Of a DNA stretch of 64,000 nucleotides, positions 1-64,000 are shown piece by piece. The stretch lies in NCBI RefSeq assembly GCF_014396975.1, contig NZ_CP060719.1, positions 621,501-685,500 of the forward strand, written 5' to 3'. The notes beneath the pieces were generated by a model. That model saw nothing but the letters and a program-made list of their open reading frames with translations, was not told the DNA's origin and did no database searches. The position numbers and the translations under genes were made by a program. This DNA is from Thermomonas carbonis (lineage in GTDB: Bacteria > Pseudomonadota > Gammaproteobacteria > Xanthomonadales > Xanthomonadaceae). The stretch's first letter is position 1. Each line of letters starts with the position of its first letter.

Positions 1-1
1 A

Positions 2-949
2 CAGAAACTGCGTGGCCACAGAAGGAATGTCGAGATATCGGGAATGTTCGGCGGGTCCGGTGCGTTCTTGGACGCCGAAGCCAATGTCTTCGATGCACTC
101 GTGGTGGACGAAGCGCACCGCCTGAACGAGAAGAGCGGTTTGTACGGCAATCTCGGCGAGAACCAGATCAAGGAACTGATCGCCTCGGCGAAATGCACGA
201 TCCTGTTCGCCGATGACGACCAGATGGTGACCTTGGCGGACATCGGCCATTCGACTGACCTCGAAAAGTGGGCAAGCCGCATGGGTGCCGATGTCACCCA
301 CCTCGAGTTGGCGTCCCAGTTCCGTTGTGCTGGCTCGGATGGCTACCTTGCCTGGCTGGACGATGTCCTTGGGGTCCGCGAGACCGCGAACCCGAGTCTT
401 GATCCAGGCGGTTACGACTTCCGTGTCGTGGATAGCCCTGCCGAGTTGGACCGCCTCATCCGCGAGCGTAACGAGGACAACAAGTCCCGCCTGGTCGCGG
501 GTTATTGCTGGGATTGGAAGAGCAAGCGCAATCCGGATGCTTATGACATCGTGCTTTCTGAATCGGGCTTCCGTAGGCAATGGAATCTGGGAAGCGATGG
601 GAGTCTATGGATCACCGCTCCGAATTCGATCGAACAAGTTGGTTGCATCCATACCTGCCAGGGCCTCGAGCTTGACTATGTCGGCGTGATCATTGGGCCT
701 GACTTCGCGATCACGAATGGCGCATTGACGACGAATCCGTCTGGCCGCTCGAAAATGGATCGTTCCATCCGCGGCTGGAAGACCCTGATGAAGCGCGATC
801 CGGTCGGTACCAGCGAACGACTCGACCGCATCATACGCAACACCTATCGCACCCTGATGACGCGAGGAATGAAGGGTTGTTACGTCTATTGCACGGATCC
901 TGCGGTCGCAGATTTCCTCAGGCAACGGATGAGAACCCTCGATCGATGA
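2..949 (+). CDS. DUF2075-family P-loop helicase/ATPase, C-terminal part (5' end outside window)
   Basis: The reading frame is open to the left window edge, so the start and the Walker A loop are missing; 315 residues are visible. Seen: a Walker B box VVDEAHR at about visible residue 34, then ILFADDDQ, an LASQFRC motif, and a late HTCQGLELDYVGVIIG stretch resembling the last helicase motif of superfamily 1 enzymes. Together these match the DUF2075 (Schlafen group 3-like) family, whose members are nucleic-acid-dependent ATPases of uncertain role, sometimes fused to GIY-YIG nucleases or found in defence loci. The gene ends 38 bases before the acyltransferase gene on the same strand. No partner gene is visible, so a defence role cannot be judged from here. 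Confidence 0.75.
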   Translation, partial: QKLRGHRRNVEISGMFGGSGAFLDAEANVFDALVVDEAHRLNEKSGLYGNLGENQIKELIASAKCTILFADDDQMVTLADIGHSTDLEKWASRMGADVTHLELASQFRCAGSDGYLAWLDDVLGVRETANPSLDPGGYDFRVVDSPAELDRLIRERNEDNKSRLVAGYCWDWKSKRNPDAYDIVLSESGFRRQWNLGSDGSLWITAPNSIEQVGCIHTCQGLELDYVGVIIGPDFAITNGALTTNPSGRSKMDRSIRGWKTLMKRDPVGTSERLDRIIRNTYRTLMTRGMKGCYVYCTDPAVADFLRQRMRTLDR

Positions 950-987
950 GCGGCCTCCGCTAGACTCCGCAAAACCTCGGGGGACGC

Positions 988-2916
988 ATGTCCGGCCACA
1001 GCCAGTTCGACCTGCTCAAGCAGCGCCGCTTCCTGCCGTACTTCACGGTGCAGGCGCTGGGCGCGTTCAACGACAACGTGTTCCGGCAGGCGATCATCGG
1101 CCTGCTTGGGGTGATGGCGGCGGCCGGATTGCTGGACGAGACCACGCGCGGCACTTACACGCAGCTGGCGCCGGCGGTGTTCATCCTGCCGTACTTCCTG
1201 TTTTCCTCGATCGCCGGGCAGTTCGCGGAGCGCACCGAGAAATCGAAACTGATCCGCATCACCACCGCGATGGAGATCGCGATCATGTCGCTGGCGGCGG
1301 TGGGCTTCCTGCTGCAGAACATGGTGGTGCTGCTGGTCGCGCTGTTCGCCACCGGCGTGCAGTCCACGCTGTTCGGGCCGGTGAAATATTCCATCTTGCC
1401 CTCGGTGCTGAAGCCGGAGGAACTGACCGGCGGCAATGGCCTGGTGGAGATGGGCACCAGCATCGCGGTGTTGCTGGGCATGCTGTTCGGCGGGCTGATC
1501 TTCACCGTGGCGGGGCCAGAGCACGGGCCGATGGCGGCGGCGATCGCGGTGATCCTGCTGGCGATCGCCGGCAACCTGTTGAGCCGGGCGATCCCAGCAG
1601 TACCCGCGCCGGCACCTGACCTGAAGATCCAGTGGAACCCGATCCCGGAATCCATCGCGATCCTCAAGCTCGCGCGCAAGCAACTGGCGGTGCGCAATTC
1701 GATCCTGGGCGTGAGCTGGTTCTGGTTCACCGGCACCGTGCTGACCGGCAACCTGCCGGTGTATGCGGAGACCCACCTGGGCGGCACGCCGACCTTGTAC
1801 GTATTCGCGCTGGCGGTGTTCTCGATCGGCGTGGGCGTGGGCTCGCTGCTGTGCGAAAAACTCTCCGCGCGCACGGTGGAGATCGGCCTGGTGCCGCTGG
1901 GCGCGATCGGCATGAGCGCCTGCATCGTGCACCTGGCGCTGGCACCGGCGATCGCGGCGAAGGGCCTGGACGTCAGCGGCTTCATCTCGCAGCCCGGCGC
2001 GTGGCGCGTCGTGCTGGACCTGGCCGGGATCGGCCTGTTCTCCGGATTCTTCGTGGTGCCGCTGTTCGCGCTGATCCAGAGCCGCAGCCCGCGCGAGGAA
2101 CTGTCGCGCGTCATCGCCGGCATGAATATCCAGAACGCGGTGTTCATCGTCGCCGCGGCGTTGGGCGGCGTGGCGCTGCAGCAGTTCCTGGGCTGGAGCA
2201 TCCCGCAGGTGTTCCTGGCGCTCGGCATCGCCAGCATCCTGGTAGCCGCGTGGATCTTCAGCATCGTCCCCGAGTTCCTGATGCGCTTCCTCAGCTGGCT
2301 GCTGGTGCGCGGCCTGTACCGTCTCAAGCTGCATGGCATCGAGAAGAACGTGCCCGACGAAGGCGCAGCGCTGCTGGTCTGCAACCACGTGAGTTTCATG
2401 GACGCGCTGGTGCTGGCGGCGAGCATCCCGCGGCCGGTGCGCTTCGTCATGTACTACAAGATCTTCAACATTCCGGTGATGCGCTGGATCTTCAAGACCG
2501 CGAAGGCGATCCCGATCGCCGGTGCGCGCGAGAACCCGGAGCTGATGCAGCGCGCGTTCGACGAGGTCGATGCCGTGCTGGCCGAGGGCGAACTGGTCTG
2601 CATCTTTCCCGAGGGCGCGCTGACCAAGGACGGCAACATCGCGCCGTTCAAGTCCGGTGTGGAACGTATCCTCCAGCGCGCCGCCGCACGCGGCCAGGTC
2701 GTCCAGGTGGTGCCGATGGCCCTGCGCAACATGTGGGGCAGCATGTGGAGCCGCCGCGCCAACGCGAAGAAAGGCAGCGCGCTGGATCGCATGCGGGTGC
2801 CGCGGCGCTTGCGTGCGCATGTCGATGTCGTGGCCGGCGAGCCGGTGGATGGCGGCATCGCCACGGCGGAATTGCTGGAGGCGAAGGTGCGCGAATTGCG
2901 CGGGGATGCGGCCTAG
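988..2916 (+). CDS. MFS lysophospholipid transporter fused to PlsC-type acyltransferase
   Basis: A 642-residue inner-membrane fusion. Residues about 1-430 are a 12-helix MFS transporter starting FLPYFTVQALGAFNDNVFRQ, a signature of the LplT lysophospholipid flippase family. Residues about 450-640 are a 1-acyl-glycerophosphate acyltransferase with the H(X)4D box NHVSFMD and the second motif FPEGALTKDG. In enterobacteria LplT and Aas are separate proteins, and Aas also has an acyl-ACP synthetase domain, which is absent here. Expected role: import of lysophospholipid to the cytoplasmic leaflet and re-acylation, that is, membrane phospholipid repair. It starts at an ATG shortly after a GGGGGA sequence. 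Its 3' end overlaps the 3' end of the convergent ampE gene by 4 bases. Confidence 0.85.
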   Translation: MSGHSQFDLLKQRRFLPYFTVQALGAFNDNVFRQAIIGLLGVMAAAGLLDETTRGTYTQLAPAVFILPYFLFSSIAGQFAERTEKSKLIRITTAMEIAIMSLAAVGFLLQNMVVLLVALFATGVQSTLFGPVKYSILPSVLKPEELTGGNGLVEMGTSIAVLLGMLFGGLIFTVAGPEHGPMAAAIAVILLAIAGNLLSRAIPAVPAPAPDLKIQWNPIPESIAILKLARKQLAVRNSILGVSWFWFTGTVLTGNLPVYAETHLGGTPTLYVFALAVFSIGVGVGSLLCEKLSARTVEIGLVPLGAIGMSACIVHLALAPAIAAKGLDVSGFISQPGAWRVVLDLAGIGLFSGFFVVPLFALIQSRSPREELSRVIAGMNIQNAVFIVAAALGGVALQQFLGWSIPQVFLALGIASILVAAWIFSIVPEFLMRFLSWLLVRGLYRLKLHGIEKNVPDEGAALLVCNHVSFMDALVLAASIPRPVRFVMYYKIFNIPVMRWIFKTAKAIPIAGARENPELMQRAFDEVDAVLAEGELVCIFPEGALTKDGNIAPFKSGVERILQRAAARGQVVQVVPMALRNMWGSMWSRRANAKKGSALDRMRVPRRLRAHVDVVAGEPVDGGIATAELLEAKVRELRGDAA

Positions 2917-3815
2917 CTCACCCAGCCCGCCACCACGAACAGCGCGATCACCGCCAGCCACAGCACCAGCACGCGCCAGGCGAGGTTCATTGCGTCGCGC
3001 AGTTCCGGCAGTTCGCCGAAGACTTCGGCGAGTGCGGTTGAAGGCGAGATGCCGGACTCGGCGTAGTCGGCGACTTCATCGGCGATCTCGCTGCGCACGC
3101 TGGCGCGGGCCGCATTCGGCAGCAGGCGGCTGTCCAGGCCGAAGGCGTTTTCCTCGCGCCATGCCGAGAGCACGCTGTCGAAATTGCCGACCAGCGCCAG
3201 CGCCAGGGCGATCAACTGGGTGACCGGCCACTCCAGCAGCGACAACCACAGGCGTGCGCCTTGCAGCGTGTCCTGCGGTAGTGCGTCCGCGTCCTGTTCG
3301 GCGGCGAGCACGCTCAGGCGATACAGCAGCGCGCCGAACGGACCCAGCACGCAGAACCAGAACAGCACGCCGAACCAGCGACGCTGCGCATTGCGGAACA
3401 CGGCCTCGACCAACGATGCACCATCGAGCGATGCGTCGACGCCGGGCGGATACAGGCGTGCCGCGGCAGCGCGGCGCGATGCGGCATCGGGTGCGTCGAG
3501 AATCGCGGCGACATCGAGATCGAGATCGCGCGGCCCCCAGCACCAGAACAACACCACGATATCGAACAACAGGCCGACGAAGCCCCATAGCGGCTGGTCC
3601 AGCGCAACCTGCAGCAGGCCGGCAACCAGCAACGGCACCACCAGCGCCAGCGCGATGCCCCAGCGACTGCGCCACACGCTGTCTTCAGGGAATTGCGCGT
3701 TGAGCCATTGCAGCCAGCTGCGATACCAGCCGAACTGACGCAGGCCATTGGCGATGCCGGGTGCGAGGTGGCCGATGGCCAGCGCGATGATGACGGCGAG
3801 CAGCGTGGCGGACAT
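2913..3815 (-). CDS. ampE: AmpE-like membrane regulatory protein
   Basis: A 300-residue multi-pass membrane protein. The N-terminal helix starts LLAVIIALAIGHLAP, a double helix pair lies at about residues 50-95 (ALALVVPLLVAGLL, WGFVGLLFDIVVLFWCWG), and the conserved GPFGALLYRL loop of AmpE sits near residue 160. A final helix, VLVLWLAVIALFVVAGW, closes the protein. AmpE is an inner-membrane protein first described beside AmpD in beta-lactamase induction; in many gammaproteobacteria without AmpC its job is unclear. No ampD lies next to it here. It converges on the MFS/acyltransferase gene and lies 20 bases downstream of nudC on the same strand. Confidence 0.8.
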   Translation of the reverse strand: MSATLLAVIIALAIGHLAPGIANGLRQFGWYRSWLQWLNAQFPEDSVWRSRWGIALALVVPLLVAGLLQVALDQPLWGFVGLLFDIVVLFWCWGPRDLDLDVAAILDAPDAASRRAAAARLYPPGVDASLDGASLVEAVFRNAQRRWFGVLFWFCVLGPFGALLYRLSVLAAEQDADALPQDTLQGARLWLSLLEWPVTQLIALALALVGNFDSVLSAWREENAFGLDSRLLPNAARASVRSEIADEVADYAESGISPSTALAEVFGELPELRDAMNLAWRVLVLWLAVIALFVVAGWVS

Positions 3816-3835
3816 CGCCCGATTCTACTGCGCGT

Positions 3836-4786
3836 CTATTGCGCGCCGCGCGCATCGTGCTCCGCCAGCCACGCACGGATCACATGACGCGCGATCGAGA
3901 TCGGCGACGACAAGACGATGCCCTCGCCTTCCGCATCGGCGGTCGCCCAGTCGTTGGCCAGACCGGCGCGGATCTCGTCGGCATCGAACCAGCGTGCGGC
4001 TTCGAGTTCCTCGGTGGCGATCGGCGCATCGGGCTCGGCATCGGCGATGAAGCCCAGCATCAGCGAACTCGGGAACGGCCACGGTTGCGATGCGACGTAG
4101 CGCGCGGTATGTGCATGCACGCGCACGCCGGTTTCCTCGCGCACTTCACGCACCACGGTCTGCTCCAGGGTCTCGCCCGGCTCGACGAAGCCGGCGACCA
4201 CCGACCAGCGCCGTGGCGGCCAGCTCGCCTGGCGACCCAGCAGCAAGCGCTCGCCATCGGTGACAGCAACGATCACCGCCTGGTCGGTGCGCGGGTAGTG
4301 CTCGCTCTTGCAGGCATCGCACACACCGAGCCAGCCCGCGCGCACGAACCGCAGGGTGCCGCCGCAGGCACTGCAGTGGCAATGCCGCTGGTGCCAGTGC
4401 TGCAGCGCCCGTGCTTGCGCGAACAACGTGGCCTGCCAGGCCGGCCAATGCGCGGCGGCGCGGCGCAGGTCGATGCGTTCCGGCGCGGATGCATCGAGTG
4501 TTGCCGCGCCGGCGAAGAACCAGGCTTGGCCTTCGCGCAAGCCGAGGAAGGTCATCGTGCCGGGGCCATTGCCGACCGTGGCGGCATCCAGCGCCAACAA
4601 GCGACGCTCGGCATCGGCGAAGGCGCGACCATCGGCATCAAGGGCGATGATCCGCGCGTTCGGCCACAACGCATGCAGCGCGTCGGGATCGCCGCGCAGG
4701 TGGTCGGCGCGATCAAGCGCGCCATCGACGAAGGAAAATGAAGAAAAGGCAGTCAGAGTCACTTTTCCTGCCCACGGGACCGGCAC
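3836..4786 (-). CDS. nudC: NAD(+)/NADH pyrophosphatase NudC
   Basis: Up to 316 residues. The NudC signature is complete: a zinc ribbon with CSAC and CDAC pairs at about residues 130-155, the Nudix box beginning GFVEPGETLEQTVVREV and ending REETGV, and the NudC-specific SQPWPFPSS motif that selects NAD(H) and NAD-capped RNA 5' ends. It hydrolyses NAD(H) to NMN(H) and AMP and removes NAD caps from RNA. The start is unsure: the longest frame begins at a GTG at 4786, another GTG is at 4762, and both lie inside a dispersed inverted repeat. The protein's natural beginning may be close to FSFVDGALDRADHLR, as in relatives, which would make it slightly shorter. Confidence 0.88.
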   Translation of the reverse strand: MPVPWAGKVTLTAFSSFSFVDGALDRADHLRGDPDALHALWPNARIIALDADGRAFADAERRLLALDAATVGNGPGTMTFLGLREGQAWFFAGAATLDASAPERIDLRRAAAHWPAWQATLFAQARALQHWHQRHCHCSACGGTLRFVRAGWLGVCDACKSEHYPRTDQAVIVAVTDGERLLLGRQASWPPRRWSVVAGFVEPGETLEQTVVREVREETGVRVHAHTARYVASQPWPFPSSLMLGFIADAEPDAPIATEELEAARWFDADEIRAGLANDWATADAEGEGIVLSSPISIARHVIRAWLAEHDARGAQ

Positions 4787-4820
4787 GCGGAGATCGCGTG
4801 GGAAAAATGACTCTGGCCCC
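4751..4820. repeat. Imperfect inverted repeat (AGAGTCACTTTTCC family)
   Basis: AGAGTCACTTTTCC at 4755-4768 pairs with GGAAAAATGACTCT at 4801-4814 (13 of 14), and the inner CCCACG/CGTGGG can extend the stem. It sits between erpA and nudC and covers the apparent nudC start. From memory, elements containing GTGACTCTGAC are common intergenic repeats in this bacterial group; only one copy is seen in this window. Confidence 0.6.
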
Positions 4821-4829
4821 CCTTTCTTC

Positions 4830-5207
4830 TCACACCGTGAAGCTGCTGCCGCAGCCGCAGGTCGTCTTCGCGTTCGGGTTGCGGATCACGAACTGCGCAC
4901 CGGTCAGCGACTCGGTGTAATCGACGGTGGCGTCCATCAGGTATTGCAGGCTGAGCGGATCGACCAGCAGGGTCACGCCGTCGGTGACGATCGGCAGGTC
5001 GTCCTCGTTCTGGCCTTCGTCGAACTCGAAACCGTACTGGAAGCCGGAACAACCGCCGCCCTGGATGTAGACCCGCAGCTTGAGCGCGGCGTTGCCCTCT
5101 TCGGCAATCAGTTCGCGCACCTTGGCCGCAGCGGCTGCGGTGAACTGCAACGGCACGGGTGGCGGGGCCAGGTCGGCGATCGTGGGCAAGGCGTGGGTCT
5201 GTTCCAT
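4830..5207 (-). CDS. erpA: Iron-sulfur cluster insertion protein ErpA
   Basis: A 125-residue A-type Fe-S carrier. The three cluster ligands are present: Cys53 in [11 protein letters not shown], and Cys117 and Cys119 in TTCGCGSSF. ErpA receives [2Fe-2S]/[4Fe-4S] clusters from the Isc or Suf machinery and hands them to apo-proteins such as the IspG/IspH enzymes. The start at MEQTHALP was chosen because upstream residues in the open frame are low-complexity Arg/Gly/Ala sequence with no family resemblance, while 125 residues is close to the usual length. The DUF6776 gene lies 44 bases upstream in the same orientation. Confidence 0.92.
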
Positions 5208-5251
5208 CCGCTCAGGATGGGGCGCGATGACGCGCGATTCAACCGTGGGGT

Positions 5252-5968
5252 TCAGTCGCCGACCGGCTTGGTGGCAGCGGCCGGTGCGGTCGCATCGCTC
5301 CAGGTCAGGCTCTGCTCCACCGGCGGCCCCGACGCCGGCACCAGCCGCACGATCAGGCGCACCGGCTTGACCCCGACCGGCAGCACGATGTCGCCCTCGA
5401 CCTGCTGGAAATACTTGAACGAATAGGCCACGCCCGGCGCGTCCTGCTGCTGGCGCAGTTCGCTCCATGGCAGCTTGCGCATGCGCCCGTCTTCGCTGGC
5501 TTCCACCGACAGCTGCAGGCGACCGGTGTTGACCGCGCCGCGGTTCAGGTTCTGGGTCAGGGTGGCGACGAAATGCCAGAGTTGGGGATCGCGCTGCGGC
5601 TCGAGCACCAGTTCGTGCAGGCTCAACCCGTGGCGCTGGGCGGTGGCGCCGACGAAGCGTTCGTAGAAGGCGATATCCGCACGCAGGCTGGCGATCTCTT
5701 CATCGCGCTCGGCCAGGGTGCCCTGCAGGTCGGCATTGGCCTGCCGGCTGATCTGGTCGGATCGCCCCAAGGTGGCGACCTGCTGTTCGAGCGCCTCGAT
5801 GCGGTCGCCTTGGTCGCGCAGGCGCTCGCCGGCATTGGCGGGCTGCGGACCGAAGCTGCGCCATGCGCCCCAACCACCGAACGCCACAGCGGCCAGCACC
5901 AGCAACAGCAGGGCCATGCGCGGATGGCCGTTATCGCGCTGGTGATGCGGGGCGTGAGGGGTCGACAT
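5252..5968 (-). CDS. DUF6776-family membrane-anchored protein
   Basis: A 238-residue protein with a short cytoplasmic N-terminus, one transmembrane helix (residues about 18-36, [19 protein letters not shown]), then a coiled-coil segment (about 48-103: [19 protein letters not shown] and onward) and a C-terminal beta-rich domain. The layout matches the DUF6776 family, conserved beside erpA in Xanthomonadaceae. Function is unknown; the topology suggests a periplasmic coiled coil tethered to the inner membrane. The start [10 protein letters not shown] is preferred over the longer frame, whose extra residues are proline/arginine-rich and unlike the family. Confidence 0.75.
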
Positions 5969-6051
5969 CCACTCGGTATCGCACCGCCACGGAGCCTGCG
6001 TCAAGCCGCAGCGCCGTATAGACTGCGGAGGAAGGCGCCACCGGGCGTCGC

Positions 6052-6651
6052 ATGGATCGCGGGATGGAGCTGGAACAATCGCACCTGTTCGCCATCGGCG
6101 TGCTGCTGGCCTGGCTGGCGGGCGTGCGCGTGTACCTGACCGTGTTCGGCGTGGGCCTGGCCGGCATGCTCGGCTGGCTGCAATTGCCGGATGCGCTGCA
6201 GGCCACGCAGTCGGCATGGGTGCTGGGGACGGCGGGCTCGTTGGCCGTCGCAGAATTCTTTGCCGACAAGATCCCCGGCGTGGATTCGATCTGGGACCTG
6301 CTGCATACCGTGCTGCGGGTGCCGGTGGGGGCGTTCCTGGCGGCCGCGGCGATGTCGCCCGATGGCGAACTCGGGGCCGGCATGCTGGCCACCGGTGCCG
6401 GCGTGGCGCTGACCAGCCACGTCATCAAGGCCGGCTCGCGCGCACTGCTCAACACATCGCCCGAACCGGTCAGCAACTGGACTGCGTCGGTGACCGAGGA
6501 CGCAGCGGTCGTTGGCGGCCTCGCCTTGGCCTTCACGCATCCGTGGCTGGCCTTGGCGCTCGTGGTCGCCATCAGCCTGCTGTTCGCGTTCTCCGTGTGG
6601 TGGTTGTGGCGCCGGCTGTTCCGCCGCGCACCGCGCCCGCAGGCCGCTTGA
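6052..6651 (+). CDS. DUF4126-family membrane protein
   Basis: A 199-residue polytopic protein. Helices are evident at LFAIGVLLAWLAGVRVYLTV, VPVGAFLAAAAM, LATGAGVALTSHVIKAGSRA and WLALALVVAISLLFAFSVWWLW. The ADKIPGVDSIWDLLHTVLR segment and the TSHVIKAGSRALLNTSPEPVSNW motif are characteristic of DUF4126 proteins, which are of unknown function. A second ATG at 6064 is an alternative start four codons in. It is divergent from the DUF6776 gene and 88 bases upstream of the response-regulator gene. Confidence 0.75.
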   Translation: MDRGMELEQSHLFAIGVLLAWLAGVRVYLTVFGVGLAGMLGWLQLPDALQATQSAWVLGTAGSLAVAEFFADKIPGVDSIWDLLHTVLRVPVGAFLAAAAMSPDGELGAGMLATGAGVALTSHVIKAGSRALLNTSPEPVSNWTASVTEDAAVVGGLALAFTHPWLALALVVAISLLFAFSVWWLWRRLFRRAPRPQAA

Positions 6652-6739
6652 GCACTCGCATGATGGCCTGCAACCACTGTCTTTCACGTCAGAATCGTTC
6701 GATGGACGCCGCTTGCAACGGTGTCTCCAGGGGGAATCC

Positions 6740-8439
6740 ATGACCATGTCCGCCGAACCGGCGACCACCGATACCGACAAGACCGATCCCTACCGGGTCG
6801 TGATCGTCGAGGATGACCGCAGCCAGGCGCTGTTCGCGGAAGCGATCCTGCGCGGTGCCGGCATGCTGGCCGAGGTCGTCTCGGCTCCCGAACGGCTGAT
6901 GGCCACGATGGAGCAGTTCGCGCCCGACCTGGTACTGATGGACCTGCACATGCCGGGCACCAGCGGCACCACTCTGACCGTGCAGATCCGCGAACATCCA
7001 CGCTTCGAACAGATCCCGGTGGTCTTCCTGACCGGCGACCAGGATCCGGAGCGCCAGTTGGAAGTGCTTGAGCTCGGTGCCGACGATTTCATCCTCAAGC
7101 CGGTGCGGCCGCGCCATCTCATCGCCGCGGTGCAGAGCCGCGTGCGCCGCTCGCGCGCCGCGCAGACCCGGCAGGTCCCGTCCGAGCCCGAACACCATCC
7201 GGTCACCGGCCTGTTCACCCGTCCGGTGTTGATGCAGAAACTCGGCGCCAGCATCCCGTCCACCACCGGCGGTGCGCTGCTGGTCGAGATGGGCAATGCC
7301 ATTGCCTTGCGCAACCGCTACGGCTACGCCGGCTTCGAATCGCTGATGAACGATGCCGGCCGCCTGCTGGGCACCATCGCCAAGGGCCAGTCCGCCGCGC
7401 GCCTGAGCGACAACGCCTTCCTGGTGCTGGCACCCGGCCTGCAAGCCAGCCAGCTCGATGCCTACGCGCGCACCCTGCGCGACGGCATCGGTTACCACGA
7501 TTTCCATGTCGAGCAGGAACCGCTGCGGCTGCGTTGCGCGATCGGCCACGCCGCGTTGTCGCATGGTTTTGCCGATGCCGGCGCGGTCCTGGCCGCGGCC
7601 GAGGACGCGGTGCGCAATGCACGCGAGCAGGTGATCGGCATCGCTGCCTACGTGCCACCGCCGGACCTCGCTCCGCCCACTGGCGGGATCGCCGATGCCC
7701 TGCGCGCCTCGCTGTCCGGCGAGGCCGAACTGATCCACCTGGCTTTCCAGCCGGTCGTCGCAGTCGCCGGCGGCGAAGACGCGCAGTTCCAGGTACTGGT
7801 GCGGATGCGCGATGCCCAGGGCGTGGAACAGATGGCACGCGATTTCCTGCCAGTGGCGGAAGCGTCCGGGCTGCTGCCCGCGCTGGATCGCTGGGTGATG
7901 GAGCGCTCGCTGGTGCTGCTGCAGAAGCGTCGCGCCGAGAGCAAGCCGATGCGCCTGTTCGTCTCGCAGTCGCCGCGCACGCTGGCGCAGGACGCCTACT
8001 CCGGCTGGCTGGTGCATGCGCTGGAGCAGGCGAGCGTGGAGGGTACGTCGCTGGTGTTGGATATCCGCCTGGACGACGCGCTGGTGCATTCGATGCTGCT
8101 GCGCCAGTTCTGCGAACGGATGGTGCCCGCCGGCGTGCAGTTCTGCCTGAGCCAGTACCGCCACAGTGCCGACGCCGACATGCTCCTGCAGCAATTGCCG
8201 CTGGGTTACCTGCGCCTGGCCGCCGATTTCGCCCGTCAGCCACTGCCGCCGGAACTGCGCGACGAGATGCGCGAAGTCATCGACCGCGCCCACCGATTGG
8301 GCCTGCAGGTGATCGGCCAGGCGGTGGAAGATCCGCAAGCGGCCGCCGCGCTATGGATGGGCGGCATCGATTTCATCCAGGGCAATCTGGTACAACGGGC
8401 TGAGCAGGCCCTCGACTTCGACTTCCAGCACGCAACCTT

Positions 8440-8443
<4 letters not shown>
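6740..8443 (+). CDS. Response regulator with degenerate GGDEF and EAL domains
   Basis: 567 residues. Residues about 18-135 are a CheY-like receiver with the acidic pair EDD, phospho-acceptor Asp68 in LVLMDLHMPG, and the conserved Lys in ILKPVRP. Residues about 150-300 resemble a GGDEF domain, but the signature is replaced by LSDNAF, so cyclase activity is unlikely. Residues about 315-560 resemble an EAL domain whose opening EVLxR is changed to QVLVR, which argues against phosphodiesterase activity. A c-di-GMP effector role, as in FimX-like proteins, is the best inference. The start follows AGGGGGAATCC. The last bases overlap the next gene's GTG (GTGA), so the receiver is probably the partner of that hybrid kinase. 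Confidence 0.85.
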
Positions 8444-10707
<2,264 letters not shown>

Positions 10708-10719
10708 CGCGCCGCGCAA

Positions 10720-11193
10720 TCAGCTCTTGTCGAGTTGCTGCGCCAGATAGTTGGCTTCGCCAATGCGCTCGATCAGCGACAACTGGGTCTCGATCCAGTC
10801 GACGTGCTCTTCCTCGGACACCAGGATGTCGGCGAACAGCTTGCGGCTGCCGTAGTCGTTGACGGTTTCGCAATGCGCAATCGCCTCGCGCAGCAACGGG
10901 ATCGCCTCGAGTTCCAGGGCCAGATCGGCGCGCAGGACTTCCAGCGGGTTCTCGCCGATGCGCAGGCGGCCCAGCGCCTGGAAGTTCGGCAGGCCGTCGA
11001 GGAACAGAATGCGCTCGGACAGCGTGTCCGCGTGCTTCATCTCGTCGATCGACTCGTGGTACTCGTGTTCGGCCAGTTCCTTCAGCCCCCAGTTCTTCAG
11101 CATCTTGGCGTGCAGGAAGTACTGGTTGATGGCGGTCAGCTCGTTGTAGAGCGCCTTGTTGAGGAATTCGATGACCTTGGCGTCGCCCTTCAT
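10720..11193 (-). CDS. bfr: Bacterioferritin
   Basis: 157 residues, the standard bacterioferritin length. All key residues are in place: heme ligand Met52, and ferroxidase-centre residues Glu18, Glu51, His54, Glu94, Glu127 and His130. It forms a 24-subunit, heme-containing shell that oxidises and stores iron. The neighbour 166 bases upstream on the same strand is bfd, the ferredoxin that releases this iron. Its 3' end converges with the hybrid kinase gene across a 12-base gap. Confidence 0.96.
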
Positions 11194-11359
11194 GGCTGCA
11201 ATCCGTCTGCGTGGAGTGCGCGCAATTTAGCGCTTGCAGGCAGTCGATGACGGAACGCGAATCGTCCGCATCATGCCTCCCGTTGTTGCGGATCGGGTTG
11301 CCGCGGATACGGTCTTCTTGGATCCGTTGCTGCCGCACAACGCGCGGCGCAAGATTCGA

Positions 11360-11563
11360 TCAGGCGGCCTGCGCCAGCATCGGCAGCGGCAAGGCGCGAC
11401 GCGTGCGGTGTTCGTCGAGCAGATCGGTCGCCAGGCCGATGCAGGAGCCGCAGTTGGCACCGGCACCGGTGCGCATGGTCAATTCGGCGACCGAGGCACA
11501 GCCGGCATCCGCGGCATCGCGGACCTGCTGTTCGGTGACACCGTTGCAGATGCAGACGTACAT
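11360..11563 (-). CDS. bfd: Bacterioferritin-associated ferredoxin
   Basis: 67 residues with the complete Bfd [2Fe-2S] signature Cys4-X-Cys6-X31-Cys38-X2-Cys41 (MYVCICNGV and GANCGSCIG). Bfd docks on bacterioferritin and reduces the stored ferric core so that iron can be mobilised. The start MYVCIC was chosen over an upstream codon because Bfd proteins begin at this point. A weak Fur-box-like sequence lies about 40 bases upstream, as expected for an iron-starvation gene. Confidence 0.93.
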   Translation of the reverse strand: MYVCICNGVTEQQVRDAADAGCASVAELTMRTGAGANCGSCIGLATDLLDEHRTRRALPLPMLAQAA

Positions 11564-11604
11564 CGCACCACTCGCAAGATCGATGACGCGATTTGATCTC
11601 AAAC

Positions 11605-11623
11605 GCGAATGATTGTCAATCGT
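11605..11623 (-). promoter_or_regulatory. Possible Fur box upstream of bfd
   Basis: On the minus strand the sequence ACGATTGACAATCATTCGC matches the 19-bp Fur consensus at about 12 positions, with the AATCATT half intact. It sits 42 bases before the bfd start, where iron repression of bfd would be expected. The match is modest. Confidence 0.3.
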
Positions 11624-11638
11624 CGGAGCGGCGGGTAT

Positions 11639-11997
11639 TCAGGCCGGGCCGCGGTAACGACAACCGGACGTGCAGGTCTCGTGCACCACGACCTCCGACA
11701 GCAAGGGCACCACCGGCTTCAGCCGCTCCCAGATCCACGTGGCCAGGCGCTCGCTGGTGGGTTGGACAGGCCATCGATATCGTTGAGGTAATGATGGTCC
11801 AGCTGGTCGTAGAACGGCTGGAACGCGGTCTTCAGCTCGGAAAAATCCATGATCCAGCCGAAGTGCGGGTCCGGCTCGCCGGAAACATGCAGCTCGATGC
11901 GGAACGAATGCCCGTGCACGCGCGCGCATTTGTGGCCTTCGGGCACATTGGGCAGCCGGTGCGCGGCCTCGATGGTAAAGACCTTGAAGATGTCCAT
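11639..11997 (-). pseudogene. queD: 6-carboxytetrahydropterin synthase QueD, one-base frameshift
   Basis: The N-terminal 80 residues read as QueD ([53 protein letters not shown]). The frame then shifts, and the expected C-terminus [20 protein letters not shown] and [11 protein letters not shown] follows in another frame. Adding one base to the CCC run of the Pro codon near 11760 gives an intact protein of about 119 residues, the normal length. QueD converts dihydroneopterin triphosphate to 6-carboxytetrahydropterin for queuosine and 7-deazapurine synthesis. The zinc ligands (His in AAHRL and HGH) and the catalytic Cys in CARVHGH are present. Either this is a real disabling deletion or a base-calling error in a C run; the clean sequence on both sides favours a recent or artefactual change. 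Confidence 0.85.
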
Positions 11998-12017
11998 GCC
12001 GGCATCCCACGTGGAAA

Positions 12018-12043
12018 CGAAAAACCCCGCCAGGAGCGGGGTT
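12018..12043 (-). terminator. Rho-independent terminator 5' of queD
   Basis: On the minus strand AACCCCGC-TCCTG-GCGGGGTT is followed by TTT, a perfect 8-bp stem. It ends 20 bases before the queD start, so it cannot serve queD itself. It may terminate transcription from upstream (possibly the original terminator of the tRNA-Met gene now displaced to 32.4 kb) or act as an attenuator in a queD leader. Confidence 0.65.
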
Positions 12044-12044
12044 G

Positions 12045-12113
12045 CGTGCTGCGCCGATGGTATGGGTGCTCCCGAATACCACCCGGAACATCCTGATTCA
12101 AAAGGATTTTTCC
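12045..12113 (-). other. Hairpin-rich stretch: possible attL remnant or queD leader
   Basis: Two further stem-loops precede the terminator: TGGTAT/ATACCA (12058-12063 with 12076-12081, plus an inner GGG/CCC) and GGAA..ATCCT/AGGAT..TTCC (12085-12113). The first also aligns, with gaps, to the tRNA-Met 3' end at 32423 onward (shared TATGGGTG, then CGAA and CCACC). It could be a decayed island attachment site. A structured leader RNA is the alternative. Confidence 0.4.
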
Positions 12114-12264
12114 GAATTAGAACTTCGAGTTACCGCCAGACCTACCGTCAGCGCAACGAACCTTGACCGCTTGGCGGACGAGTGATTGTCGCATTTCAAA
12201 CTCTTCGACGCGACGGGCTCGCATTGCCCTCCACACGAGCCGAGCGGCTCACTACTCATCTTGG

Positions 12265-12759
12265 TCAGCGATCCACTAACGATTCTTTCCGGCGACCGCT
12301 CCCCAAAAGCACGCCGAACGTTTCCCGCACGTATGTCTGGATACCAGGATTCCGGCCCTCGCTTGACCCGGCGACGTTGAGCACTTGGATGTGACGCTGT
12401 TGTAAGGTCCCCTCGAGGACCTCTGCAGCGCGCGTCGGCGTGTACTGGCTCGTGTCGATCACAAGGCACGGCTTACCCAACCGCTCGCACTGGGCGAAAG
12501 TCAGAGCGCTGCCTCCGACAGGCTCCCCAGGACTGAAGATCACCGTCCCATCGCTGTCTTGGATGTTCCGAATGGTTCGCTTGCGATACCCGGCACCAGG
12601 CAACGCCTCCACGGGGTACCGCGGGTCGATGGGCCCGTCCTCCGCCTTCCGACCATCCGGACACCAGCCGCCACAAGGAAAGCCTGCTTCGAGCGCAGCA
12701 TCCAAAGCGCCGCGATCTGCCCCCGTTTGCCCGCCGCTGATGATCCTTTGGAGCGTCAT
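12265..12759 (-). CDS. Putative molybdenum-cofactor carrier (SLOG/YpsA-like) protein
   Basis: 164 residues beginning MTLQRIISGGQTGADRGALD. The GGQTGAD nucleotide-binding loop and the GGWCPDGRKAEDGPID and SPGEPVGGSALTFAQC segments are the signature of the putative molybdenum-carrier family, a Rossmann-like SLOG relative proposed to bind Moco or nucleotide-derived ligands. Members are common in mobile islands. No molybdoenzyme gene is nearby, so the ligand and role are unknown. It is isolated: about 200 bases without a convincing gene lie on the upstream side and about 150 bases on the downstream side. Confidence 0.75.
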   Translation of the reverse strand: MTLQRIISGGQTGADRGALDAALEAGFPCGGWCPDGRKAEDGPIDPRYPVEALPGAGYRKRTIRNIQDSDGTVIFSPGEPVGGSALTFAQCERLGKPCLVIDTSQYTPTRAAEVLEGTLQQRHIQVLNVAGSSEGRNPGIQTYVRETFGVLLGSGRRKESLVDR

Positions 12760-12959
12760 AAGTCCCGAACTGCTTCGTATCCGTGCCGCCCGCGTGTCCG
12801 AGCGCGCATCGTGCGGCGTTGACGATCACCAAGCGTCCGCTTTCGGCCGCGGACTCAACGAAAGCGCTGTTCACAGCCAGCGGAGAGAGGCTCGACTGGT
12901 CCAATGTACCTTGGCCTGGCTCTGATCAACTGCGCACAAGATGAGCAACGCCAATTAAT

Positions 12960-14242
12960 TCATTCATCCAAGGCTGGTGTAGTCAGCACAGCCGCGAATC
13001 CTCCGTACTGGGTACGCATGTTGGTTGTCTGGCCCTGGTAAAGCCTGGCAGCGAACAACAGCGCCCCCGATTCCGCTGCAAAGCAGCGTACGTCTGCCTT
13101 GAGCGATGAACCCCCATGCACGATTCGCACCCCGGGTGGTGCGAAGGCCTGAGCTACGTATGGCGTCGAAACCATCGTGTCCCAGACTCTTCGGGTCAGC
13201 TTGGAGCCACGGTAGCTTCCGCGGCTGCCAAACCCGGCTGCCGGTTTGAAGAAATATCCATCGCGGTCATCCCACAGCACGTCCCGGTTTTCGGAGGTGA
13301 CCTCGACAGTGGTCGGAATCACTTGTGCGAGCCGCTGCGCCAACGCGGGGTCAACTCCCCAACTACCCAGCATATGAGCGTCGCCAAGCAGGATCAGGTT
13401 GCGCTTGTCTGCGAGTAGGGCGTGCGCCCTGGGGTGCGGAGTGAGCGCGATCGCGCGTGCCAGATAAGCGTGACGCAGTGGCTCAACCACTGGCTCGGCG
13501 AGCGCAAAGTCGGTCAGTCGGTTGTAGACGGCGTCGATCCGTCCATCCGCGTCTTCCAGTCCATTCGGCCCGAACATGAGGGCGTTGGGTGCGCGAATAA
13601 CGCTGTCGACGCCCCGATCCTTGAATGCCGCGGCATAGAGCTCGAACTCCGGATACAGGAATTGTTCCTTGGGGCGATATCCACGATAGCCACGCGTGTC
13701 GGCATCCGCCCCAACTGCGTACGGGCATCGTCCAGCCACGCCGCCACCGAGGCGTCACGCGCCCGTGCTCCGCTTGTCCAAGGCGCCCAGGCCGTCGGCG
13801 CGCAGGACTGAACGGCATCAACCAAGAGCGTATTGAGCAAGAGCCCGCCCGGATTGGTGTTGATTTCGATCAGCCGCGGGCCGGCAACGGTGAGATGGAA
13901 GTCCAGCCCCAGCACCCCACCACTTGAGCCGGGGTCATGCAGGGCAATGCTGGGTGCCCAGCGCAGGACGTGTTCGGCGTACTTCCGATTGCGCGCGATC
14001 TCGAACACGGCTTGCGCAACTGCACCCATGAGGTCCAGTGAAGTCCGATGCACAAACAGCGCATAGGGCGAGAACAGGTGCGCATGCAACCCCGGGTCCT
14101 GGGTTGTGGCCCCGGGAGCACTGATGCCTAATGATTCACGGACGTGGCCAACGTCCACCAAGGCACACGCGCAAAGCCGGTTCAGTTCCTCGGGATCCTT
14201 GGTATTGCAGATGACATCACAGGAGTCCGCTCCTTCCACCAT
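12960..14242 (-). pseudogene. Protein with ATP-grasp-like motifs in permuted order, one-base frameshift
   Basis: Two overlapping frames form one protein. The N-terminal frame ends its good sequence at RVAIVDIAP and the C-terminal frame resumes at KEQFLYPEFELYAAAF. One extra C in the CCCC run near 13670 gives an intact 427-residue product. The start at 14242 has a strong GGGGGA ribosome-binding site. Motifs: LIEINTNPGGLLLN at about residue 130 resembles the metal-binding ExNxNPG end of ATP-grasp enzymes. YFFKPAAGFGSRGSYRG at about residue 330 resembles the nucleotide-binding lysine/glycine-rich loop, followed by KADVRCF. In ordinary ATP-grasp enzymes the order is reversed, so a circularly permuted fold is inferred. 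Substrate and pathway are unknown. It is divergent from copL. Confidence 0.6.
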
Positions 14243-14392
14243 TGGAGTCCCCCGTTGCATTCAAGGGCGAGCCGAGGCCCTGGGTGCTAGAAATGTTAGC
14301 GGCGGCGGGCGCGCCGGCAAGACCTTTCGAGCCTGTCCCACTCTAACGCTTCATTCACCAAGCAGGACGGCGCCGTGTCGTACCCTGTCACC

Positions 14393-14812
14393 ATGCCGCG
14401 CACTGCCCTACGCCTGCTTTTGGCCTTTTGTCTGATCCTCAATGGGATCGGCAACGCCATGGCCGCAGTGGCAATGCCAGCCATGCTGGATGCGCCCGCG
14501 CATGTTGCCATGTCGATGGCTGAAGCTTCTCCGCAGCTCGCCAGCGCGTGCGACCACGCCACAGACAACGGAGCAAGTCGCTCGGCACCGGTAGAGCTCC
14601 CCCCATCGGCAACCCAGCACCCTGCCGACTGTGACAGAGACTGCTGCGCGCAAGGCTCATGCACTTGCCCGTGCATGCAGATAGGGCAAGCGGCCCTTCT
14701 CGACTTGTCAGTGTTAACCGCAGTGCCGGGCCGCGCCGCAATGGCTACTACCTTGCCCGTCGGCCATGCCACACCTGCGCTGCTCAACTTCATTCGACCT
14801 CCCATCGGCTAA
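14393..14812 (+). CDS. copL: CopL-family copper-responsive regulatory protein
   Basis: A 139-residue exported protein with a hydrophobic signal (LRLLLAFCLILNGIGNAMA). It is rich in Met, His and Cys: MPAMLDAPAHVAMSMAE, then a cysteine cluster HPADCDRDCCAQGSCTCPCM at about residues 80-100. The pattern fits CopL of xanthomonads, a small Met/Cys-rich protein encoded just before copAB and needed for their copper-inducible expression. An in-frame GTG six codons upstream is possible, but the ATG places the signal peptide at the N-terminus. It lies 101 bases before copA. Confidence 0.8.
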   Translation: MPRTALRLLLAFCLILNGIGNAMAAVAMPAMLDAPAHVAMSMAEASPQLASACDHATDNGASRSAPVELPPSATQHPADCDRDCCAQGSCTCPCMQIGQAALLDLSVLTAVPGRAAMATTLPVGHATPALLNFIRPPIG

Positions 14813-14913
14813 GTGACCTCAGGCGCTGCGGCGCCGTTTGCCTTGCATGAGCCTTTTTGCCATGCCGGAGCTGCCTTGTACTCAAGGCCGTCACTGAACC
14901 ATGTGGAGTAGTC

Positions 14914-16797
14914 ATGTCATTCAAATATCCCGGCGTGTCGCCGGGCATCGCCATGCCGTCGCGGCGGCGCTTCGTCCAGGGCTTGGCCGCGGGAGGTGCT
15001 GTCGCCGGCTTGGGCCTATGGCCACAGACGGGCTGGGCACAGCAGTCGCGGAAGATGCCGGTGCTGCGAGGAACCGAGCTCGACCTCAGCGTCGGCGAGA
15101 CCCTGGTCAACTACACCGGGCAAACCCGCCCTGCCGTGACCATCAACGGCACGCTGCCCGGTCCGCTGCTGCGCTGGAAGGAAGGCACCACGGTTACCTT
15201 GCGCGTGCGCAACGACCTGCCGCGCGGATCCATCCATGGCCCGGACACGTCGATCCACTGGCATGGCCTCGTGCTGCCCGCGAACATGGACGGCGTGCCG
15301 GGGATGAGCTTCGATGGCATCCGCCCGGACGAGAGCTACCTCTACCGCTTTGACGTCAAACAGGCCGGCACCTACTGGTACCACAGCCACTCCGGTTTCC
15401 AGGAACAGGGCGGCATGTACGGGCCGCTCGTGATCGACCCGGCCGGGCCGGACCCCATCGCCAGCGACCGAGATTTCGTGGTGATGCTGTCCGACTGGAC
15501 CGACATGGATCCGGCGAAGTTGTTCGCGCGGCTCAAGAAGATGGCCAGCCACGACAACGTCTACCAGCGCACCGTCGGCGATTTCATGCGCGATGCCGAG
15601 CGCAAGGGCCTTCCTGCCACCGTGGCCGACCGCAAGATGTGGGGGCAGATGCGCATGACCCCCACGGACCTGTCCGACGTCAACGGGCAGACCTACACAT
15701 ACCTGCTCAACGGGACCACATCGCTAGGCAATTGGACCGGCGTGTTCGTCCCCGGTGACAAGGTGCGCCTGCGCTTGATCAATGGCTCGGCGATGACCTA
15801 TTTCGATGTGCGCATCCCCGGACTGAAACTGACCGTGGTCGCCGCCGACGGCCAGCCGGTGCATCCGGTCACGGTGGATGAGCTTCGGATTGGTGCCGCA
15901 GAAACGTACGACGTCATCGTGCAGCCCGGCGGACAGGACGCCTACACCGTCTTCGCCCAGGACAGCGCGCGCACGGGATATGTCAGCGGCACCCTCGCTG
16001 TGCGCGAGGGTCTGCGCGCACCGATCCCCCCTCTGGATCCCCGCCCGATCATGAGCATGGCCGACATGGGCCATGGCGACATGCATGCGGGCCACGACAT
16101 GGATGCGATGGCGTCCTCGCAACCCGCTGCCGCCGCGGCTCCGCATGCGGGTCACGCGATGCCGGGCACTCCGCCGCCGTCATCCCCCTCCGCAGATCCC
16201 CACGCAGGCCACGCCATGGCCACAGGCGCAGGCGCAGGCGCGATGGTCGGCATGGACCATGGCGCCGGTGGCATGCAAACGCACCCGGCAAGCGAGACCA
16301 ACAACCCGCTGGTGGACATGCAGACCATGTCGCCCACGCCGAAGCTGGATGATCCCGGGATCGGCCTGCGCGACAACGGCCGTCGCGTGCTGACCTACGC
16401 AGACCTCAGGAGCACCTTCGCAGACCCGGACGGCCGCGAGCCGGGCCGCACGGTTGAGCTGCACCTGACCGGGCACATGGAGAAGTTCGCGTGGTCGTTC
16501 GACGGGCTCAAGTTCGCCCAGGCAGAACCACTGCGCATGACCTATGGCGAGCGCCTGCGCATCGTGCTGGTCAACGACACCATGATGAGCCACCCCATCC
16601 ACCTGCACGGGATGTGGAGCGACGTGGAAGACGCCGACGGCAATTTCCAGGTGCGCAAGCACACCGTGGACATGCCGCCGGGAAGCAAGCGAAGTTATCG
16701 CGTGCGCGCCGATGCGCTGGGGCGCTGGGCCTACCACTGCCATCTGTTCTTCCACATGGAATCCGGCATGTTCCGGGAAGTGCGGGTGGAGGAATGA
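14914..16797 (+). CDS. copA: Copper-resistance multicopper oxidase CopA
   Basis: 627 residues. A twin-arginine signal SRRRFVQG (residues 16-23) leads to cleavage after GWAQ. The four copper-binding motifs of multicopper oxidases are intact: HWHGLVLPANMDG, WYHSHSGFQEQGG, HPIHLHGMW and YHCHLFFHMESGM. Before the last cupredoxin domain is a Met/His-rich insertion (about residues 390-460: MSMADMGHGDMHAGHDMDAM) typical of PcoA/CopA. The enzyme acts in the periplasm, oxidising Cu(I) and sequestering copper. The start MSFKYPG follows GGAG at 14904-14907. It overlaps copB by four bases (ATGA), so the two are translationally coupled. Confidence 0.95.
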   Translation: MSFKYPGVSPGIAMPSRRRFVQGLAAGGAVAGLGLWPQTGWAQQSRKMPVLRGTELDLSVGETLVNYTGQTRPAVTINGTLPGPLLRWKEGTTVTLRVRNDLPRGSIHGPDTSIHWHGLVLPANMDGVPGMSFDGIRPDESYLYRFDVKQAGTYWYHSHSGFQEQGGMYGPLVIDPAGPDPIASDRDFVVMLSDWTDMDPAKLFARLKKMASHDNVYQRTVGDFMRDAERKGLPATVADRKMWGQMRMTPTDLSDVNGQTYTYLLNGTTSLGNWTGVFVPGDKVRLRLINGSAMTYFDVRIPGLKLTVVAADGQPVHPVTVDELRIGAAETYDVIVQPGGQDAYTVFAQDSARTGYVSGTLAVREGLRAPIPPLDPRPIMSMADMGHGDMHAGHDMDAMASSQPAAAAAPHAGHAMPGTPPPSSPSADPHAGHAMATGAGAGAMVGMDHGAGGMQTHPASETNNPLVDMQTMSPTPKLDDPGIGLRDNGRRVLTYADLRSTFADPDGREPGRTVELHLTGHMEKFAWSFDGLKFAQAEPLRMTYGERLRIVLVNDTMMSHPIHLHGMWSDVEDADGNFQVRKHTVDMPPGSKRSYRVRADALGRWAYHCHLFFHMESGMFREVRVEE

Positions 16798-17957
16798 ACG
16801 CCATGCGCCTGATTCTTCCGATTGGGATTGTCTTCGCGATCGCTGCGCCGTCACCGGCTCGCGCCCAGCACGAGGGGCATGCGATGACGCCCACGAAGCC
16901 AGCTGCCACGACCACCGAACAGAAGCCGCCTCCCGCGAAGCCTGCTGAAACACCGAGGCCACCTGCGGCCAAGGCCCCTGCCAAAGCAACGCAACCCGTT
17001 CGCAAGACCGCGACGCCGGAGGCAGCGCCTGCCGCAGTGGATCATTCCACGATGGACCATTCGAAAATGGAAGGAATGGATCACTCGAAGATGGAGTCCC
17101 CCGTGATGACGGGCATGGACCATTCCAAGATGGAGGACATGGATCACTCGAAGATGGAGGACATGGATCACTCGAAGATGGAGGGCATGGACCACTCGAA
17201 CATGGAAGGCATGGACCATTCGAAGATAGATCACGCGCCTTCCACGTCCGTCACGCCAATTCCGCTCGTAACCCAAGCCGACCGCGAGGCCGCTTTCCCC
17301 GCGGTGCACACGCACCACGAACACGGCACCAGCACCAACAGCTACTGGCTGCTGGACCGTCTGGAGGTTTCCGACGCCGATGACGGCACCGCGCTGGGAT
17401 GGGAAGCATTGGGCTGGATCGGTGGCGACATCCAGCGTGTCTGGCTGCGCAGCGAGGGCGAGTCCGTCGATGGCCGCATCGAACACGGCGATGTTGAAGT
17501 GCTGTATGGCCGCAGCGTGCGGGCGTGGTGGGACGTGTTGGCCGGGGTGCGTCAGGAAGTGGGCGAAGGCCCTTCGCGCACCTGGGCAGCGTTCGGTGTG
17601 CAGGGGCTGGCGCCTTACAAGTTCGAGGTGGCGGCCACCGCCTACATCGGCCAGGGCGGTCGCACGGCGCTGCGTGCGGAAGCCGAGTACGACACCTTGC
17701 TGACCAACCGCCTGATCCTGCAGTGGCGGGCGGAGGCAAATGCTCATGGCAAGGCAGATCCACTGGCGGGTATTGGCGCCGGTCTCTCGACAGTCGAGTT
17801 TGGTGCCCGACTGCGGTTCGAGGTCACACGTCAGTTCGCGCCCTACATCGGCCTCGAGCACGACCGCGCCTTTGGCGACACCGCCGACTTTCGTCGCAAC
17901 GCGGGGCACGGCGCAGCGGACACCCGCGTGGTGGCCGGCGTGCGCGTGTGGTTCTGA
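16794..17957 (+). CDS. copB: Copper-resistance outer-membrane protein CopB
   Basis: 387 residues. A signal peptide (MRLILPIGIVFAIAAPSPARAQ) is followed by a Pro/Ala/Lys-rich stretch. A striking run of about eight MDHSKM-type repeats then covers residues about 80-147, and the C-terminal half is a CopB/PcoB-type beta-barrel ending in the aromatic VRVWF. The repeats offer Met and His copper ligands. CopB works with CopA in periplasmic and outer-membrane copper handling. ATGA overlap with copA shows tight coupling. The repeat number is unusually regular and may vary between strains. Confidence 0.93.
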   Translation: MNAMRLILPIGIVFAIAAPSPARAQHEGHAMTPTKPAATTTEQKPPPAKPAETPRPPAAKAPAKATQPVRKTATPEAAPAAVDHSTMDHSKMEGMDHSKMESPVMTGMDHSKMEDMDHSKMEDMDHSKMEGMDHSNMEGMDHSKIDHAPSTSVTPIPLVTQADREAAFPAVHTHHEHGTSTNSYWLLDRLEVSDADDGTALGWEALGWIGGDIQRVWLRSEGESVDGRIEHGDVEVLYGRSVRAWWDVLAGVRQEVGEGPSRTWAAFGVQGLAPYKFEVAATAYIGQGGRTALRAEAEYDTLLTNRLILQWRAEANAHGKADPLAGIGAGLSTVEFGARLRFEVTRQFAPYIGLEHDRAFGDTADFRRNAGHGAADTRVVAGVRVWF

Positions 17958-18013
17958 CCCGCTCCCACGCTGCCTGCACCTCACACAACTTCATCAAACC
18001 CGAGGAACGTCAC

Positions 18014-18604
18014 ATGCGCTTCGAGTCCCGATCAATTCCGTTCAACGTGCTGTTGGCTGTCGGCTGCACACTGATGGCGACGTCCTGCCAAGCCGACCCT
18101 GGGGGCATCGCTTCGGCGCCCGACCAGAACAAGCCCATCTCCACGCATGCGCCGACGACAAAGAAATTGTCCGCAACGCCCGCGACATCCACGCCCACGG
18201 CAGCCTTGGCCGCTGCCGACGTGCTCCCCCCCGTGCTGGTGCACAAGAGTGCGAGCTGTGGTTGCTGCGGCGCCTGGGTCGATCACCTGCGCGGGGCCGG
18301 CTTTACCGTTCGCGTCAACGAGACCGAAGACCTGAACCCCATCAAGGAGCGGCTCGGCGTGCCCGATGGAAAGGGCTCGTGCCATACCGCGGAGGTCGGG
18401 GGCTACATGGTGGAAGGCCACGTGCCTGCGGACGACATCAAGCGCCTGCTCGTCGAACGTCCGAAGGGGAAGGGCTTGGTGCTGCCAGGGATGCCGATCG
18501 GGTCGCCTGGCATGGAGGTTCCGGATGGCACGGTGCAGCCCTACACGGTGGAGCTGGTGGCACCGGACGGCCGAAGCCATCCATTTGCTCGGCACGGTCG
18601 CTGA
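18014..18604 (+). CDS. copG: DUF411 metal-binding protein CopG
   Basis: 196 residues with an N-terminal export signal ending near ATSCQAD, possibly a weak lipobox, a low-complexity Thr/Ala linker, and a DUF411 domain from about residue 72. The domain has the paired-cysteine loop KSASCGCCGAWVDHL, a later GSCHTAEVGGYMVEGHVPADDI motif and a C-terminal LPGMPIGSPGME segment. DUF411/CopG proteins bind copper clusters in the periplasm and are standard members of xanthomonad cop loci. AGGAAC ribosome-binding sequence precedes the ATG. It lies 56 bases after copB in the same orientation. Confidence 0.85.
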   Translation: MRFESRSIPFNVLLAVGCTLMATSCQADPGGIASAPDQNKPISTHAPTTKKLSATPATSTPTAALAAADVLPPVLVHKSASCGCCGAWVDHLRGAGFTVRVNETEDLNPIKERLGVPDGKGSCHTAEVGGYMVEGHVPADDIKRLLVERPKGKGLVLPGMPIGSPGMEVPDGTVQPYTVELVAPDGRSHPFARHGR

Positions 18605-18607
18605 CGC

Positions 18608-18639
18608 TTGACTCTGGACCTTGGTGAAGGGTGCACAGT
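18608..18639 (+). promoter_or_regulatory. MerR-type operator/promoter
   Basis: A -35 hexamer TTGACT (18608-18613) overlaps the dyad ACTCTGGACC (18611-18620) / GGTGAAGGGT (18623-18632), which matches at 7 of 10 paired positions. A weak -10 would start about 19-20 bases after the -35, the over-long spacer typical of MerR-activated promoters. It lies directly upstream of the MerR-family regulator and the copper ATPase it overlaps. Confidence 0.6.
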
Positions 18640-18671
18640 CCCACTCACCGGCACATTTCACAGGTGAACCC

Positions 18672-19070
18672 ATGAAGATCGGCGAACTGGCAAAGCGGGC
18701 CGATGTCCCCATCGACACGGTGCGCTACTACGAGCGCGAGGGCTTGATTCCACCGCCGATCCGGCGGGCTTCCGGCTACCGGGACTACGTGGACGCGGAC
18801 GTGGATCGGCTGCGTTTCATGCGTCGCGCCAAGGGCCTCGGGTTCACCTTGCACGAGATCCGCGACCTGCTGAGCCTGACTGCCATGTCCGGGGACGATA
18901 TGGCCGCACTGAATGCACAGACCCAGGCGAAGCTGCGAGACGTGGAGGAAAGAATCCACTCACTCACCCGCATCCGTGAGGCCCTGAAAAGCCTGGTCAC
19001 TGCCTGTCCCGGGCACGGCGCACTGGACCGCTGCCCGATCCTTGCAGCCCTGTCGGAGGACCGCACATGA
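18672..19070 (+). CDS. MerR-family heavy-metal-responsive regulator
   Basis: 132 residues. The N-terminal winged helix-turn-helix begins [28 protein letters not shown], the MerR hallmark, followed by a long dimerisation helix (about 75-108). The metal-binding loop has Cys112, His115 and Cys121 in [14 protein letters not shown]. This resembles copper, zinc or lead-sensing members such as the HMRTR group; the gene context favours copper, but specificity cannot be read with certainty. The start MKIGEL is the family-standard beginning. It overlaps the ATPase gene (ATGA) and has a MerR-type dyad 40 bases upstream, suggesting autoregulation of the regulator-ATPase pair. Confidence 0.9.
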
Positions 19071-21484
19071 GCACTCATGACCACGCTGCTGGCAATCCGA
19101 CGCGCGATCCCGTCTGCGGCATGACCGTAGACCCGGTGACTGCAAAGGGTGGTTCCGCAATCCATGCTGGCAACTCATACCACTTCTGCAGCACCGGCTG
19201 CCGCGAGAAATTCATCGCCAACCCGCTGCACTACCTCGACCGGACAGCCGCGACGAATGGCGAGGCCTCGGCTCCTGTCGCGCACGTGGCTGCCCCGGCA
19301 ATCGATGCCACCTACACCTGCCCGATGCATCCCGAGATCCGCCAGCAGGGGCCGGGCACCTGCCCGATCTGCGGAATGGCACTTGAGCCGGAGATGCCCA
19401 GCCTGGACGAGGAGGAGAACCCGGAACTGCGCGATTTCAGTCGTCGCTTCTGGTGGACCCTTCCGCTGAGCGTGGTGGTCCTGCTTCTCGCAATGTTCGG
19501 CCATTCCCTGCCCGCATTGCCCACCGCCACACGCACGTGGATCGAGTTAGCCCTGACCACGCCCGTGGTGCTGTGGGCGGGCTGGCCGTTCTTCGTTCGC
19601 TGCCTGCAATCCATCCGCAACCGCAGCCCGAACATGTGGACGCTGATCGGCATCGGCGTGGCGGCGGCGTTCGGCTATAGCGTGGTCGCCACTTTGGCGC
19701 CAGGTCTGTTTCCCGATTCCTTCCGTGACCACGGACGCGTGGGCGTGTACTTCGAGGCCGCCGCGGTGATCGTCTCGCTGACCTTGCTCGGCCAGTTGCT
19801 TGAATTGCGTGCCCGCTCGAAGACCAGTGCCGCGATCAAGGCGCTGCTGGGACTGGCACCCAAGACTGCGCGACGGGTCAACGATGACGGAACGGAGGAG
19901 GACATCCCACTGGACCACGTGCACGTGGGCCACTTGCTGCGAGTGCGGCCCGGCGAAAAAGTGCCGGTCGATGGCAGCGTGGTCGAGGGCCGTTCGAGCG
20001 TCGACGAATCCATGCTGACCGGTGAAGCAATGCCGGTCGGCAAGGGCGTGGGCGATACCGTCATTGGCGCCACCCAGAACGGCACCGGCGCCCTGCTGAT
20101 CCGTGCCGACCAGGTGGGTTCGTCCACCGTGCTCTCGCGCATCGTGCAACTGGTGGCGCAAGCGCAGCGCTCGCGCGCGCCAATGCAGCGCATGGCCGAC
20201 AAGGTCGCCTATTGGTTCGTGCTGGCAGTGCTCGCCTCCGCGGTCGCGACCTTCTTCGCCTGGGGCCTGTGGGGGCCGCAACCCTCCTGGACCTGGGCGG
20301 TGCTCAATGCAGTGTCGGTGTTGATCATCGCCTGCCCGTGCGCACTGGGGCTGGCTACGCCGATGTCGATCATGGTCGCCACTGGTCGCGCCGCGCAGGC
20401 TGGCGTGCTGTTCCGCGATGCCGAAGCAATCGAACGCTTCCGCACGCTGGATACGCTGGTGGTGGACAAGACCGGGACCCTGACCGAGGGCAAACCGAGC
20501 TTCCGCACGGTGATCGGCGCGGCCGGAAACGATCCCGCTGAAGTCCTGCGTTTGGGCGCGAGCCTGGACCAGGGCAGCGAACATCCGCTAGCCGAAACCA
20601 TCGTCGCCGAAGCCCGCCAACGCGCAATTGGTCTGTCGACGGTGCAGGACTTCGATTCGGTCACCGGGTCGGGCGTCCGCGGCACGGTCGACGGGCGTGC
20701 GCTGTTGCTCGGCAACCGTGCATTGATGGACGTCAACAACATCGACGTGGCCTCGCTCACCGCAGAAGCCGAAGGCCTGCGCGCCGATGGCGCCAGCGTG
20801 ATGTTCCTCGCCGGCGATGGCCAGTTGTTGGGGCTGCTGGCGGTGGCCGATCCGATCAAGGTTTCGGCAAAACCCACAATCGCCGCGCTGCAGGCCAGCG
20901 GACTGCGCGTGGTGATGGCGACCGGCGACGGCGCGACCACCGCGCAAGCCGTGGCGCGCGCGCTTGGCATCGAAGAAGTCCACGGTGAGGTGAAGCCGGA
21001 AGACAAGGCCGCGCTGGTCAAGCGCTTGCAGTCGGAGGGCCACAAGGTCGCGATGGCCGGGGATGGCATCAACGATGCGCCTGCGCTGGCGAGCGCCGAT
21101 GTCGGTATCGCCATGGGAACCGGCACCGACGTGGCCATGTCCAGCGCCCAGGTAACGCTGGTGAAGGGCGACCTGCGCGGCATCCTGCGTGCCCGCGCAC
21201 TGTCCGAGGCCACTGTGCGCAACATGCGCCAGAACCTCGTCTTCGCCTTCCTCTACAACGCCATTGGCGTCCCCATCGCAGCCGGCCTGCTATACCCGGT
21301 GTTCGGCCTGCTGCTCAGCCCGATGATCGCCGCCCTGGCGATGAGCCTGAGTTCGGTATCAGTCGTCGGCAATGCCCTGCGACTGGCCAAGACACGCCTT
21401 CCAGAAGACGCCTCCCCCGAGAGCCCGGGCCCAGCGCCAACCCCCCACAGGCTCGCTCCACAGGAGTTCCAACATGAACGTTAA
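19067..21484 (+). CDS. copF: P1B-type copper-translocating ATPase with YHS and HMBD domains
   Basis: 805 residues. N-terminal metal modules: a YHS domain ([10 protein letters not shown]...[10 protein letters not shown], residues about 15-50) and a heavy-metal-binding domain [21 protein letters not shown] (about 83-105); no classical CXXC HMA domain is seen. The ATPase core has the TGEAMPVGK actuator loop, the CPC transmembrane motif in [13 protein letters not shown] at about residue 420, phosphorylation site Asp467 in DKTGTLTEG, and [10 protein letters not shown]. The C-terminal helices include the [11 protein letters not shown] motif of Cu(I) exporters. It pumps cytosolic Cu(I) to the periplasm, where CopA and CopB act. 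It is coupled to merR upstream and overlaps the EF-hand gene by 11 bases. Confidence 0.92.
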
Positions 21485-21980
21485 AACTTCGATCGCCCTC
21501 GCCGCGACCCTGCTGCTGGCATCCAACGCCCACGCCGGTCCTCAAACCGCGTCTAAGCCGATGGACCACAGCAAGATGAAAATGGACCACGCGTCCATGC
21601 AGATGCCGGCGACGCCCGAGGCGCGGGCCAAGATGGCAAACACGATGTTCGACAAGATCGACACCAACAAGAACGGCAGCCTCAGCCGCGCCGAGTTTGT
21701 CGAGCACCACCGAACAATGTCGATGGAGCATGGCGGCATGCACATGGATCACGGCAAAAACGCCATGAAGCACGATGGCAAAGAGCATCACGCCATGGAT
21801 CACGCCGGGCACGCGCCGTCCGCAGCGAGCACTACCTACCAGAAACTGGATAGCAACAAGGACGGCAAGCTGTCCAAGGCGGAGATGGCCAAGCATCCGA
21901 TGGCGGCGCACTTCGCCATGCTCGATGCCGACAAGAATGGCTATCTAAGCTCCAAGGAAGCGGCGGCCCACGGTCTGTAA
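21474..21980 (+). CDS. Exported EF-hand protein with Met/His-rich segments
   Basis: 168 residues. A signal peptide ([21 protein letters not shown]) is followed by a short copper-type motif [15 protein letters not shown]. One EF-hand loop [12 protein letters not shown] follows, then a Met/His-rich segment (about 75-110: [20 protein letters not shown], then [10 protein letters not shown]). Two more EF-hand loops close it: [12 protein letters not shown] and [12 protein letters not shown]. The combination suggests a periplasmic calcium-binding protein that also binds copper, sharing the MDHSKM motif with CopB. The ATG follows CAGGAGTTCCAAC and lies inside the end of the ATPase gene, so it is part of the same operon. 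Confidence 0.85.
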
Positions 21981-22343
21981 CGCCTGAACTCAGCGGGCGG
22001 TGCCAAACACCGTCCGCCCCATGCAAAGTGGGCCTATGGAATAGCACACCTCGAAGGGACATAAGCCCCCTAGGACGGTGTGGAAGACTTGCCCTCATAA
22101 GCGGCTAAGGGTGCCATTAGTTTGGGCGAGGATGATCGCCCTCCGCGGCTTACCCTTTCGAAGCGCCTCTATGTCCGCTTTGGGTCGAAAGCGGACACCC
22201 CGGTTGACGCGCGTCGGACGTCGCAGCAGTTTTGTAGGATTCCCGCAACACAACTGCTGACTACGCAGAGGCGGAAGGTAGCTACACCTGCCCAGCCCGT
22301 TCCAATAGCGACTCGATCGTCCACATGCCATAGCCGCTGAAGA
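21981..22343. other. Intergenic stretch at the copper/Zorya junction
   Basis: About 360 bases without a convincing gene between the EF-hand gene and the broken hsdM. It holds a G/C-rich imperfect hairpin just after the EF-hand stop (near 21996-22020, no U-tract) and the dispersed palindrome described at 22173-22196. A 28-residue minus-strand fragment (about 22282-22368, including EFEYVIFSGYGMW) looks like the tail of some other, lost gene. Confidence 0.5.
22173..22196. repeat. Dispersed palindrome GTCCGCTTT-N6-AAAGCGGAC
   Basis: Perfect 9-bp arms around GGGTCG. From memory, this short element recurs between genes in many proteobacteria and is often mis-annotated as small proteins beginning MSALGRKRT; the nearby short open frames have exactly that look and are not called here. 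Confidence 0.6.
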
Positions 22344-23099
22344 TCACGTATTCGAACTCCGCATCGCCTGAAACATGTTCATGCTGCCCACGCGCAGCAT
22401 CGTGCTGTCGAAGTCGAAGCCGTGGAACGTATCATGGTTGAAACGTTTCGCCGATTTCTTGTCAGCGTAGATTTCCTGCTGGTGGTGCGTATTGAGGTAT
22501 TCGCTGGCGGCGACCAGGAAGCCCGCCGTGCCACAGGCTGGATCGCAGATGGTGTCTGACGGCTTTGGCGCCATCATGTCGACCATCAGCTTGATGATGT
22601 GGCGAGGAGTCCGGAACTGGCCATTGCGTCCGGCTGAGGCGATCTTGCCCAGCATGTACTCGTACAGGTCGCCCTTGGTGTCGCGGTCCTCCATCTGGAT
22701 CGCGTCGAGCATGTCCACCACTTTGGCCAGCAGCGCCGGATTCGGAATGGTGAAGCGCGCATCTTTCATGTGGGTTGCGTAGGTCGAATCTTCCGCACCG
22801 AGGTTCTTGATGAAGGGGAACACCTTATTGGCCACAACGTCGTACATGGTGGCCGCGTCACCCATCTGCTTGAACACCGACCAGCGCAGCTTCTGCTGCT
22901 TGCTGTTAAAGATCGGATCCTCGACCTCGCGCTTCAAGCGGTTGGCTTTCTTTTCCTTGACGGTTTCGAGTTCGTCCAGCCGCTTGATGAAGAGTACGTA
23001 GGTCATCTGTTCGATGACTTCTAGGGGATTCGAGATGCCGCCTGCCGCGAAGGCGTTCCAGATGGCGTCGACTTGGCTCTTTATGGTGCCGGTGATCAC
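22344..23099 (-). pseudogene. hsdM: Type I restriction-modification methylase HsdM, truncated
   Basis: 251 residues, about half of a normal HsdM. The N-terminal helical domain (MITGTIKSQVDAIWNAF, MTYVLFIKRLDELE) and the first half of the N6-adenine methylase domain are present, with GQFRTPRHII and the SAM-binding motif DPACGTAGFL. The sequence is normal up to MLRVGSMNM and then switches to FQAMRSSNT and a stop. The catalytic NPPF motif and the rest are absent, and no hsdS or hsdR follows. Since the tail does not continue in another frame, this is a deletion or recombination scar rather than a simple frameshift. It lies 51 bases downstream of zorD on the same strand. It should have no methylase activity. 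Confidence 0.85.
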
Positions 23100-23150
23100 G
23101 TGATTTCGGTCTCTTGGTTCATTGGGTTACTGGCCACCAGCAACCCGGGC

Positions 23151-26100
23151 TTAAACAAGGCTGGCAAACTCGCTGGCGGTGACTTCTTGAGTACCGGCAA
23201 GCATGTCCGAAGATAATTGGCGCTTGGTAGTCAGCAGGGTAGCGAGCCGTTGCTCGAATGACTCGAATCCGCTGCCGACCACGGTGGGGCAGTCGACATA
23301 CACATCCCGGACTTGGCCAATTCGGTAGGCCCGGTCGGTGGCTTGGTCTTCCTTGGCCGGATTCCATGGACGGGTGAAGTGGATGACATGGTTAGCCGCC
23401 TGGATGTTCACCCCGAAGCCAACCGCTGTCGTCGACAGAATGATCACCCCAAAACCCGGTGCCTGCTGGAAGCGGTCGATCAGACGTTGCCTCGAGGTGT
23501 CACTGCCCGCGCGGACCTCGGTACTTCCGTTGATGACCTGCGCGTGGTAACCAAACCGCTGCGCGATCGACTTTTGCACAATCCGCTGGATATCGCGGAA
23601 CTCCGTAAACACGATGGCCTTTTCACCAGCCGACTGGATGTGAGCAAGCCGCTCGAGCAGCCATCGTAGCTTGGGCGACGCTTGCAGGTGCTCGGTGATC
23701 GGCCGGCTTTCATGGTCCGCGTGCGCGACTGCCATTGGATTGGCACAGATCATCCGGAGGCGATGCAACAGTTGAAGAATGGCGTTGCCAGCGGAACGAG
23801 GGTCCGCCTCCTTGACCCGGTGGTACTCCTGGACCGCGCTTGCGTACAGGCGCGATTGCAAAGGGGACATGGCCAGCGCATTGCCGGAGGGCTCCGCTCC
23901 CTGCTCAATCTTCCGTGGCAGGTCTCTGCTGACATCCGCCTTCATTCGGCGGAGAACCCATGGCTGGATTGCCTGCCGCAACGTAGCGACTAGCGCCTGC
24001 CTGTCGGCCTCCTCACCTTCAATGCCCGTACGGAAGGTTTTTGTGAAGTCGTTGAGGGAACGCAGGTAGCCTGGTTGGAAGAAGTCGAATAGGCACCACA
24101 GATCCGCCAGCGAGTTCTCCACTGGCGTGCCGGTGCAGGCAATCCGGAAGTCCGCCCGAAGCGCCTTCGCAGCCTGGGTGACGAATGCAGCGGGATTCTT
24201 GATTTTTTGTGCTTCGTCGCAGACCACGATGCCCCAGCCAACGCGCGCCAGCGAGAACTCGTAGTCACGCAGGGTTTCGTAGGTCGTCAGCACAACCTTT
24301 CGGCCACGCTCAAAGCCCGGGCGCAACAACTTTCGTACGCCGAGCTCGACGAGCTCGGGGTCCAGTGAAGACGCGGTCAAGCGGCACGCGGATAGCTCAG
24401 GCCCGTAGAGACTGAGAACGTCTCCATCTGTCCAATCGAGGAACTTGCGGATCTCCTCCTTCCAGTTTTCCAGGAGCGACACCGGCGCGACGACAAGGCA
24501 CGGTGCGGCATCCTCAGATCGCTCGACGTGCCATGCAATGAGGCAAAGGGATTGCAGCGTCTTGCCCAGACCCATGTCGTCAGCCAGAAGGCAGCCTGAA
24601 ACACCTGAAGCGCGCGCACCATACCGATTCTGCAGCCAGGCAACGCCTTCATCCTGGTGCGGTAGCAGCGACACGCCAGGGCGGACGGCATTCGCTCGCA
24701 CCAAGTCGCCCACGGCATCACCGCTCCACTCGACTGCCCCCTTCTCATAGTCGAGCTGTTCGATGTTGTGGAATATCTCAAGCGTCGCGTGCTTGTTCCG
24801 AGTCTGCGCATCACTCGTCTGGCCTGGGTGCCTACCGGCGCCAATGGCGATATCAGCCCGCGTGAAGGCGTCGATCACACTGCGGGCTTGCTCGATCGGG
24901 AGCGGCAGCCCAAGGCCGGGGACAACGACTTCCTCGTTGCCTTCACGCTCCGCGGCAGCAACGGCCTCTTCTAATCCCCGAAGATTTTCGGGAGAGAGAT
25001 CCTGCGTGCTAACCGCCCCCGTATGGGGATCCACCGTCACAAGTCCGTGAGTGACGTTGTCAGGTAGCCAACCGCCGCTCTGATCTCTCCTTCTAACTGT
25101 GGGGACGACCTGCACTTTCGCTTCGGCGATCCCAATCACGCGACGGCTGTACGCACTCAAGTCCAGTAATTCAGCCAGGGTAATCGTGCCCGCAGGGACG
25201 GCAGCGGTTGCAAGCCACTTGGCAATTTCGGCCAGTGCAACATCGGTCGTCGGGCTTAGTTCGATTTCGAAACCGTCCCAATTGAAGAGCGGCAGCGCCT
25301 TGGCACGCGACAGACCAGAGGCCTGCAGCAGCGACTGTGCTGTCTCAATGTCCAAAGGCTCGGTAACTGTGGCTTCGTCCGGGTGCAGCGAGATGAGTTC
25401 GATGTGCGGAGGAGAGCCGGGATGCAAGACGCAGCGTAGGCGATACGGCAGCAACCCTGTGTCCTGCCTTGCCTGCGTCAACGCCTCTTCATCCAAGGCC
25501 GCATGGGCGTCCTCGCCAAGGACTGCATAGGGATTGTGGACAAACATGCGCGCATCGGCCGACGCCAATCGTCTGCCAGGCCACTTCTTGACCGCGGACA
25601 AGACTGCGGTGACCGCAGGGGTAGGAACGACCTGGACAAGGCTGCCGTCGGGTTCGGTGATGTCATACCGTGGTCTGACCGAGTCATAGCGGTCGAAAGC
25701 CGCCAGAAAACCCTCGGGTGCACCGCGAGGAGTGGGGATGGCCTCGATCACCGGGATATCACCAACATCCACTCGCATGAGTTCGATACCGACCTTTTCA
25801 CTCGTGACAACGCGCGTTCTCTCAAGGAAATCATCGAGCCTTCCATCGGCGCGGCGGGCCATCTTCTGGATACGCCCCAACACAGCAAGACGGCCGCTCG
25901 GGCCGAGCGTTGAGCCTTCGCGCCGCAGCGTATCGATTTCTTGAATAAGCGCCCAAGTTGGCGCGGAGACGAGCCAGACCTCATCAGGCGTCTGAATGGC
26001 TGCACCGACTCTCTGCAATGTTCGTTGCCCAGACATCGCGGTCCACCAAGCGGTGATGAAGACCGCGAAATCCTCTTCTGAGGGCGTGCCCAAGCTCTCA

Positions 26101-26402
26101 AGACACGGCACCCACTTGCCGACGGCAGGCAACTGCAGCAGGGCCACACTTGATGCGTGACTCTCTTCTTCCAAGAGCTGGTAGACCGCGTCCCACGAAA
26201 CGGCAATGACTTCGCCCGTCTCGCTTGCGAAACCTTCACTTATAAGCTGCTCGAGGTAAGCCGCCCTTGCCTGATCGATGGCGGAAAGGTTGCCCGGCTC
26301 TGTCCACCAATTCGGCTGGTCGCCTGAAGACCGATACTGGACACCTGAAGAGGTAAGCAAGGGCTGGATGCCAGTCTCAGGCTTGGACCAAGTTAGCTTC
26401 AT
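23151..26402 (-). CDS. zorD: Zorya type I protein ZorD (SNF2-family helicase/nuclease)
   Basis: 1083 residues, the usual ZorD size. The N-terminal about 550 residues are a ZorD-specific domain with no motif I recognise. The C-terminal half is a SNF2-type helicase: Walker A LLADDMGLGKT (about residue 605), VVAPVSLLENW, DEAQ box VVCDEAQKIKN, motif III ACTGTPVEN, then TEFRDIQRIV, STTAVGFGVNIQAANHVI and the arginine-finger block QATDRAYRIGQ. In type I Zorya, ZorD is the DNA-acting effector proposed to process invading phage DNA when the ZorAB motor signals. The start codon overlaps the zorC stop (ATGA), so MKLTWSKPETG is the true start. Confidence 0.93.
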   Translation of the reverse strand: MKLTWSKPETGIQPLLTSSGVQYRSSGDQPNWWTEPGNLSAIDQARAAYLEQLISEGFASETGEVIAVSWDAVYQLLEEESHASSVALLQLPAVGKWVPCLESLGTPSEEDFAVFITAWWTAMSGQRTLQRVGAAIQTPDEVWLVSAPTWALIQEIDTLRREGSTLGPSGRLAVLGRIQKMARRADGRLDDFLERTRVVTSEKVGIELMRVDVGDIPVIEAIPTPRGAPEGFLAAFDRYDSVRPRYDITEPDGSLVQVVPTPAVTAVLSAVKKWPGRRLASADARMFVHNPYAVLGEDAHAALDEEALTQARQDTGLLPYRLRCVLHPGSPPHIELISLHPDEATVTEPLDIETAQSLLQASGLSRAKALPLFNWDGFEIELSPTTDVALAEIAKWLATAAVPAGTITLAELLDLSAYSRRVIGIAEAKVQVVPTVRRRDQSGGWLPDNVTHGLVTVDPHTGAVSTQDLSPENLRGLEEAVAAAEREGNEEVVVPGLGLPLPIEQARSVIDAFTRADIAIGAGRHPGQTSDAQTRNKHATLEIFHNIEQLDYEKGAVEWSGDAVGDLVRANAVRPGVSLLPHQDEGVAWLQNRYGARASGVSGCLLADDMGLGKTLQSLCLIAWHVERSEDAAPCLVVAPVSLLENWKEEIRKFLDWTDGDVLSLYGPELSACRLTASSLDPELVELGVRKLLRPGFERGRKVVLTTYETLRDYEFSLARVGWGIVVCDEAQKIKNPAAFVTQAAKALRADFRIACTGTPVENSLADLWCLFDFFQPGYLRSLNDFTKTFRTGIEGEEADRQALVATLRQAIQPWVLRRMKADVSRDLPRKIEQGAEPSGNALAMSPLQSRLYASAVQEYHRVKEADPRSAGNAILQLLHRLRMICANPMAVAHADHESRPITEHLQASPKLRWLLERLAHIQSAGEKAIVFTEFRDIQRIVQKSIAQRFGYHAQVINGSTEVRAGSDTSRQRLIDRFQQAPGFGVIILSTTAVGFGVNIQAANHVIHFTRPWNPAKEDQATDRAYRIGQVRDVYVDCPTVVGSGFESFEQRLATLLTTKRQLSSDMLAGTQEVTASEFASLV

Positions 26403-28123
26403 GGCAAGTAGTACCCGTTCTTGATGGCTTTGTAGCGAAGCCCTAGCGCCAAGAGTTCTGTGTGTAGCAATGCGCGAACCCTGGGATAAACCCAAAGCGC
26501 GCCCCCTTTATCCCGATGGTCAACAATCTCCACATTCATATCGCGAAGTGAGCGCATCAAAAATTCCTCGCGGGCATTCCGAAGAATCTCGTCTGGCGAC
26601 CCAACTGCTGCTTGTGGTGTCCTCGCGTCAAAATTGGTTTGCGACGCAACTCGTGTGACTGACCCTGTCTGCGTTGGGGATGGCAGCGGCGGCGCGACAG
26701 GCTGTGCAGGCGCGCCAGATTGCGTAGCCGTTGCTTGTTGTCGGCTCGCTGGGCGGCTCGCCTGACTATCAGGAAAGACGCCCTTAGCTCGAAGCTCAGC
26801 TAGGAACTTTTCTTCCCATGACAAGTGTCCGTCCATGTGCGTCAACCAGCTCGAAGCCGTCACCCTTTGCTTCAAGTCAAGAATCGAATAGTCACGGCGG
26901 CCCAAATTGATGTTGGCCCCTGACACTGGATAGCCATAGCAGGCGTTGCCTGTCTCTGAGAACTCTACGAATACCCAGCCACCGATCTGCATCAGAATTG
27001 CATTGTTCGATGCGGGGCCCGACGTAAGGTTTCCAATACGGTCCTTCTTCTTTGCAATGAAGTCCCTTACATCCGTATTACGGCTGTAGCGAATCTCCCC
27101 TCCCAGCAAAATCTGGGTGTAGTCCATCTGTCCCGTGAAGCGGAGCCAGAATTTCAGTCGTCGTTGATCGACCTGGGCGTGCCCCCGGCAGACCTGATAG
27201 AAATCTTCCAGATCCTCCTGTGCAAGCCAGCCGCACACCATTTGCTTGGCAGCAGTGCCAGCCAACTCCCAGAGATTGTTTGTACGGAGTTGCGGGCTCC
27301 GCCATGACTCCAAGGCGAACTGGAGGAGCTCAGGATGTCGTGAATGGTTCTCGCACTGTGCGTAGCGGGCAAGCACGGCGGCGAGGATGTCGTTCAGTGA
27401 CCCTGGAATACGGCCAGGCAAACGCAAGAGGTAAGGGATCTTGGAACGAAAGGCCGTGTCGGTCAGGCCTTCCAGACCCGCTCTCATTGTTTTGACCAGC
27501 TCCGTCCAGAACCAACTTCCTGGAGGCACATCGGTGTTGGCACGAAGGTCATCTAGTAGCTCTGTCCCCTCGTCGATCATTTCTTCCATGTAGGCACGGC
27601 AGGGCGAGGTTCCCAATAGGGATTCGTGCCTGCCTAACGCTTCCCACCAAAGGGGTGGCCTTAGCCAAGACTCTGCAAGCGACTTAGCGGCTTGGGACAA
27701 GAGGCGACGCAGTCGTTCTGCGCCCGGACCTGGCGCAGCTTGCAGGAACGAGCGGAACAAGCCCCTCCAGTGCATGGGAGACATACGCCCATCTTGGGCT
27801 TGAGCCTCCCACCGCCCTAACAAGGCCGCTCCTGGAACAGAGTCGAGAACCGAGAGCCCCCCCAATGCGCGAGTAGGGCGAGAAAATCCATGGGCAAGGA
27901 AAAGGAGCTGTCGTTTGGATGGTGTCCGGCCACGACTGAGGGCAACCACTGCTGCCTCTAGCCGGTCTGGAGTCGCAATTCCTGCCTTGCCACCGCCATA
28001 TCGCTCCCGAACAGCTTGGACCACTCGGCGCAGCTCACGGGGCTCCGCAATTTGGCACGTACCCGTTGCAAGCTCCTGCAATTGTCGGGACAGCGCACTT
28101 TCGATGCCTTGTGCAAAACTCAT
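26399..28123 (-). CDS. zorC: Zorya type I protein ZorC (EH-signature domain)
   Basis: 574 residues. No enzymatic motif is visible. The body contains the EH-signature region seen in ZorC (the central WFWTELVKTM...LRLPGRIPGSLNDIL and FYQVCRGHAQVDQRRLKFWLRF segments), followed by a Pro/Thr/Gln-rich linker (about residues 435-490) and a compact C-terminal domain. It is the second cytosolic component specific to type I Zorya and is thought to be recruited with ZorD to the motor complex. The start MSFAQGIES overlaps the zorB stop by ATGA, which is preferred over an upstream ATG 12 bases earlier. Function within the complex is inferred from the operon and family. Confidence 0.9.
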   Translation of the reverse strand: MSFAQGIESALSRQLQELATGTCQIAEPRELRRVVQAVRERYGGGKAGIATPDRLEAAVVALSRGRTPSKRQLLFLAHGFSRPTRALGGLSVLDSVPGAALLGRWEAQAQDGRMSPMHWRGLFRSFLQAAPGPGAERLRRLLSQAAKSLAESWLRPPLWWEALGRHESLLGTSPCRAYMEEMIDEGTELLDDLRANTDVPPGSWFWTELVKTMRAGLEGLTDTAFRSKIPYLLRLPGRIPGSLNDILAAVLARYAQCENHSRHPELLQFALESWRSPQLRTNNLWELAGTAAKQMVCGWLAQEDLEDFYQVCRGHAQVDQRRLKFWLRFTGQMDYTQILLGGEIRYSRNTDVRDFIAKKKDRIGNLTSGPASNNAILMQIGGWVFVEFSETGNACYGYPVSGANINLGRRDYSILDLKQRVTASSWLTHMDGHLSWEEKFLAELRAKGVFPDSQASRPASRQQATATQSGAPAQPVAPPLPSPTQTGSVTRVASQTNFDARTPQAAVGSPDEILRNAREEFLMRSLRDMNVEIVDHRDKGGALWVYPRVRALLHTELLALGLRYKAIKNGYYLP

Positions 28124-28848
28124 TGCAGCATGCACCGATCTTCAGTCGGTGAACGGAATTTTGGTCGGTCATTACCCAGACCACCAGGTTCATCCAAGCC
28201 GTAGAACTGAAGTCTCAGTTCGACCCGTCGACTTTCATCCTTGTTTTCCTTGGCGTTGTTGAAGGAAACACCTCCCGCCAGGAAAAGGTCTCGCACGCGC
28301 TGCAGTTGTTGAGGCGAAAGATCAAGTTGCATGTTCTTCGTTGGGTCGAGCAGCATGCACATGACCCACTCCGATCGACGGAGGCTCAGGTCGAGGTTGT
28401 AAAGATAGGAGCCATCGGTATCGGTGAAGCCCTCGATGATGATCTGCTTGAGCCACTTTCGGCCCAACTCGCCGTCGGCCGACTTCAGCACCACTGGCAC
28501 CAGATCAGCCAATGACGCGCCAACCTCCGGGGGCAGGTGGTAGTCGTTGTGTGCGAAACGCCCTGCTTCGCCGAAGCTGATTCGGTTGTCGGCACAGTCC
28601 ACGCGGATATGCGGATGTGTGTTGAAGGCCTCTCCAAGCTCTTTGCACATCTCCCGAATCTCTTCGGCGCGAACCACTTCTTTCGCCTTCTCCTGCTGCA
28701 CGTCGCGCGTTATCGCCACCATGGTGACAGCCATTGCCGCCAGGAACAGCGTCATCATTGCGGTCATGAGGTCGGCATAGGAGATCCAGAATGGCTTTTC
28801 GCCATCCGATTTCCCTCGCGATCGCTTCCGGTTGATGGTCCCGAGCAT
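28120..28848 (-). CDS. zorB: Zorya protein ZorB (MotB-like stator with OmpA domain)
   Basis: 242 residues. A basic N-terminus leads to one transmembrane helix (about residues 20-46, FWISYADLMTAMMTLFLAAMAV) with Asp26, the proton-carrying aspartate typical of MotB/ExbD-type stators. The periplasmic part is an OmpA/MotB-like peptidoglycan-binding domain: IIEGFTDTDGSYLYNLDLSLRRSEWV, then NKDESRRVELRLQF. With ZorA it forms an inner-membrane proton-driven motor anchored to the cell wall that senses phage entry. It starts two bases after the zorA stop. Confidence 0.94.
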   Translation of the reverse strand: MLGTINRKRSRGKSDGEKPFWISYADLMTAMMTLFLAAMAVTMVAITRDVQQEKAKEVVRAEEIREMCKELGEAFNTHPHIRVDCADNRISFGEAGRFAHNDYHLPPEVGASLADLVPVVLKSADGELGRKWLKQIIIEGFTDTDGSYLYNLDLSLRRSEWVMCMLLDPTKNMQLDLSPQQLQRVRDLFLAGGVSFNNAKENKDESRRVELRLQFYGLDEPGGLGNDRPKFRSPTEDRCMLQ

Positions 28849-28850
28849 AA

Positions 28851-30734
28851 TCAGTCGTCGTCCGTATCGAGAACCGATTCAGCTAGCTGCTCTATCGCAT
28901 CTTTCAGCATTCCGACGGCGTCGGCCAGTTGCTTCTGATAGTCCGACAAATGCTGTGACAGCACCTTTGCCACGCTTCCGCCGAACACCTCAACATTCTT
29001 GACAAGGTGCTCTCCCACATCCTCGCTGAGTGAGGCCAACTGGAGACCCACATTGCGGGACTGCTCAGCCATGGCATTCAGGTCGAGCAGAAGCTTTCCT
29101 CGTGCGTCAGCCTCGACCATCGCGGAGTGCGCAACTGCTTCCAACCTTGTGGCCGCGGTGCCCATTGCCGTGGTGGTTGTATTCAATGCCTGACTGGCAG
29201 AACCCAGGACATTGACACTGGTGGTCATTTGCTCAGAAGACGAAATAAACGCCGACTGCATCTCGCCGAAGCGCTGGGCAAGCTGACCTAATTGCTGCGT
29301 TGCCTGCTGCACAGATGCAACTGCAGTTGCAACAGTCGCCGCGCCGGCCGTTAGCTTTTCAATCGTCTGATCAGAAGCTGTCCCCAGAGCTGCAATCGTC
29401 TGAGCAGCGCTTGCGTGCGTTTGCTCGTTGGCAGCGGCCAAGGCATTGACCCGCTCGCTCATCGCCGACACCACCGACGAGACGCTTGCTTCGGTACGTT
29501 GTCCCATCTCTTCTTGGCGACTTGCCAACTTCTGGACGGTATTCTCCACGCGCTGCAGCAGGTCGTCCGTGCTCCCTTGTATCGCCACTGACTGCTCACG
29601 CTGGTGCTCCGCCATGGCAGCAATCAAGCCTTGAACAGTGGTCTGCATCCCCGACGTTGACTCACTGCTGGTACGGCGCATGTCCTCGATCAGGGAGCGC
29701 ATCGAAGCTTCGACCGCACTCATTGATGTCGCGGTTTGCTGCATGAGCGTACTGAGGTCCCCCATCTGACCGCCAACCGACTCTTTCATTTGCGCCATGA
29801 AAGCCGCCATCAGGTTCTCGAGAACGTGGCTTGCTGCTGTAGCTTGCTGACCACTTGCCTGCCGCACGGTTTCAGCCAGACTGGACAATGGCTCTTTCAG
29901 GCCTCCAACGATGTGCTGGCCAATTTCCTGCGACATTCTCTGAGAAGCATCGATCTGCCGCTCAGTCAAATTGGTCAAAAGGACCTTGAGGTCCTCAATC
30001 ATGCTTTCTTTGAGCTGCCTGGTTTGGGTTGCATTGTCTTGCGAAGCTCGGAGCAGATCCGAAAGGTACTCCTCCCCCACGCCAGACTTGAACAAACTAT
30101 CGAGCCCAACCGTAATCTCTCCGACCCACTTGGCACAGGACGAGTAGAGCCATTTTTCTACCAGGGTCACGAGCATCGCCAAGCTGATCGCGGCCGCGGA
30201 GAAATAGAACGCTCCCTCGACGTGCTTGAACAAATCGCCCAAGCCGACTTTCAGGGCATCTACTTCCACATTTGGCTTGAATCCGACCAGACCAGCGATT
30301 AGCCCACTGAACGTCCCAATGATCCCCAAACCGGTGAAAAGCCCTGGCAGGTGTTTGAAGTATTCGGCGCCAATACGGGGATCAACTGTCGACTCGAGGT
30401 TGATGAATGCATCGGCCGAAACCGTGGCCCGAATGGCATTCAATCGGCGTTCGCCGTTCACGACGTCAAACTGTTCGTGCAACGTGTCGTTGTATTCAAT
30501 CCACGCATGCGCAACCTGGCTTCCCTTGAAGAGGGAGCTGAGCTTGGATCGGAGTTGATCGTGTGATTGCCCCGAAAGGGAGCTGACCTGCTGCGCGAGA
30601 CCTTTGAGCTCTCTGCGCAGGCGAACGCCACGTATGACGTATTGCCACAGGAAGTGAACGATCAGAAGAACTGAAATGGAACTGAGTGCCGCAATAAATG
30701 CGGTTCCCGTCAAGTGAGACCAAAACCCCAGCAT
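28851..30734 (-). CDS. zorA: Zorya protein ZorA (MotA-like motor with long coiled-coil tail)
   Basis: 627 residues. One N-terminal helix (AFIAALSSISVLLIVHFLW), then a MotA/ExbB-like core with helices at about 135-160 (LPGLFTGLGIIGTFSGLIAG) and 180-202 (FYFSAAAISLAMLVTLVEKW). From about residue 240 to the end the protein is a very long Ala/Gln/Ser-rich helical tail (ESMIEDLKVLLTNLTERQ, repeated MSAV-, TVQ- and LAQ- heptads), the cytoplasmic tail characteristic of ZorA. The tail is proposed to pass the signal of phage-induced envelope disturbance from the motor to ZorC and ZorD. The ATG has a strong GGGGGAG ribosome-binding site, which is itself part of a long inverted repeat. First gene of zorABCD. 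Confidence 0.95.
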   Translation of the reverse strand: MLGFWSHLTGTAFIAALSSISVLLIVHFLWQYVIRGVRLRRELKGLAQQVSSLSGQSHDQLRSKLSSLFKGSQVAHAWIEYNDTLHEQFDVVNGERRLNAIRATVSADAFINLESTVDPRIGAEYFKHLPGLFTGLGIIGTFSGLIAGLVGFKPNVEVDALKVGLGDLFKHVEGAFYFSAAAISLAMLVTLVEKWLYSSCAKWVGEITVGLDSLFKSGVGEEYLSDLLRASQDNATQTRQLKESMIEDLKVLLTNLTERQIDASQRMSQEIGQHIVGGLKEPLSSLAETVRQASGQQATAASHVLENLMAAFMAQMKESVGGQMGDLSTLMQQTATSMSAVEASMRSLIEDMRRTSSESTSGMQTTVQGLIAAMAEHQREQSVAIQGSTDDLLQRVENTVQKLASRQEEMGQRTEASVSSVVSAMSERVNALAAANEQTHASAAQTIAALGTASDQTIEKLTAGAATVATAVASVQQATQQLGQLAQRFGEMQSAFISSSEQMTTSVNVLGSASQALNTTTTAMGTAATRLEAVAHSAMVEADARGKLLLDLNAMAEQSRNVGLQLASLSEDVGEHLVKNVEVFGGSVAKVLSQHLSDYQKQLADAVGMLKDAIEQLAESVLDTDDD

Positions 30735-30742
30735 GTAAGACT

Positions 30743-30819
30743 CCCCCTAGAATCCTTGGTGCCGTTTTCCCCATCTACCGCCTTAGCGGTAGATGGGGAC
30801 AAACTTCGATTCTAGGGGG
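30743..30819 (-). promoter_or_regulatory. Nested palindromic leader containing the zorA ribosome-binding site
   Basis: Outer arms CCCCCTAGAATC (30743-30754) and GATTCTAGGGGG (30808-30819) are perfect 12-bp complements. Inside them CCCCATCTACCGC (30769-30781) and GCGGTAGATGGGG (30786-30798) form a perfect 13-bp stem with a CTTA loop. In the zorA transcript the downstream outer arm contains the AGGGGGAG Shine-Dalgarno sequence, 9 bases before the ATG, so the folded leader would hide the ribosome-binding site. Regulatory function is inferred; the symmetry itself is exact. Confidence 0.65.
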
Positions 30820-31009
30820 TTGCGGGTCGGTCCGGGACATCGGCCATGAGATCGCTCGCTTGGATCCATTGGACGTGATAGACCCCATCGAGGACTTTGC
30901 ATACTAAGTTCGATGCAGCTCGTCGTGAAAAGAGCAAATGCAATATTTCAGCAGCGACTTCTGCTCTTCGTATGCCTGTTTGAAGCAATTGGTAATGTAG
31001 CGACAGCCG

Positions 31010-32247
31010 TTAGCTAGTGTTTCCATCCCCCCTCAAGGTATCTAGATAGTCGGCCCACGCTTGCATCATTTCTCGGCGCTTGGGTAAATACTCGGCCATG
31101 TTGTAAACGCCTTCCGTGCCGCCAACCTTATGCGACAACTGCGCTTCAACTGCTTCACGTGGCCAACCCAACTCTCGCAACCGCGTCGACGCCATGTGGC
31201 GGAAGCCATGCCCGACCATTTCGTCCTTGAATCCGATGCGCGCCAACGCAGCATTGATGGCGCCGTCGCTCATATGCCGCTTCTGATCTCGGGCCCCGGG
31301 AAAAAGGAATCGGTCTCGCCCAGTCAATACGTGTAGCTCTCTCAGAATAGCGATGGCTTGGCTGGACAGAGGAATCACGTGCGGCGCCGTGTCTGGATGC
31401 TCCTTCTCTCTCTTGCGTAACTTCCGGATTGCTGGGGGCACCCTGTAAGCCGGGTTCTCGCCGTCAAGGTCGAATTGCGCCCACTCAGCCATACGGATCT
31501 CGCCAGGTCGGCAGAACCACAGAGGGGCTAGTTTCAGGGCACAGGCAACCGGAAAGGTGCCACCGAATCCGTCGATCGCCCGCAGCAGGTCACCGACCCG
31601 CTTTGGATCCGTGATCGTGGGATACCTCTGCTTCACCATATCGCGGCGAGACGGCAGCGCCTCGCTTAGGTCCGCAGCCGGGTCACGCTCTGCTCTGGCA
31701 GTCGCAACCGCGAACTTAAACACACGACTCAATTGAAACCGGAGTCGATGTGCCTGCTCCAGATGACCGGCCTTGGACAGACGCTCGATGAGGGGCGGAT
31801 GTCGGCGACCCCCAATGCCGCCACCGGCCTCCCTCCGATGAATGGGAAGGCGTGATTTTCCAGCCTGCCCTGCTCTTTCTCGAAGTTCTTGTCTGTCCAG
31901 CCCGGCTTGCGCACCGCGAGCCATTCTCTGGCGAGCACTTCGAAGCTGTTGGCCGCCCGCTCCAGACCTGCGGCCTTCTCAGCCTTGCGGTTCTCGCCCG
32001 GATCAATGCCGGTTGCGATCTGCTTGCGGGCTGCGTCACGCCTTGCCCGAGCGTCTGCCAAGCCGGTGTCGGGGTAGGTCCCCAAGCTCAGCGTGTTCCG
32101 CTTGCCGGTGACAGGCCGCCGGTAGTCGAACCGCCACCATTTGCCCCCGTCAGGCCTCAGGAGCAGGTAGAGACCGCCCCCGTCCGCCAGCTTGGCTGGC
32201 TTTGCGCAAGGCTTTGCCTTGCGGATGGCAACATCGCTAAGCGCCAT
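31010..32247 (-). pseudogene. int: Tyrosine-type island integrase, one-base frameshift
   Basis: The N-terminal frame (MALSDVAIRKAKPCAKPAKLADGGG, with the DUF4102 arm-binding domain including GKRNTLSLGTYPDTGLADAR) runs to ALGVADIR. The C-terminal frame then continues with PLIERLSKAGHLEQAHRLR and the catalytic domain: Arg in LWFCRPGEIR, His-X-X-Arg in GHGFRHMAST, and Tyr in GVYNMAEYL. One added C in the CCCC run near 31795 restores a 412-residue P4-type integrase. It lies with its start toward the tRNA-Met 3' end, the usual arrangement for tRNA-integrating islands. Either the element is locked in place by the frameshift or the base is missing from the sequence data. GAGGGG precedes the start. 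Confidence 0.88.
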
Positions 32248-32259
32248 GCCGAACCCCTC

Positions 32260-32322
32260 TGACGGTAACTGGAATCGAGCGACTCCCCTTACCGTCAACG
32301 TTACCGTCAAAGCTGACGGTAT
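32260..32322. repeat. Four TTACCGTCA-type iterons upstream of the integrase
   Basis: TGACGGTAA at 32260-32268, TTACCGTCA at 32289-32297 and 32301-32309, and TGACGGTAT at 32314-32322: two copies on each strand within 63 bp. They fit integrase arm-type sites or sites for a regulator of int. A similar 12-bp-spaced pair (TTACCGCCA, CTACCGTCA) lies at 12130-12150, near the other proposed island end. Confidence 0.6.
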
Positions 32323-32363
32323 TCCAGTGGGCGGCCTTGGTCTCCATCGGACGTCGGGCAAAG

Positions 32364-32391
32364 AAAAACCCCTGATTTCTCAGGGGTTTTT
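32364..32391. terminator. Bidirectional rho-independent terminator
   Basis: AAAAACCCCTGA - TTTC - TCAGGGGTTTTT is a perfect 12-bp stem with U-tracts in both directions, between the integrase promoter region and the 3' end of tRNA-Met. It should terminate the tRNA transcript on the minus strand. Confidence 0.85.
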
Positions 32392-32422
32392 GGACTTTCT
32401 TGGCTCTGCGCGGACTGGTTTA

Positions 32423-32499
32423 TGGTGGCTATGGGTGGACTCGAACCACCGACCCCAGCATTATGAGTGCTGTGCTCTAACCGGCTGAGCTACATAGCC
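32423..32499 (-). tRNA. tRNA-Met (anticodon CAT)
   Basis: On the minus strand GGCTATG at the 5' end pairs with CATAGCC at the 3' end, followed by ACCA encoded in the genome. The D-arm reads GCTCAGCCGGTTAGAGC, the anticodon loop CTCATAA has CAT, and the T-arm has GTTCGAGTCC. 77 nt. The sequence is close to elongator tRNA-Met of gammaproteobacteria; a lysidine-modified Ile tRNA also has CAT, but the CTCATAATG loop and stem favour Met. Its 3' end is the probable insertion site of the island to its left. Confidence 0.95.
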
Positions 32500-32628
32500 G
32501 GCGCAGAACCCGGAATTATTCATGCCCCGGGGCAGCACGTCAATCCGCACCGCATTGCTTGCCCACTGCCTGCCGCGCTGGCAGAGTCGAAACATCAGGG
32601 CATTGCCCCGGCTTCTCGGAGTCCGATC

Positions 32629-33204
32629 GTGATCGATCCGGACGGGTTTCGCCCCAACGTGGGCATCGTGCTGATGCACGAGGATGGACGGCTGTTCTGG
32701 GCACGCCGCGTGCACCGGGATGGCTGGCAATTCCCGCAGGGCGGGATGAATACCGACGAGACCCCGCTGGAGGCGATGTATCGCGAACTGCGCGAGGAAA
32801 CCGGCCTGCTCCCCGAGCACGTCGACGTGCTCGGGGTGACGCCTGGCTGGTTGCGTTATCGCTTGCCGGCACGGGCGGTGCGCCGCCAGGACCGGCTGGT
32901 CTGCATCGGCCAGAAACAGGTGTGGTTCCTGCTGCGGTTCCGCGGCGGCGACGGCGACCTCAGGCTCGACCTCACCGACAAGCCCGAATTCGACAGCTGG
33001 CGCTGGGTCGATTTCTGGTACCCGATGGCGCACGTGGTGACGTTCAAGCGCAGCGTGTATGCGCGCGCGCTCAGCCACCTGGCACCGTTCGCGCGCGCGG
33101 TGGCCGGTCTGGATGCGGTGCCGCATCCGGCCGCGGATCTCGCACCGACGACGATGCCCGGCCGACCCGTCCTGCTGGGCAACAGGCGCGGCAGTACCGG
33201 CTGA
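32629..33204 (+). CDS. rppH: RNA pyrophosphohydrolase RppH
   Basis: 191 residues starting at GTG with CGGAG seven bases upstream; [15 protein letters not shown] is the invariant RppH beginning. The Nudix box is [16 protein letters not shown] then LREETGL, and [14 protein letters not shown] and the C-terminal WRWVDFWYP are family motifs. RppH removes pyrophosphate from 5'-triphosphate RNA ends and triggers RNase E decay. The C-terminal about 30 residues ([17 protein letters not shown]) are a lineage-specific tail. It is divergent from tRNA-Met. Confidence 0.93.
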
Positions 33205-33264
33205 GCCGCGCCGCACGCCACTGCTGCCGCGAAGATGAACCGCAGATTGCCGTCTGTCGGCTCG

Positions 33265-33296
33265 ATGTTGCACCGCAACATCATCAGCGATATGGT
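33265..33296 (+). promoter_or_regulatory. Putative phasin promoter with palindromic operator
   Basis: ATGTTGC-ACC-GCAACAT (33265-33281) is a perfect 7-bp dyad overlapping a possible -35 TTGCAC (33269-33274). A possible -10 TATGGT (33291-33296) follows after 16 bases, 52 bases upstream of the phasin start. TTGC-type dyads fit PhaR-like repressors of phasin genes, but no regulator gene is nearby. Confidence 0.4.
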
Positions 33297-33347
33297 GCAC
33301 CGCACAAACCGGCAATCCCTGCCGGCGTGACCAAGCAGGAATCCGCC

Positions 33348-33737
33348 ATGTATCAGTTCAACGACCAGTTCTCCAAGGCGACCAGCCAGTTCGCCGACGT
33401 TGCCGCCAATGCCAACCGTCTCGCGTTCGCCAATGCCGAAAAGGCGTTCGGCCTGCAGATGGCGTCGTTCGAAGAGAACGCCAGCGCCGCGTTCGCTTTC
33501 TGGAACGAGCTCATCGAAGTCCGTGACGTCGAAGGCTTCAAGTCGGTGATGCCGAAGGGCGTGCAGATCGCCCGCGCCGCGACCGAGCGCAGCTTGGGCA
33601 CCGCGCAGGAAGTGTTCGCGAACACCGTGAAGACCAACGAAGCCATCGGCGCGCTGGCCAAGGGCCAGTTCGAGAAGGCCACGGCGCAGGCCACGGCCGA
33701 AGTCGAGAAGGTCACCAAGGCCGCCTCGAAGAAGTAA
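33348..33737 (+). CDS. Phasin-family granule protein
   Basis: 129 residues, almost wholly helical and without cysteine: MYQFNDQFSKATSQFADVA, then NEKAF- and FAFWNELIEVRDVEGFKSV segments typical of Phasin_2, ending in a Lys/Ala-rich tail VEKVTKAASKK. Phasins coat polyhydroxyalkanoate granules; in xanthomonads that make little PHA they may have a related surface or chaperone role. It is transcribed alone: its own promoter-like sequence lies upstream and a strong terminator follows. CAGGAATCC gives a fair ribosome-binding site. Confidence 0.88.
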   Translation: MYQFNDQFSKATSQFADVAANANRLAFANAEKAFGLQMASFEENASAAFAFWNELIEVRDVEGFKSVMPKGVQIARAATERSLGTAQEVFANTVKTNEAIGALAKGQFEKATAQATAEVEKVTKAASKK

Positions 33738-33796
33738 TCGCGTCACCGCGTTAGATCGCAGGGCACGCTCCCTCCCTCGGGCCCTGCGACCCCCCA

Positions 33797-33823
33797 CCCG
33801 GCAGCTCGTCTGCCGGGTTTTTT
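33797..33823 (+). terminator. Rho-independent terminator after phasin gene
   Basis: CCCGGCAG - CTCGT - CTGCCGGG followed by TTTTTT. A perfect 8-bp stem located 60 bases after the phasin stop. Confidence 0.9.
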
Positions 33824-33853
33824 ATTGCCTCGGAGAATATCCGCCGCGGGCGA

Positions 33854-36130
33854 TCATTTCGGCTCCTGCCGCAGCAGCGAGCCGAAGCTGAGGTACCAGG
33901 AATCGGCACCGGTCTGGTTGCGGCCATAGCCCAGGAAGATCGGGCCCAGCGGGGTGTCGAAGCCGGTGAACAGGCTGCCGCCAGCGATCAGCGAACCGAA
34001 ATCCACCGCATCGCGGCGATCCCAGACGTTGCCGGCCTCCAGGCTGCCGCCGACGAACATCGGCATGGCGAAGATGCGGGTGGTGTCGCCGACCCGCCGG
34101 TACAGCACCGCGCGCGCCAGCGCCGCCTGGTTGCCGACCAGCGAACGTTCGCCGAAGCCGGACAGATTGAGGAAGCCGCCCAGGAACGTCTGCGCCTGGA
34201 AAAAACCGTCGTCCTGCAACGCGCTGGCCAGCCGCGTGCCCAGCAGCAGGTGGTAGCGATCCCAGGAGTGCGCCCAGTCCAGCGACATCCTCGCGACCTC
34301 GCCATCCAGCGTGGTGCCGCCCCACGGATGCAGGGACACCAGCTCGGCCGTGGCGCGCAGTCCCTTGGCCGGGAAGCTGACGCTGTCCAGCGAATCCCAC
34401 GTTGCATTGATTCGCGCGCCAGCGAAACTCTCGGAACCGCCCGCGAAGGTGGTTGAGTCGCCGACGATCCGTCGTGCGCGATCCCTGCCGCCGATCGCCG
34501 CCACGCCGACCCGCCAGTGCGGCGACGGCGAATAGCCCGCCTCGAGATCCAGTTGCCGGCGCACCAGCCGGTACTCGGCGACTTGTTCGCCGTCCACCGA
34601 CAACGGCAGCGAATCCGCGCGGATTTCCAGCGCCGGCTTGAGGTAGAACGCGCCGGCCTCGCCGAATGGCTGCACGAATTCCGAGCGCAGCCCGGTCACC
34701 CGCCCGAGTTGCAGCAGGTTGCGCCACTTGCCGCCGATGCGGTTGGCGTCGTTGAAGGTGAGTTCCGCCGACAGCAAGTAGTTGTTGCGGCCGTTGAAGT
34801 TGTCGTCCAGTTGCAGGCCGATGCGACCGAAGGCAGTCCATGGCTTCTGCGTGGGGATCACTTCCAGCCCGGCCTGTCCGTCGCGTTCGACCAGGCGATA
34901 GCCGATCTGTTCGAAGCGCCCATCGCCGTACGCGCGGCTGACCGCATGTTCGACCTTGTCCACGTCGAATGGCTTGCCGACCAGCCCCTCGGTGGCCCAG
35001 GCCACGTGGCGCGTGGCCGATGGCGTGTGCCCCGGCTCTACATCTAGGAAGGCGAGCAGGCCAGGGTCGAAACCGCGCCGGTGCTGGCCCGCGCGCAACG
35101 CCGCGTAGCGCTCCGCCGACACCGCAAAGCGGCGCAGTTGCGGCAGCAGTGCCTCGGCGGCGCGCTCACCGACCGCGACCGCTTCGGTGGTGCGGTTGAA
35201 TTGCCCGGAGGTGATGTCGCCCAGGTCGGGGCGGATCAGCACGTCATCGGCATCCAGCGTGGCCAGGCTGCGTTCGGTCTTCTCGGTCATCAGCGCGGTG
35301 ATCATCTGGTCGAGGATCACCGCCGGGTTGGTCAGTGCTTCCTGCCCGAGCAGCTTCGAGCCGACATCGACCACGACCATCCGCTGCACGCCCATCGCGC
35401 GCATCTCGTCGATCGGCACGTTCTCGGCCATGCCGCCATCGACCAGCAACTGGTCGCCGACCTTGACCGGTGCGAACGCGCCCGGCACCGACATGCTAGC
35501 GCGGATCGCCAGCGCCAGGTCGCCGTCGTCGAAGACCACCTTCCTGCCGGTGACGATGTCGGCGGAGACCGCGCGGAACGGGATCGGCAGCGCGTCGAAA
35601 TCCTCGGCGCGCCAGGTCGACAGGGTCAGCCTGCGCAGCAGCAGCATGAGCTTCTGCCCGCGCACCAGGCCCACCGGGAAACCCAGGCGTCCGTCGCGAT
35701 AGCCGATCTCGAGGTCGAGCAGATGGCGGAATTCCTCGTCCTTGCGATCCATCGGCAGTTCCGGGCGCGGCGGGTCGTCGACGAACATGCCGGCCCAATC
35801 GATGCTGCCGACGATCTTCTCCAGTTCCGCGGCGTCGTAGCCGGTGGCGTACAGGCCGCCGACGATCGCGCCCATGCTGGTGCCGCTGAGCGCGCAGACC
35901 GGGATGCGTTCGCGCTCCAGCACTTTCAGCACGCCGATATGGGCGATGCCGCGCGCGCCGCCGCCGCCCAACACAACACCCACGCAGTCCGGTTGCAGTT
36001 GCACGGGTGGAGCCGCGTTGACGCCATTGGACATCGCGCCCATGCCGGCCATCGCAATCGCCAGCGCCAGCCGATTGCCTGCGTCTCGCCATGTGCGACG
36101 CCGCTGTGTCCCCATTCCGCCTGCTCCCAT
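33854..36130 (-). CDS. PlpD-like patatin phospholipase with POTRA and beta-barrel domains
   Basis: About 758 residues. After a signal sequence (NRLALAIAMAGMGAMSNGVNA), a patatin domain (about residues 50-270) carries the oxyanion loop GGGGARGIAHIGVL, nucleophile Ser in GTSMGAIVGG and the catalytic Asp in VDGGMAENVP. A POTRA-like region (about 325-400, GKPFDVDKVEHAVSRAYG) and a 16-strand Omp85-type barrel follow, ending SFGSLLRQEPK. This is the type Vd autotransporter layout of Pseudomonas PlpD, a surface or secreted lipid hydrolase. The start is uncertain: ATG at 36130 follows AGGGGC and is preferred; 36190 and 36115 are alternatives. It is divergent from the RND operon. Confidence 0.87.
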   Translation of the reverse strand: MGAGGMGTQRRRTWRDAGNRLALAIAMAGMGAMSNGVNAAPPVQLQPDCVGVVLGGGGARGIAHIGVLKVLERERIPVCALSGTSMGAIVGGLYATGYDAAELEKIVGSIDWAGMFVDDPPRPELPMDRKDEEFRHLLDLEIGYRDGRLGFPVGLVRGQKLMLLLRRLTLSTWRAEDFDALPIPFRAVSADIVTGRKVVFDDGDLALAIRASMSVPGAFAPVKVGDQLLVDGGMAENVPIDEMRAMGVQRMVVVDVGSKLLGQEALTNPAVILDQMITALMTEKTERSLATLDADDVLIRPDLGDITSGQFNRTTEAVAVGERAAEALLPQLRRFAVSAERYAALRAGQHRRGFDPGLLAFLDVEPGHTPSATRHVAWATEGLVGKPFDVDKVEHAVSRAYGDGRFEQIGYRLVERDGQAGLEVIPTQKPWTAFGRIGLQLDDNFNGRNNYLLSAELTFNDANRIGGKWRNLLQLGRVTGLRSEFVQPFGEAGAFYLKPALEIRADSLPLSVDGEQVAEYRLVRRQLDLEAGYSPSPHWRVGVAAIGGRDRARRIVGDSTTFAGGSESFAGARINATWDSLDSVSFPAKGLRATAELVSLHPWGGTTLDGEVARMSLDWAHSWDRYHLLLGTRLASALQDDGFFQAQTFLGGFLNLSGFGERSLVGNQAALARAVLYRRVGDTTRIFAMPMFVGGSLEAGNVWDRRDAVDFGSLIAGGSLFTGFDTPLGPIFLGYGRNQTGADSWYLSFGSLLRQEPK

Positions 36131-36262
36131 GCTGCCCCTGCTTCGCACTCTATCCATCGCCCGGTGGATGTCGAAAACGGCGATCGCCATGCGTCACTAC
36201 CACGCATGCAAACGCAACCATGCCGTCGGTCACGATTGCGCCCTACTCATCTCCCGGGCACA

Positions 36263-36286
36263 ATATTGCACTGAACAGTTCAATAT
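36263..36286. promoter_or_regulatory. 24-bp palindromic operator upstream of RND efflux operon
   Basis: Half-sites ATATTG-c-ACTG and CAGT-t-CAATAT flank a central AA, giving 10 of 11 symmetric positions on each side. It lies 23 bases before the RND adaptor start and in the intergenic space shared with the divergent patatin gene. The form is typical of TetR-family repressor sites on efflux operons; no regulator gene is within this window. Confidence 0.6.
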
Positions 36287-36308
36287 CGCCACGATCAAGG
36301 CCTCCCCC

Positions 36309-37499
36309 ATGTCCAAGACACCCGCCAAGCGCAAACCCAACCCCACCCTTCGCTGGGTCCTGATGCTGGTCGGTGTGGCCGTGGTGTTCGGCGGCGTGTT
36401 CGCGATCAAGGCGATCTTCGCCAAGCAGACGAACGATTTCTTCGACAACATGCCGCAGCCGGCCGTCGCGGTGAGTTCCTACATCGCCAAGACCCAGCGC
36501 TGGACCGATAACGGCGAGGCGGTGGGTACCTTCGTCGCGATCAACGGCACCGACATCACCACCGAGGCCGGGGGCGTGATCCGCGCGATCGAGTTCGAAC
36601 CGGGACAGCGTGTCTCCGCCGGCACCGTGCTGTTCCGCCTGAACACCGCCAACGAGGAAGCCACGCTCAACGCACTGGAAACCTCCGCCAAGCTCGCCAG
36701 CGTGCAGGCGCAGCGCTGGCAGCAGCTGGGCAAGGACAAGCTGGTCTCGCTGGATGACGTGCAGCAGCGCGTTGCCGCCGCCGCCAGCGCGCGTGCGCAG
36801 GTCGAGGCACAGCGCGCGCTGATCGCGCAGAAGACCATCCGCGCACCGTTCTCCGGCGTGCTGGGCCTGCGCAAGGTCAACCTGGGCCAGTACGTCGCCC
36901 CGGGCGCGGCGATGGTCAGCCTGCAGCAGCTGGATCCGATCTTCCTGGACTTCAGCCTGCCGGAGCAGCAGATCGGCAAGATGATCGAAGGCACCGCGGT
37001 GCGCGCCAGCGTGGATGCCCTGCCCGGACAGGCGTTCGAGGGCCGGGTGACCGCGGTTGAGCCGCTGGTCGATGCGAGCACGCGCAACTTCAAGGCGCAG
37101 GCGACCTTTGCGAACCCGGACGGCGCGCTGCGCCCGGGCAGCTTCGCCAAGATCACGTTTGCGATGGGTGGCGAGCGCGACGTACTGGTGATCCCGCAGA
37201 CCGCGGTCAGCTTCAACCCGTACGGCAATGCGGTGTTCGTGATCAGCAAGACCGCGCGCAAACCGGGCGAGAAGGACATGCAGGGCAAGGACCTGACCGG
37301 CGACAAGCTGATCGTCACCCAGCGCTTCATCAAGACCGGCGCGACCCAGGGCGACCTGATCGTGGTCACCGAGGGCCTGAAGGCCGGCGAGCAGATCGTC
37401 ACCAGCGGCCTGCTGAAGCTGCGCAACGATGCCGAAGTCACCATCAACGACACCATCCAGCCGTCGGCCGATGCCAGTCCGACGCCTGAAAACCGTTGA
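36309..37499 (+). CDS. RND efflux periplasmic adaptor (membrane fusion protein)
   Basis: 396 residues. N-terminal signal-anchor helix (WVLMLVGVAVVFGGVFAI), then the adaptor order of lipoyl, helical hairpin (about 120-175: TLNALETSAKLASVQAQRW, then AAAASARAQVEAQRALIAQ), second lipoyl half (TIRAPFSGVLGLRKVNLGQYV) and beta-barrel/MP domains (LDFSLPEQQIGKM, GALRPGSFAKITF). It links an inner-membrane RND pump to an outer-membrane channel. The pump gene lies 102 bases downstream. No outer-membrane factor gene is in the operon, so a shared TolC-type channel is expected. Confidence 0.93.
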   Translation: MSKTPAKRKPNPTLRWVLMLVGVAVVFGGVFAIKAIFAKQTNDFFDNMPQPAVAVSSYIAKTQRWTDNGEAVGTFVAINGTDITTEAGGVIRAIEFEPGQRVSAGTVLFRLNTANEEATLNALETSAKLASVQAQRWQQLGKDKLVSLDDVQQRVAAAASARAQVEAQRALIAQKTIRAPFSGVLGLRKVNLGQYVAPGAAMVSLQQLDPIFLDFSLPEQQIGKMIEGTAVRASVDALPGQAFEGRVTAVEPLVDASTRNFKAQATFANPDGALRPGSFAKITFAMGGERDVLVIPQTAVSFNPYGNAVFVISKTARKPGEKDMQGKDLTGDKLIVTQRFIKTGATQGDLIVVTEGLKAGEQIVTSGLLKLRNDAEVTINDTIQPSADASPTPENR

Positions 37500-37601
37500 T
37501 GCGCCAGCGCTGATCGCACCGCCTGAATCGTCGAACGCCCGGTGGATCACCGGGCGTCCCACCGACCCTCGCCGCACGCGGCCGAGCGGGAGAACAAAAG
37601 C

Positions 37602-40600
37602 ATGAAATTCACCGATCTCTTCATCCGGAAACCGGTGCTGGCGCTGGTCGTCAGCCTGTTCATCCTGCTGTTCGGCCTGCGCGCCTTCAGCGAATTGAAC
37701 GTGCGCCAGTACCCGGAGATGCGCAACGCGGTGGTCAACATCAGCACCACGTACTTCGGTGCCGACGCCGACCTGATCCAGGGCTTCATCACCACCCCGC
37801 TGGAGCGCGAGATCGCCAGCGCGGAGGGCATCGACTACCTGACCTCGACCAGTTCCGCCGGCATCAGCAGCATCCAGGCCTACATCCAGCTGGATCGCGA
37901 TCCGAACGAGGCGCTCACCCAGATCTCGGCCAAGGTCAACAAGATGCGCGGCCAGTTGCCGGCCGAATCCGAAGCACCGGTGATCGACTTGCAGCAGGGC
38001 CAGCAGATCGCGGCGATGTATGTGTCGTTCGCCAGCGAGACGCTGGACAACAACCAGATCACCGACTACCTCAATCGCGTCATCCAGCCGAAGCTGGTGA
38101 CCATCGACGGCGTGCAGCGCGCGGACATCCTGGGCGCCGGCACCTTCGCCATGCGCATCTGGCTGAAGCCGGATCGGATGACCGCGTACAAGGTCACCGC
38201 CAGCGATGTGTCGACCGCGCTGTCGTCGAACAACGTGCTGGCGGCGGTCGGTTCGACCAAGGGCCAGATGGTCGCGATCGACATGACCGCGCGCACCGAC
38301 CTGCGCAACGCCGAGGAATTCCGCAAGCTGGTGGTGCGCGAACAGGACGGCGCGATCGTCCGCCTGGGCGACATCGCCGACGTGGTATTGGGATCCGAGA
38401 GCTACGGCACCTCGGTGCGCATCAACGGCGAGTCGGCGACCTTCATGGGCATCTTCGTCGCCCCCGATGCCAACTCGCTGGACGTGATCAAGGAAGTCCG
38501 CAAGGCCTGGGACAACGAGATCGTCCCGCAGTTGCCGCAGGGCATCAAGGCGACCATCCCGTACGACAGCACCGAGGCGATCCAGGACGCGATCAACGAG
38601 GTCATCAGCACGATCGTGGAAGCCATGATCATCGTGATCGTGGTGATCTTCCTGTTCTTGGGGTCGCTGCGCAGTGTGCTGATTCCGGCGGTGACCATCC
38701 CGCTGTCGCTGATCGGCGCGCTGTTCCTGATGCTGCTGATGGGCTTCACCATCAACCTGCTCACATTGCTGGCGATGGTGCTGGCGATCGGGATCGTCGT
38801 GGATGACGCGATCATCGTGCTGGAGAACATCCACCGACATATCGAGGAGGGAATGACGCCGCTCGACGCCTCGATCCGCGGCGCGCGCGAACTGGCTTGG
38901 CCGGTGGTGGCGATGACGACAACGCTGATCGCGGTGTACCTGCCGATCGGCTTCCAGGGCGGCCTGACCGGCGTGCTGTTCACCGAGTTCGCGTTCACCC
39001 TGGCCGGCGCGGTGCTGCTGTCCGGCGTGATCGCGCTGACCCTGACCCCGATGTTGAGCTCGCGCATTTTGAAGGCGCACGATCCCGAGCACCCCAAGGG
39101 CAAGCTGGAAGCGTGGCTCGACGAGAAGTTCGAGAAACTGCGCCTGGGCTACCAGCGCAAGCTGCACACCGCGCTGGACACCAGGGCGGTGATCGCGGCG
39201 TTCGGTGCCATCGTGCTGGTGAGCTGCGGCTTCCTGTACACGAGCGCGCCCAAGGAACAAGCGCCGCTGGAGGACGAGGGCTTCATCTTCTCGATCGCCA
39301 GCGCCGACCCCACCGCCACGCTCGACTACGTGGAGCGCTACACCGATGAGATCGCCAGGATGCTGAAGACCGTCCCCGAAGTGCAGGACTACTTCCTGTT
39401 CAACGGCGGCTTCGGCGGCAGCGGCGGTGGTGCCAGTCCCAGCGCGATGGCCGGCTTCGTGCTGAAGCCCTGGAGCGAGCGCACGCGTTCGACCAACCAG
39501 GTGCTGCAGCAGGACCTGCAACCGAAGTTGTCGCAGGTCACCGGCCTCAACGTGTTCGCGCTGGTGCCACCTTCGCTGCCCAGCGCGGGCGGGGGTGCCG
39601 GCGGCGGCGAGTTCATCATCGGCGGCGTCGGCGACCTGAGCCAGCTGGCCGATGTCGCCGACCAGATCCTGGCGAAGGCGATGGCGAGCAAGCGCTTCAT
39701 CTTCCTGGACAAGGATCTGAAGATCGACAAGCCGCAGATCCAGGTCAACGTGGATCGCGACAAGGCGGCCACGCTCGGCATCGACATGCGCACGCTGGCC
39801 GCGGACATGGCGGCGATGCTGTCGGGCGGCTATTCCAACCGCTTCGCGATGCAGAACCGTTCGTACCTGGTGATCCCGCAGGTGCAGCGCAGCGACCGCC
39901 TCAACGCCAGCGCGCTGGACAATTACTACACGCGCACCCGCAGCGGCGAGCTGATTCCGTTGTCGACCATCGTCACCCTGACCGAAAGCACGCAGCCGCA
40001 ATCGCTGAAGCGCTTCCAGCAGCTCAACGCGGTGTCGCTCACCTTTGCCCCGCGTCCGGGCGTCAGCAAGGGCGAGGCACTAGCGATCCTCGACCAGGCC
40101 GCCAAGGAAGTCCTGCCGCAGGGCTACTCGGTGGACTACGCCGGCGAGTCGCGGCAGTTCAAGCAGGAGGGCTCGGCGATGCTGATGACCCTGGCGCTTG
40201 CATTGATCGTGATCTTCCTGGTGCTGTCCGCGCAGTTCGAGAGCTTCCGCGATGCGCTGATCATGCTGCTCACCGTGCCGATGGCGATCTGCGGTGCGCT
40301 GCTCGCACTCAATGTGCTGGCCCTGCTGGCCAACGTGTTGCAGATCGCCGGCATCGAAGCCTTCCCGGGGATGAGCATCAACATCTACACCCAGGTCGGC
40401 CTGGTGACCCTGGTCGGCGTGATCTCCAAGCACGGCATCCTGATCGTGGAGTTCGCCAACAAGCTGCAGGAACAGGGCATGTCCAAGCGCGAGGCGATCG
40501 AGGAAGCCACCGGCATCCGCCTGCGCCCGGTGCTGATGACCACCGCGGCACTGGTGTTCGCGATGGTGCCGCTGTTGATCGCCAAGGGCCCGGGTGCGGC

Positions 40601-40784
40601 CTCGCGCTTCTCGATGGGCGTGGTGATCGTGTCCGGCATGACCATCGGCACGCTGTTCACCCTGTTCGTGCTGCCTGCGTTCTATCTGTACCTGGCACGC
40701 GACCATGCGCACGACCGCGACCACGAGAAGGTGATCGATGGCGAAACCGGAACCTTGCCGCCGCCGGAACCGCAGCAGGGTTGA
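37602..40784 (+). CDS. RND multidrug efflux pump, inner-membrane permease (HAE1 family)
   Basis: 1060 residues, full RND length: 12 transmembrane helices with two large periplasmic loops after helices 1 and 7. Helix 1 is LALVVSLFILLFGLRAF; helix 4 carries the proton-relay pair Asp401-Asp402 in GIVVDDAIIVLENIHRH. GFTINLLTLLAMVLAIG and the mirror GVISKHGILIVEFANKLQEQG are present. A glycine-rich loop (NGGFGGSGGGASP and SAGGGAGGGEF, about 600-675) is unusual. It expels hydrophobic drugs or toxic compounds from the periplasm or inner membrane using proton influx. Substrates cannot be predicted. It is followed by a strong terminator. Confidence 0.94.
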   Translation: MKFTDLFIRKPVLALVVSLFILLFGLRAFSELNVRQYPEMRNAVVNISTTYFGADADLIQGFITTPLEREIASAEGIDYLTSTSSAGISSIQAYIQLDRDPNEALTQISAKVNKMRGQLPAESEAPVIDLQQGQQIAAMYVSFASETLDNNQITDYLNRVIQPKLVTIDGVQRADILGAGTFAMRIWLKPDRMTAYKVTASDVSTALSSNNVLAAVGSTKGQMVAIDMTARTDLRNAEEFRKLVVREQDGAIVRLGDIADVVLGSESYGTSVRINGESATFMGIFVAPDANSLDVIKEVRKAWDNEIVPQLPQGIKATIPYDSTEAIQDAINEVISTIVEAMIIVIVVIFLFLGSLRSVLIPAVTIPLSLIGALFLMLLMGFTINLLTLLAMVLAIGIVVDDAIIVLENIHRHIEEGMTPLDASIRGARELAWPVVAMTTTLIAVYLPIGFQGGLTGVLFTEFAFTLAGAVLLSGVIALTLTPMLSSRILKAHDPEHPKGKLEAWLDEKFEKLRLGYQRKLHTALDTRAVIAAFGAIVLVSCGFLYTSAPKEQAPLEDEGFIFSIASADPTATLDYVERYTDEIARMLKTVPEVQDYFLFNGGFGGSGGGASPSAMAGFVLKPWSERTRSTNQVLQQDLQPKLSQVTGLNVFALVPPSLPSAGGGAGGGEFIIGGVGDLSQLADVADQILAKAMASKRFIFLDKDLKIDKPQIQVNVDRDKAATLGIDMRTLAADMAAMLSGGYSNRFAMQNRSYLVIPQVQRSDRLNASALDNYYTRTRSGELIPLSTIVTLTESTQPQSLKRFQQLNAVSLTFAPRPGVSKGEALAILDQAAKEVLPQGYSVDYAGESRQFKQEGSAMLMTLALALIVIFLVLSAQFESFRDALIMLLTVPMAICGALLALNVLALLANVLQIAGIEAFPGMSINIYTQVGLVTLVGVISKHGILIVEFANKLQEQGMSKREAIEEATGIRLRPVLMTTAALVFAMVPLLIAKGPGAASRFSMGVVIVSGMTIGTLFTLFVLPAFYLYLARDHAHDRDHEKVIDGETGTLPPPEPQQG

Positions 40785-40805
40785 TCGCGCCGCAACGTCT
40801 CGACG

Positions 40806-40832
40806 AAAACGCCCGGGAAACCGGGCGTTTTT
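40806..40832 (+). terminator. Rho-independent terminator of RND operon
   Basis: AAAACGCCCGG - GAAA - CCGGGCGTTTT with a stable tetraloop and following T residues, 22 bases after the permease stop. Confidence 0.9.
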
Positions 40833-40861
40833 CATTTTCAGCCTCACCGATGCGTGGGCAT

Positions 40862-40967
40862 TCTTGCCTTGGCGGGTAGCGTTCGAGCGCGCCATGGATG
40901 GCGCGCGGCCGCGCATCGGAGCCGGATGCGGAGCCTAAGCGGCGAACGCTACCCCGCCAAGGCAAGA
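40862..40967. repeat. 106-bp structured palindromic element
   Basis: Near-identical inverted ends: TCTTGCCTTGGCGGG then TAGCGTTCG (40862-40885) against CGAACGCTA then CCCCGCCAAGGCAAGA (40943-40967), differing by one G. Inside, GCGCGCCAT-GG-ATGGCGCGC (40887-40906) is another perfect palindrome. No coding frame; it lies between the RND terminator and the bioD 3' end. It looks like a small non-autonomous repeat (MITE- or REP-like). Confidence 0.6.
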
Positions 40968-40977
40968 CTGCTGCGCG

Positions 40978-41655
40978 TCATTCCGCCAGCATCGGAATCC
41001 GCAACTGCGACGCAAGCTGCGCCGGATCCGCATCGGGCACATGCGGCAACACGCCCCAGCAGGGCGCGGGCATCCGCGCGCGCAGCATGCCGATGTTGTC
41101 GTCCACGCGATCCATGTCCGGATCCACGTGCGAGGCGATCCAACCGGCAAGATGTGCGCCATCCGCGGCAATCGCCTGCGCGCTCAAAAGCGCATGGTTG
41201 AGGCAGCCCAGCCGCAAGCCGACCACCAGCAGCACCGGCACGCGCAACGCACGCACCAGGTCCGCCTGCATCAGCGATGCCGACAGCGGTGCGGCCCAGC
41301 CGCCCACGCCTTCGACGATCAAGGCATCCGCGTGTTCCGCCAGGCGCGCATGCGCAGCGAGAATCGGCGGCAATGCGACTTCGATGCCAGCGTCGCGTGC
41401 GGCCAACTCCGGTGCAAGGGGGTGTTCCAGCGCGAACGGATTGATGTCCGCGTAGGCGATGCCTGATTCACCCGCATGCTGAAGCGCCAACGCATCCTCG
41501 TTTTTCCATTCGCCATCGATGCGCGCGCAACCGCTGGCGACCGGTTTCATTCCGGCCACGCGCAGGCCATGACCACGCAATGCATGCAGCAAGGTGCAAC
41601 TGGCGAGTGTCTTGCCGATGCCGGTATCGGTGCCGCTGACGTAGACCGAGAACAT
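40978..41655 (-). CDS. bioD: Dethiobiotin synthase
   Basis: 225 residues. The P-loop is GTDTGIGKT (residues 8-16) at the very N-terminus; KPVASG with the catalytic lysine (about 40), EGVGGWAAPL and VVGLRLGCLNHALLS follow, all BioD hallmarks. It carboxylates 7,8-diaminopelargonate to dethiobiotin using ATP, the penultimate biotin step. The start MFSVYVSGTDTG overlaps the stop of the upstream TMEM175-like gene by one base (TGATG), which indicates translational coupling. The other bio genes are not in the window. Confidence 0.94.
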   Translation of the reverse strand: MFSVYVSGTDTGIGKTLASCTLLHALRGHGLRVAGMKPVASGCARIDGEWKNEDALALQHAGESGIAYADINPFALEHPLAPELAARDAGIEVALPPILAAHARLAEHADALIVEGVGGWAAPLSASLMQADLVRALRVPVLLVVGLRLGCLNHALLSAQAIAADGAHLAGWIASHVDPDMDRVDDNIGMLRARMPAPCWGVLPHVPDADPAQLASQLRIPMLAE

Positions 41656-42389
41656 CAGCCTGCGTCGCGCTGGTCGGCCAGCGCCTGGATACGCCGGCCA
41701 TGGCGGATGGCGAGCACCGGCATCGCGATGCCCAGAAGGCCATACATCGCGCCCGGCAGGGCCTGCATCCAGCCGATGTGCGGCGGGATCAGCAGCGCCA
41801 CCGCGACCGAGGCCGTCGCACAGGCGATCAGCACCACGTTCAATATCACCTCGGATGTCGCCGCAAGGCGCTCGGCGGCATCCAGTTGCAACACATCCGC
41901 CTTGCGCAAGGCATGCAGGTTCATCCACGCGATGATTGCCGCGAGGATCGCAAAACCCACACCGTAGATCACGAAGATCAGGCGGAATTCCAGGAAGCTC
42001 TGTACCTTGAACTCACTCGGCGCCCAGCCACCGGTGAAGAAGCCCATCGCCGCCGACATCACCATCCGCAGCGGGTACACGTAGAACAGCGTGGCCGCCA
42101 CCAGCAGCATGCTGGCGAAGACGATCGTGCTGTCTTCCAGCCCGAAGCGGCGGCTGAAGCGATGGTGCGCCTGCCAGAACATGCCGAGGATCGCGAACCC
42201 GGCGAGGAATGCGGGCAGCCGCCGCAAGGCGTCGTAGAGCTCGGCGAAGCTGTCCGGCATCGCATCGAACGACACCACCAGCAAGGTCATCGCGAACGCG
42301 AACGCGGCGTCGACGAAGGTTTCCAGCCGGGTGACCTGCTCGCCACGCTGGCGCACGCCGCCTTCGACAGGAAGTTTGGACAGATCCAT
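41655..42389 (-). CDS. TMEM175/DUF1211-family potassium channel-like protein
   Basis: 244 residues with about six transmembrane helices: FVDAAFAFAMTLLVVSF (helix 1), FLAGFAILGMFWQAHHRF, IVFASMLLVAATLFYVYPL, FRLIFVIYGVGFAILAAI, VILNVVLIACATASVAVALL and MYGLLGIAMPVLAI. The RLETFVDAAFAFAMTLL motif in helix 1 is the DUF1211/TMEM175 signature, a bacterial K+-selective channel family. It overlaps bioD by TGATG, but a functional tie to biotin synthesis is not apparent. It is divergent from the fRMsr gene. Confidence 0.8.
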   Translation of the reverse strand: MDLSKLPVEGGVRQRGEQVTRLETFVDAAFAFAMTLLVVSFDAMPDSFAELYDALRRLPAFLAGFAILGMFWQAHHRFSRRFGLEDSTIVFASMLLVAATLFYVYPLRMVMSAAMGFFTGGWAPSEFKVQSFLEFRLIFVIYGVGFAILAAIIAWMNLHALRKADVLQLDAAERLAATSEVILNVVLIACATASVAVALLIPPHIGWMQALPGAMYGLLGIAMPVLAIRHGRRIQALADQRDAG

Positions 42390-42453
42390 CGTGTGTTCCC
42401 GTGGTTTCGGGGTCGATGTTAATCCGCCACGACGCGGTTGCTACACTGCGGCC

Positions 42454-42942
42454 ATGAGTTTCTCGACGATCACCCTCACCGGCAGCACGCCGGAGCAGTA
42501 CGCCCAGTTGCTGGAGCAGGCACGCGCGCTCCTGCATGGCGAACGCGACCGCATCGCCAATGCTGCCAACCTGTCGGCGCTGGTCTACCACGCGCTGCCC
42601 GGGCTGAACTGGGTCGGCTTCTATTTCTACGACGGCAATGAACTCGTCGTCGGTCCGTTCCAGGGCCTGCCGGCCTGCGTGCGCATCCCGCTGGACAAGG
42701 GCGTGTGCGGCGCGGCCGCGAGCACCCGCGAAACCCAGCGGATCGAGGACGTGCATGCGTTCCCGGGCCACATCGCCTGCGATTCGGCAAGCAATTCTGA
42801 GCTGGTGGTGCCGTTGGTCAGCGCGGAGGGTGAGTTGATCGGCGTGTTCGATCTGGACAGTCCGTTGCACGCGCGTTTTTCCGTTGAAGACCAGCAAGGC
42901 CTGGAGGCAATCGCCAAGGCGTTCCTGGAGTCGTTGCAGTGA
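42454..42942 (+). CDS. msrC: Free methionine-(R)-sulfoxide reductase (GAF domain)
   Basis: 162 residues forming a single GAF domain. The three active-site cysteines Cys75, Cys85 and Cys109 have the same spacing as in the E. coli enzyme, within FQGLPACVRIPLDKGVCGAA and GHIACDSASNSE. It reduces free methionine-R-sulfoxide with thioredoxin, an oxidative-damage repair step. Other hallmarks are NWVGFYFYDG near residue 52 and VFDLDSP. Its stop overlaps the GTG of the next gene (GTGA). Confidence 0.92.
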   Translation: MSFSTITLTGSTPEQYAQLLEQARALLHGERDRIANAANLSALVYHALPGLNWVGFYFYDGNELVVGPFQGLPACVRIPLDKGVCGAAASTRETQRIEDVHAFPGHIACDSASNSELVVPLVSAEGELIGVFDLDSPLHARFSVEDQQGLEAIAKAFLESLQ

Positions 42943-43322
42943 GTACATCCGCGCCCAAGCTGCGCAATATCGGCCCGAAATCCGCTGCCTGGCTGCGCCA
43001 GGTCGGCCTGCGTTCGCTGGAAGACGTGGCCGCGATCGGTGCCGTCGATGCCTTCATGAAAGTGCGCCGCGCCGGCTTCAAGCCCAGCCTCAACCTGCTG
43101 TATTCGCTGGAAGGCGCGTTGCAGGACTGCCACTGGCAGGAAGTACCCGAATCGCGCCGCACCGAGCTGGTGCAGGCAGCCGAAGCGGCCATCGCCCTGC
43201 TGCCGCCGCCCCGCGGGCGCCCCGCGGCCGGACCGGTGACCACCACCCAGCACGAAGACACCAGCATGCCCGCGTTCGGTCTGTTCGATGACGACCGTGG
43301 TGGGCCGAACGTTTCCGAGTAA
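42939..43322 (+). CDS. TfoX C-terminal-domain protein
   Basis: 127 residues. Residues about 7-85 (LRNIGPKSAAWLRQVGLRSLEDVAAIGAVDAF, then FKPSLNLLYSLEGALQDCHW) form the helix-hairpin-helix-like TfoX C-terminal domain. The N-terminal TfoX domain of the competence activator Sxy/TfoX is absent, so activity as a CRP co-activator is doubtful. The last 40 residues are a Pro-rich, probably disordered tail. It starts with GTG overlapping the fRMsr stop, suggesting coupled translation, and ends 71 bases before the cobalamin riboswitch. Confidence 0.8.
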   Translation: MSTSAPKLRNIGPKSAAWLRQVGLRSLEDVAAIGAVDAFMKVRRAGFKPSLNLLYSLEGALQDCHWQEVPESRRTELVQAAEAAIALLPPPRGRPAAGPVTTTQHEDTSMPAFGLFDDDRGGPNVSE

Positions 43323-43393
43323 AGCCCGCGGGCGCTGGTTGCTTCCCAGATTTCCTTTGCGCATCCGGCACCGCGCTGCGTACACTGCGCGCG

Positions 43394-43618
43394 CTTCAAG
43401 GTGATCCAACGGCTTTCGCCCGCGGATTGAAACGGGAAGCCGGTGACGACGCGCTCTGCGCATCCAGTCCGGCGCTGCCCCCGCAACGGTAAGCGAGACA
43501 ACCCTGGCATCGGCCACTGTGCGTGCATCGTCCTGATGCGGCATGGGAAGGCGTCAGGCGGGAACGACGGCCACGCTGGTCATCGTTCCGCTCGCCAGCC
43601 CGGAGACCGGCCTTGAAG
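43394..43618 (+). ncRNA. Cobalamin (AdoCbl) riboswitch
   Basis: Closing stem CTTCAAGG (43394-43401) pairs with CCTTGAAG (43611-43618). Core elements in order: GGGAAGCCGGTG, CTGCCCCCGCAACGGTAAGC, GGAAGGC, and the B12 box AGCCCGGAGACCGGCC (43597-43612). This matches the cobalamin riboswitch consensus. It is located 135 bases upstream of btuB on the same strand, so B12 should reduce receptor synthesis. Confidence 0.95.
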
Positions 43619-43752
43619 TCTGTTGGTTGCGATGCGGCGGGCATTGCGCGACGTCGCGCATGTCGTTTTCCTGCATCGCCCGTCTCCGTTCCCGTGTGTG
43701 TCGCAGCCGCCCTTCCTGTTGGGCGCGCGGGCGTGCGCGCCGGAGAACCGTC

Positions 43753-45636
43753 ATGAAATCCTGCAACACCTCGCTTCGTTTCAGCGCACTCGCGCTGGCC
43801 TTGTCCCTGCCGTCGCTCGCCTTTGCGCAGCGCGATGACGCGAAGGACCTCGACAACCTGGTGGTCACCGCCACCCGCACCGCGACCACCGCCGATGCCG
43901 CGCTGGCCGCGGTCGAAGTGATCGATCGCGAACAACTCGATGCCAGCAGCGCGCGGTCGCTGCCGGAACTGCTGCGCGGTCGCGCCGGCATCACCATCGT
44001 CAACCAGGGCGGCATGGGCAAGCTCAGCACGCTGTTCCTGCGCGGCACCGAATCCGACCACACCCTGTTCCTGGTCGACGGCATCCGCGTGGGTTCGTCC
44101 ACCTCGGGCCTGACCTCGCTGCAGGACATCCCGCTCTCGCAGATCGAGCGCATCGAGATCGTGCGCGGGCCGCGTTCGTCGCTGTATGGCGCGGATGCGA
44201 TCGGCGGCGTGATCCAGGTGTTCACCCGTCGCGGTGCGGGCGGCGAAGGCGTGCACGGGCGCGGGCGCATCGCGGCCGGCAGCCATGGCCTGCGCGAGGC
44301 CTCGGCCGGCGTCGACCTGCGCAGCGCACGCGGCGGCGTGGGCGTGGACGTGGCGCATCAATCCACCGACGGCATCAATGCCTGCACCGGGACCTACGAC
44401 CCGGATACTTGGCAAGGTGCCGGTTGCTTCATCGTCCCGGGCACGCATCTGGACCGCGACGGCTATCGCAACAACAGCGCCACCGTGCGTGCGGACTTCG
44501 CACCGAACGAGTCATGGCAGTTCGATGCCCGCGCATTCCGCACCGAAGGCCACAACGACTACGACGGCGACTATCAGGACAACTCCGACATCGTCCAGCA
44601 AGTGGTCGGCGGCAGCGTGCGCTGGTCGCCGTCCGATGCGCTGGCGCTCAAGCTCACCGCCGGCCGCAACACCGACGACTCCGAGAACTACAGCGGCAGC
44701 ACGTTCGCCAATCGCTACAACACCACGCGCGACAGCGCGAACCTGCAGGGCGATTTCACCGTCGCGGCCGGGCACGTGGTGACCGCCGGCTTCGACTGGT
44801 TGCGCGACCGTGCGAACGTGGTCGATCCGTGGTCGCCGTTCGCGGAATCGCGTGGCAATCGCGCATTGTTCGCGCAGTATCAGGGCACGTTCGGCGTGCA
44901 CGAGTTGCAACTCAGCGCGCGCCGCGACGACAACGACCAGTTCGGCGGTCACAGCACCGGCGGCATCGCCTGGGGCATGGGCTTCGGCGACGGCTGGCGC
45001 GTGACCGCGAGCCATGCCACCGCGTTCAAGGCCCCGAGTTTCAACGAGCTGTACTACCCCGGTTCCAGCAACCCGAACCTGGATCCGGAATCCTCGCGCA
45101 GCAGCGAACTGTCGCTGGCGCGCAGCGGCGATGGCTGGCATGTGCAGGCCAACGCCTACCAGACCAACGTGGACGACCTGATCGCCTGGAGCTCCACGGA
45201 CTTCATGCCCGTCAACATCGAGGAAGCACGCATCCGCGGCGTCGAACTGGTCGCGACCACGCAACTGGCCGGCTGGGACGTGCGTGGCCAGATCGGCACG
45301 CTCGACGCACGCAACCTCAGCCCCGGTACCAACCACGGCAAGCGGCTGGCACGACGTCCACAACGCAGTGCGCGCCTCGACCTGGATCGCGACATCGGCG
45401 ACTGGGGCTTCGGCCTCAGCGGCATCGCCGAAGCCGCGCGCTGGGACGACGTGGCGAACGGCTTGCGCGTCGGTGGCTACGGCACCGTGGATGCGCGCGT
45501 GTCCTGGCGCTTCGCGTCCGACTGGACGTTGCAGGCCAATCTGGTCAATGCCTTCGACCGCGACTACCAGACCAGCGCGTGGTACGCGCAGCCCGGCCGC
45601 GAGTTCGCCCTCAGCCTGCGCTGGCAGCCGGACTGA
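43753..45636 (+). CDS. btuB: TonB-dependent vitamin B12 receptor BtuB
   Basis: 627 residues. Signal peptide SLRFSALALALSLPSLAFAQ; TonB box-like DNLVVTATRT; plug domain with LPELLRGRAGITIV, STLFLRGTESDHTLFLVDGIR and IEIVRGPRSSLYGADAIGGVIQV; then a 22-strand barrel ending in an aromatic pair (LSLRWQPD). Its placement under a cobalamin riboswitch identifies cobalamin as substrate. The ATG at 43753 gives the signal peptide directly; the frame is open upstream, but that part lies within the riboswitch leader. No btuFCD genes are nearby. Confidence 0.95.
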   Translation: MKSCNTSLRFSALALALSLPSLAFAQRDDAKDLDNLVVTATRTATTADAALAAVEVIDREQLDASSARSLPELLRGRAGITIVNQGGMGKLSTLFLRGTESDHTLFLVDGIRVGSSTSGLTSLQDIPLSQIERIEIVRGPRSSLYGADAIGGVIQVFTRRGAGGEGVHGRGRIAAGSHGLREASAGVDLRSARGGVGVDVAHQSTDGINACTGTYDPDTWQGAGCFIVPGTHLDRDGYRNNSATVRADFAPNESWQFDARAFRTEGHNDYDGDYQDNSDIVQQVVGGSVRWSPSDALALKLTAGRNTDDSENYSGSTFANRYNTTRDSANLQGDFTVAAGHVVTAGFDWLRDRANVVDPWSPFAESRGNRALFAQYQGTFGVHELQLSARRDDNDQFGGHSTGGIAWGMGFGDGWRVTASHATAFKAPSFNELYYPGSSNPNLDPESSRSSELSLARSGDGWHVQANAYQTNVDDLIAWSSTDFMPVNIEEARIRGVELVATTQLAGWDVRGQIGTLDARNLSPGTNHGKRLARRPQRSARLDLDRDIGDWGFGLSGIAEAARWDDVANGLRVGGYGTVDARVSWRFASDWTLQANLVNAFDRDYQTSAWYAQPGREFALSLRWQPD

Positions 45637-45669
45637 GCCATTCGCTTGCGGAGCGGTTGCGCAAGGACG

Positions 45670-45700
45670 CAGGGGGCCGGCATGGATGTCGGGCCCTGCT
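45670..45700. terminator. Possible bidirectional terminator between btuB and TPR gene
   Basis: CAGGG.GCCGGCAT / ATGTCGGGCCCTG forms a long GC-rich stem between two convergent stops, followed only by a weak T-rich stretch (TTGTTT). Position rather than the U-tract supports it. Confidence 0.4.
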
Positions 45701-45724
45701 TGTTTGCATCGCGAAACGAACCGC

Positions 45725-46798
45725 TCAACCCGGGCCGGAAGCATCGGCCTTGCGGATGCCGCGCTGCGCCTCCTGGTTCGCTTCCAGGCGAAGCGCGCGA
45801 TCGCGCGCGCGTTGTGCTGCCGCGTTGTCGCCCAGGGCCTGGTAGGCCTCGGCCAGGCTGCGATGGAACCGCGGTTCGTCCGGCAGCATGCGGATGGCAC
45901 GGCGATAGTGGGCAACGGCGTCGGCCGGCACGCCCGCCTGCGCGCGCGATTGCCCGATCAGGAATTGCGAGAACGGATCGAAGGCCTGCGCGCGCGCCAG
46001 GCGCTTTTCGTACATGGCGACCTGCGCAGCGTCGCCTTGCGCGCGATGGAAACCGACCAGGTTGGTCAGCGCACCCACGTGGTTGCGCTGCAGGGTGAGC
46101 GCACGCAGGTAGGCGCGCTTCGCCTCCTGGCGACGGCCGGCGCGCGCATGCACCACGCCGGCATTGCTCCAGATCGTCGCGCTGGATGCGTCGAGCGCCA
46201 ATCCCGCGGCAATCGCCTCGCTGGCGGCGGCGGACTCGCCCTGCAGCAGTCGCTCGACCGCGTGGTTGTTGTGCAACAGGGCGATCATGCGTGCATCGGA
46301 GATGCGCAGCGGCTTGCGCCCGACCGCAACCCCACGCCAGCCGACATCGACCGAATGGCGCGCGCCATCGATCAGCACGCCGACATTGACATGGGTGGCG
46401 CGGAACAGCGTGCCATCCTGCATGCGCATCGACAGCGCGTCGTCCGAGGCCTGCGCGAACGCCTTGATGCCCGATGCGCGCGCCATCGCGATGAACATCA
46501 TGGTGAACGACAGGCAGTTGACCCGGCGCAGCGCGAAGCTCTCGGCGATGCCATGGGTCGGCTGCTCCTGGTAACGCAAGGCCAGGCCGTCGTCGGCGAT
46601 CATGAAATCGACCAGTGCCTGCACGCGGATCGCGTCGTCGATCCGGTGATCGACCACGTCGGCCGGCAACATGCGGTGCAGCTCGTCCGGCAAGGCCATC
46701 GCCGCTTCGACGGGGTTCGCGCGCCCAGTGGTTGCAAGGGCATCGGGGCCGCTCACGCAGCCAAGCAAGAACAGCAACAAGCAGAAGGCCCGCAGCAT
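45725..46798 (-). CDS. Transglutaminase-like/TPR lipoprotein
   Basis: 357 residues. A lipoprotein signal LRAFCLLLFLLGC has a good lipobox (LLGC). A transglutaminase-like region has Cys in RVNCLSFTMMFIAMARASGI (about residue 98), His in ATHVNVGVLIDG and Asp in HSVDVGW, a plausible Cys-His-Asp triad. From about residue 185, tetratricopeptide repeats run to near the end (WSNAGVVHARAGRRQEAKRAY, AVAHYRRAIRMLPDEPRFHRSLAEAYQALG). Function is unknown; envelope-located peptidase or transferase activity is conceivable. The start MLRAFC was preferred to a longer in-frame one because it exposes the signal. Confidence 0.75.
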   Translation of the reverse strand: MLRAFCLLLFLLGCVSGPDALATTGRANPVEAAMALPDELHRMLPADVVDHRIDDAIRVQALVDFMIADDGLALRYQEQPTHGIAESFALRRVNCLSFTMMFIAMARASGIKAFAQASDDALSMRMQDGTLFRATHVNVGVLIDGARHSVDVGWRGVAVGRKPLRISDARMIALLHNNHAVERLLQGESAAASEAIAAGLALDASSATIWSNAGVVHARAGRRQEAKRAYLRALTLQRNHVGALTNLVGFHRAQGDAAQVAMYEKRLARAQAFDPFSQFLIGQSRAQAGVPADAVAHYRRAIRMLPDEPRFHRSLAEAYQALGDNAAAQRARDRALRLEANQEAQRGIRKADASGPG

Positions 46799-47004
46799 CG
46801 TTCCTCCTCCCGGCACGCGCGCGATCCAGCAACGGGGAGCGGGCCCAGTATGCGCCCGCCAGACGGCCGATTTAGAGGAACGACCCTAATGATCTGTGCG
46901 AGGTTTCAGGCGCGGGCCACGCGGCCTGCGACAGGGGCGACACATCCAGACAAGCAGGGGCCACAGGGTGCCCTCGCCTTCAACGCATACCGGGGAACAG
47001 ACCA

Positions 47005-47232
47005 ATGACGATGGTGATCTGCAAGGAATGCAAGGCCCAAATCAGCACGCTGGCGGTTGCCTGCCTCCACTGCGGCGCGACCAGGCGCAAGACGCCGAGC
47101 TACACGTTCATCGCGGCCGCGTTCGTCGGCCTCACCCTGCTCGCGAACACGTGGATGCTGTGGCGGCTGTACGAGGTCGAATCGCGCGCCAACGCCCGCG
47201 ATATCGTGCAGGGCGTGCACGGCAGCCAGTGA
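47005..47232 (+). CDS. Small zinc-ribbon membrane protein
   Basis: 75 residues. The N-terminal CKECKAQISTLAVACLHCG is a CX2C-X13-CX2C zinc ribbon, followed by one transmembrane helix (TFIAAAFVGLTLLANTWMLWRLY) and a short charged tail. GGGGAACAG before the ATG gives a fair ribosome-binding site. Zinc-ribbon/helix proteins of this size are common and uncharacterised. It is convergent with glmS and has no partner gene. Confidence 0.65.
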   Translation: MTMVICKECKAQISTLAVACLHCGATRRKTPSYTFIAAAFVGLTLLANTWMLWRLYEVESRANARDIVQGVHGSQ

Positions 47233-47295
47233 CGTCACGCATCGCGAGACGCTGAGCGGGTGGTCGATCGCGCGGGCGCGCGGCCCGCGCAAGAC

Positions 47296-49128
47296 TTATT
47301 CCACCGTGACCGACTTCGCCAGGTTGCGCGGCTTGTCGACGTCGGTACCGCGGGCCAATGCGGTGTGATACGCCAGCAACTGCACGGGAATGGTGTGCAC
47401 GATCGGCGACAGCACGCCGACGTGGCGCGGGGTGCGGATCACGTGCACGGCCTCCGATTCGCCGAAATGGCTGTCGGCGTCGGCGAACACGAACATCTCG
47501 CCGCCGCGCGCGCGCACTTCCTGGATGTTGGATTTCACTTTTTCCAGCAACGCATCGTTCGGGGCGATCACCACCACCGGCATGTCTTCATCGACCAATG
47601 CCAGCGGACCATGCTTGAGCTCGCCTGCCGGATAGGCCTCGGCGTGGATGTAGGAGATTTCCTTGAGCTTCAAGGCACCTTCCAGCGCGATCGGATAATG
47701 CCGGCCGCGGCCGAGGAACAAGGCGTGCTGCTTCGGACTGAACTTGTCCGCCCAGACCGCGACCTGCGGCTCCAGGTTCAGCGCGTGCTGCACGCTGCCG
47801 GGCAGGTGGCGCAGGTCATCGACATATGCCGCTTCCTGCGCGTCATCGATGCTGCCGCGCAGTTTCGCCAGCACGCCGGTCAGCGCGAACAGCGCCACCA
47901 GTTGAGTGGTGAACGCCTTGGTCGAGGCCACGCCGATCTCCGCGCCGGCGCGGGTGTAGAACACCAGTTTGCTGGCGCGCGGGATCGCGCTTTCCGGCAC
48001 GTTGCAGATCGACAGGGTGCGGTCCTGGCCCAATGACTTGGCGTATTTCAGCGCTTCCATCGTGTCCAGGGTTTCCCCGGATTGGGAGATGGTGACGATC
48101 AGCTGCTTCGGATTGGCCACCACCTTGCGATAGCGATACTCGCTGGCGATGTCGACCGCGCATGGAATGCGGGCGATGTCTTCCAGCCAGTAACGCGCGG
48201 TCAGGCCGGCGTAATAGCTGGTGCCGCAGGCGAGGATCTGCACGGATTCGATATCGCCCAGCACCTCGGCGGCGTTGGTGCCGAACAGCGTGGGATCGAA
48301 GCCGCCGGCATCCACGATGCCCTCCAGGGTGTCGCTGATCGCGCGCGGCTGTTCGTGGATTTCCTTCTGCATGAAGTGGCGGTACGGGCCCAGTTCCAGC
48401 GAGGCCAGTGATACGTCGGAGAGATGCACGTCGCGTGCGGTCTCGACGTCGTCGGCGTCGAACACGCGCACGCCGCCGAGGGTGAGTTCGGCGGTGTCGC
48501 CTTCTTCCAGGAAGATCACCTTGCGCGTCGCCGAGAGGATCGCGGACACATCGGATGCGACGAAGTTCTCGCCCTCGCCCAGACCGACCAGCAAGGGGCA
48601 ACCCATCCGCGCGGCGACCAGCGTGGACGGGTCGCGGCGATCGATCACCGCGAGTGCGTACGCGCCCTCGAGTTCCTTGACGGCCTTCTGCAGCGCCTGC
48701 AACAGGCCCAGGCCCTGCGCGCGGTAATGGTGGATCAGGTGGGCGACCACTTCGGTGTCGGTCTGCGAAGTGAACTCGTAGCCGAGCGCGCGCAGGCGTT
48801 CGCGCTGCGCCTCGTGGTTCTCGATGATGCCGTTGTGGACCAGCGCGAGGTCGCCGTGGCTGATGTGGGGATGCGCATTGCCTTCGGTGACCCCGCCATG
48901 CGTGGCCCAGCGGGTATGGCCGATGCCGAGCGTCGCGTCGAAGCCTTCGGCGAGCGCGGCGGCTTCCATCTCGGTCACGCGGCCGGTGCGGCGCACGCGG
49001 CGCACCGCATCGCCGTCGATGACCGCGATGCCGGCGGAGTCGTAGCCGCGGTATTCCAGGCGCTTGAGGCCATCGACCAGCAAGGGCACCACGTCACGGT
49101 GGGCGATGGCACCAACGATTCCACACAT
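47296..49128 (-). CDS. glmS: Glucosamine-6-phosphate synthase (isomerizing)
   Basis: 610 residues, standard length. The N-terminal glutaminase domain begins [12 protein letters not shown] with nucleophile Cys2; HTRWATHG and the HNGIIENH loop follow. Two SIS domains carry [19 protein letters not shown] and the C-terminal KSVTVE that closes the active site. It converts fructose-6-phosphate and glutamine to glucosamine-6-phosphate, the first step of UDP-GlcNAc synthesis that glmU (57.5-58.9 kb) completes. It is divergent from the sigma-54-controlled efflux operon, with 148 bases between starts. No glmS ribozyme is present or expected in this group. Confidence 0.97.
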
Positions 49129-49169
49129 GCAGGGCAACTCCGTTATCGATGCCGAAGTGTAACGGGGCC

Positions 49170-49208
49170 GGTGTCCGCGCGGACGCGGCCGGCGTCCGGA
49201 CGGACACC
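49170..49208. promoter_or_regulatory. Paired NtrC-type upstream activator sites
   Basis: Two 16-bp sites GTGTCCGCGCGGACGC (49171-49186) and GCGTCCGGACGGACAC (49192-49207) are near-exact reverse copies of each other. Their centres are 21 bp (two helical turns) apart, about 75-100 bp upstream of the predicted transcription start. This is the spacing expected for cooperative binding of a sigma-54 activator, probably the regulator encoded in the same operon. Confidence 0.6.
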
Positions 49209-49248
49209 GTGGACGCACTTCAAGTCCTTTGGAATCAACAGCTTGCAG

Positions 49249-49264
49249 TTGGCACGCTTGTTGC
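49249..49264 (+). promoter_or_regulatory. Sigma-54 (-24/-12) promoter
   Basis: TTGGCACGCTTGTTGC fits the RpoN consensus, with GG (49251-49252) and GC (49263-49264) exactly 10 bases apart. Transcription would begin near 49276, right at the adaptor's ATG (49277), so the transcript may be nearly leaderless. Confidence 0.85.
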
Positions 49265-49276
49265 GCTGTACACGGC

Positions 49277-50593
49277 ATGGACAACAAATTTCCTTCCGAC
49301 CGCAGCCCCGACCGCAATCGCATCCGCGACACTGCCGGCCAGGACCAGGTGCGCGCCGCGCCTGCCAACCCGAACCGCCGCCGCTGGCTGGTGGGCGCCA
49401 TCGCCGGCGTGGTGTTGATCGCCCTGTTCGGCTGGATCGCCTCGGGCTGGCTGGGTGGCGGGCGTTCGTACGACGCCGCGCGCCTGCGCATCGCCGAGGT
49501 GAAACGCGGCGACCTGGTCCGCGACCTCAGCGCCGACGGCCGTGTCATCGCCGCCAACAGCCCGACCCTGTATGCGATCGCCGCCGGCACGGTGACCTTG
49601 CAGATCGTCGCCGGCGACAAAGTCACCAAGGACCAGGCGCTGGCGGTGATCGACAGCCCGGAACTGCGCAGCAAGCTGGTGCAGGAAGAGTCGTCGTTGG
49701 CGAGCATGGAGGCCGAGGCCAGCCGCGCCCTCCTCGATGCGCAGATCATGCGTGCCAATGCGCGCAAGTCGCTGGACCAGGCCACGGTGGAACGCACAGC
49801 GGCGATGCGCGATCTCGAACGCTACCAGCGTGCCTTTGATGGCGGCGCGGTGCCGCAGAACGACCTGGCGCGCGCGCAGGACGACATGAAGAAAGCCGAG
49901 ATCGGCCTGGCCGCGGCCGGCAAGGATTTCGAATTGCAGAGCCGTGGCGCCGGCCTGGACGCACGCAACAAGCAGTTGCTGGCCGACCGCCAGCGCGCGG
50001 TAGTCGCCGAACAACGCCGGCAGGTCGAAGCGCTGACCCTGCGTGCGCCGTTCGATGGCCAGGTCGGCCAGGTGCAGGTGCCGCAGGGTACCAGCGTGAT
50101 CGCCAACGGGCCGGTGCTCAGCGTGGTCGACCTGAGCCGCTTCGAGATCGAAATGAAGGTGCCGGAGAGCTTCGCCCGCGACCTCGCGATCGGCATGCCG
50201 GCGCAGATCACCAGCAACGGCGCGCAATTCGCCGGCGAGATCGCCGCGGTCTCGCCGGAAGTGGTGAACGGCGAAGTCACCGCACGCGTGCGCTTCGCCG
50301 ACGGCAAGCAGCCGCCGGGCCTGCGGCAGAACCAGCGCCTGTCGGTGCGCATCGTGATGGACACCCGCAAGGACGTGCTGATGGTCGAGCGCGGCCCGTT
50401 CCTGGAGCAGGAAGGCGGCAGCACCGCGTACGTGGTGGACGGCGACACCGCCGTGCGTCGACCGATCCGGGCCGGCGCGTCCAGCCTCGACGCCGTGGAA
50501 ATCGTTTCGGGACTCAGGGCCGGCGACCGCATCGTCGTCTCGGGCACCGACCAGTTCGACAACGCGGACCGCGTCCGCATCTCGGGAAATTGA
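49277..50593 (+). CDS. HlyD/MacA-like periplasmic adaptor of ABC exporter
   Basis: 438 residues. A charged cytoplasmic N-terminus (about 36 residues) precedes one helix ([22 protein letters not shown]). The adaptor body has a first lipoyl half ([23 protein letters not shown]), a long helical hairpin (about 140-250), the second lipoyl half ([20 protein letters not shown]) and a beta-barrel domain. It should bridge the MacB-like permeases encoded downstream to an outer-membrane channel. No Shine-Dalgarno sequence is seen, which fits the nearly leaderless transcript predicted from the sigma-54 promoter. First gene of an eight-gene operon-like array. Confidence 0.88.
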
Positions 50594-50597
50594 ACCC

Positions 50598-50810
50598 ATG
50601 AACGCATTCGTCGCCCTCCCCAACGCCTTCAACTGGACCCCGGAGCAACTCGCCGAGGCGGTGCCGTTGCGCCTGCACGAAGCGATCGCCTTCGATGCCG
50701 CCGGCCTGCAAGGCGACCTGGTCGCCGCCAACGCGTCGCGCGAGCAGTTGCGCATCGCGCACCACTACCGTGCGAACGCCGCAATGCCGCCGCGCTTCCG
50801 CATTTCCTGA
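50598..50810 (+). CDS. Small conserved-position hypothetical protein
   Basis: 70 residues starting MNAFVALPNAFNWTPEQLAEAVPLRLHEAIAF and ending RANAAMPPRFRIS. No signal, membrane helix or known motif. It begins 4 bases after the adaptor stop and ends 28 bases before the ATPase gene, which leaves no room for anything else, so it is probably translated. The LREQLRIAHHYR-like middle may be helical. A small accessory or regulatory peptide of the exporter is conceivable; no function is assigned. Confidence 0.5.
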   Translation: MNAFVALPNAFNWTPEQLAEAVPLRLHEAIAFDAAGLQGDLVAANASREQLRIAHHYRANAAMPPRFRIS

Positions 50811-50838
50811 TCACGCCCTCCACGCAAGGAACCTCGCC

Positions 50839-51570
50839 ATGCTCGACATGCGCCAAGTCACCAAGGTTTACCGCACCGAACTCGTCGAGACGCATGCGCT
50901 GCGCTCGCTCGACCTGCATGTCGGCGAAGGCGAGTTCGTCGCCGTCACCGGCCCGTCGGGTTCCGGCAAGACCACCTTCCTCAACATCGCCGGCCTCTTG
51001 GAAACCTTCACCGACGGCCACTTCAGCCTGGACGGACAGGATGTGCGCGGGCTCAACGACGATGCACGCAGCAAGCTGCGCAACCAGAAGATCGGCTTCA
51101 TCTTCCAGGGCTTCAACCTGATCCCCGACTTGAACCTGTTCGACAACTGCGATGTGCCGCTGCGCTACCGCGGCATGCCGGCGAGCGAACGCAAGCTGCG
51201 CATCGAGGACGCGCTGGGCATGGTCGGGCTGGGATCGCGGATCAAGCATTACCCGGCGGAACTCTCCGGCGGCCAGCAACAGCGCGCGGCGATCGCGCGT
51301 GCACTGGCGGGCAGCCCGCGACTGCTGCTGGCGGACGAGCCCACCGGCAACCTGGATTCGCAGATGGCACGCAGCGTGATGGAGCTGCTGGAGGACATCA
51401 ACCAGCAGGGCACCACGATCATCATGGTCACCCACGACCCGGAACTCGCCGCGCGCGCGCAACGCAACGTGCACATCGTCGACGGCATGGCCACCGACCT
51501 GTCGCTGGAACCCGGGCTGGCGCGCACGCCGGCATCGAGTGCCGACGCCACCACTTCCCACCTCGCCTGA
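50839..51570 (+). CDS. ABC transporter ATP-binding protein (MacB/LolD type)
   Basis: 243 residues. Walker A GPSGSGKTT (about 40), Q-loop FIFQGFNLIP, signature LSGGQQQR, Walker B LLLADEPTGNLD and the H-loop VTHDP are all intact. The DEPTGNLDS form and short length match ATPases of the LolD/MacB group that drive FtsX-type permeases (mechanotransmission exporters for lipoproteins, peptides or antibiotics). AAGGAAC upstream of the ATG is a fair ribosome-binding site. The C-terminal about 20 residues (ARTPASSADATTSHLA) are a non-conserved extension. Confidence 0.93.
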   Translation: MLDMRQVTKVYRTELVETHALRSLDLHVGEGEFVAVTGPSGSGKTTFLNIAGLLETFTDGHFSLDGQDVRGLNDDARSKLRNQKIGFIFQGFNLIPDLNLFDNCDVPLRYRGMPASERKLRIEDALGMVGLGSRIKHYPAELSGGQQQRAAIARALAGSPRLLLADEPTGNLDSQMARSVMELLEDINQQGTTIIMVTHDPELAARAQRNVHIVDGMATDLSLEPGLARTPASSADATTSHLA

Positions 51571-51583
51571 GCAGGCCACGCCC

Positions 51584-52885
51584 ATGTTCGGCTATTACCT
51601 CAACCTCGCCGTGCGCAGCTTCAAGCGCAACAAGGCGCTCACCGTGCTGATGGTGCTGGCGATCGCGCTGGGCATCGGCGCATCGATGACTACGCTGACC
51701 GTGTTCCATGTGCTGTCCGGCGATCCGATCCCCGACAAGAGCGACCGCCTGTTCTACGTGCAGCTCGATCCGGAAACCATGCAGGGCTACCGGCCCGGCG
51801 AAGAGCCGCAGAACCAGATGACCCGCTTCGATTCGGAAGCGCTGCTGGCGCAGAAACGCGGACTGCGCCAGGTCATCACCAACGGCGGCAACGTGGTGAT
51901 CACTCCGGAAAAGCCAGGCGCGGCACCGGAGTTCACCGACGCCCGCTACGCCAGCAGCGATTTCTTCGCCATGTTCGACGTGCCGCTGAAATACGGTCGC
52001 GGCTGGACCGCTGCGGAGGACGAGGGCAAGGCGCGCGTCGCGGTGCTCAGCAAGGAAACCAACGACAAGCAGTTCGGCGGCGCGGACAGCACCGGCAAGA
52101 CCCTGCGCATCGATGGCAACGACTTCCGCATCATCGGCGTGCTCGATGCCTGGCGACTGGTGCCGCGCTTCTACGATCTCTACAACGACCAGTACGACAC
52201 CACCGAGGGCCTGTTCCTGCCCTTCAGCACCTCGCGCGACCTGAAGATGGGCACCCAGGGCAGCACCAACTGCTGGGGCGATTCCGGCGGCGACAGCCGT
52301 TCGCTCACCGCGCCCTGCGCCTGGCTGCAGTACTGGGTGGAACTGGAATCCCCGGCGAAGGCCGCGGACTACAGGAACTACCTGGTCAACTACTCCGACC
52401 AGCAGCGCAAGGCCGGGCGGTACGAGCGTCCGACCAATGTGCGCCTGCGCAACGTGATGGAACTGATGGAGTTCAACGAAGTCGTGCCCGGCGACGTGCG
52501 CCTGCAGCTGTGGCTGGCGTTCGGCTTCCTGCTGGTCTGCCTGGTCAACACCGTGGGCCTGCTGCTGGCCAAGTTCCTGCGCCGCAGCGGCGAGATCGGC
52601 GTACGTCGCGCACTGGGTGCATCCCGCAGCGAGATCTTCAAGCAATGCCTGGTCGAAGCCGGCACGGTCGGCGTGGCCGGCGGTCTGTTGGGGCTGGTGC
52701 TCGCCCTGCTCGGGCTATGGGCGGTGCGCCAGCAACCGGCCAGTTACGCCTCGCTCGCCCACCTCGACGGCTCGATGCTGTTGTCGACCTTCGCGCTGGC
52801 CGTGCTCGCCAGCCTGCTCGCCGGCGTGTTGCCCGCGTGGCGGGCGATGCAGGTGGCACCTGCGATCCAACTCAAGTCGCAATGA
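51584..52885 (+). CDS. MacB/FtsX-type ABC permease (first of two)
   Basis: 433 residues. The N-terminal helix (ALTVLMVLAIALGIGASMTTL) leads to a large periplasmic MacB-type domain (about 45-300) and three C-terminal helices of the FtsX domain (WLAFGFLLVCLVNTVGLLLA, VAGGLLGLVLALLGLW, LLSTFALAVLASLLAGVL). RRSGEIGVRRALGASRSEI is the coupling-helix motif of this family. The periplasmic domain contains NCWGDSGGDS and CAWLQYW, two cysteines that might form a disulfide. It would form a heterodimer with the second permease encoded after a palindromic repeat. Confidence 0.88.
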   Translation: MFGYYLNLAVRSFKRNKALTVLMVLAIALGIGASMTTLTVFHVLSGDPIPDKSDRLFYVQLDPETMQGYRPGEEPQNQMTRFDSEALLAQKRGLRQVITNGGNVVITPEKPGAAPEFTDARYASSDFFAMFDVPLKYGRGWTAAEDEGKARVAVLSKETNDKQFGGADSTGKTLRIDGNDFRIIGVLDAWRLVPRFYDLYNDQYDTTEGLFLPFSTSRDLKMGTQGSTNCWGDSGGDSRSLTAPCAWLQYWVELESPAKAADYRNYLVNYSDQQRKAGRYERPTNVRLRNVMELMEFNEVVPGDVRLQLWLAFGFLLVCLVNTVGLLLAKFLRRSGEIGVRRALGASRSEIFKQCLVEAGTVGVAGGLLGLVLALLGLWAVRQQPASYASLAHLDGSMLLSTFALAVLASLLAGVLPAWRAMQVAPAIQLKSQ

Positions 52886-52895
52886 ACTCAGAACT

Positions 52896-52983
52896 GTCAT
52901 TCCCGCGAAGGCGGGGATCCAGCTCTTCAGGCCTTGCCCCTCAAGACATTCAAAAGCTGGATTCCCGCCTTCGCGGGAATGAC
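52896..52983. repeat. Palindromic repeat (GTCATTCCCGCGAAGGCGGG family)
   Basis: 29-bp arms at 52896-52924 (GTCATTCCCGCGAAGGCGGG then GATCCAGCT) and 52955-52983 (AGCTGGATTCCCGC then CTTCGCGGGAATGAC) match except at one base. It sits between the two permease genes inside the operon. This is a well-known dispersed intergenic palindrome of proteobacteria; in a transcript it would form a long stable stem and could affect mRNA decay or relative expression. Confidence 0.85.
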
Positions 52984-53007
52984 GAGCAAAAGATACGGAG
53001 CACCATC

Positions 53008-54234
53008 ATGGAATTCCGCCCCATCCTCTCCACCCTGATGCGCCACAAGATCGCGGCGACGCTGATCGTGCTGGAGATCGCGCTGTCCTGCGCGATCATC
53101 TGCAACGCGCTGTTCCTGATCGGCGAACGCATGGATCGCATGAACATGCCGAGCGGCATCGCCGAAACCGAGCTGGTCCGCATCCAGGCCGCCAGCATGC
53201 GCCAGCTGTCCGGCGACGATGCGCTGAACACGTCGATCACCCGCGAGTACCTCGACGCATTGCGCAAGGTGCCGGGGGTGAAGAGCGCCGGCATCGCCAA
53301 CCAGATCCCGTTCGGCGGCTCCAGCAACAACAGCGGCGTGCGCCTGAGCGACGAGCAGCAACACAGCACGCTCAACGCCACCGTCTACCTGGACGAAGGC
53401 AATTTGCTGGAAAACATGGGCCTGCGGCTGGTGTCGGGCCGCGATTTCACCGCCGACGAATACCAGGACATGGCGGTGCTCGAGAAGTCCGGCGACCAGG
53501 CACGCATTCCCGGCGCGATCATCAATCGCTCGATGGCCGAAAAGATGTTCCCGGGCCAGAACCCGCTGGGCAAGGTCTTCTACAGCTGGGGTGAATCGCC
53601 GACCGCGGTGATCGGCGTGATCGAGGACCTGGCGCGGCCCAACAGTGTCGGCCAAGGACCGTACGCGATGATCTTCGCACTGCGCGAGTACGGCCCGGGC
53701 CTGCACTACATCCTGCGCACCGAACCCGGGCGTCGCGCGGAAGTGCTCAAGGCGGCTGTCGTCGCACTCAAGAAGACGGATCCCAACACGCTGGTGGTCA
53801 ACAACGACACCTTCGACGAAATCCGTGCGGGCTTCTTCGAGCAGGATCGTTCGATGGCGTGGATGCTGGTGGTGGTGATCGCCGCGCTGATGCTGGTGAC
53901 CGCGCTCGGCATCGTCGGCCTGGCCAGCTTCTGGGTGCAGCAACGCACCAAGCAGATCGGCGTGCGGCGCGCGCTGGGCGCCACCCGCGGGCAGATCCTG
54001 CGCTACTTCCAGGTGGAGAACTTCCTGCTGGCCAGCGCCGGCATCGTCCTCGGCATGCTGATGGCCTACGGGATCAACCAGTTGCTGATGGCGAAGTACG
54101 AACTGCCACGGCTGCCGCTGTTCTACCTGCCGATCGGTGCGGTCGCGCTGTGGTTGCTGGGGCAGGTCGCGGTGTTCTGGCCGGCACGCAAGGCAGCATC
54201 GGTGCCGCCCGCCATCGCCACGCGTTCGGTCTGA
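53008..54234 (+). CDS. MacB/FtsX-type ABC permease (second of two)
   Basis: 408 residues with the same fold as the preceding permease: N-terminal helix (KIAATLIVLEIALSCAIICNALFLI), a MacB-like periplasmic domain (about 45-280), then three C-terminal helices (WMLVVVIAALMLVTALGIVGLASF, LLASAGIVLGMLMAYGI, LPIGAVALWLLGQVAVF) and the coupling motif RTKQIGVRRALGATRGQI. The pair probably forms one transporter with the single ATPase. The start ATGGAATTC has GGAG eight bases upstream, directly after the palindromic repeat. Confidence 0.88.
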   Translation: MEFRPILSTLMRHKIAATLIVLEIALSCAIICNALFLIGERMDRMNMPSGIAETELVRIQAASMRQLSGDDALNTSITREYLDALRKVPGVKSAGIANQIPFGGSSNNSGVRLSDEQQHSTLNATVYLDEGNLLENMGLRLVSGRDFTADEYQDMAVLEKSGDQARIPGAIINRSMAEKMFPGQNPLGKVFYSWGESPTAVIGVIEDLARPNSVGQGPYAMIFALREYGPGLHYILRTEPGRRAEVLKAAVVALKKTDPNTLVVNNDTFDEIRAGFFEQDRSMAWMLVVVIAALMLVTALGIVGLASFWVQQRTKQIGVRRALGATRGQILRYFQVENFLLASAGIVLGMLMAYGINQLLMAKYELPRLPLFYLPIGAVALWLLGQVAVFWPARKAASVPPAIATRSV

Positions 54235-54282
54235 TCCTTCGCCGCCCGCCTACAATCACCGCATGCAATTCCCGGGATCCCC

Positions 54283-54771
54283 ATGAACCACGTCGTTCGC
54301 CGATGCGGCATCGCCCTGTTCGCCACGATGGCGTTCGCGGCGTCGGCCGCCAACCCGCAGCCGGCGTCCTTGCACGACACCATCGCCGCGCTGGACAGCG
54401 CGGTGTTCGATGCCTTCAACCGCTGCAGCGAGCCCGCGCAATTGCAGGCGCATGCCGACCATTTCGCGCCGGACGTCGAGTTTTACCACGACACCGGCGG
54501 CGTCACCTGGACCCGCGAGGCGATGATCGAAAACACCGCAAAACATGCCTGCGGCCATTACACGCGCGAGCTGGTCGCCGGCAGCATGCAGGTGTATCCG
54601 GTCAGCGGGTTCGGCGCCATCTCGCGCGGCGTGCATCGCTTCTGCCGGGTCGACAGCGGACGCTGCGAAGGCGAAGCCGATTTCACAATCGTGTGGCGCC
54701 AACAGGACGGCGGCTGGAAGATCACGCGCGTGCTGAGTTACGGTCATCGGCCCAACCCGGCCGCGCCCTGA
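54283..54771 (+). CDS. Exported NTF2-like (DUF4440-type) protein
   Basis: 162 residues. A signal peptide (GIALFATMAFAASAANPQ) precedes an NTF2-like cone fold: HDTIAALDSAVFDAFNRCSEPAQLQAHADHFAPDVEFYHDTGGVTWTREAM, then FTIVWRQQDGGWKITRVLSYGH at the end, as in DUF4440/SnoaL-like domains. Three cysteines occur in the domain. Members bind or convert small hydrophobic ligands, but many are uncharacterised. Position between exporter and two-component genes suggests a periplasmic accessory, perhaps a ligand binder; this is inference. Confidence 0.75.
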   Translation: MNHVVRRCGIALFATMAFAASAANPQPASLHDTIAALDSAVFDAFNRCSEPAQLQAHADHFAPDVEFYHDTGGVTWTREAMIENTAKHACGHYTRELVAGSMQVYPVSGFGAISRGVHRFCRVDSGRCEGEADFTIVWRQQDGGWKITRVLSYGHRPNPAAP

Positions 54772-54791
54772 GCAGCGAGCCACCGGATCCC

Positions 54792-56132
54792 ATGTCCACC
54801 ATCCTGGTCATCGACGACAACCGTGCGGTCAGCACCGCGCTCGAGGTGCTGTTCTCGCTGCACGACATCGACACGCTGCATGCGGAGTCGCCGCACGAAG
54901 GACTCGACCTGCTGCAGCGCGAGCAGGTCGACCTGGTGATCCAGGACATGAATTTCGAAGCCGACACGACCTCCGGTGACGAAGGCACTGCGCTGTTCCA
55001 TGAACTGCGCACGCGCCATCCCGACCTTCCGGTGATCCTGCTGACGGCGTGGACGCATCTGGAATCGGCGATCGATCTGGTCAAGGCTGGTGCCGCCGAT
55101 TACCTGGCCAAGCCCTGGGACGACCGCAAGCTGCTGGTGACGGTGAACAACCTGCTCGAACTCGCCGAGGCACGTCGCGAACTCACCCAGACGCAACTCG
55201 GCGAACGCCGCCGCCGCGATGCTTTGCTGCGCGACTACGACTTGCGCGGCATCGTCTACGCGGATCCGGCCAGCGAGAACGCGCTGGCGCTGGCCTGCCA
55301 GGTGGCGAAATCGGACATCCCGGTGCTGGTGACCGGCCCGAACGGTGCCGGCAAGGAACGCTACGCCGAGATCATCCACGCCAATTCGCTGGTGCGGAAT
55401 GGTCCCTTCATCGCGCTCAACTGTGGTGCGTTGCCGAGTGAACTGATCGAAGCCGAATTGTTCGGTGCCGAGGCCGGCGCCTACACCGGTGCGACCAAGC
55501 CGCGTGAAGGCAAGTTCGAAGCGGCCGATGGCGGCACCTTGTTCCTCGACGAGATCGGCACGCTGCCGCTGGCCGGCCAGGTCAAATTGCTGCGCGTGCT
55601 GGAGACCGGCCGCTTCCAGCGGCTGGGCAGCAACCGCGAGCGCAGCGTCAAGGTGCGCATCGTCAGCGCGACCAATGCGAATCTGCAGGCACTGATCGCC
55701 GACGGCCGCTTCCGCGAAGACCTGTTCTACCGGCTCAACGGCATCGAACTGCGGCTGCCACCACTCGCCCAACGCCCACGCGACATCCTGCCGCTCGCCC
55801 GCCACTTCCTGCCCGCCGGCAAGCGCCTCGGCGACGATGCCGAACGCGCGCTGCAACGCCATGGGTGGCCGGGCAATGTGCGCGAGTTGCGCAATGCGGT
55901 GCAGCGCGCTGCCTTGCTTTCGCGCAGCGATGTCATCGCCGCCGCGGACCTCGCCTTGCCGCCGGGCACGCAGGATGCGGGAACGACTGGCGGCGAAGAA
56001 CCCGACCGCGCCAGCATCGAAGCCGCACTCGAACGCAATGGCGGCGTGCTCGCACAGGCCGCCGCGGATCTGGGCCTGTCGCGGCAGGCGCTGTATCGCC
56101 GGCTCGACCGGCTCGGCATCGCGCGCAGCTGA
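54792..56132 (+). CDS. NtrC-family sigma-54-dependent response regulator
   Basis: 446 residues. Receiver with Asp52 in LVIQDMNFE and Lys in [11 protein letters not shown]+ domain with Walker A GPNGAGKE (about 182), the sigma-54-contact loop as GAYTGA instead of GAFTGA (a common variant), Walker [11 protein letters not shown] and the [12 protein letters not shown] motif; C-terminal Fis-type helix-turn-helix ([24 protein letters not shown]). It should activate the operon's own -24/-12 promoter via the two upstream dyads. It overlaps the kinase gene by one base (TGATG). Confidence 0.94.
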
Positions 56133-57442
56133 TGCGCGTCCTGCGCGTGCTGCCGATCGCGGTGCGGATGATCGCGATCACGATCGGCGGAATCGCGGCC
56201 GCCACTGCGTCGACCGTGCTACTCGCGCGCTGGATGCCGCTGTGGGCCGCGGCGCTGGTTGCCGCGGTGCTCATCGGCAGCGTGGTCGCGGCGATCATCT
56301 GGCGCGCGCTGGTGCCGATGCGCGCGCTGTTCCGCGCACTCGCCGGTACCGTCGCCAGTTATCGCGACGGCGATTTCAGTTTCGGCATCACCTGGGACAA
56401 GGCCAGCGACCTGATCGAACTGGTCGACGCGCACAACGCGCTGGGCAACGCCTTGCGCGAGCAACGCCTTGCGCTGGTGCAACGCGAACTGCTGCTCGAC
56501 ACGATGGTGCAGAACACCCCGGTGGCGATGGTGCTGGTCGATGCCTCGCGGCGCATCGTGCTGGGCAACCTGGCCGCGCGACGCATGCTCGGCGAAGGCC
56601 GGCGGCTGGAAGGACGCGCGTTCGAGGACGTACTCGCGAAAGCGGACACTGCCCTGCAGGAAGCTTTCGAGCGCGGCGGCGACGGCATGTTCACCGTCGG
56701 CAGCGACGACGACGAGGATATTTATCATCTGTCGCGGCGCGGCTTTCGGCTCAACGGCCGGCCGCATGAACTGGTATTGCTGCGCCAGCTCACCGCGGAA
56801 CTGCGCCGACAGGAAGTGCAGACCTGGAAAAAAGTGATCCGGGTGATCAGCCACGAGCTCAACAACTCGCTGGCACCGATTGCATCACTGGCGCATTCCG
56901 GTGCCGAGCTGCTGCGCCGCGGCCAGCACGAACGCCTGCCCGCTGCTCTGGCAACGATCGAGGATCGCGCGCGGCATCTGGAAGGCTTCATCCGCGACTA
57001 CGCACGCTTCGCCAAGCTGCCGGCACCGCGCAGTACGCCGGTGGAATGGTCGCAATTCCTCGCCCAGCTGCGCTCGCAAGTGGAGTTCGTGCCCGACGTG
57101 CAGCCGGAGGATGGCATCGGCCGTTTCGATGTCGCGCAGATGGAACAGGCGCTGCTCAATCTGCTGAAGAACGCGCATGAATCCGGCACCGCAGCCGACG
57201 AAGTTCGCGCCTCCGTGCGACGCACGCCGGAAGGCTGGCGCATCGACGTCCTCGACCGCGGCAGCGGCATGAACGACGCGGTGCTGGCGAACGCGCTGCT
57301 GCCGTTCTATTCGACCAAGCGCCACGGCACCGGACTTGGCCTCGCCCTGGCCCGCGAGATCGCCGAAGCGCACGGCGGCCGCATCGCCCTGCTCAATCGT
57401 GAAGGCGGCGGGTTGTGCGTGTCGATGGTGTTGCCGGTGTGA
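56132..57442 (+). CDS. NtrY-like membrane histidine kinase
   Basis: 436 residues. Two helices (about 9-30 and 37-58) with a very short periplasmic loop, then a HAMP-like linker and a PAS-like domain (QNTPVAMVLVDASRRIVLGNLAARRML). The dimerisation helix carries His241 in VISHELNNSLAPI, and the ATPase domain has LLNLLKNAHES, DRGSGM and HGTGLGLALAREIA. It is the cognate sensor for the preceding NtrC-like regulator; with almost no extracellular loop it probably senses within the membrane or via the transporter. Its start overlaps the regulator stop. Confidence 0.93.
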   Translation: MRVLRVLPIAVRMIAITIGGIAAATASTVLLARWMPLWAAALVAAVLIGSVVAAIIWRALVPMRALFRALAGTVASYRDGDFSFGITWDKASDLIELVDAHNALGNALREQRLALVQRELLLDTMVQNTPVAMVLVDASRRIVLGNLAARRMLGEGRRLEGRAFEDVLAKADTALQEAFERGGDGMFTVGSDDDEDIYHLSRRGFRLNGRPHELVLLRQLTAELRRQEVQTWKKVIRVISHELNNSLAPIASLAHSGAELLRRGQHERLPAALATIEDRARHLEGFIRDYARFAKLPAPRSTPVEWSQFLAQLRSQVEFVPDVQPEDGIGRFDVAQMEQALLNLLKNAHESGTAADEVRASVRRTPEGWRIDVLDRGSGMNDAVLANALLPFYSTKRHGTGLGLALAREIAEAHGGRIALLNREGGGLCVSMVLPV

Positions 57443-57451
57443 CAAGCTCTC

Positions 57452-57532
57452 GTGGGAGGGGCTTCAGCCCCGAGCTTTTCATGCGACTGCATCGCCAGCG
57501 ATCGAAGAACTCGGGGCTGAAGCCCCTCCCAC
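57452..57532. repeat. REP-like palindrome (GTGGGAGGGGCTTCAGCCCCGA family)
   Basis: Perfect 23-bp arms at 57452-57474 and 57510-57532 (GTGGGAGGGGCTTCAGCCCC then GAG, and its complement) separated by 35 bases. It lies between convergent kinase and glmU genes, where it may also act in termination. It is the same general family as the element at 63418. Confidence 0.85.
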
Positions 57533-57544
57533 AAAAGCAGTTTG

Positions 57545-58915
57545 CTACTTCGGCTGCTTCACCGGCCGCAACCAGCCCTCCAGCGTCACCTGGCGTGCAC
57601 GCGCCACCGTCAATGCGCCCGCCGGTGCATCCCTGCCGATCACCGAACCGGCGCCGATGGTCGCGCCCGCGCCGATCGTCACCGGCGCGACGAGTGCGCT
57701 GTTGGAACCGACGAAAGCGTTGTCGTGAATCGTGGTCGTGAACTTGTTGGCGCCGTCGTAGTTGCAGGTGATGGTGCCGGCACCGATGTTCACGCCCGCA
57801 CCGATCACCGCATCGCCCAGGTAACTCAGGTGATTCGCCTTGCTGCCCACGCCGACGGTCGCGTTCTTGGTCTCGACGAAGTTGCCGATGTGCGCGCCAT
57901 CGGCGAGCACGGTGCCGGGACGCAGCCGCGCGTAGGGACCGACCTGCACCGCGCCTTCGCTGCGCGCGCCTTCGAGGTCGCAATGCGCGCGCACCTCGGT
58001 GCCGGCGGCGAGCATGCTGTCCTTGATCCGGCAGAACGGGCCGATGCGCACGCCATCGCCCAGTTCGACCTCACCCTCGAACACCACATCGATATCGATC
58101 TCGACATCGCGACCCACCCGCACCGTGCCGCGGATATCGATGCGCGCCGGGTCCGCGACGCGCGCGCCATCGATGCACAAGGCCTGCACCTGGCGCAGCT
58201 GGAACGCGCGCTCGAGGCGCGCGAGTTGCCAGGAATCGTTCGCCCCTTCGGTTTCCAGTGGATCGGCGACCACCACGATTTCCGCAGCAGCATATTCGTC
58301 GGCCGCCGCCGCGAACACGTCGGTGAGGTAGTACTCGCCCTGCGCGTTGTCGTTGCCCAGGTGTTCCAGCCAGCGCTTGAGTGCGGTGGAATCGGCGGCG
58401 ATCACGCCGGTGTTGACCAGACGGATCCGCCGCTGTTCCTCGTCGGCGTCCTTCTGCTCGACGATGGCGGCCACGCGGCCCTCGGGATCACGGAGGATGC
58501 GGCCGTAACCGGTCGGATCGGGCAGGTCCGCAGCAAGCACGGCCAGCCGCCCCGGCGCATCCAGCAAACGCTGCAGCGACTGCGCGGTGATCAGCGGCAC
58601 GTCGCCGTACAGCACCAGCACGCGCGCATCATCCGGCACGCCGGGCATCGCCTGCTGCACGGCGTGGCCGGTACCCAGTTGTTGCGCCTGCTCCGACCAC
58701 TGCAGGTCGGGCTGGTCGACGAACGCGGCGCGGACCTGCTCGCCGCCGTGCCCGTAAACCACGTGGATGCCCTGTGGCGACAGCGCGCGGGCGGCATCGA
58801 TGGCATGCGCCAGCATCGGTCGACCCGCGACCTTCTGCAGCACCTTCGGCAGCGCGGACTTCATCCGCTTGCCTTCGCCAGCGGCCAGGACAACGACATG
58901 CAGGGGTGCGCTCAT
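57545..58915 (-). CDS. glmU: Bifunctional UDP-GlcNAc pyrophosphorylase / GlcN-1-P acetyltransferase
   Basis: 456 residues. The N-terminal nucleotidyltransferase begins [22 protein letters not shown], with [11 protein letters not shown] and LYGDVPLI. After a linker (about 230-250) the left-handed beta-helix acyltransferase runs as hexapeptide repeats ([60 protein letters not shown]). It acetylates glucosamine-1-phosphate and couples it to UTP, the last two steps to UDP-GlcNAc for peptidoglycan and LPS. The start [10 protein letters not shown] is the standard one; upstream residues in the frame are not conserved. Confidence 0.97.
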
Positions 58916-59005
58916 GGACGGGCTCGCGTTGGAAGGCCCCGATTCTAACGGTTGCCCCGCGGGCGACGCCCACGCGGCATTGACGCTTTCCCGCCAGCCC
59001 CTAGC

Positions 59006-60997
59006 ATGTGGCCGATGCCCGACCACCCACGCTCATCGCCACTGCCTGCCGTCCTGCTCTGGGCAGGCATTGCGCTGTGCGTGGTCGGATTGGCCGTGCA
59101 TCGCATGTGGGAAGAACTGCCGTTCCCGCGCGCCTTCGAACACGGCCTGCTGGCCTTGCTCGCGCTTGCGGCGGCCTGGCCACTGCAACGCTGGCTGCGG
59201 TGGTCACGCGCGGCATCGCTTTGCACGGTCTGGCTACTGGCGCTGGCGGTGTTTTCCGGGCCGATGCCGGTACTCGCCGCCGCCCTGCTGGCGGTAGCCG
59301 CGGTCGGCCTGGGCAGCCTGTTACTGCGCGGTGCCATCGCACTCCCCATCGGCTTGGCGATGATCGCCGGCACGCTGGTTTGGCTGCTGTCGTTGCCGAT
59401 TCATCATCGCGCCGTCTACGTCGTCGCCTGCATCGCGGTGGTCGCGTGGCGACGCCGGGCGATCCTCGAAATCGCGCGGGCCACATGGCAGCAGTTCGAT
59501 GCCGGCGTGCGTGCGTCGCCCGCGGCCGCTACCGGCGCGATGCTGCTTCTCGGCTTGGCCAGCACCGGTGCGTGGCTGCCGACGATGCAGTCCGACGACG
59601 TCGCTTACCACCTCGGCTTGCCTTCGCAACTGCAGACCACGGCGCGCTATGCGATGGACGCGCATCTTCAGGTCTGGGCGCTGGCGCCATGGAACGGCGA
59701 CGTGCTGCAGGGCGTGGCGCAGGTGCTGGCGGGCGGCGAAGCGCGCGGCGCATTGAATGCGTTGTGGCTGCTGATCGCCGCCGGCGCGATGCACGGACTC
59801 GCGGGTGCGCTCGGCGGCGATGCGACGCGGCGTTGGTGGGCAGTGGCGCTGATGGCCAGCCTGCCGCTGAGCATGCACCTGGCCAGCGGCATGCAGACCG
59901 AACTGGTCGCGATGGCCTGGCTGCCGGCGCTGGCGTGGCTGGTGTTGCGCGACGCCGACGCATCATCGCCACGCAACATGCTCGCGGGCGCGCTGCTGTT
60001 CGGTGCGTTATGCGGGCTGAAGCTCATGCACGGCGTTGTAACGCTGCCGCTGCTGGCGTGGGCTGCGTGGCGACATCGTGCGCACCTGCCATGGCGCGCA
60101 TTGCCCGTCGGTGCGTTGCTGGCAGCCATTACTGGCGGCTCGAGTTATGTCCACGCCTGGTGGCTCACCGGCAATCCGTTGCTGCCGCTTTTCAACGATT
60201 TTTTTCGCTCGCCGTTCTTCGCGCTGCGCGATTTCAGCGACCCGCGCTGGAGCGGTGGTTTCGATGCCGACGTCCTATGGGACATCACGTTCGATACCGG
60301 CGGCTATTTCGAGGCGTACCCAGGCGGGTTCGGGTTCGTGCTGATGGCGACTCTGGGTGTGTGGCTGCTCGCGTTGCGCGATCCCCGCACGCGCGGTCTG
60401 GCAGTGGTCGCCAGCATCGGCCTGCTGCTCACCTTGTTGCCGCTGCAGTACGCACGCTACCTGCAGCCGGCGCTGGTCTTGCTGCTCCCGGGATTGGTCG
60501 TTGCGTGGCCGAGCCTGCGCCACGGCGCAATCGCGTTCTGGGGCGTGTGCGTGTTGAACCTCGCCTTCGCCACCAATGCCAACTGGATGCTGCGCACTGG
60601 TGCGCTGAAGCGCGACATTGCCAGTCCCGGCAACAACGCGCCGTTGTTCGAGCGCTATGCGCCAGAGCGCCTGCTCGCTGCACGCTTGCCGGACGACAAT
60701 TCCCTCGTGCTGGTGCTGCCGGGCAACTACGGGGCGCTCGCGGAACTGGGCCAGCGCGGGCGCAACGTCAGCTGGTATTCGCCGAAATGGGAAACGGAAT
60801 TCGCGCGCGTGGATGCCGATGCGAGCGGCAAGGCATGGGCCGAGCTGCTGCATCGCAACCGCATCGGCCACATGATTGTCGATGATCGCAAGGCCAGCGC
60901 CGCGCTGCGTGCCGGACTCGATATCGCAGGGGCACGCAAGGCCGACGAAGCCGCCGACAGCCAACGCTGGTCGCTGCCAGTGGGAACCGCGCGATGA
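59006..60997 (+). CDS. Polytopic membrane protein, GT-C glycosyltransferase-like
   Basis: About 663 residues with some 12-14 transmembrane helices and a soluble C-terminal domain (about 540-663). Near the end of the first third, [17 protein letters not shown] contains the acidic pair expected in the first luminal loop of GT-C lipid-linked sugar transferases, and YMD-like [12 protein letters not shown] follows. No confident family assignment. Coupling by ATGA with a GtrA-family gene supports a role in moving or attaching sugars across the inner membrane. Start is uncertain between ATG 59006 and 59015; no clear ribosome-binding site is seen. Confidence 0.65.
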
Positions 60998-61380
60998 CCC
61001 TGCGCCGGCACCTCGGCGGTTATGCGGCGATCGGCCTGCTGCAATGGCTGGTCGAATACGGGCTGATGCTCGCGCTGAGCGAATGGGTGATGCCGGTGGA
61101 ACCGGCCAACGTGATCGGCCGGCTGGCAGGCGCGACGCTGGGCTTCTGGCTCAACGGCAAATGGACCTTCGCCGCAGACGACACCCACCTTGGCCGACAT
61201 GCGGCGATGCGTTTCTTCGTCATGTGGATCGCACTCACTGTGCTCAACACCTGGATCGTCGCCCACCTGGACGACGTCTTCGGCCTGCGCACCGCGCAGT
61301 TGCTCAAGCCGGGGGCTGACCTGCTGTCCGGTGGCATCGGCTTCCTGCTGTCGCGGCACTGGGTCTACCGCAAGGCCTGA
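60994..61380 (+). CDS. GtrA-family membrane protein
   Basis: 128 residues with four transmembrane helices: YAAIGLLQWLVEYGLMLAL, ANVIGRLAGATLGFWLNGKWTF, FFVMWIALTVLNTWIVAHL and ADLLSGGIGFLLSRHWVY. The NVIGR..G...FWLNGKWTF motif and the terminal FLLSRHWVYRK are diagnostic of GtrA-type flippases that move undecaprenyl-phosphate-linked sugars. It overlaps the preceding glycosyltransferase-like gene (ATGA), so the two probably act together in cell-surface glycosylation. Confidence 0.88.
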   Translation: MTLRRHLGGYAAIGLLQWLVEYGLMLALSEWVMPVEPANVIGRLAGATLGFWLNGKWTFAADDTHLGRHAAMRFFVMWIALTVLNTWIVAHLDDVFGLRTAQLLKPGADLLSGGIGFLLSRHWVYRKA

Positions 61381-61490
61381 CGCGCGTGGTTGCCCGATGC
61401 GTCGATCGCGGCGGGCATTCGCTTCGCGGCTCGAAATGCCGCTGCGCGAACACCCACCACACTCGCCGCTCTGGCAGTCCCGTTCCCGGA

Positions 61491-61520
61491 AACGAAAAAC
61501 GCCGGCACAAGGCCGGCGTT
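61491..61520 (-). terminator. Rho-independent terminator of the atp operon
   Basis: AACGCCGGC - CTTGT - GCCGGCGTT followed by TTTCG on the minus strand, 24 bases after the atpC stop. Confidence 0.9.
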
Positions 61521-61543
61521 CCGTGAAGCGAATGGCATCGACC

Positions 61544-61969
61544 TCAGTGCTTGAGGTTCTTGCGCAAGCGCTCCAGCGCCTGCAGCTGCGCGGAGACTTC
61601 GGCCAGTTTCTGCTGCGCCTCGGCGATGTCCATCTTCTCGCCGCGGTGGGCGATGATGCGCTCGGCTTCTTCCTTGGCCGCACGCACCGCGGCCTCGTCG
61701 ATTTCGTCGGCGCGCACCGCGGTGTCGGCCAGCACGGTGACCACCGTCGGCTGCACTTCGAGGATGCCGCCGGAGATCGCGAAGTCGAGCTTCTCGCCAC
61801 CCGGCAGGGTCACCACGACCTTGCCCGGCTTCAAACGGGTGATCAGCGGCGCGTGCTTGGGCGCGATGCCCAGCTCGCCGAGTTCGCCCGTGGCCACGAC
61901 CAGCTCGGCCTCGCCATGGAAGATCTCGGCCTCGGCGCTGACGATGTCGCAACGAATGGTGGATGCCAT
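61544..61969 (-). CDS. atpC: ATP synthase F1 subunit epsilon
   Basis: 141 residues. The N-terminal beta-sandwich ([65 protein letters not shown]) and the C-terminal two-helix inhibitory domain ([30 protein letters not shown]) are both complete. It is the rotor-shaft and inhibitory subunit of F1. Last gene of the atp operon; atpD ends 9 bases upstream. Confidence 0.96.
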
Positions 61970-61978
61970 GGTGATTCC

Positions 61979-63474
<1,496 letters not shown>

Positions 63475-63489
63475 GGAATGTGTTTTGGA

Positions 63490-64000
63490 TCAAACCGCCG
63501 CGGCGCCGCCGACGATTTCGGAAATCTCTTGCGTGATCGCCGCCTGCCGCGCCTTGTTGTAGATCAGGTTGAGCGTACCGATCAGCTTGTTGGCGTTGTC
63601 GCTCGCGGCCTTCATCGCGACCATGCGCGCAGCATGCTCGGAGGCCACGTTCTCCATCACCGCCTGGTACACCAGCGACTCGATGTAGCGGGTCAGCACG
63701 TGCTCAAGCACGCTTTCGGCATCGGGCTCGTACAGGTAATCCCAGTCGTGCCTGGCGACCTGCGTCTCCGACGCCGCCAACGGCAGCAACTGGTCGAAGC
63801 TGGCCTTCTGGGTCATCGTGTTGACGAAGCCGTTATACGACAGGAACACCTTGTCGACGGTGCCGGCGGTGTAGGCATCCAGCATGACCGTGATCACGCC
63901 GACCAGTTGCTCGACGCGCGGCACGTCGCCCAGGTGGGTCACCGAGCCGAGCATGCCGACCTTGAGCCGGCGGAAGAACACCGAGGCCTTCTGGCCGATG
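63490..64000 (-). CDS. atpG: ATP synthase F1 subunit gamma (C-terminal part; 5' end outside window)
   Basis: About 169 residues of the C-terminal portion; the frame is open past 64000. Seen: [76 protein letters not shown] and the terminal helix [23 protein letters not shown] that penetrates the alpha-beta hexamer. It is the central rotor shaft of F1. Order atpG-atpD-atpC is the standard operon end. Confidence 0.97.

Follow-up and report, generated by a model that had tools for sequence, protein, structure and literature searches.

A nested palindrome at the ribosome-binding site of a type I Zorya operon: a candidate translational brake on zorA

The Zorya operon and its leader palindrome

The window analyzed here, a 64,000-nucleotide stretch of the Thermomonas carbonis genome, carries a type I Zorya system whose four genes, zorA, zorB, zorC, and zorD, form one operon on the minus strand, running from 30734 to 23151. 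The predicted products match the PADLOC profiles ZorA1 (28851–30734; PDLC00599, E = 1e-210), ZorB1 (28120–28848; E = 3e-96), ZorC1 (26399–28123; E = 3e-122), and ZorD1 (23151–26402; E = 0). Spacing is tight: the zorB ATG lies 2 nt after the zorA stop codon, and the zorC and zorD start codons, both chosen by reading the sequence, overlap the stop codons of the genes before them (ATGA). The zorA start (ATG at 30734–30732) is supported by ZorAs that are 77–85% identical, which begin at the same methionine. The GC content of zorABC (56.5%, against 64.8% for the window) suggests that the donor may have been foreign.

The upstream neighbor of zorA, in the same orientation, is a gene for a tyrosine integrase (31010–32247, minus strand), which adjoins a tRNA-Met gene (32423–32499, minus strand) lying farther upstream. 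Its coding sequence is broken into two frames here, whereas in three related loci (L012, L013, and L014) it forms a single open frame; this configuration suggests that the island may have lost independent mobility. Direct and inverted TGACGGTAAC repeats (32260–32309) are found just before the integrase start and also precede the related integrases in L012–L014; they are perhaps integrase-binding or autorepression sites. At the other end of the operon, an N-terminal fragment of HsdM (an N6-methylase; 22344–23099), apparently from a truncated restriction-modification gene, lies directly downstream of zorD.

The integrase and zorA are separated by 275 bp that contain no ORF of at least 100 amino acids. 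The zorA-proximal part of this gap is occupied by a nested palindrome with a total length of 77 bp, the last base of which lies 8 nt 5′ of the zorA ATG. In the orientation of the zorA mRNA (all features on the minus strand), it consists of a 5′ outer arm (CCCCCTAGAATC, 30808–30819), which contains a −10-like hexamer, TAGAAT; the 5′ arm of an inner stem (TCCCCATCTACCGC, 30786–30799); a TAAG tetraloop (30782–30785); the 3′ arm of the inner stem (GCGGTAGATGGGGA, 30768–30781); and a 3′ outer arm (GATTCTAGGGGG, 30743–30754) that overlaps the Shine-Dalgarno sequence. The outer arms pair at 12 of 12 positions across a distance of 53 bp and the inner arms at 14 of 14 around the 4-nt loop; the internal loop between the two stems has 8 nt on one side and 13 nt on the other. 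The Shine-Dalgarno core, GGGGAG (30741–30746), is separated from the zorA ATG by a 6-nt spacer and has four of its six bases (GGGG) within the outer stem, with AG just beyond it.

This architecture confirms, with small corrections, the original observation of a perfect 12-bp outer inverted repeat that encloses a perfect inner one and carries the zorA ribosome-binding site in its downstream arm. The outer repeat is exactly as described; the inner repeat is perfect and is 14 bp long rather than 13; and the Shine-Dalgarno tract AGGGGGAG was correctly placed, except that the stem closes 2 bases before the tract ends.

Transcription and predicted folding of the leader

For the outer stem to form in RNA, transcription must begin upstream of both outer arms. 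The best sigma-70-like promoter of the gap (TTCACG-17-TAGTAT, 30901–30929, minus strand; start expected near 30894) is so placed, and its score was reached in 5 of 638 200-nt windows; this is weak evidence, as the relaxed matrix is an approximation of the E. coli sigma-70 consensus. A second site, which uses the TAGAAT of the 5′ outer arm (30814–30809), is poor, with 61 of the 638 windows scoring as high. A stricter consensus scan of the gap region returned no promoter at all, the 30929–30901 site included (0.5 expected by chance). A start upstream of both arms is suggested by the best promoter-like site and receives no backing from the stricter scan.

Several reading frames of 21–58 codons start upstream and run into the hairpin (for example, 30902–30783 and 30988–30812). 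By eye these short frames have no convincing Shine-Dalgarno sequence, the three that were tested have no Pfam match, and the frame at 30815–31009 has no relative in plasmids (searched with its last 58 residues), in 88 other genomes, or in a protein database. A leader peptide is speculative.

The predicted fold of the region is strong. Folded as plus-strand RNA, positions 30725–30850 reach −62 kcal/mol (z = −5.6), and none of 200 shuffled sequences was as low; three runs on the coding strand with a 110-nt leader gave z scores of −4.9, −5.7, and −5.6. If the transcript includes the 5′ outer arm, each of the four Shine-Dalgarno bases in the stem has a predicted probability of being unpaired of at most 0.01; the corresponding values for the last two bases are 0.84–0.95 and 0.58–0.85.

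The cost of opening the zorA Shine-Dalgarno region (−13 to −7) is computed to be 15.3 kcal/mol, a value equaled or exceeded at 1 of 175 other gene starts (median 4.9, 90th percentile 8.8); these starts are our own ORF picks from a genome sample, not curated genes, and exclude ORFs that lack a Shine-Dalgarno-like motif or lie close to either end of a stretch. Likewise, 1 of the 175 has a dinucleotide-normalized folding z score equal to or lower than that of zorA. By raw minimum free energy (MFE), 33 of the 175 fold as strongly as the zorA leader or more so; over a wider region (−14 to +3), 13 of the 175 are as costly to open; and in a cruder survey by MFE the zorA leader ranks 17th of 220, zorA counted. 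A high opening cost together with a raw MFE that is unexceptional for this GC-rich genome indicates that the unusual feature is where the stem sits, on the Shine-Dalgarno sequence, more than how stable the fold is in total.

A competing local hairpin (30729–30764, minus strand), in which the 3′ outer arm pairs with the Shine-Dalgarno region and the stem closes on the start codon, is predicted for transcripts in which the 5′ outer arm is lacking or left unpaired. Where both structures can form, the one with the outer stem is favored by 11.3 kcal/mol (−67.5 versus −56.2). For transcripts with a 5′ end inside the palindrome, the computed opening cost falls to 7.5–7.9 kcal/mol, compared with 12.9–13.6 for full leaders in the same test. 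Pairing probabilities and opening cost both support the proposal that the hairpin, if transcribed, would mask the zorA ribosome-binding site, which is well supported as a physical prediction. A scan of the window with Rfam at gathering scores returned nothing at the palindrome; its only matches, both elsewhere, were a tRNA and a cobalamin riboswitch (43382–43629; RF00174, 99.3 bits).

Occurrence of the palindrome and comparison of zorA leaders

Perfect inverted repeats (arms of at least 10 bp, span of at most 140) number 37 in the window, against a mean of 16.5 in first-order Markov (Markov-1) sequence, so the DNA of the window is palindrome-rich. The zorA palindrome is the sole nested pair among the 37. 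Sixty Markov-1 windows of the same size yielded two nested pairs with both arms of at least 10 bp in total, and arms of at least 14 bp occurred in them at 0.07 per window. When 400 kb of the same genome was added (464 kb altogether), the zorA palindrome was again the only such pair under a strict nesting rule that misses stems with a slip; at 40862–40967, two consecutive arm pairs (15 and 12 bp, with a 3-bp overlap) make an equally long hairpin that this rule does not count. Perfect repeats with arms of at least 13 bp number 28 in the 464 kb, the zorA inner stem included, and most of 12 elements with long arms that were inspected by eye look like repeat units. Because strong palindromes are common in this DNA, a hairpin near a gene is in itself no sign of function.

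The 91-bp element is a single copy. Searches with blastn found it once in its own genome (a second match is the palindrome aligned with itself) and in none of 394 other sampled genomes of the family; the exact inner-palindrome pattern also occurs at one place in the genome. No match was found in plasmids, phages, or E. coli genomes, and viral contigs gave no exact match to either of two patterns. A covariance model, self-derived from two rows (the element and its own reverse complement) and run with filters that lose some weak matches, matched 6 of the 394 genomes at E ≤ 0.05 (best E = 0.001); by eye all six are unrelated, and they look like coding sequence, GC-rich repeat units, or a repeat of the GTCATTCC type. 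No target-site duplication of 2–12 bp was detected at any of nine boundary shifts from −4 to +4.

Of 25 genomes in the genus, 10 (this one among them) have some match to the integrase-to-zorA stretch. Three of the matches are long (L012, L013, and L014; 78–79% DNA identity to the integrase); they end where the integrase ends, and the palindrome is absent from these loci. An integrase-linked attachment or accessory site was rejected on the evidence of these three relatives, and a multicopy transposon or repetitive extragenic palindrome (REP) was rejected for the genome itself and for the sampled family on single copy number, the lack of matches in the family genomes, and the missing target duplication. 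The many unrelated genomic copies that would have marked the palindrome as a repeat were thus not found, and the same observations speak against the suggestion, made at the outset, of a transposon or attachment relic, although a donor outside the sample could still be its source.

Other zorA leaders were gathered from several sets. A contig scan of genomes gave one zorA (L003, 59% identity); the family search gave zorA in 4 of 394 other genomes (46%, 39%, 39%, and 27%); the class search, in 368 other genomes, gave a single fragment (L009, with 41% identity across some 115 residues); and the order search, at E = 1e-40, gave zorA in 2 of 298 other genomes, both already found. Of 24 plasmid records with zorA, four were compared (1 of the 20 Klebsiella records; the E. 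coli record was left out). Phages and viral contigs contained no zorA.

The 10 other leaders belong to zorA genes that are 27–59% identical where they align, and in none of them does a perfect repeat of at least 9 bp touch the ribosome-binding site. Two have such a repeat elsewhere: in L056 it ends 49 nt upstream of the ATG, and in L006 it ends 101 nt upstream. Across the 10 leaders, z scores for folding range from −2.1 to 1.3, and the Shine-Dalgarno opening costs are 0.3–3.5 kcal/mol at ATG starts and at most 7.6 kcal/mol at any tested start. No homologous leader that could be aligned was found among these 10 loci. ZorAs of 85%, 83%, and 77% identity, which share the N-terminus, are among the matches listed in the protein database (526 homologs). 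The expectation of a Zorya cis-element was not borne out at the 27–59% identity of the leaders compared: the hairpin is absent from 10 of 10 leaders, and neither a general Zorya switch nor a conserved Zorya element is supported by these sequences. Seen at one locus only, the hairpin looks like either a local brake or a chance leftover.

Two further features of these leaders were noted. The zorA1 leader of L056, which comes from a Klebsiella plasmid, contains a perfect palindrome of 10 bp (CGTAATCAAT, about 2838–2862), the one that ends 49 nt before the ATG. In three other genomes of the family (L005, L006, and L007), the sequence immediately upstream of zorA looks by eye like the end of a similar gene (RWRRPN..GNWGIV..W), which was not seen in the window.

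Possible roles of the hairpin

The most economical reading, to which we tentatively give a probability of roughly 45%, is that the palindrome is a lineage-specific 5′-leader element that works at the mRNA level to brake zorA translation. A transcript that starts at the putative promoter near 30929–30901, or that reads through from the integrase, would have a leader some 160 nt long or longer. Within it, the inner 14-bp hairpin would probably fold first and bring the outer arms together, whereupon the 5′ outer arm (CCCCCUAGAAUC) would pair with GAUUCUAGGGGG and lock the GGGG of the Shine-Dalgarno sequence. Were the 5′ arm absent or engaged elsewhere, the weaker local hairpin would still cover the Shine-Dalgarno sequence and part of the AUG. 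Because zorB follows zorA at a distance of only 2 nt, and the starts of zorC and zorD each overlap the stop codon of the gene before, throttling zorA should throttle the operon. The perfect 12- plus 14-bp nested pairing, a z score of about −5, the tight zorABCD spacing, the lack of a terminator-like site, and the single copy all favor such a brake; we infer that transcription spans the entire leader, that cells express less of the operon as a result, and that the hairpin is maintained by selection. Against it, a hairpin this stable that nothing is known to open may do no more than shut the operon off. Of the translational control originally proposed for the operon, predicted masking of the ribosome-binding site stands, whereas its extension to a conserved Zorya element is not supported.

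The hairpin might instead be an on/off lock, with transcripts left untranslated until an infection-linked signal frees the 3′ arm and zorABCD is made. We regard this as quite improbable; the signal could, as speculation, be a nuclease, an RNA chaperone, an antisense RNA, or a ribosome translating a short frame that ends inside the hairpin. If true, such a lock would amount to post-transcriptional control of Zorya, for which a limited literature search found no precedent, and it could protect the cell from a costly system newly arrived on an island.

Leader hairpins that sequester a ribosome-binding site are known from RNA thermometers, translational riboswitches, and ribosomal-protein autoregulation. 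The zorA leader resembles them in that its Shine-Dalgarno sequence is predicted to be paired within a stem of the 5′ leader and that a competing fold exists; it differs in having neither an Rfam match nor phylogenetic support, and its predicted stability seems too high for a simple thermometer. In IS10, IS50, and IS200, the leader of read-through transcripts folds back over the transposase ribosome-binding site. The likeness is that at zorA, too, an upstream repeat arm would hide the site only in transcripts that start outside the repeat, and zorA lies just downstream of an integrase of the same orientation. The zorA palindrome, however, is not the end of an insertion sequence, its best predicted promoter lies outside the repeat and the one inside is weak, and the local hairpin is predicted to cover the ribosome-binding site even when the upstream arm is missing. 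The available portions of PMC4265352 and PMC5006887 do not state the fold-back. In ISPpu9, as far as the accessible part of the report indicates, the transposase is controlled through its 5′-UTR, on which two small RNAs act (PMC8450116). A structured 5′-UTR that influences expression of a mobile-element gene would be common to both cases; no small RNA is known at zorA.

Control of Zorya expression seems little studied: by title or opening of the abstract, the limited literature search returned no Zorya leader element and nothing on Zorya regulation. According to the part of the paper available, Zorya I under its native promoter gave no protection against Mav and Alma, which, judging from context, are the phages that its over-expression tests used; the terms upstream, untranslated, and hairpin are absent from that part (PMC11890865). 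The result suggests that Zorya expression level may matter, and a simple, testable cis-acting brake at one zorA, at present a single locus, would offer a handle on the question.

Two explanations at the level of DNA or transcript ends were weighed against a brake. A dimeric repressor bound to the palindrome, which overlaps the −10-like TAGAAT (30814–30809) of the upstream arm, could control transcription, as BrxR-type regulators do elsewhere; the inner 14-4-14 palindrome has operator-like dimensions, and defense islands can be repressor-controlled at inverted repeats (PMC9122601). In the accessible part of that report, the BrxR site consists of imperfect 11-bp repeats with a 5-bp spacer, and BrxR is encoded beside it. 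Both sites are inverted repeats upstream of defense genes, but at zorA the outer arms are 53 bp apart and the 275-bp gap, with no ORF of at least 100 amino acids, leaves no adjacent regulator. With a poor promoter at TAGAAT, neither arm repeated exactly elsewhere in the window (inexact matches are at chance level), and a nested 77-bp architecture that a repressor site would not need, we consider an operator improbable. The hairpin could also insulate zorA or form the 3′ end of the integrase mRNA, ending or stabilizing read-through RNA. It does lie between two genes of the same orientation, and the relative L014 has, by eye, terminator-like hairpins after its integrase; yet no T-run follows the stem, and no intrinsic terminator was predicted on either strand in 30500–31300 (0.7 expected by chance), so that an intrinsic terminator was rejected. 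With the hairpin beginning as far as 190 bp downstream of the integrase stop codon and reaching the zorA Shine-Dalgarno sequence, an insulating role also appears very improbable.

The main rival to a translational brake, still rather unlikely in our estimation, is that the palindrome is an island-borne relic of a small mobile or repeat unit (MITE or REP-like) and that its effect on zorA is incidental. The genome carries several types of palindromic unit of 52–106 bp (GGGTCAGAGT, GTCATTCCCGCG, and TGTAGGAGCGGC), the sequence of the inner arm, CCCCATCTACCGC, looks by eye similar to the CCCCTCTCCCGC / GCGGGAGAGGG unit of L048, L050, L051, and the own-genome L039, and the low GC content of zorABC allows for a foreign donor. 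Against this stand the single copy in the genome, the lack of a match in the 394 family genomes, plasmids, phages, and E. coli genomes and of an exact match in viral contigs, the missing target-site duplication, and the reading of all six covariance matches as unrelated.

The 52–106-bp palindromic elements, of several kinds, have arms of 14–28 bp. Those in the window are at 40862–40967, 52896–52983, 57452–57532, and 63418–63474, and others were found at L029, L033, L039, L040, and L046. The GGGTCAGAGT type, which is REP-like by eye, accounts for 15 motif matches in the 464 kb.
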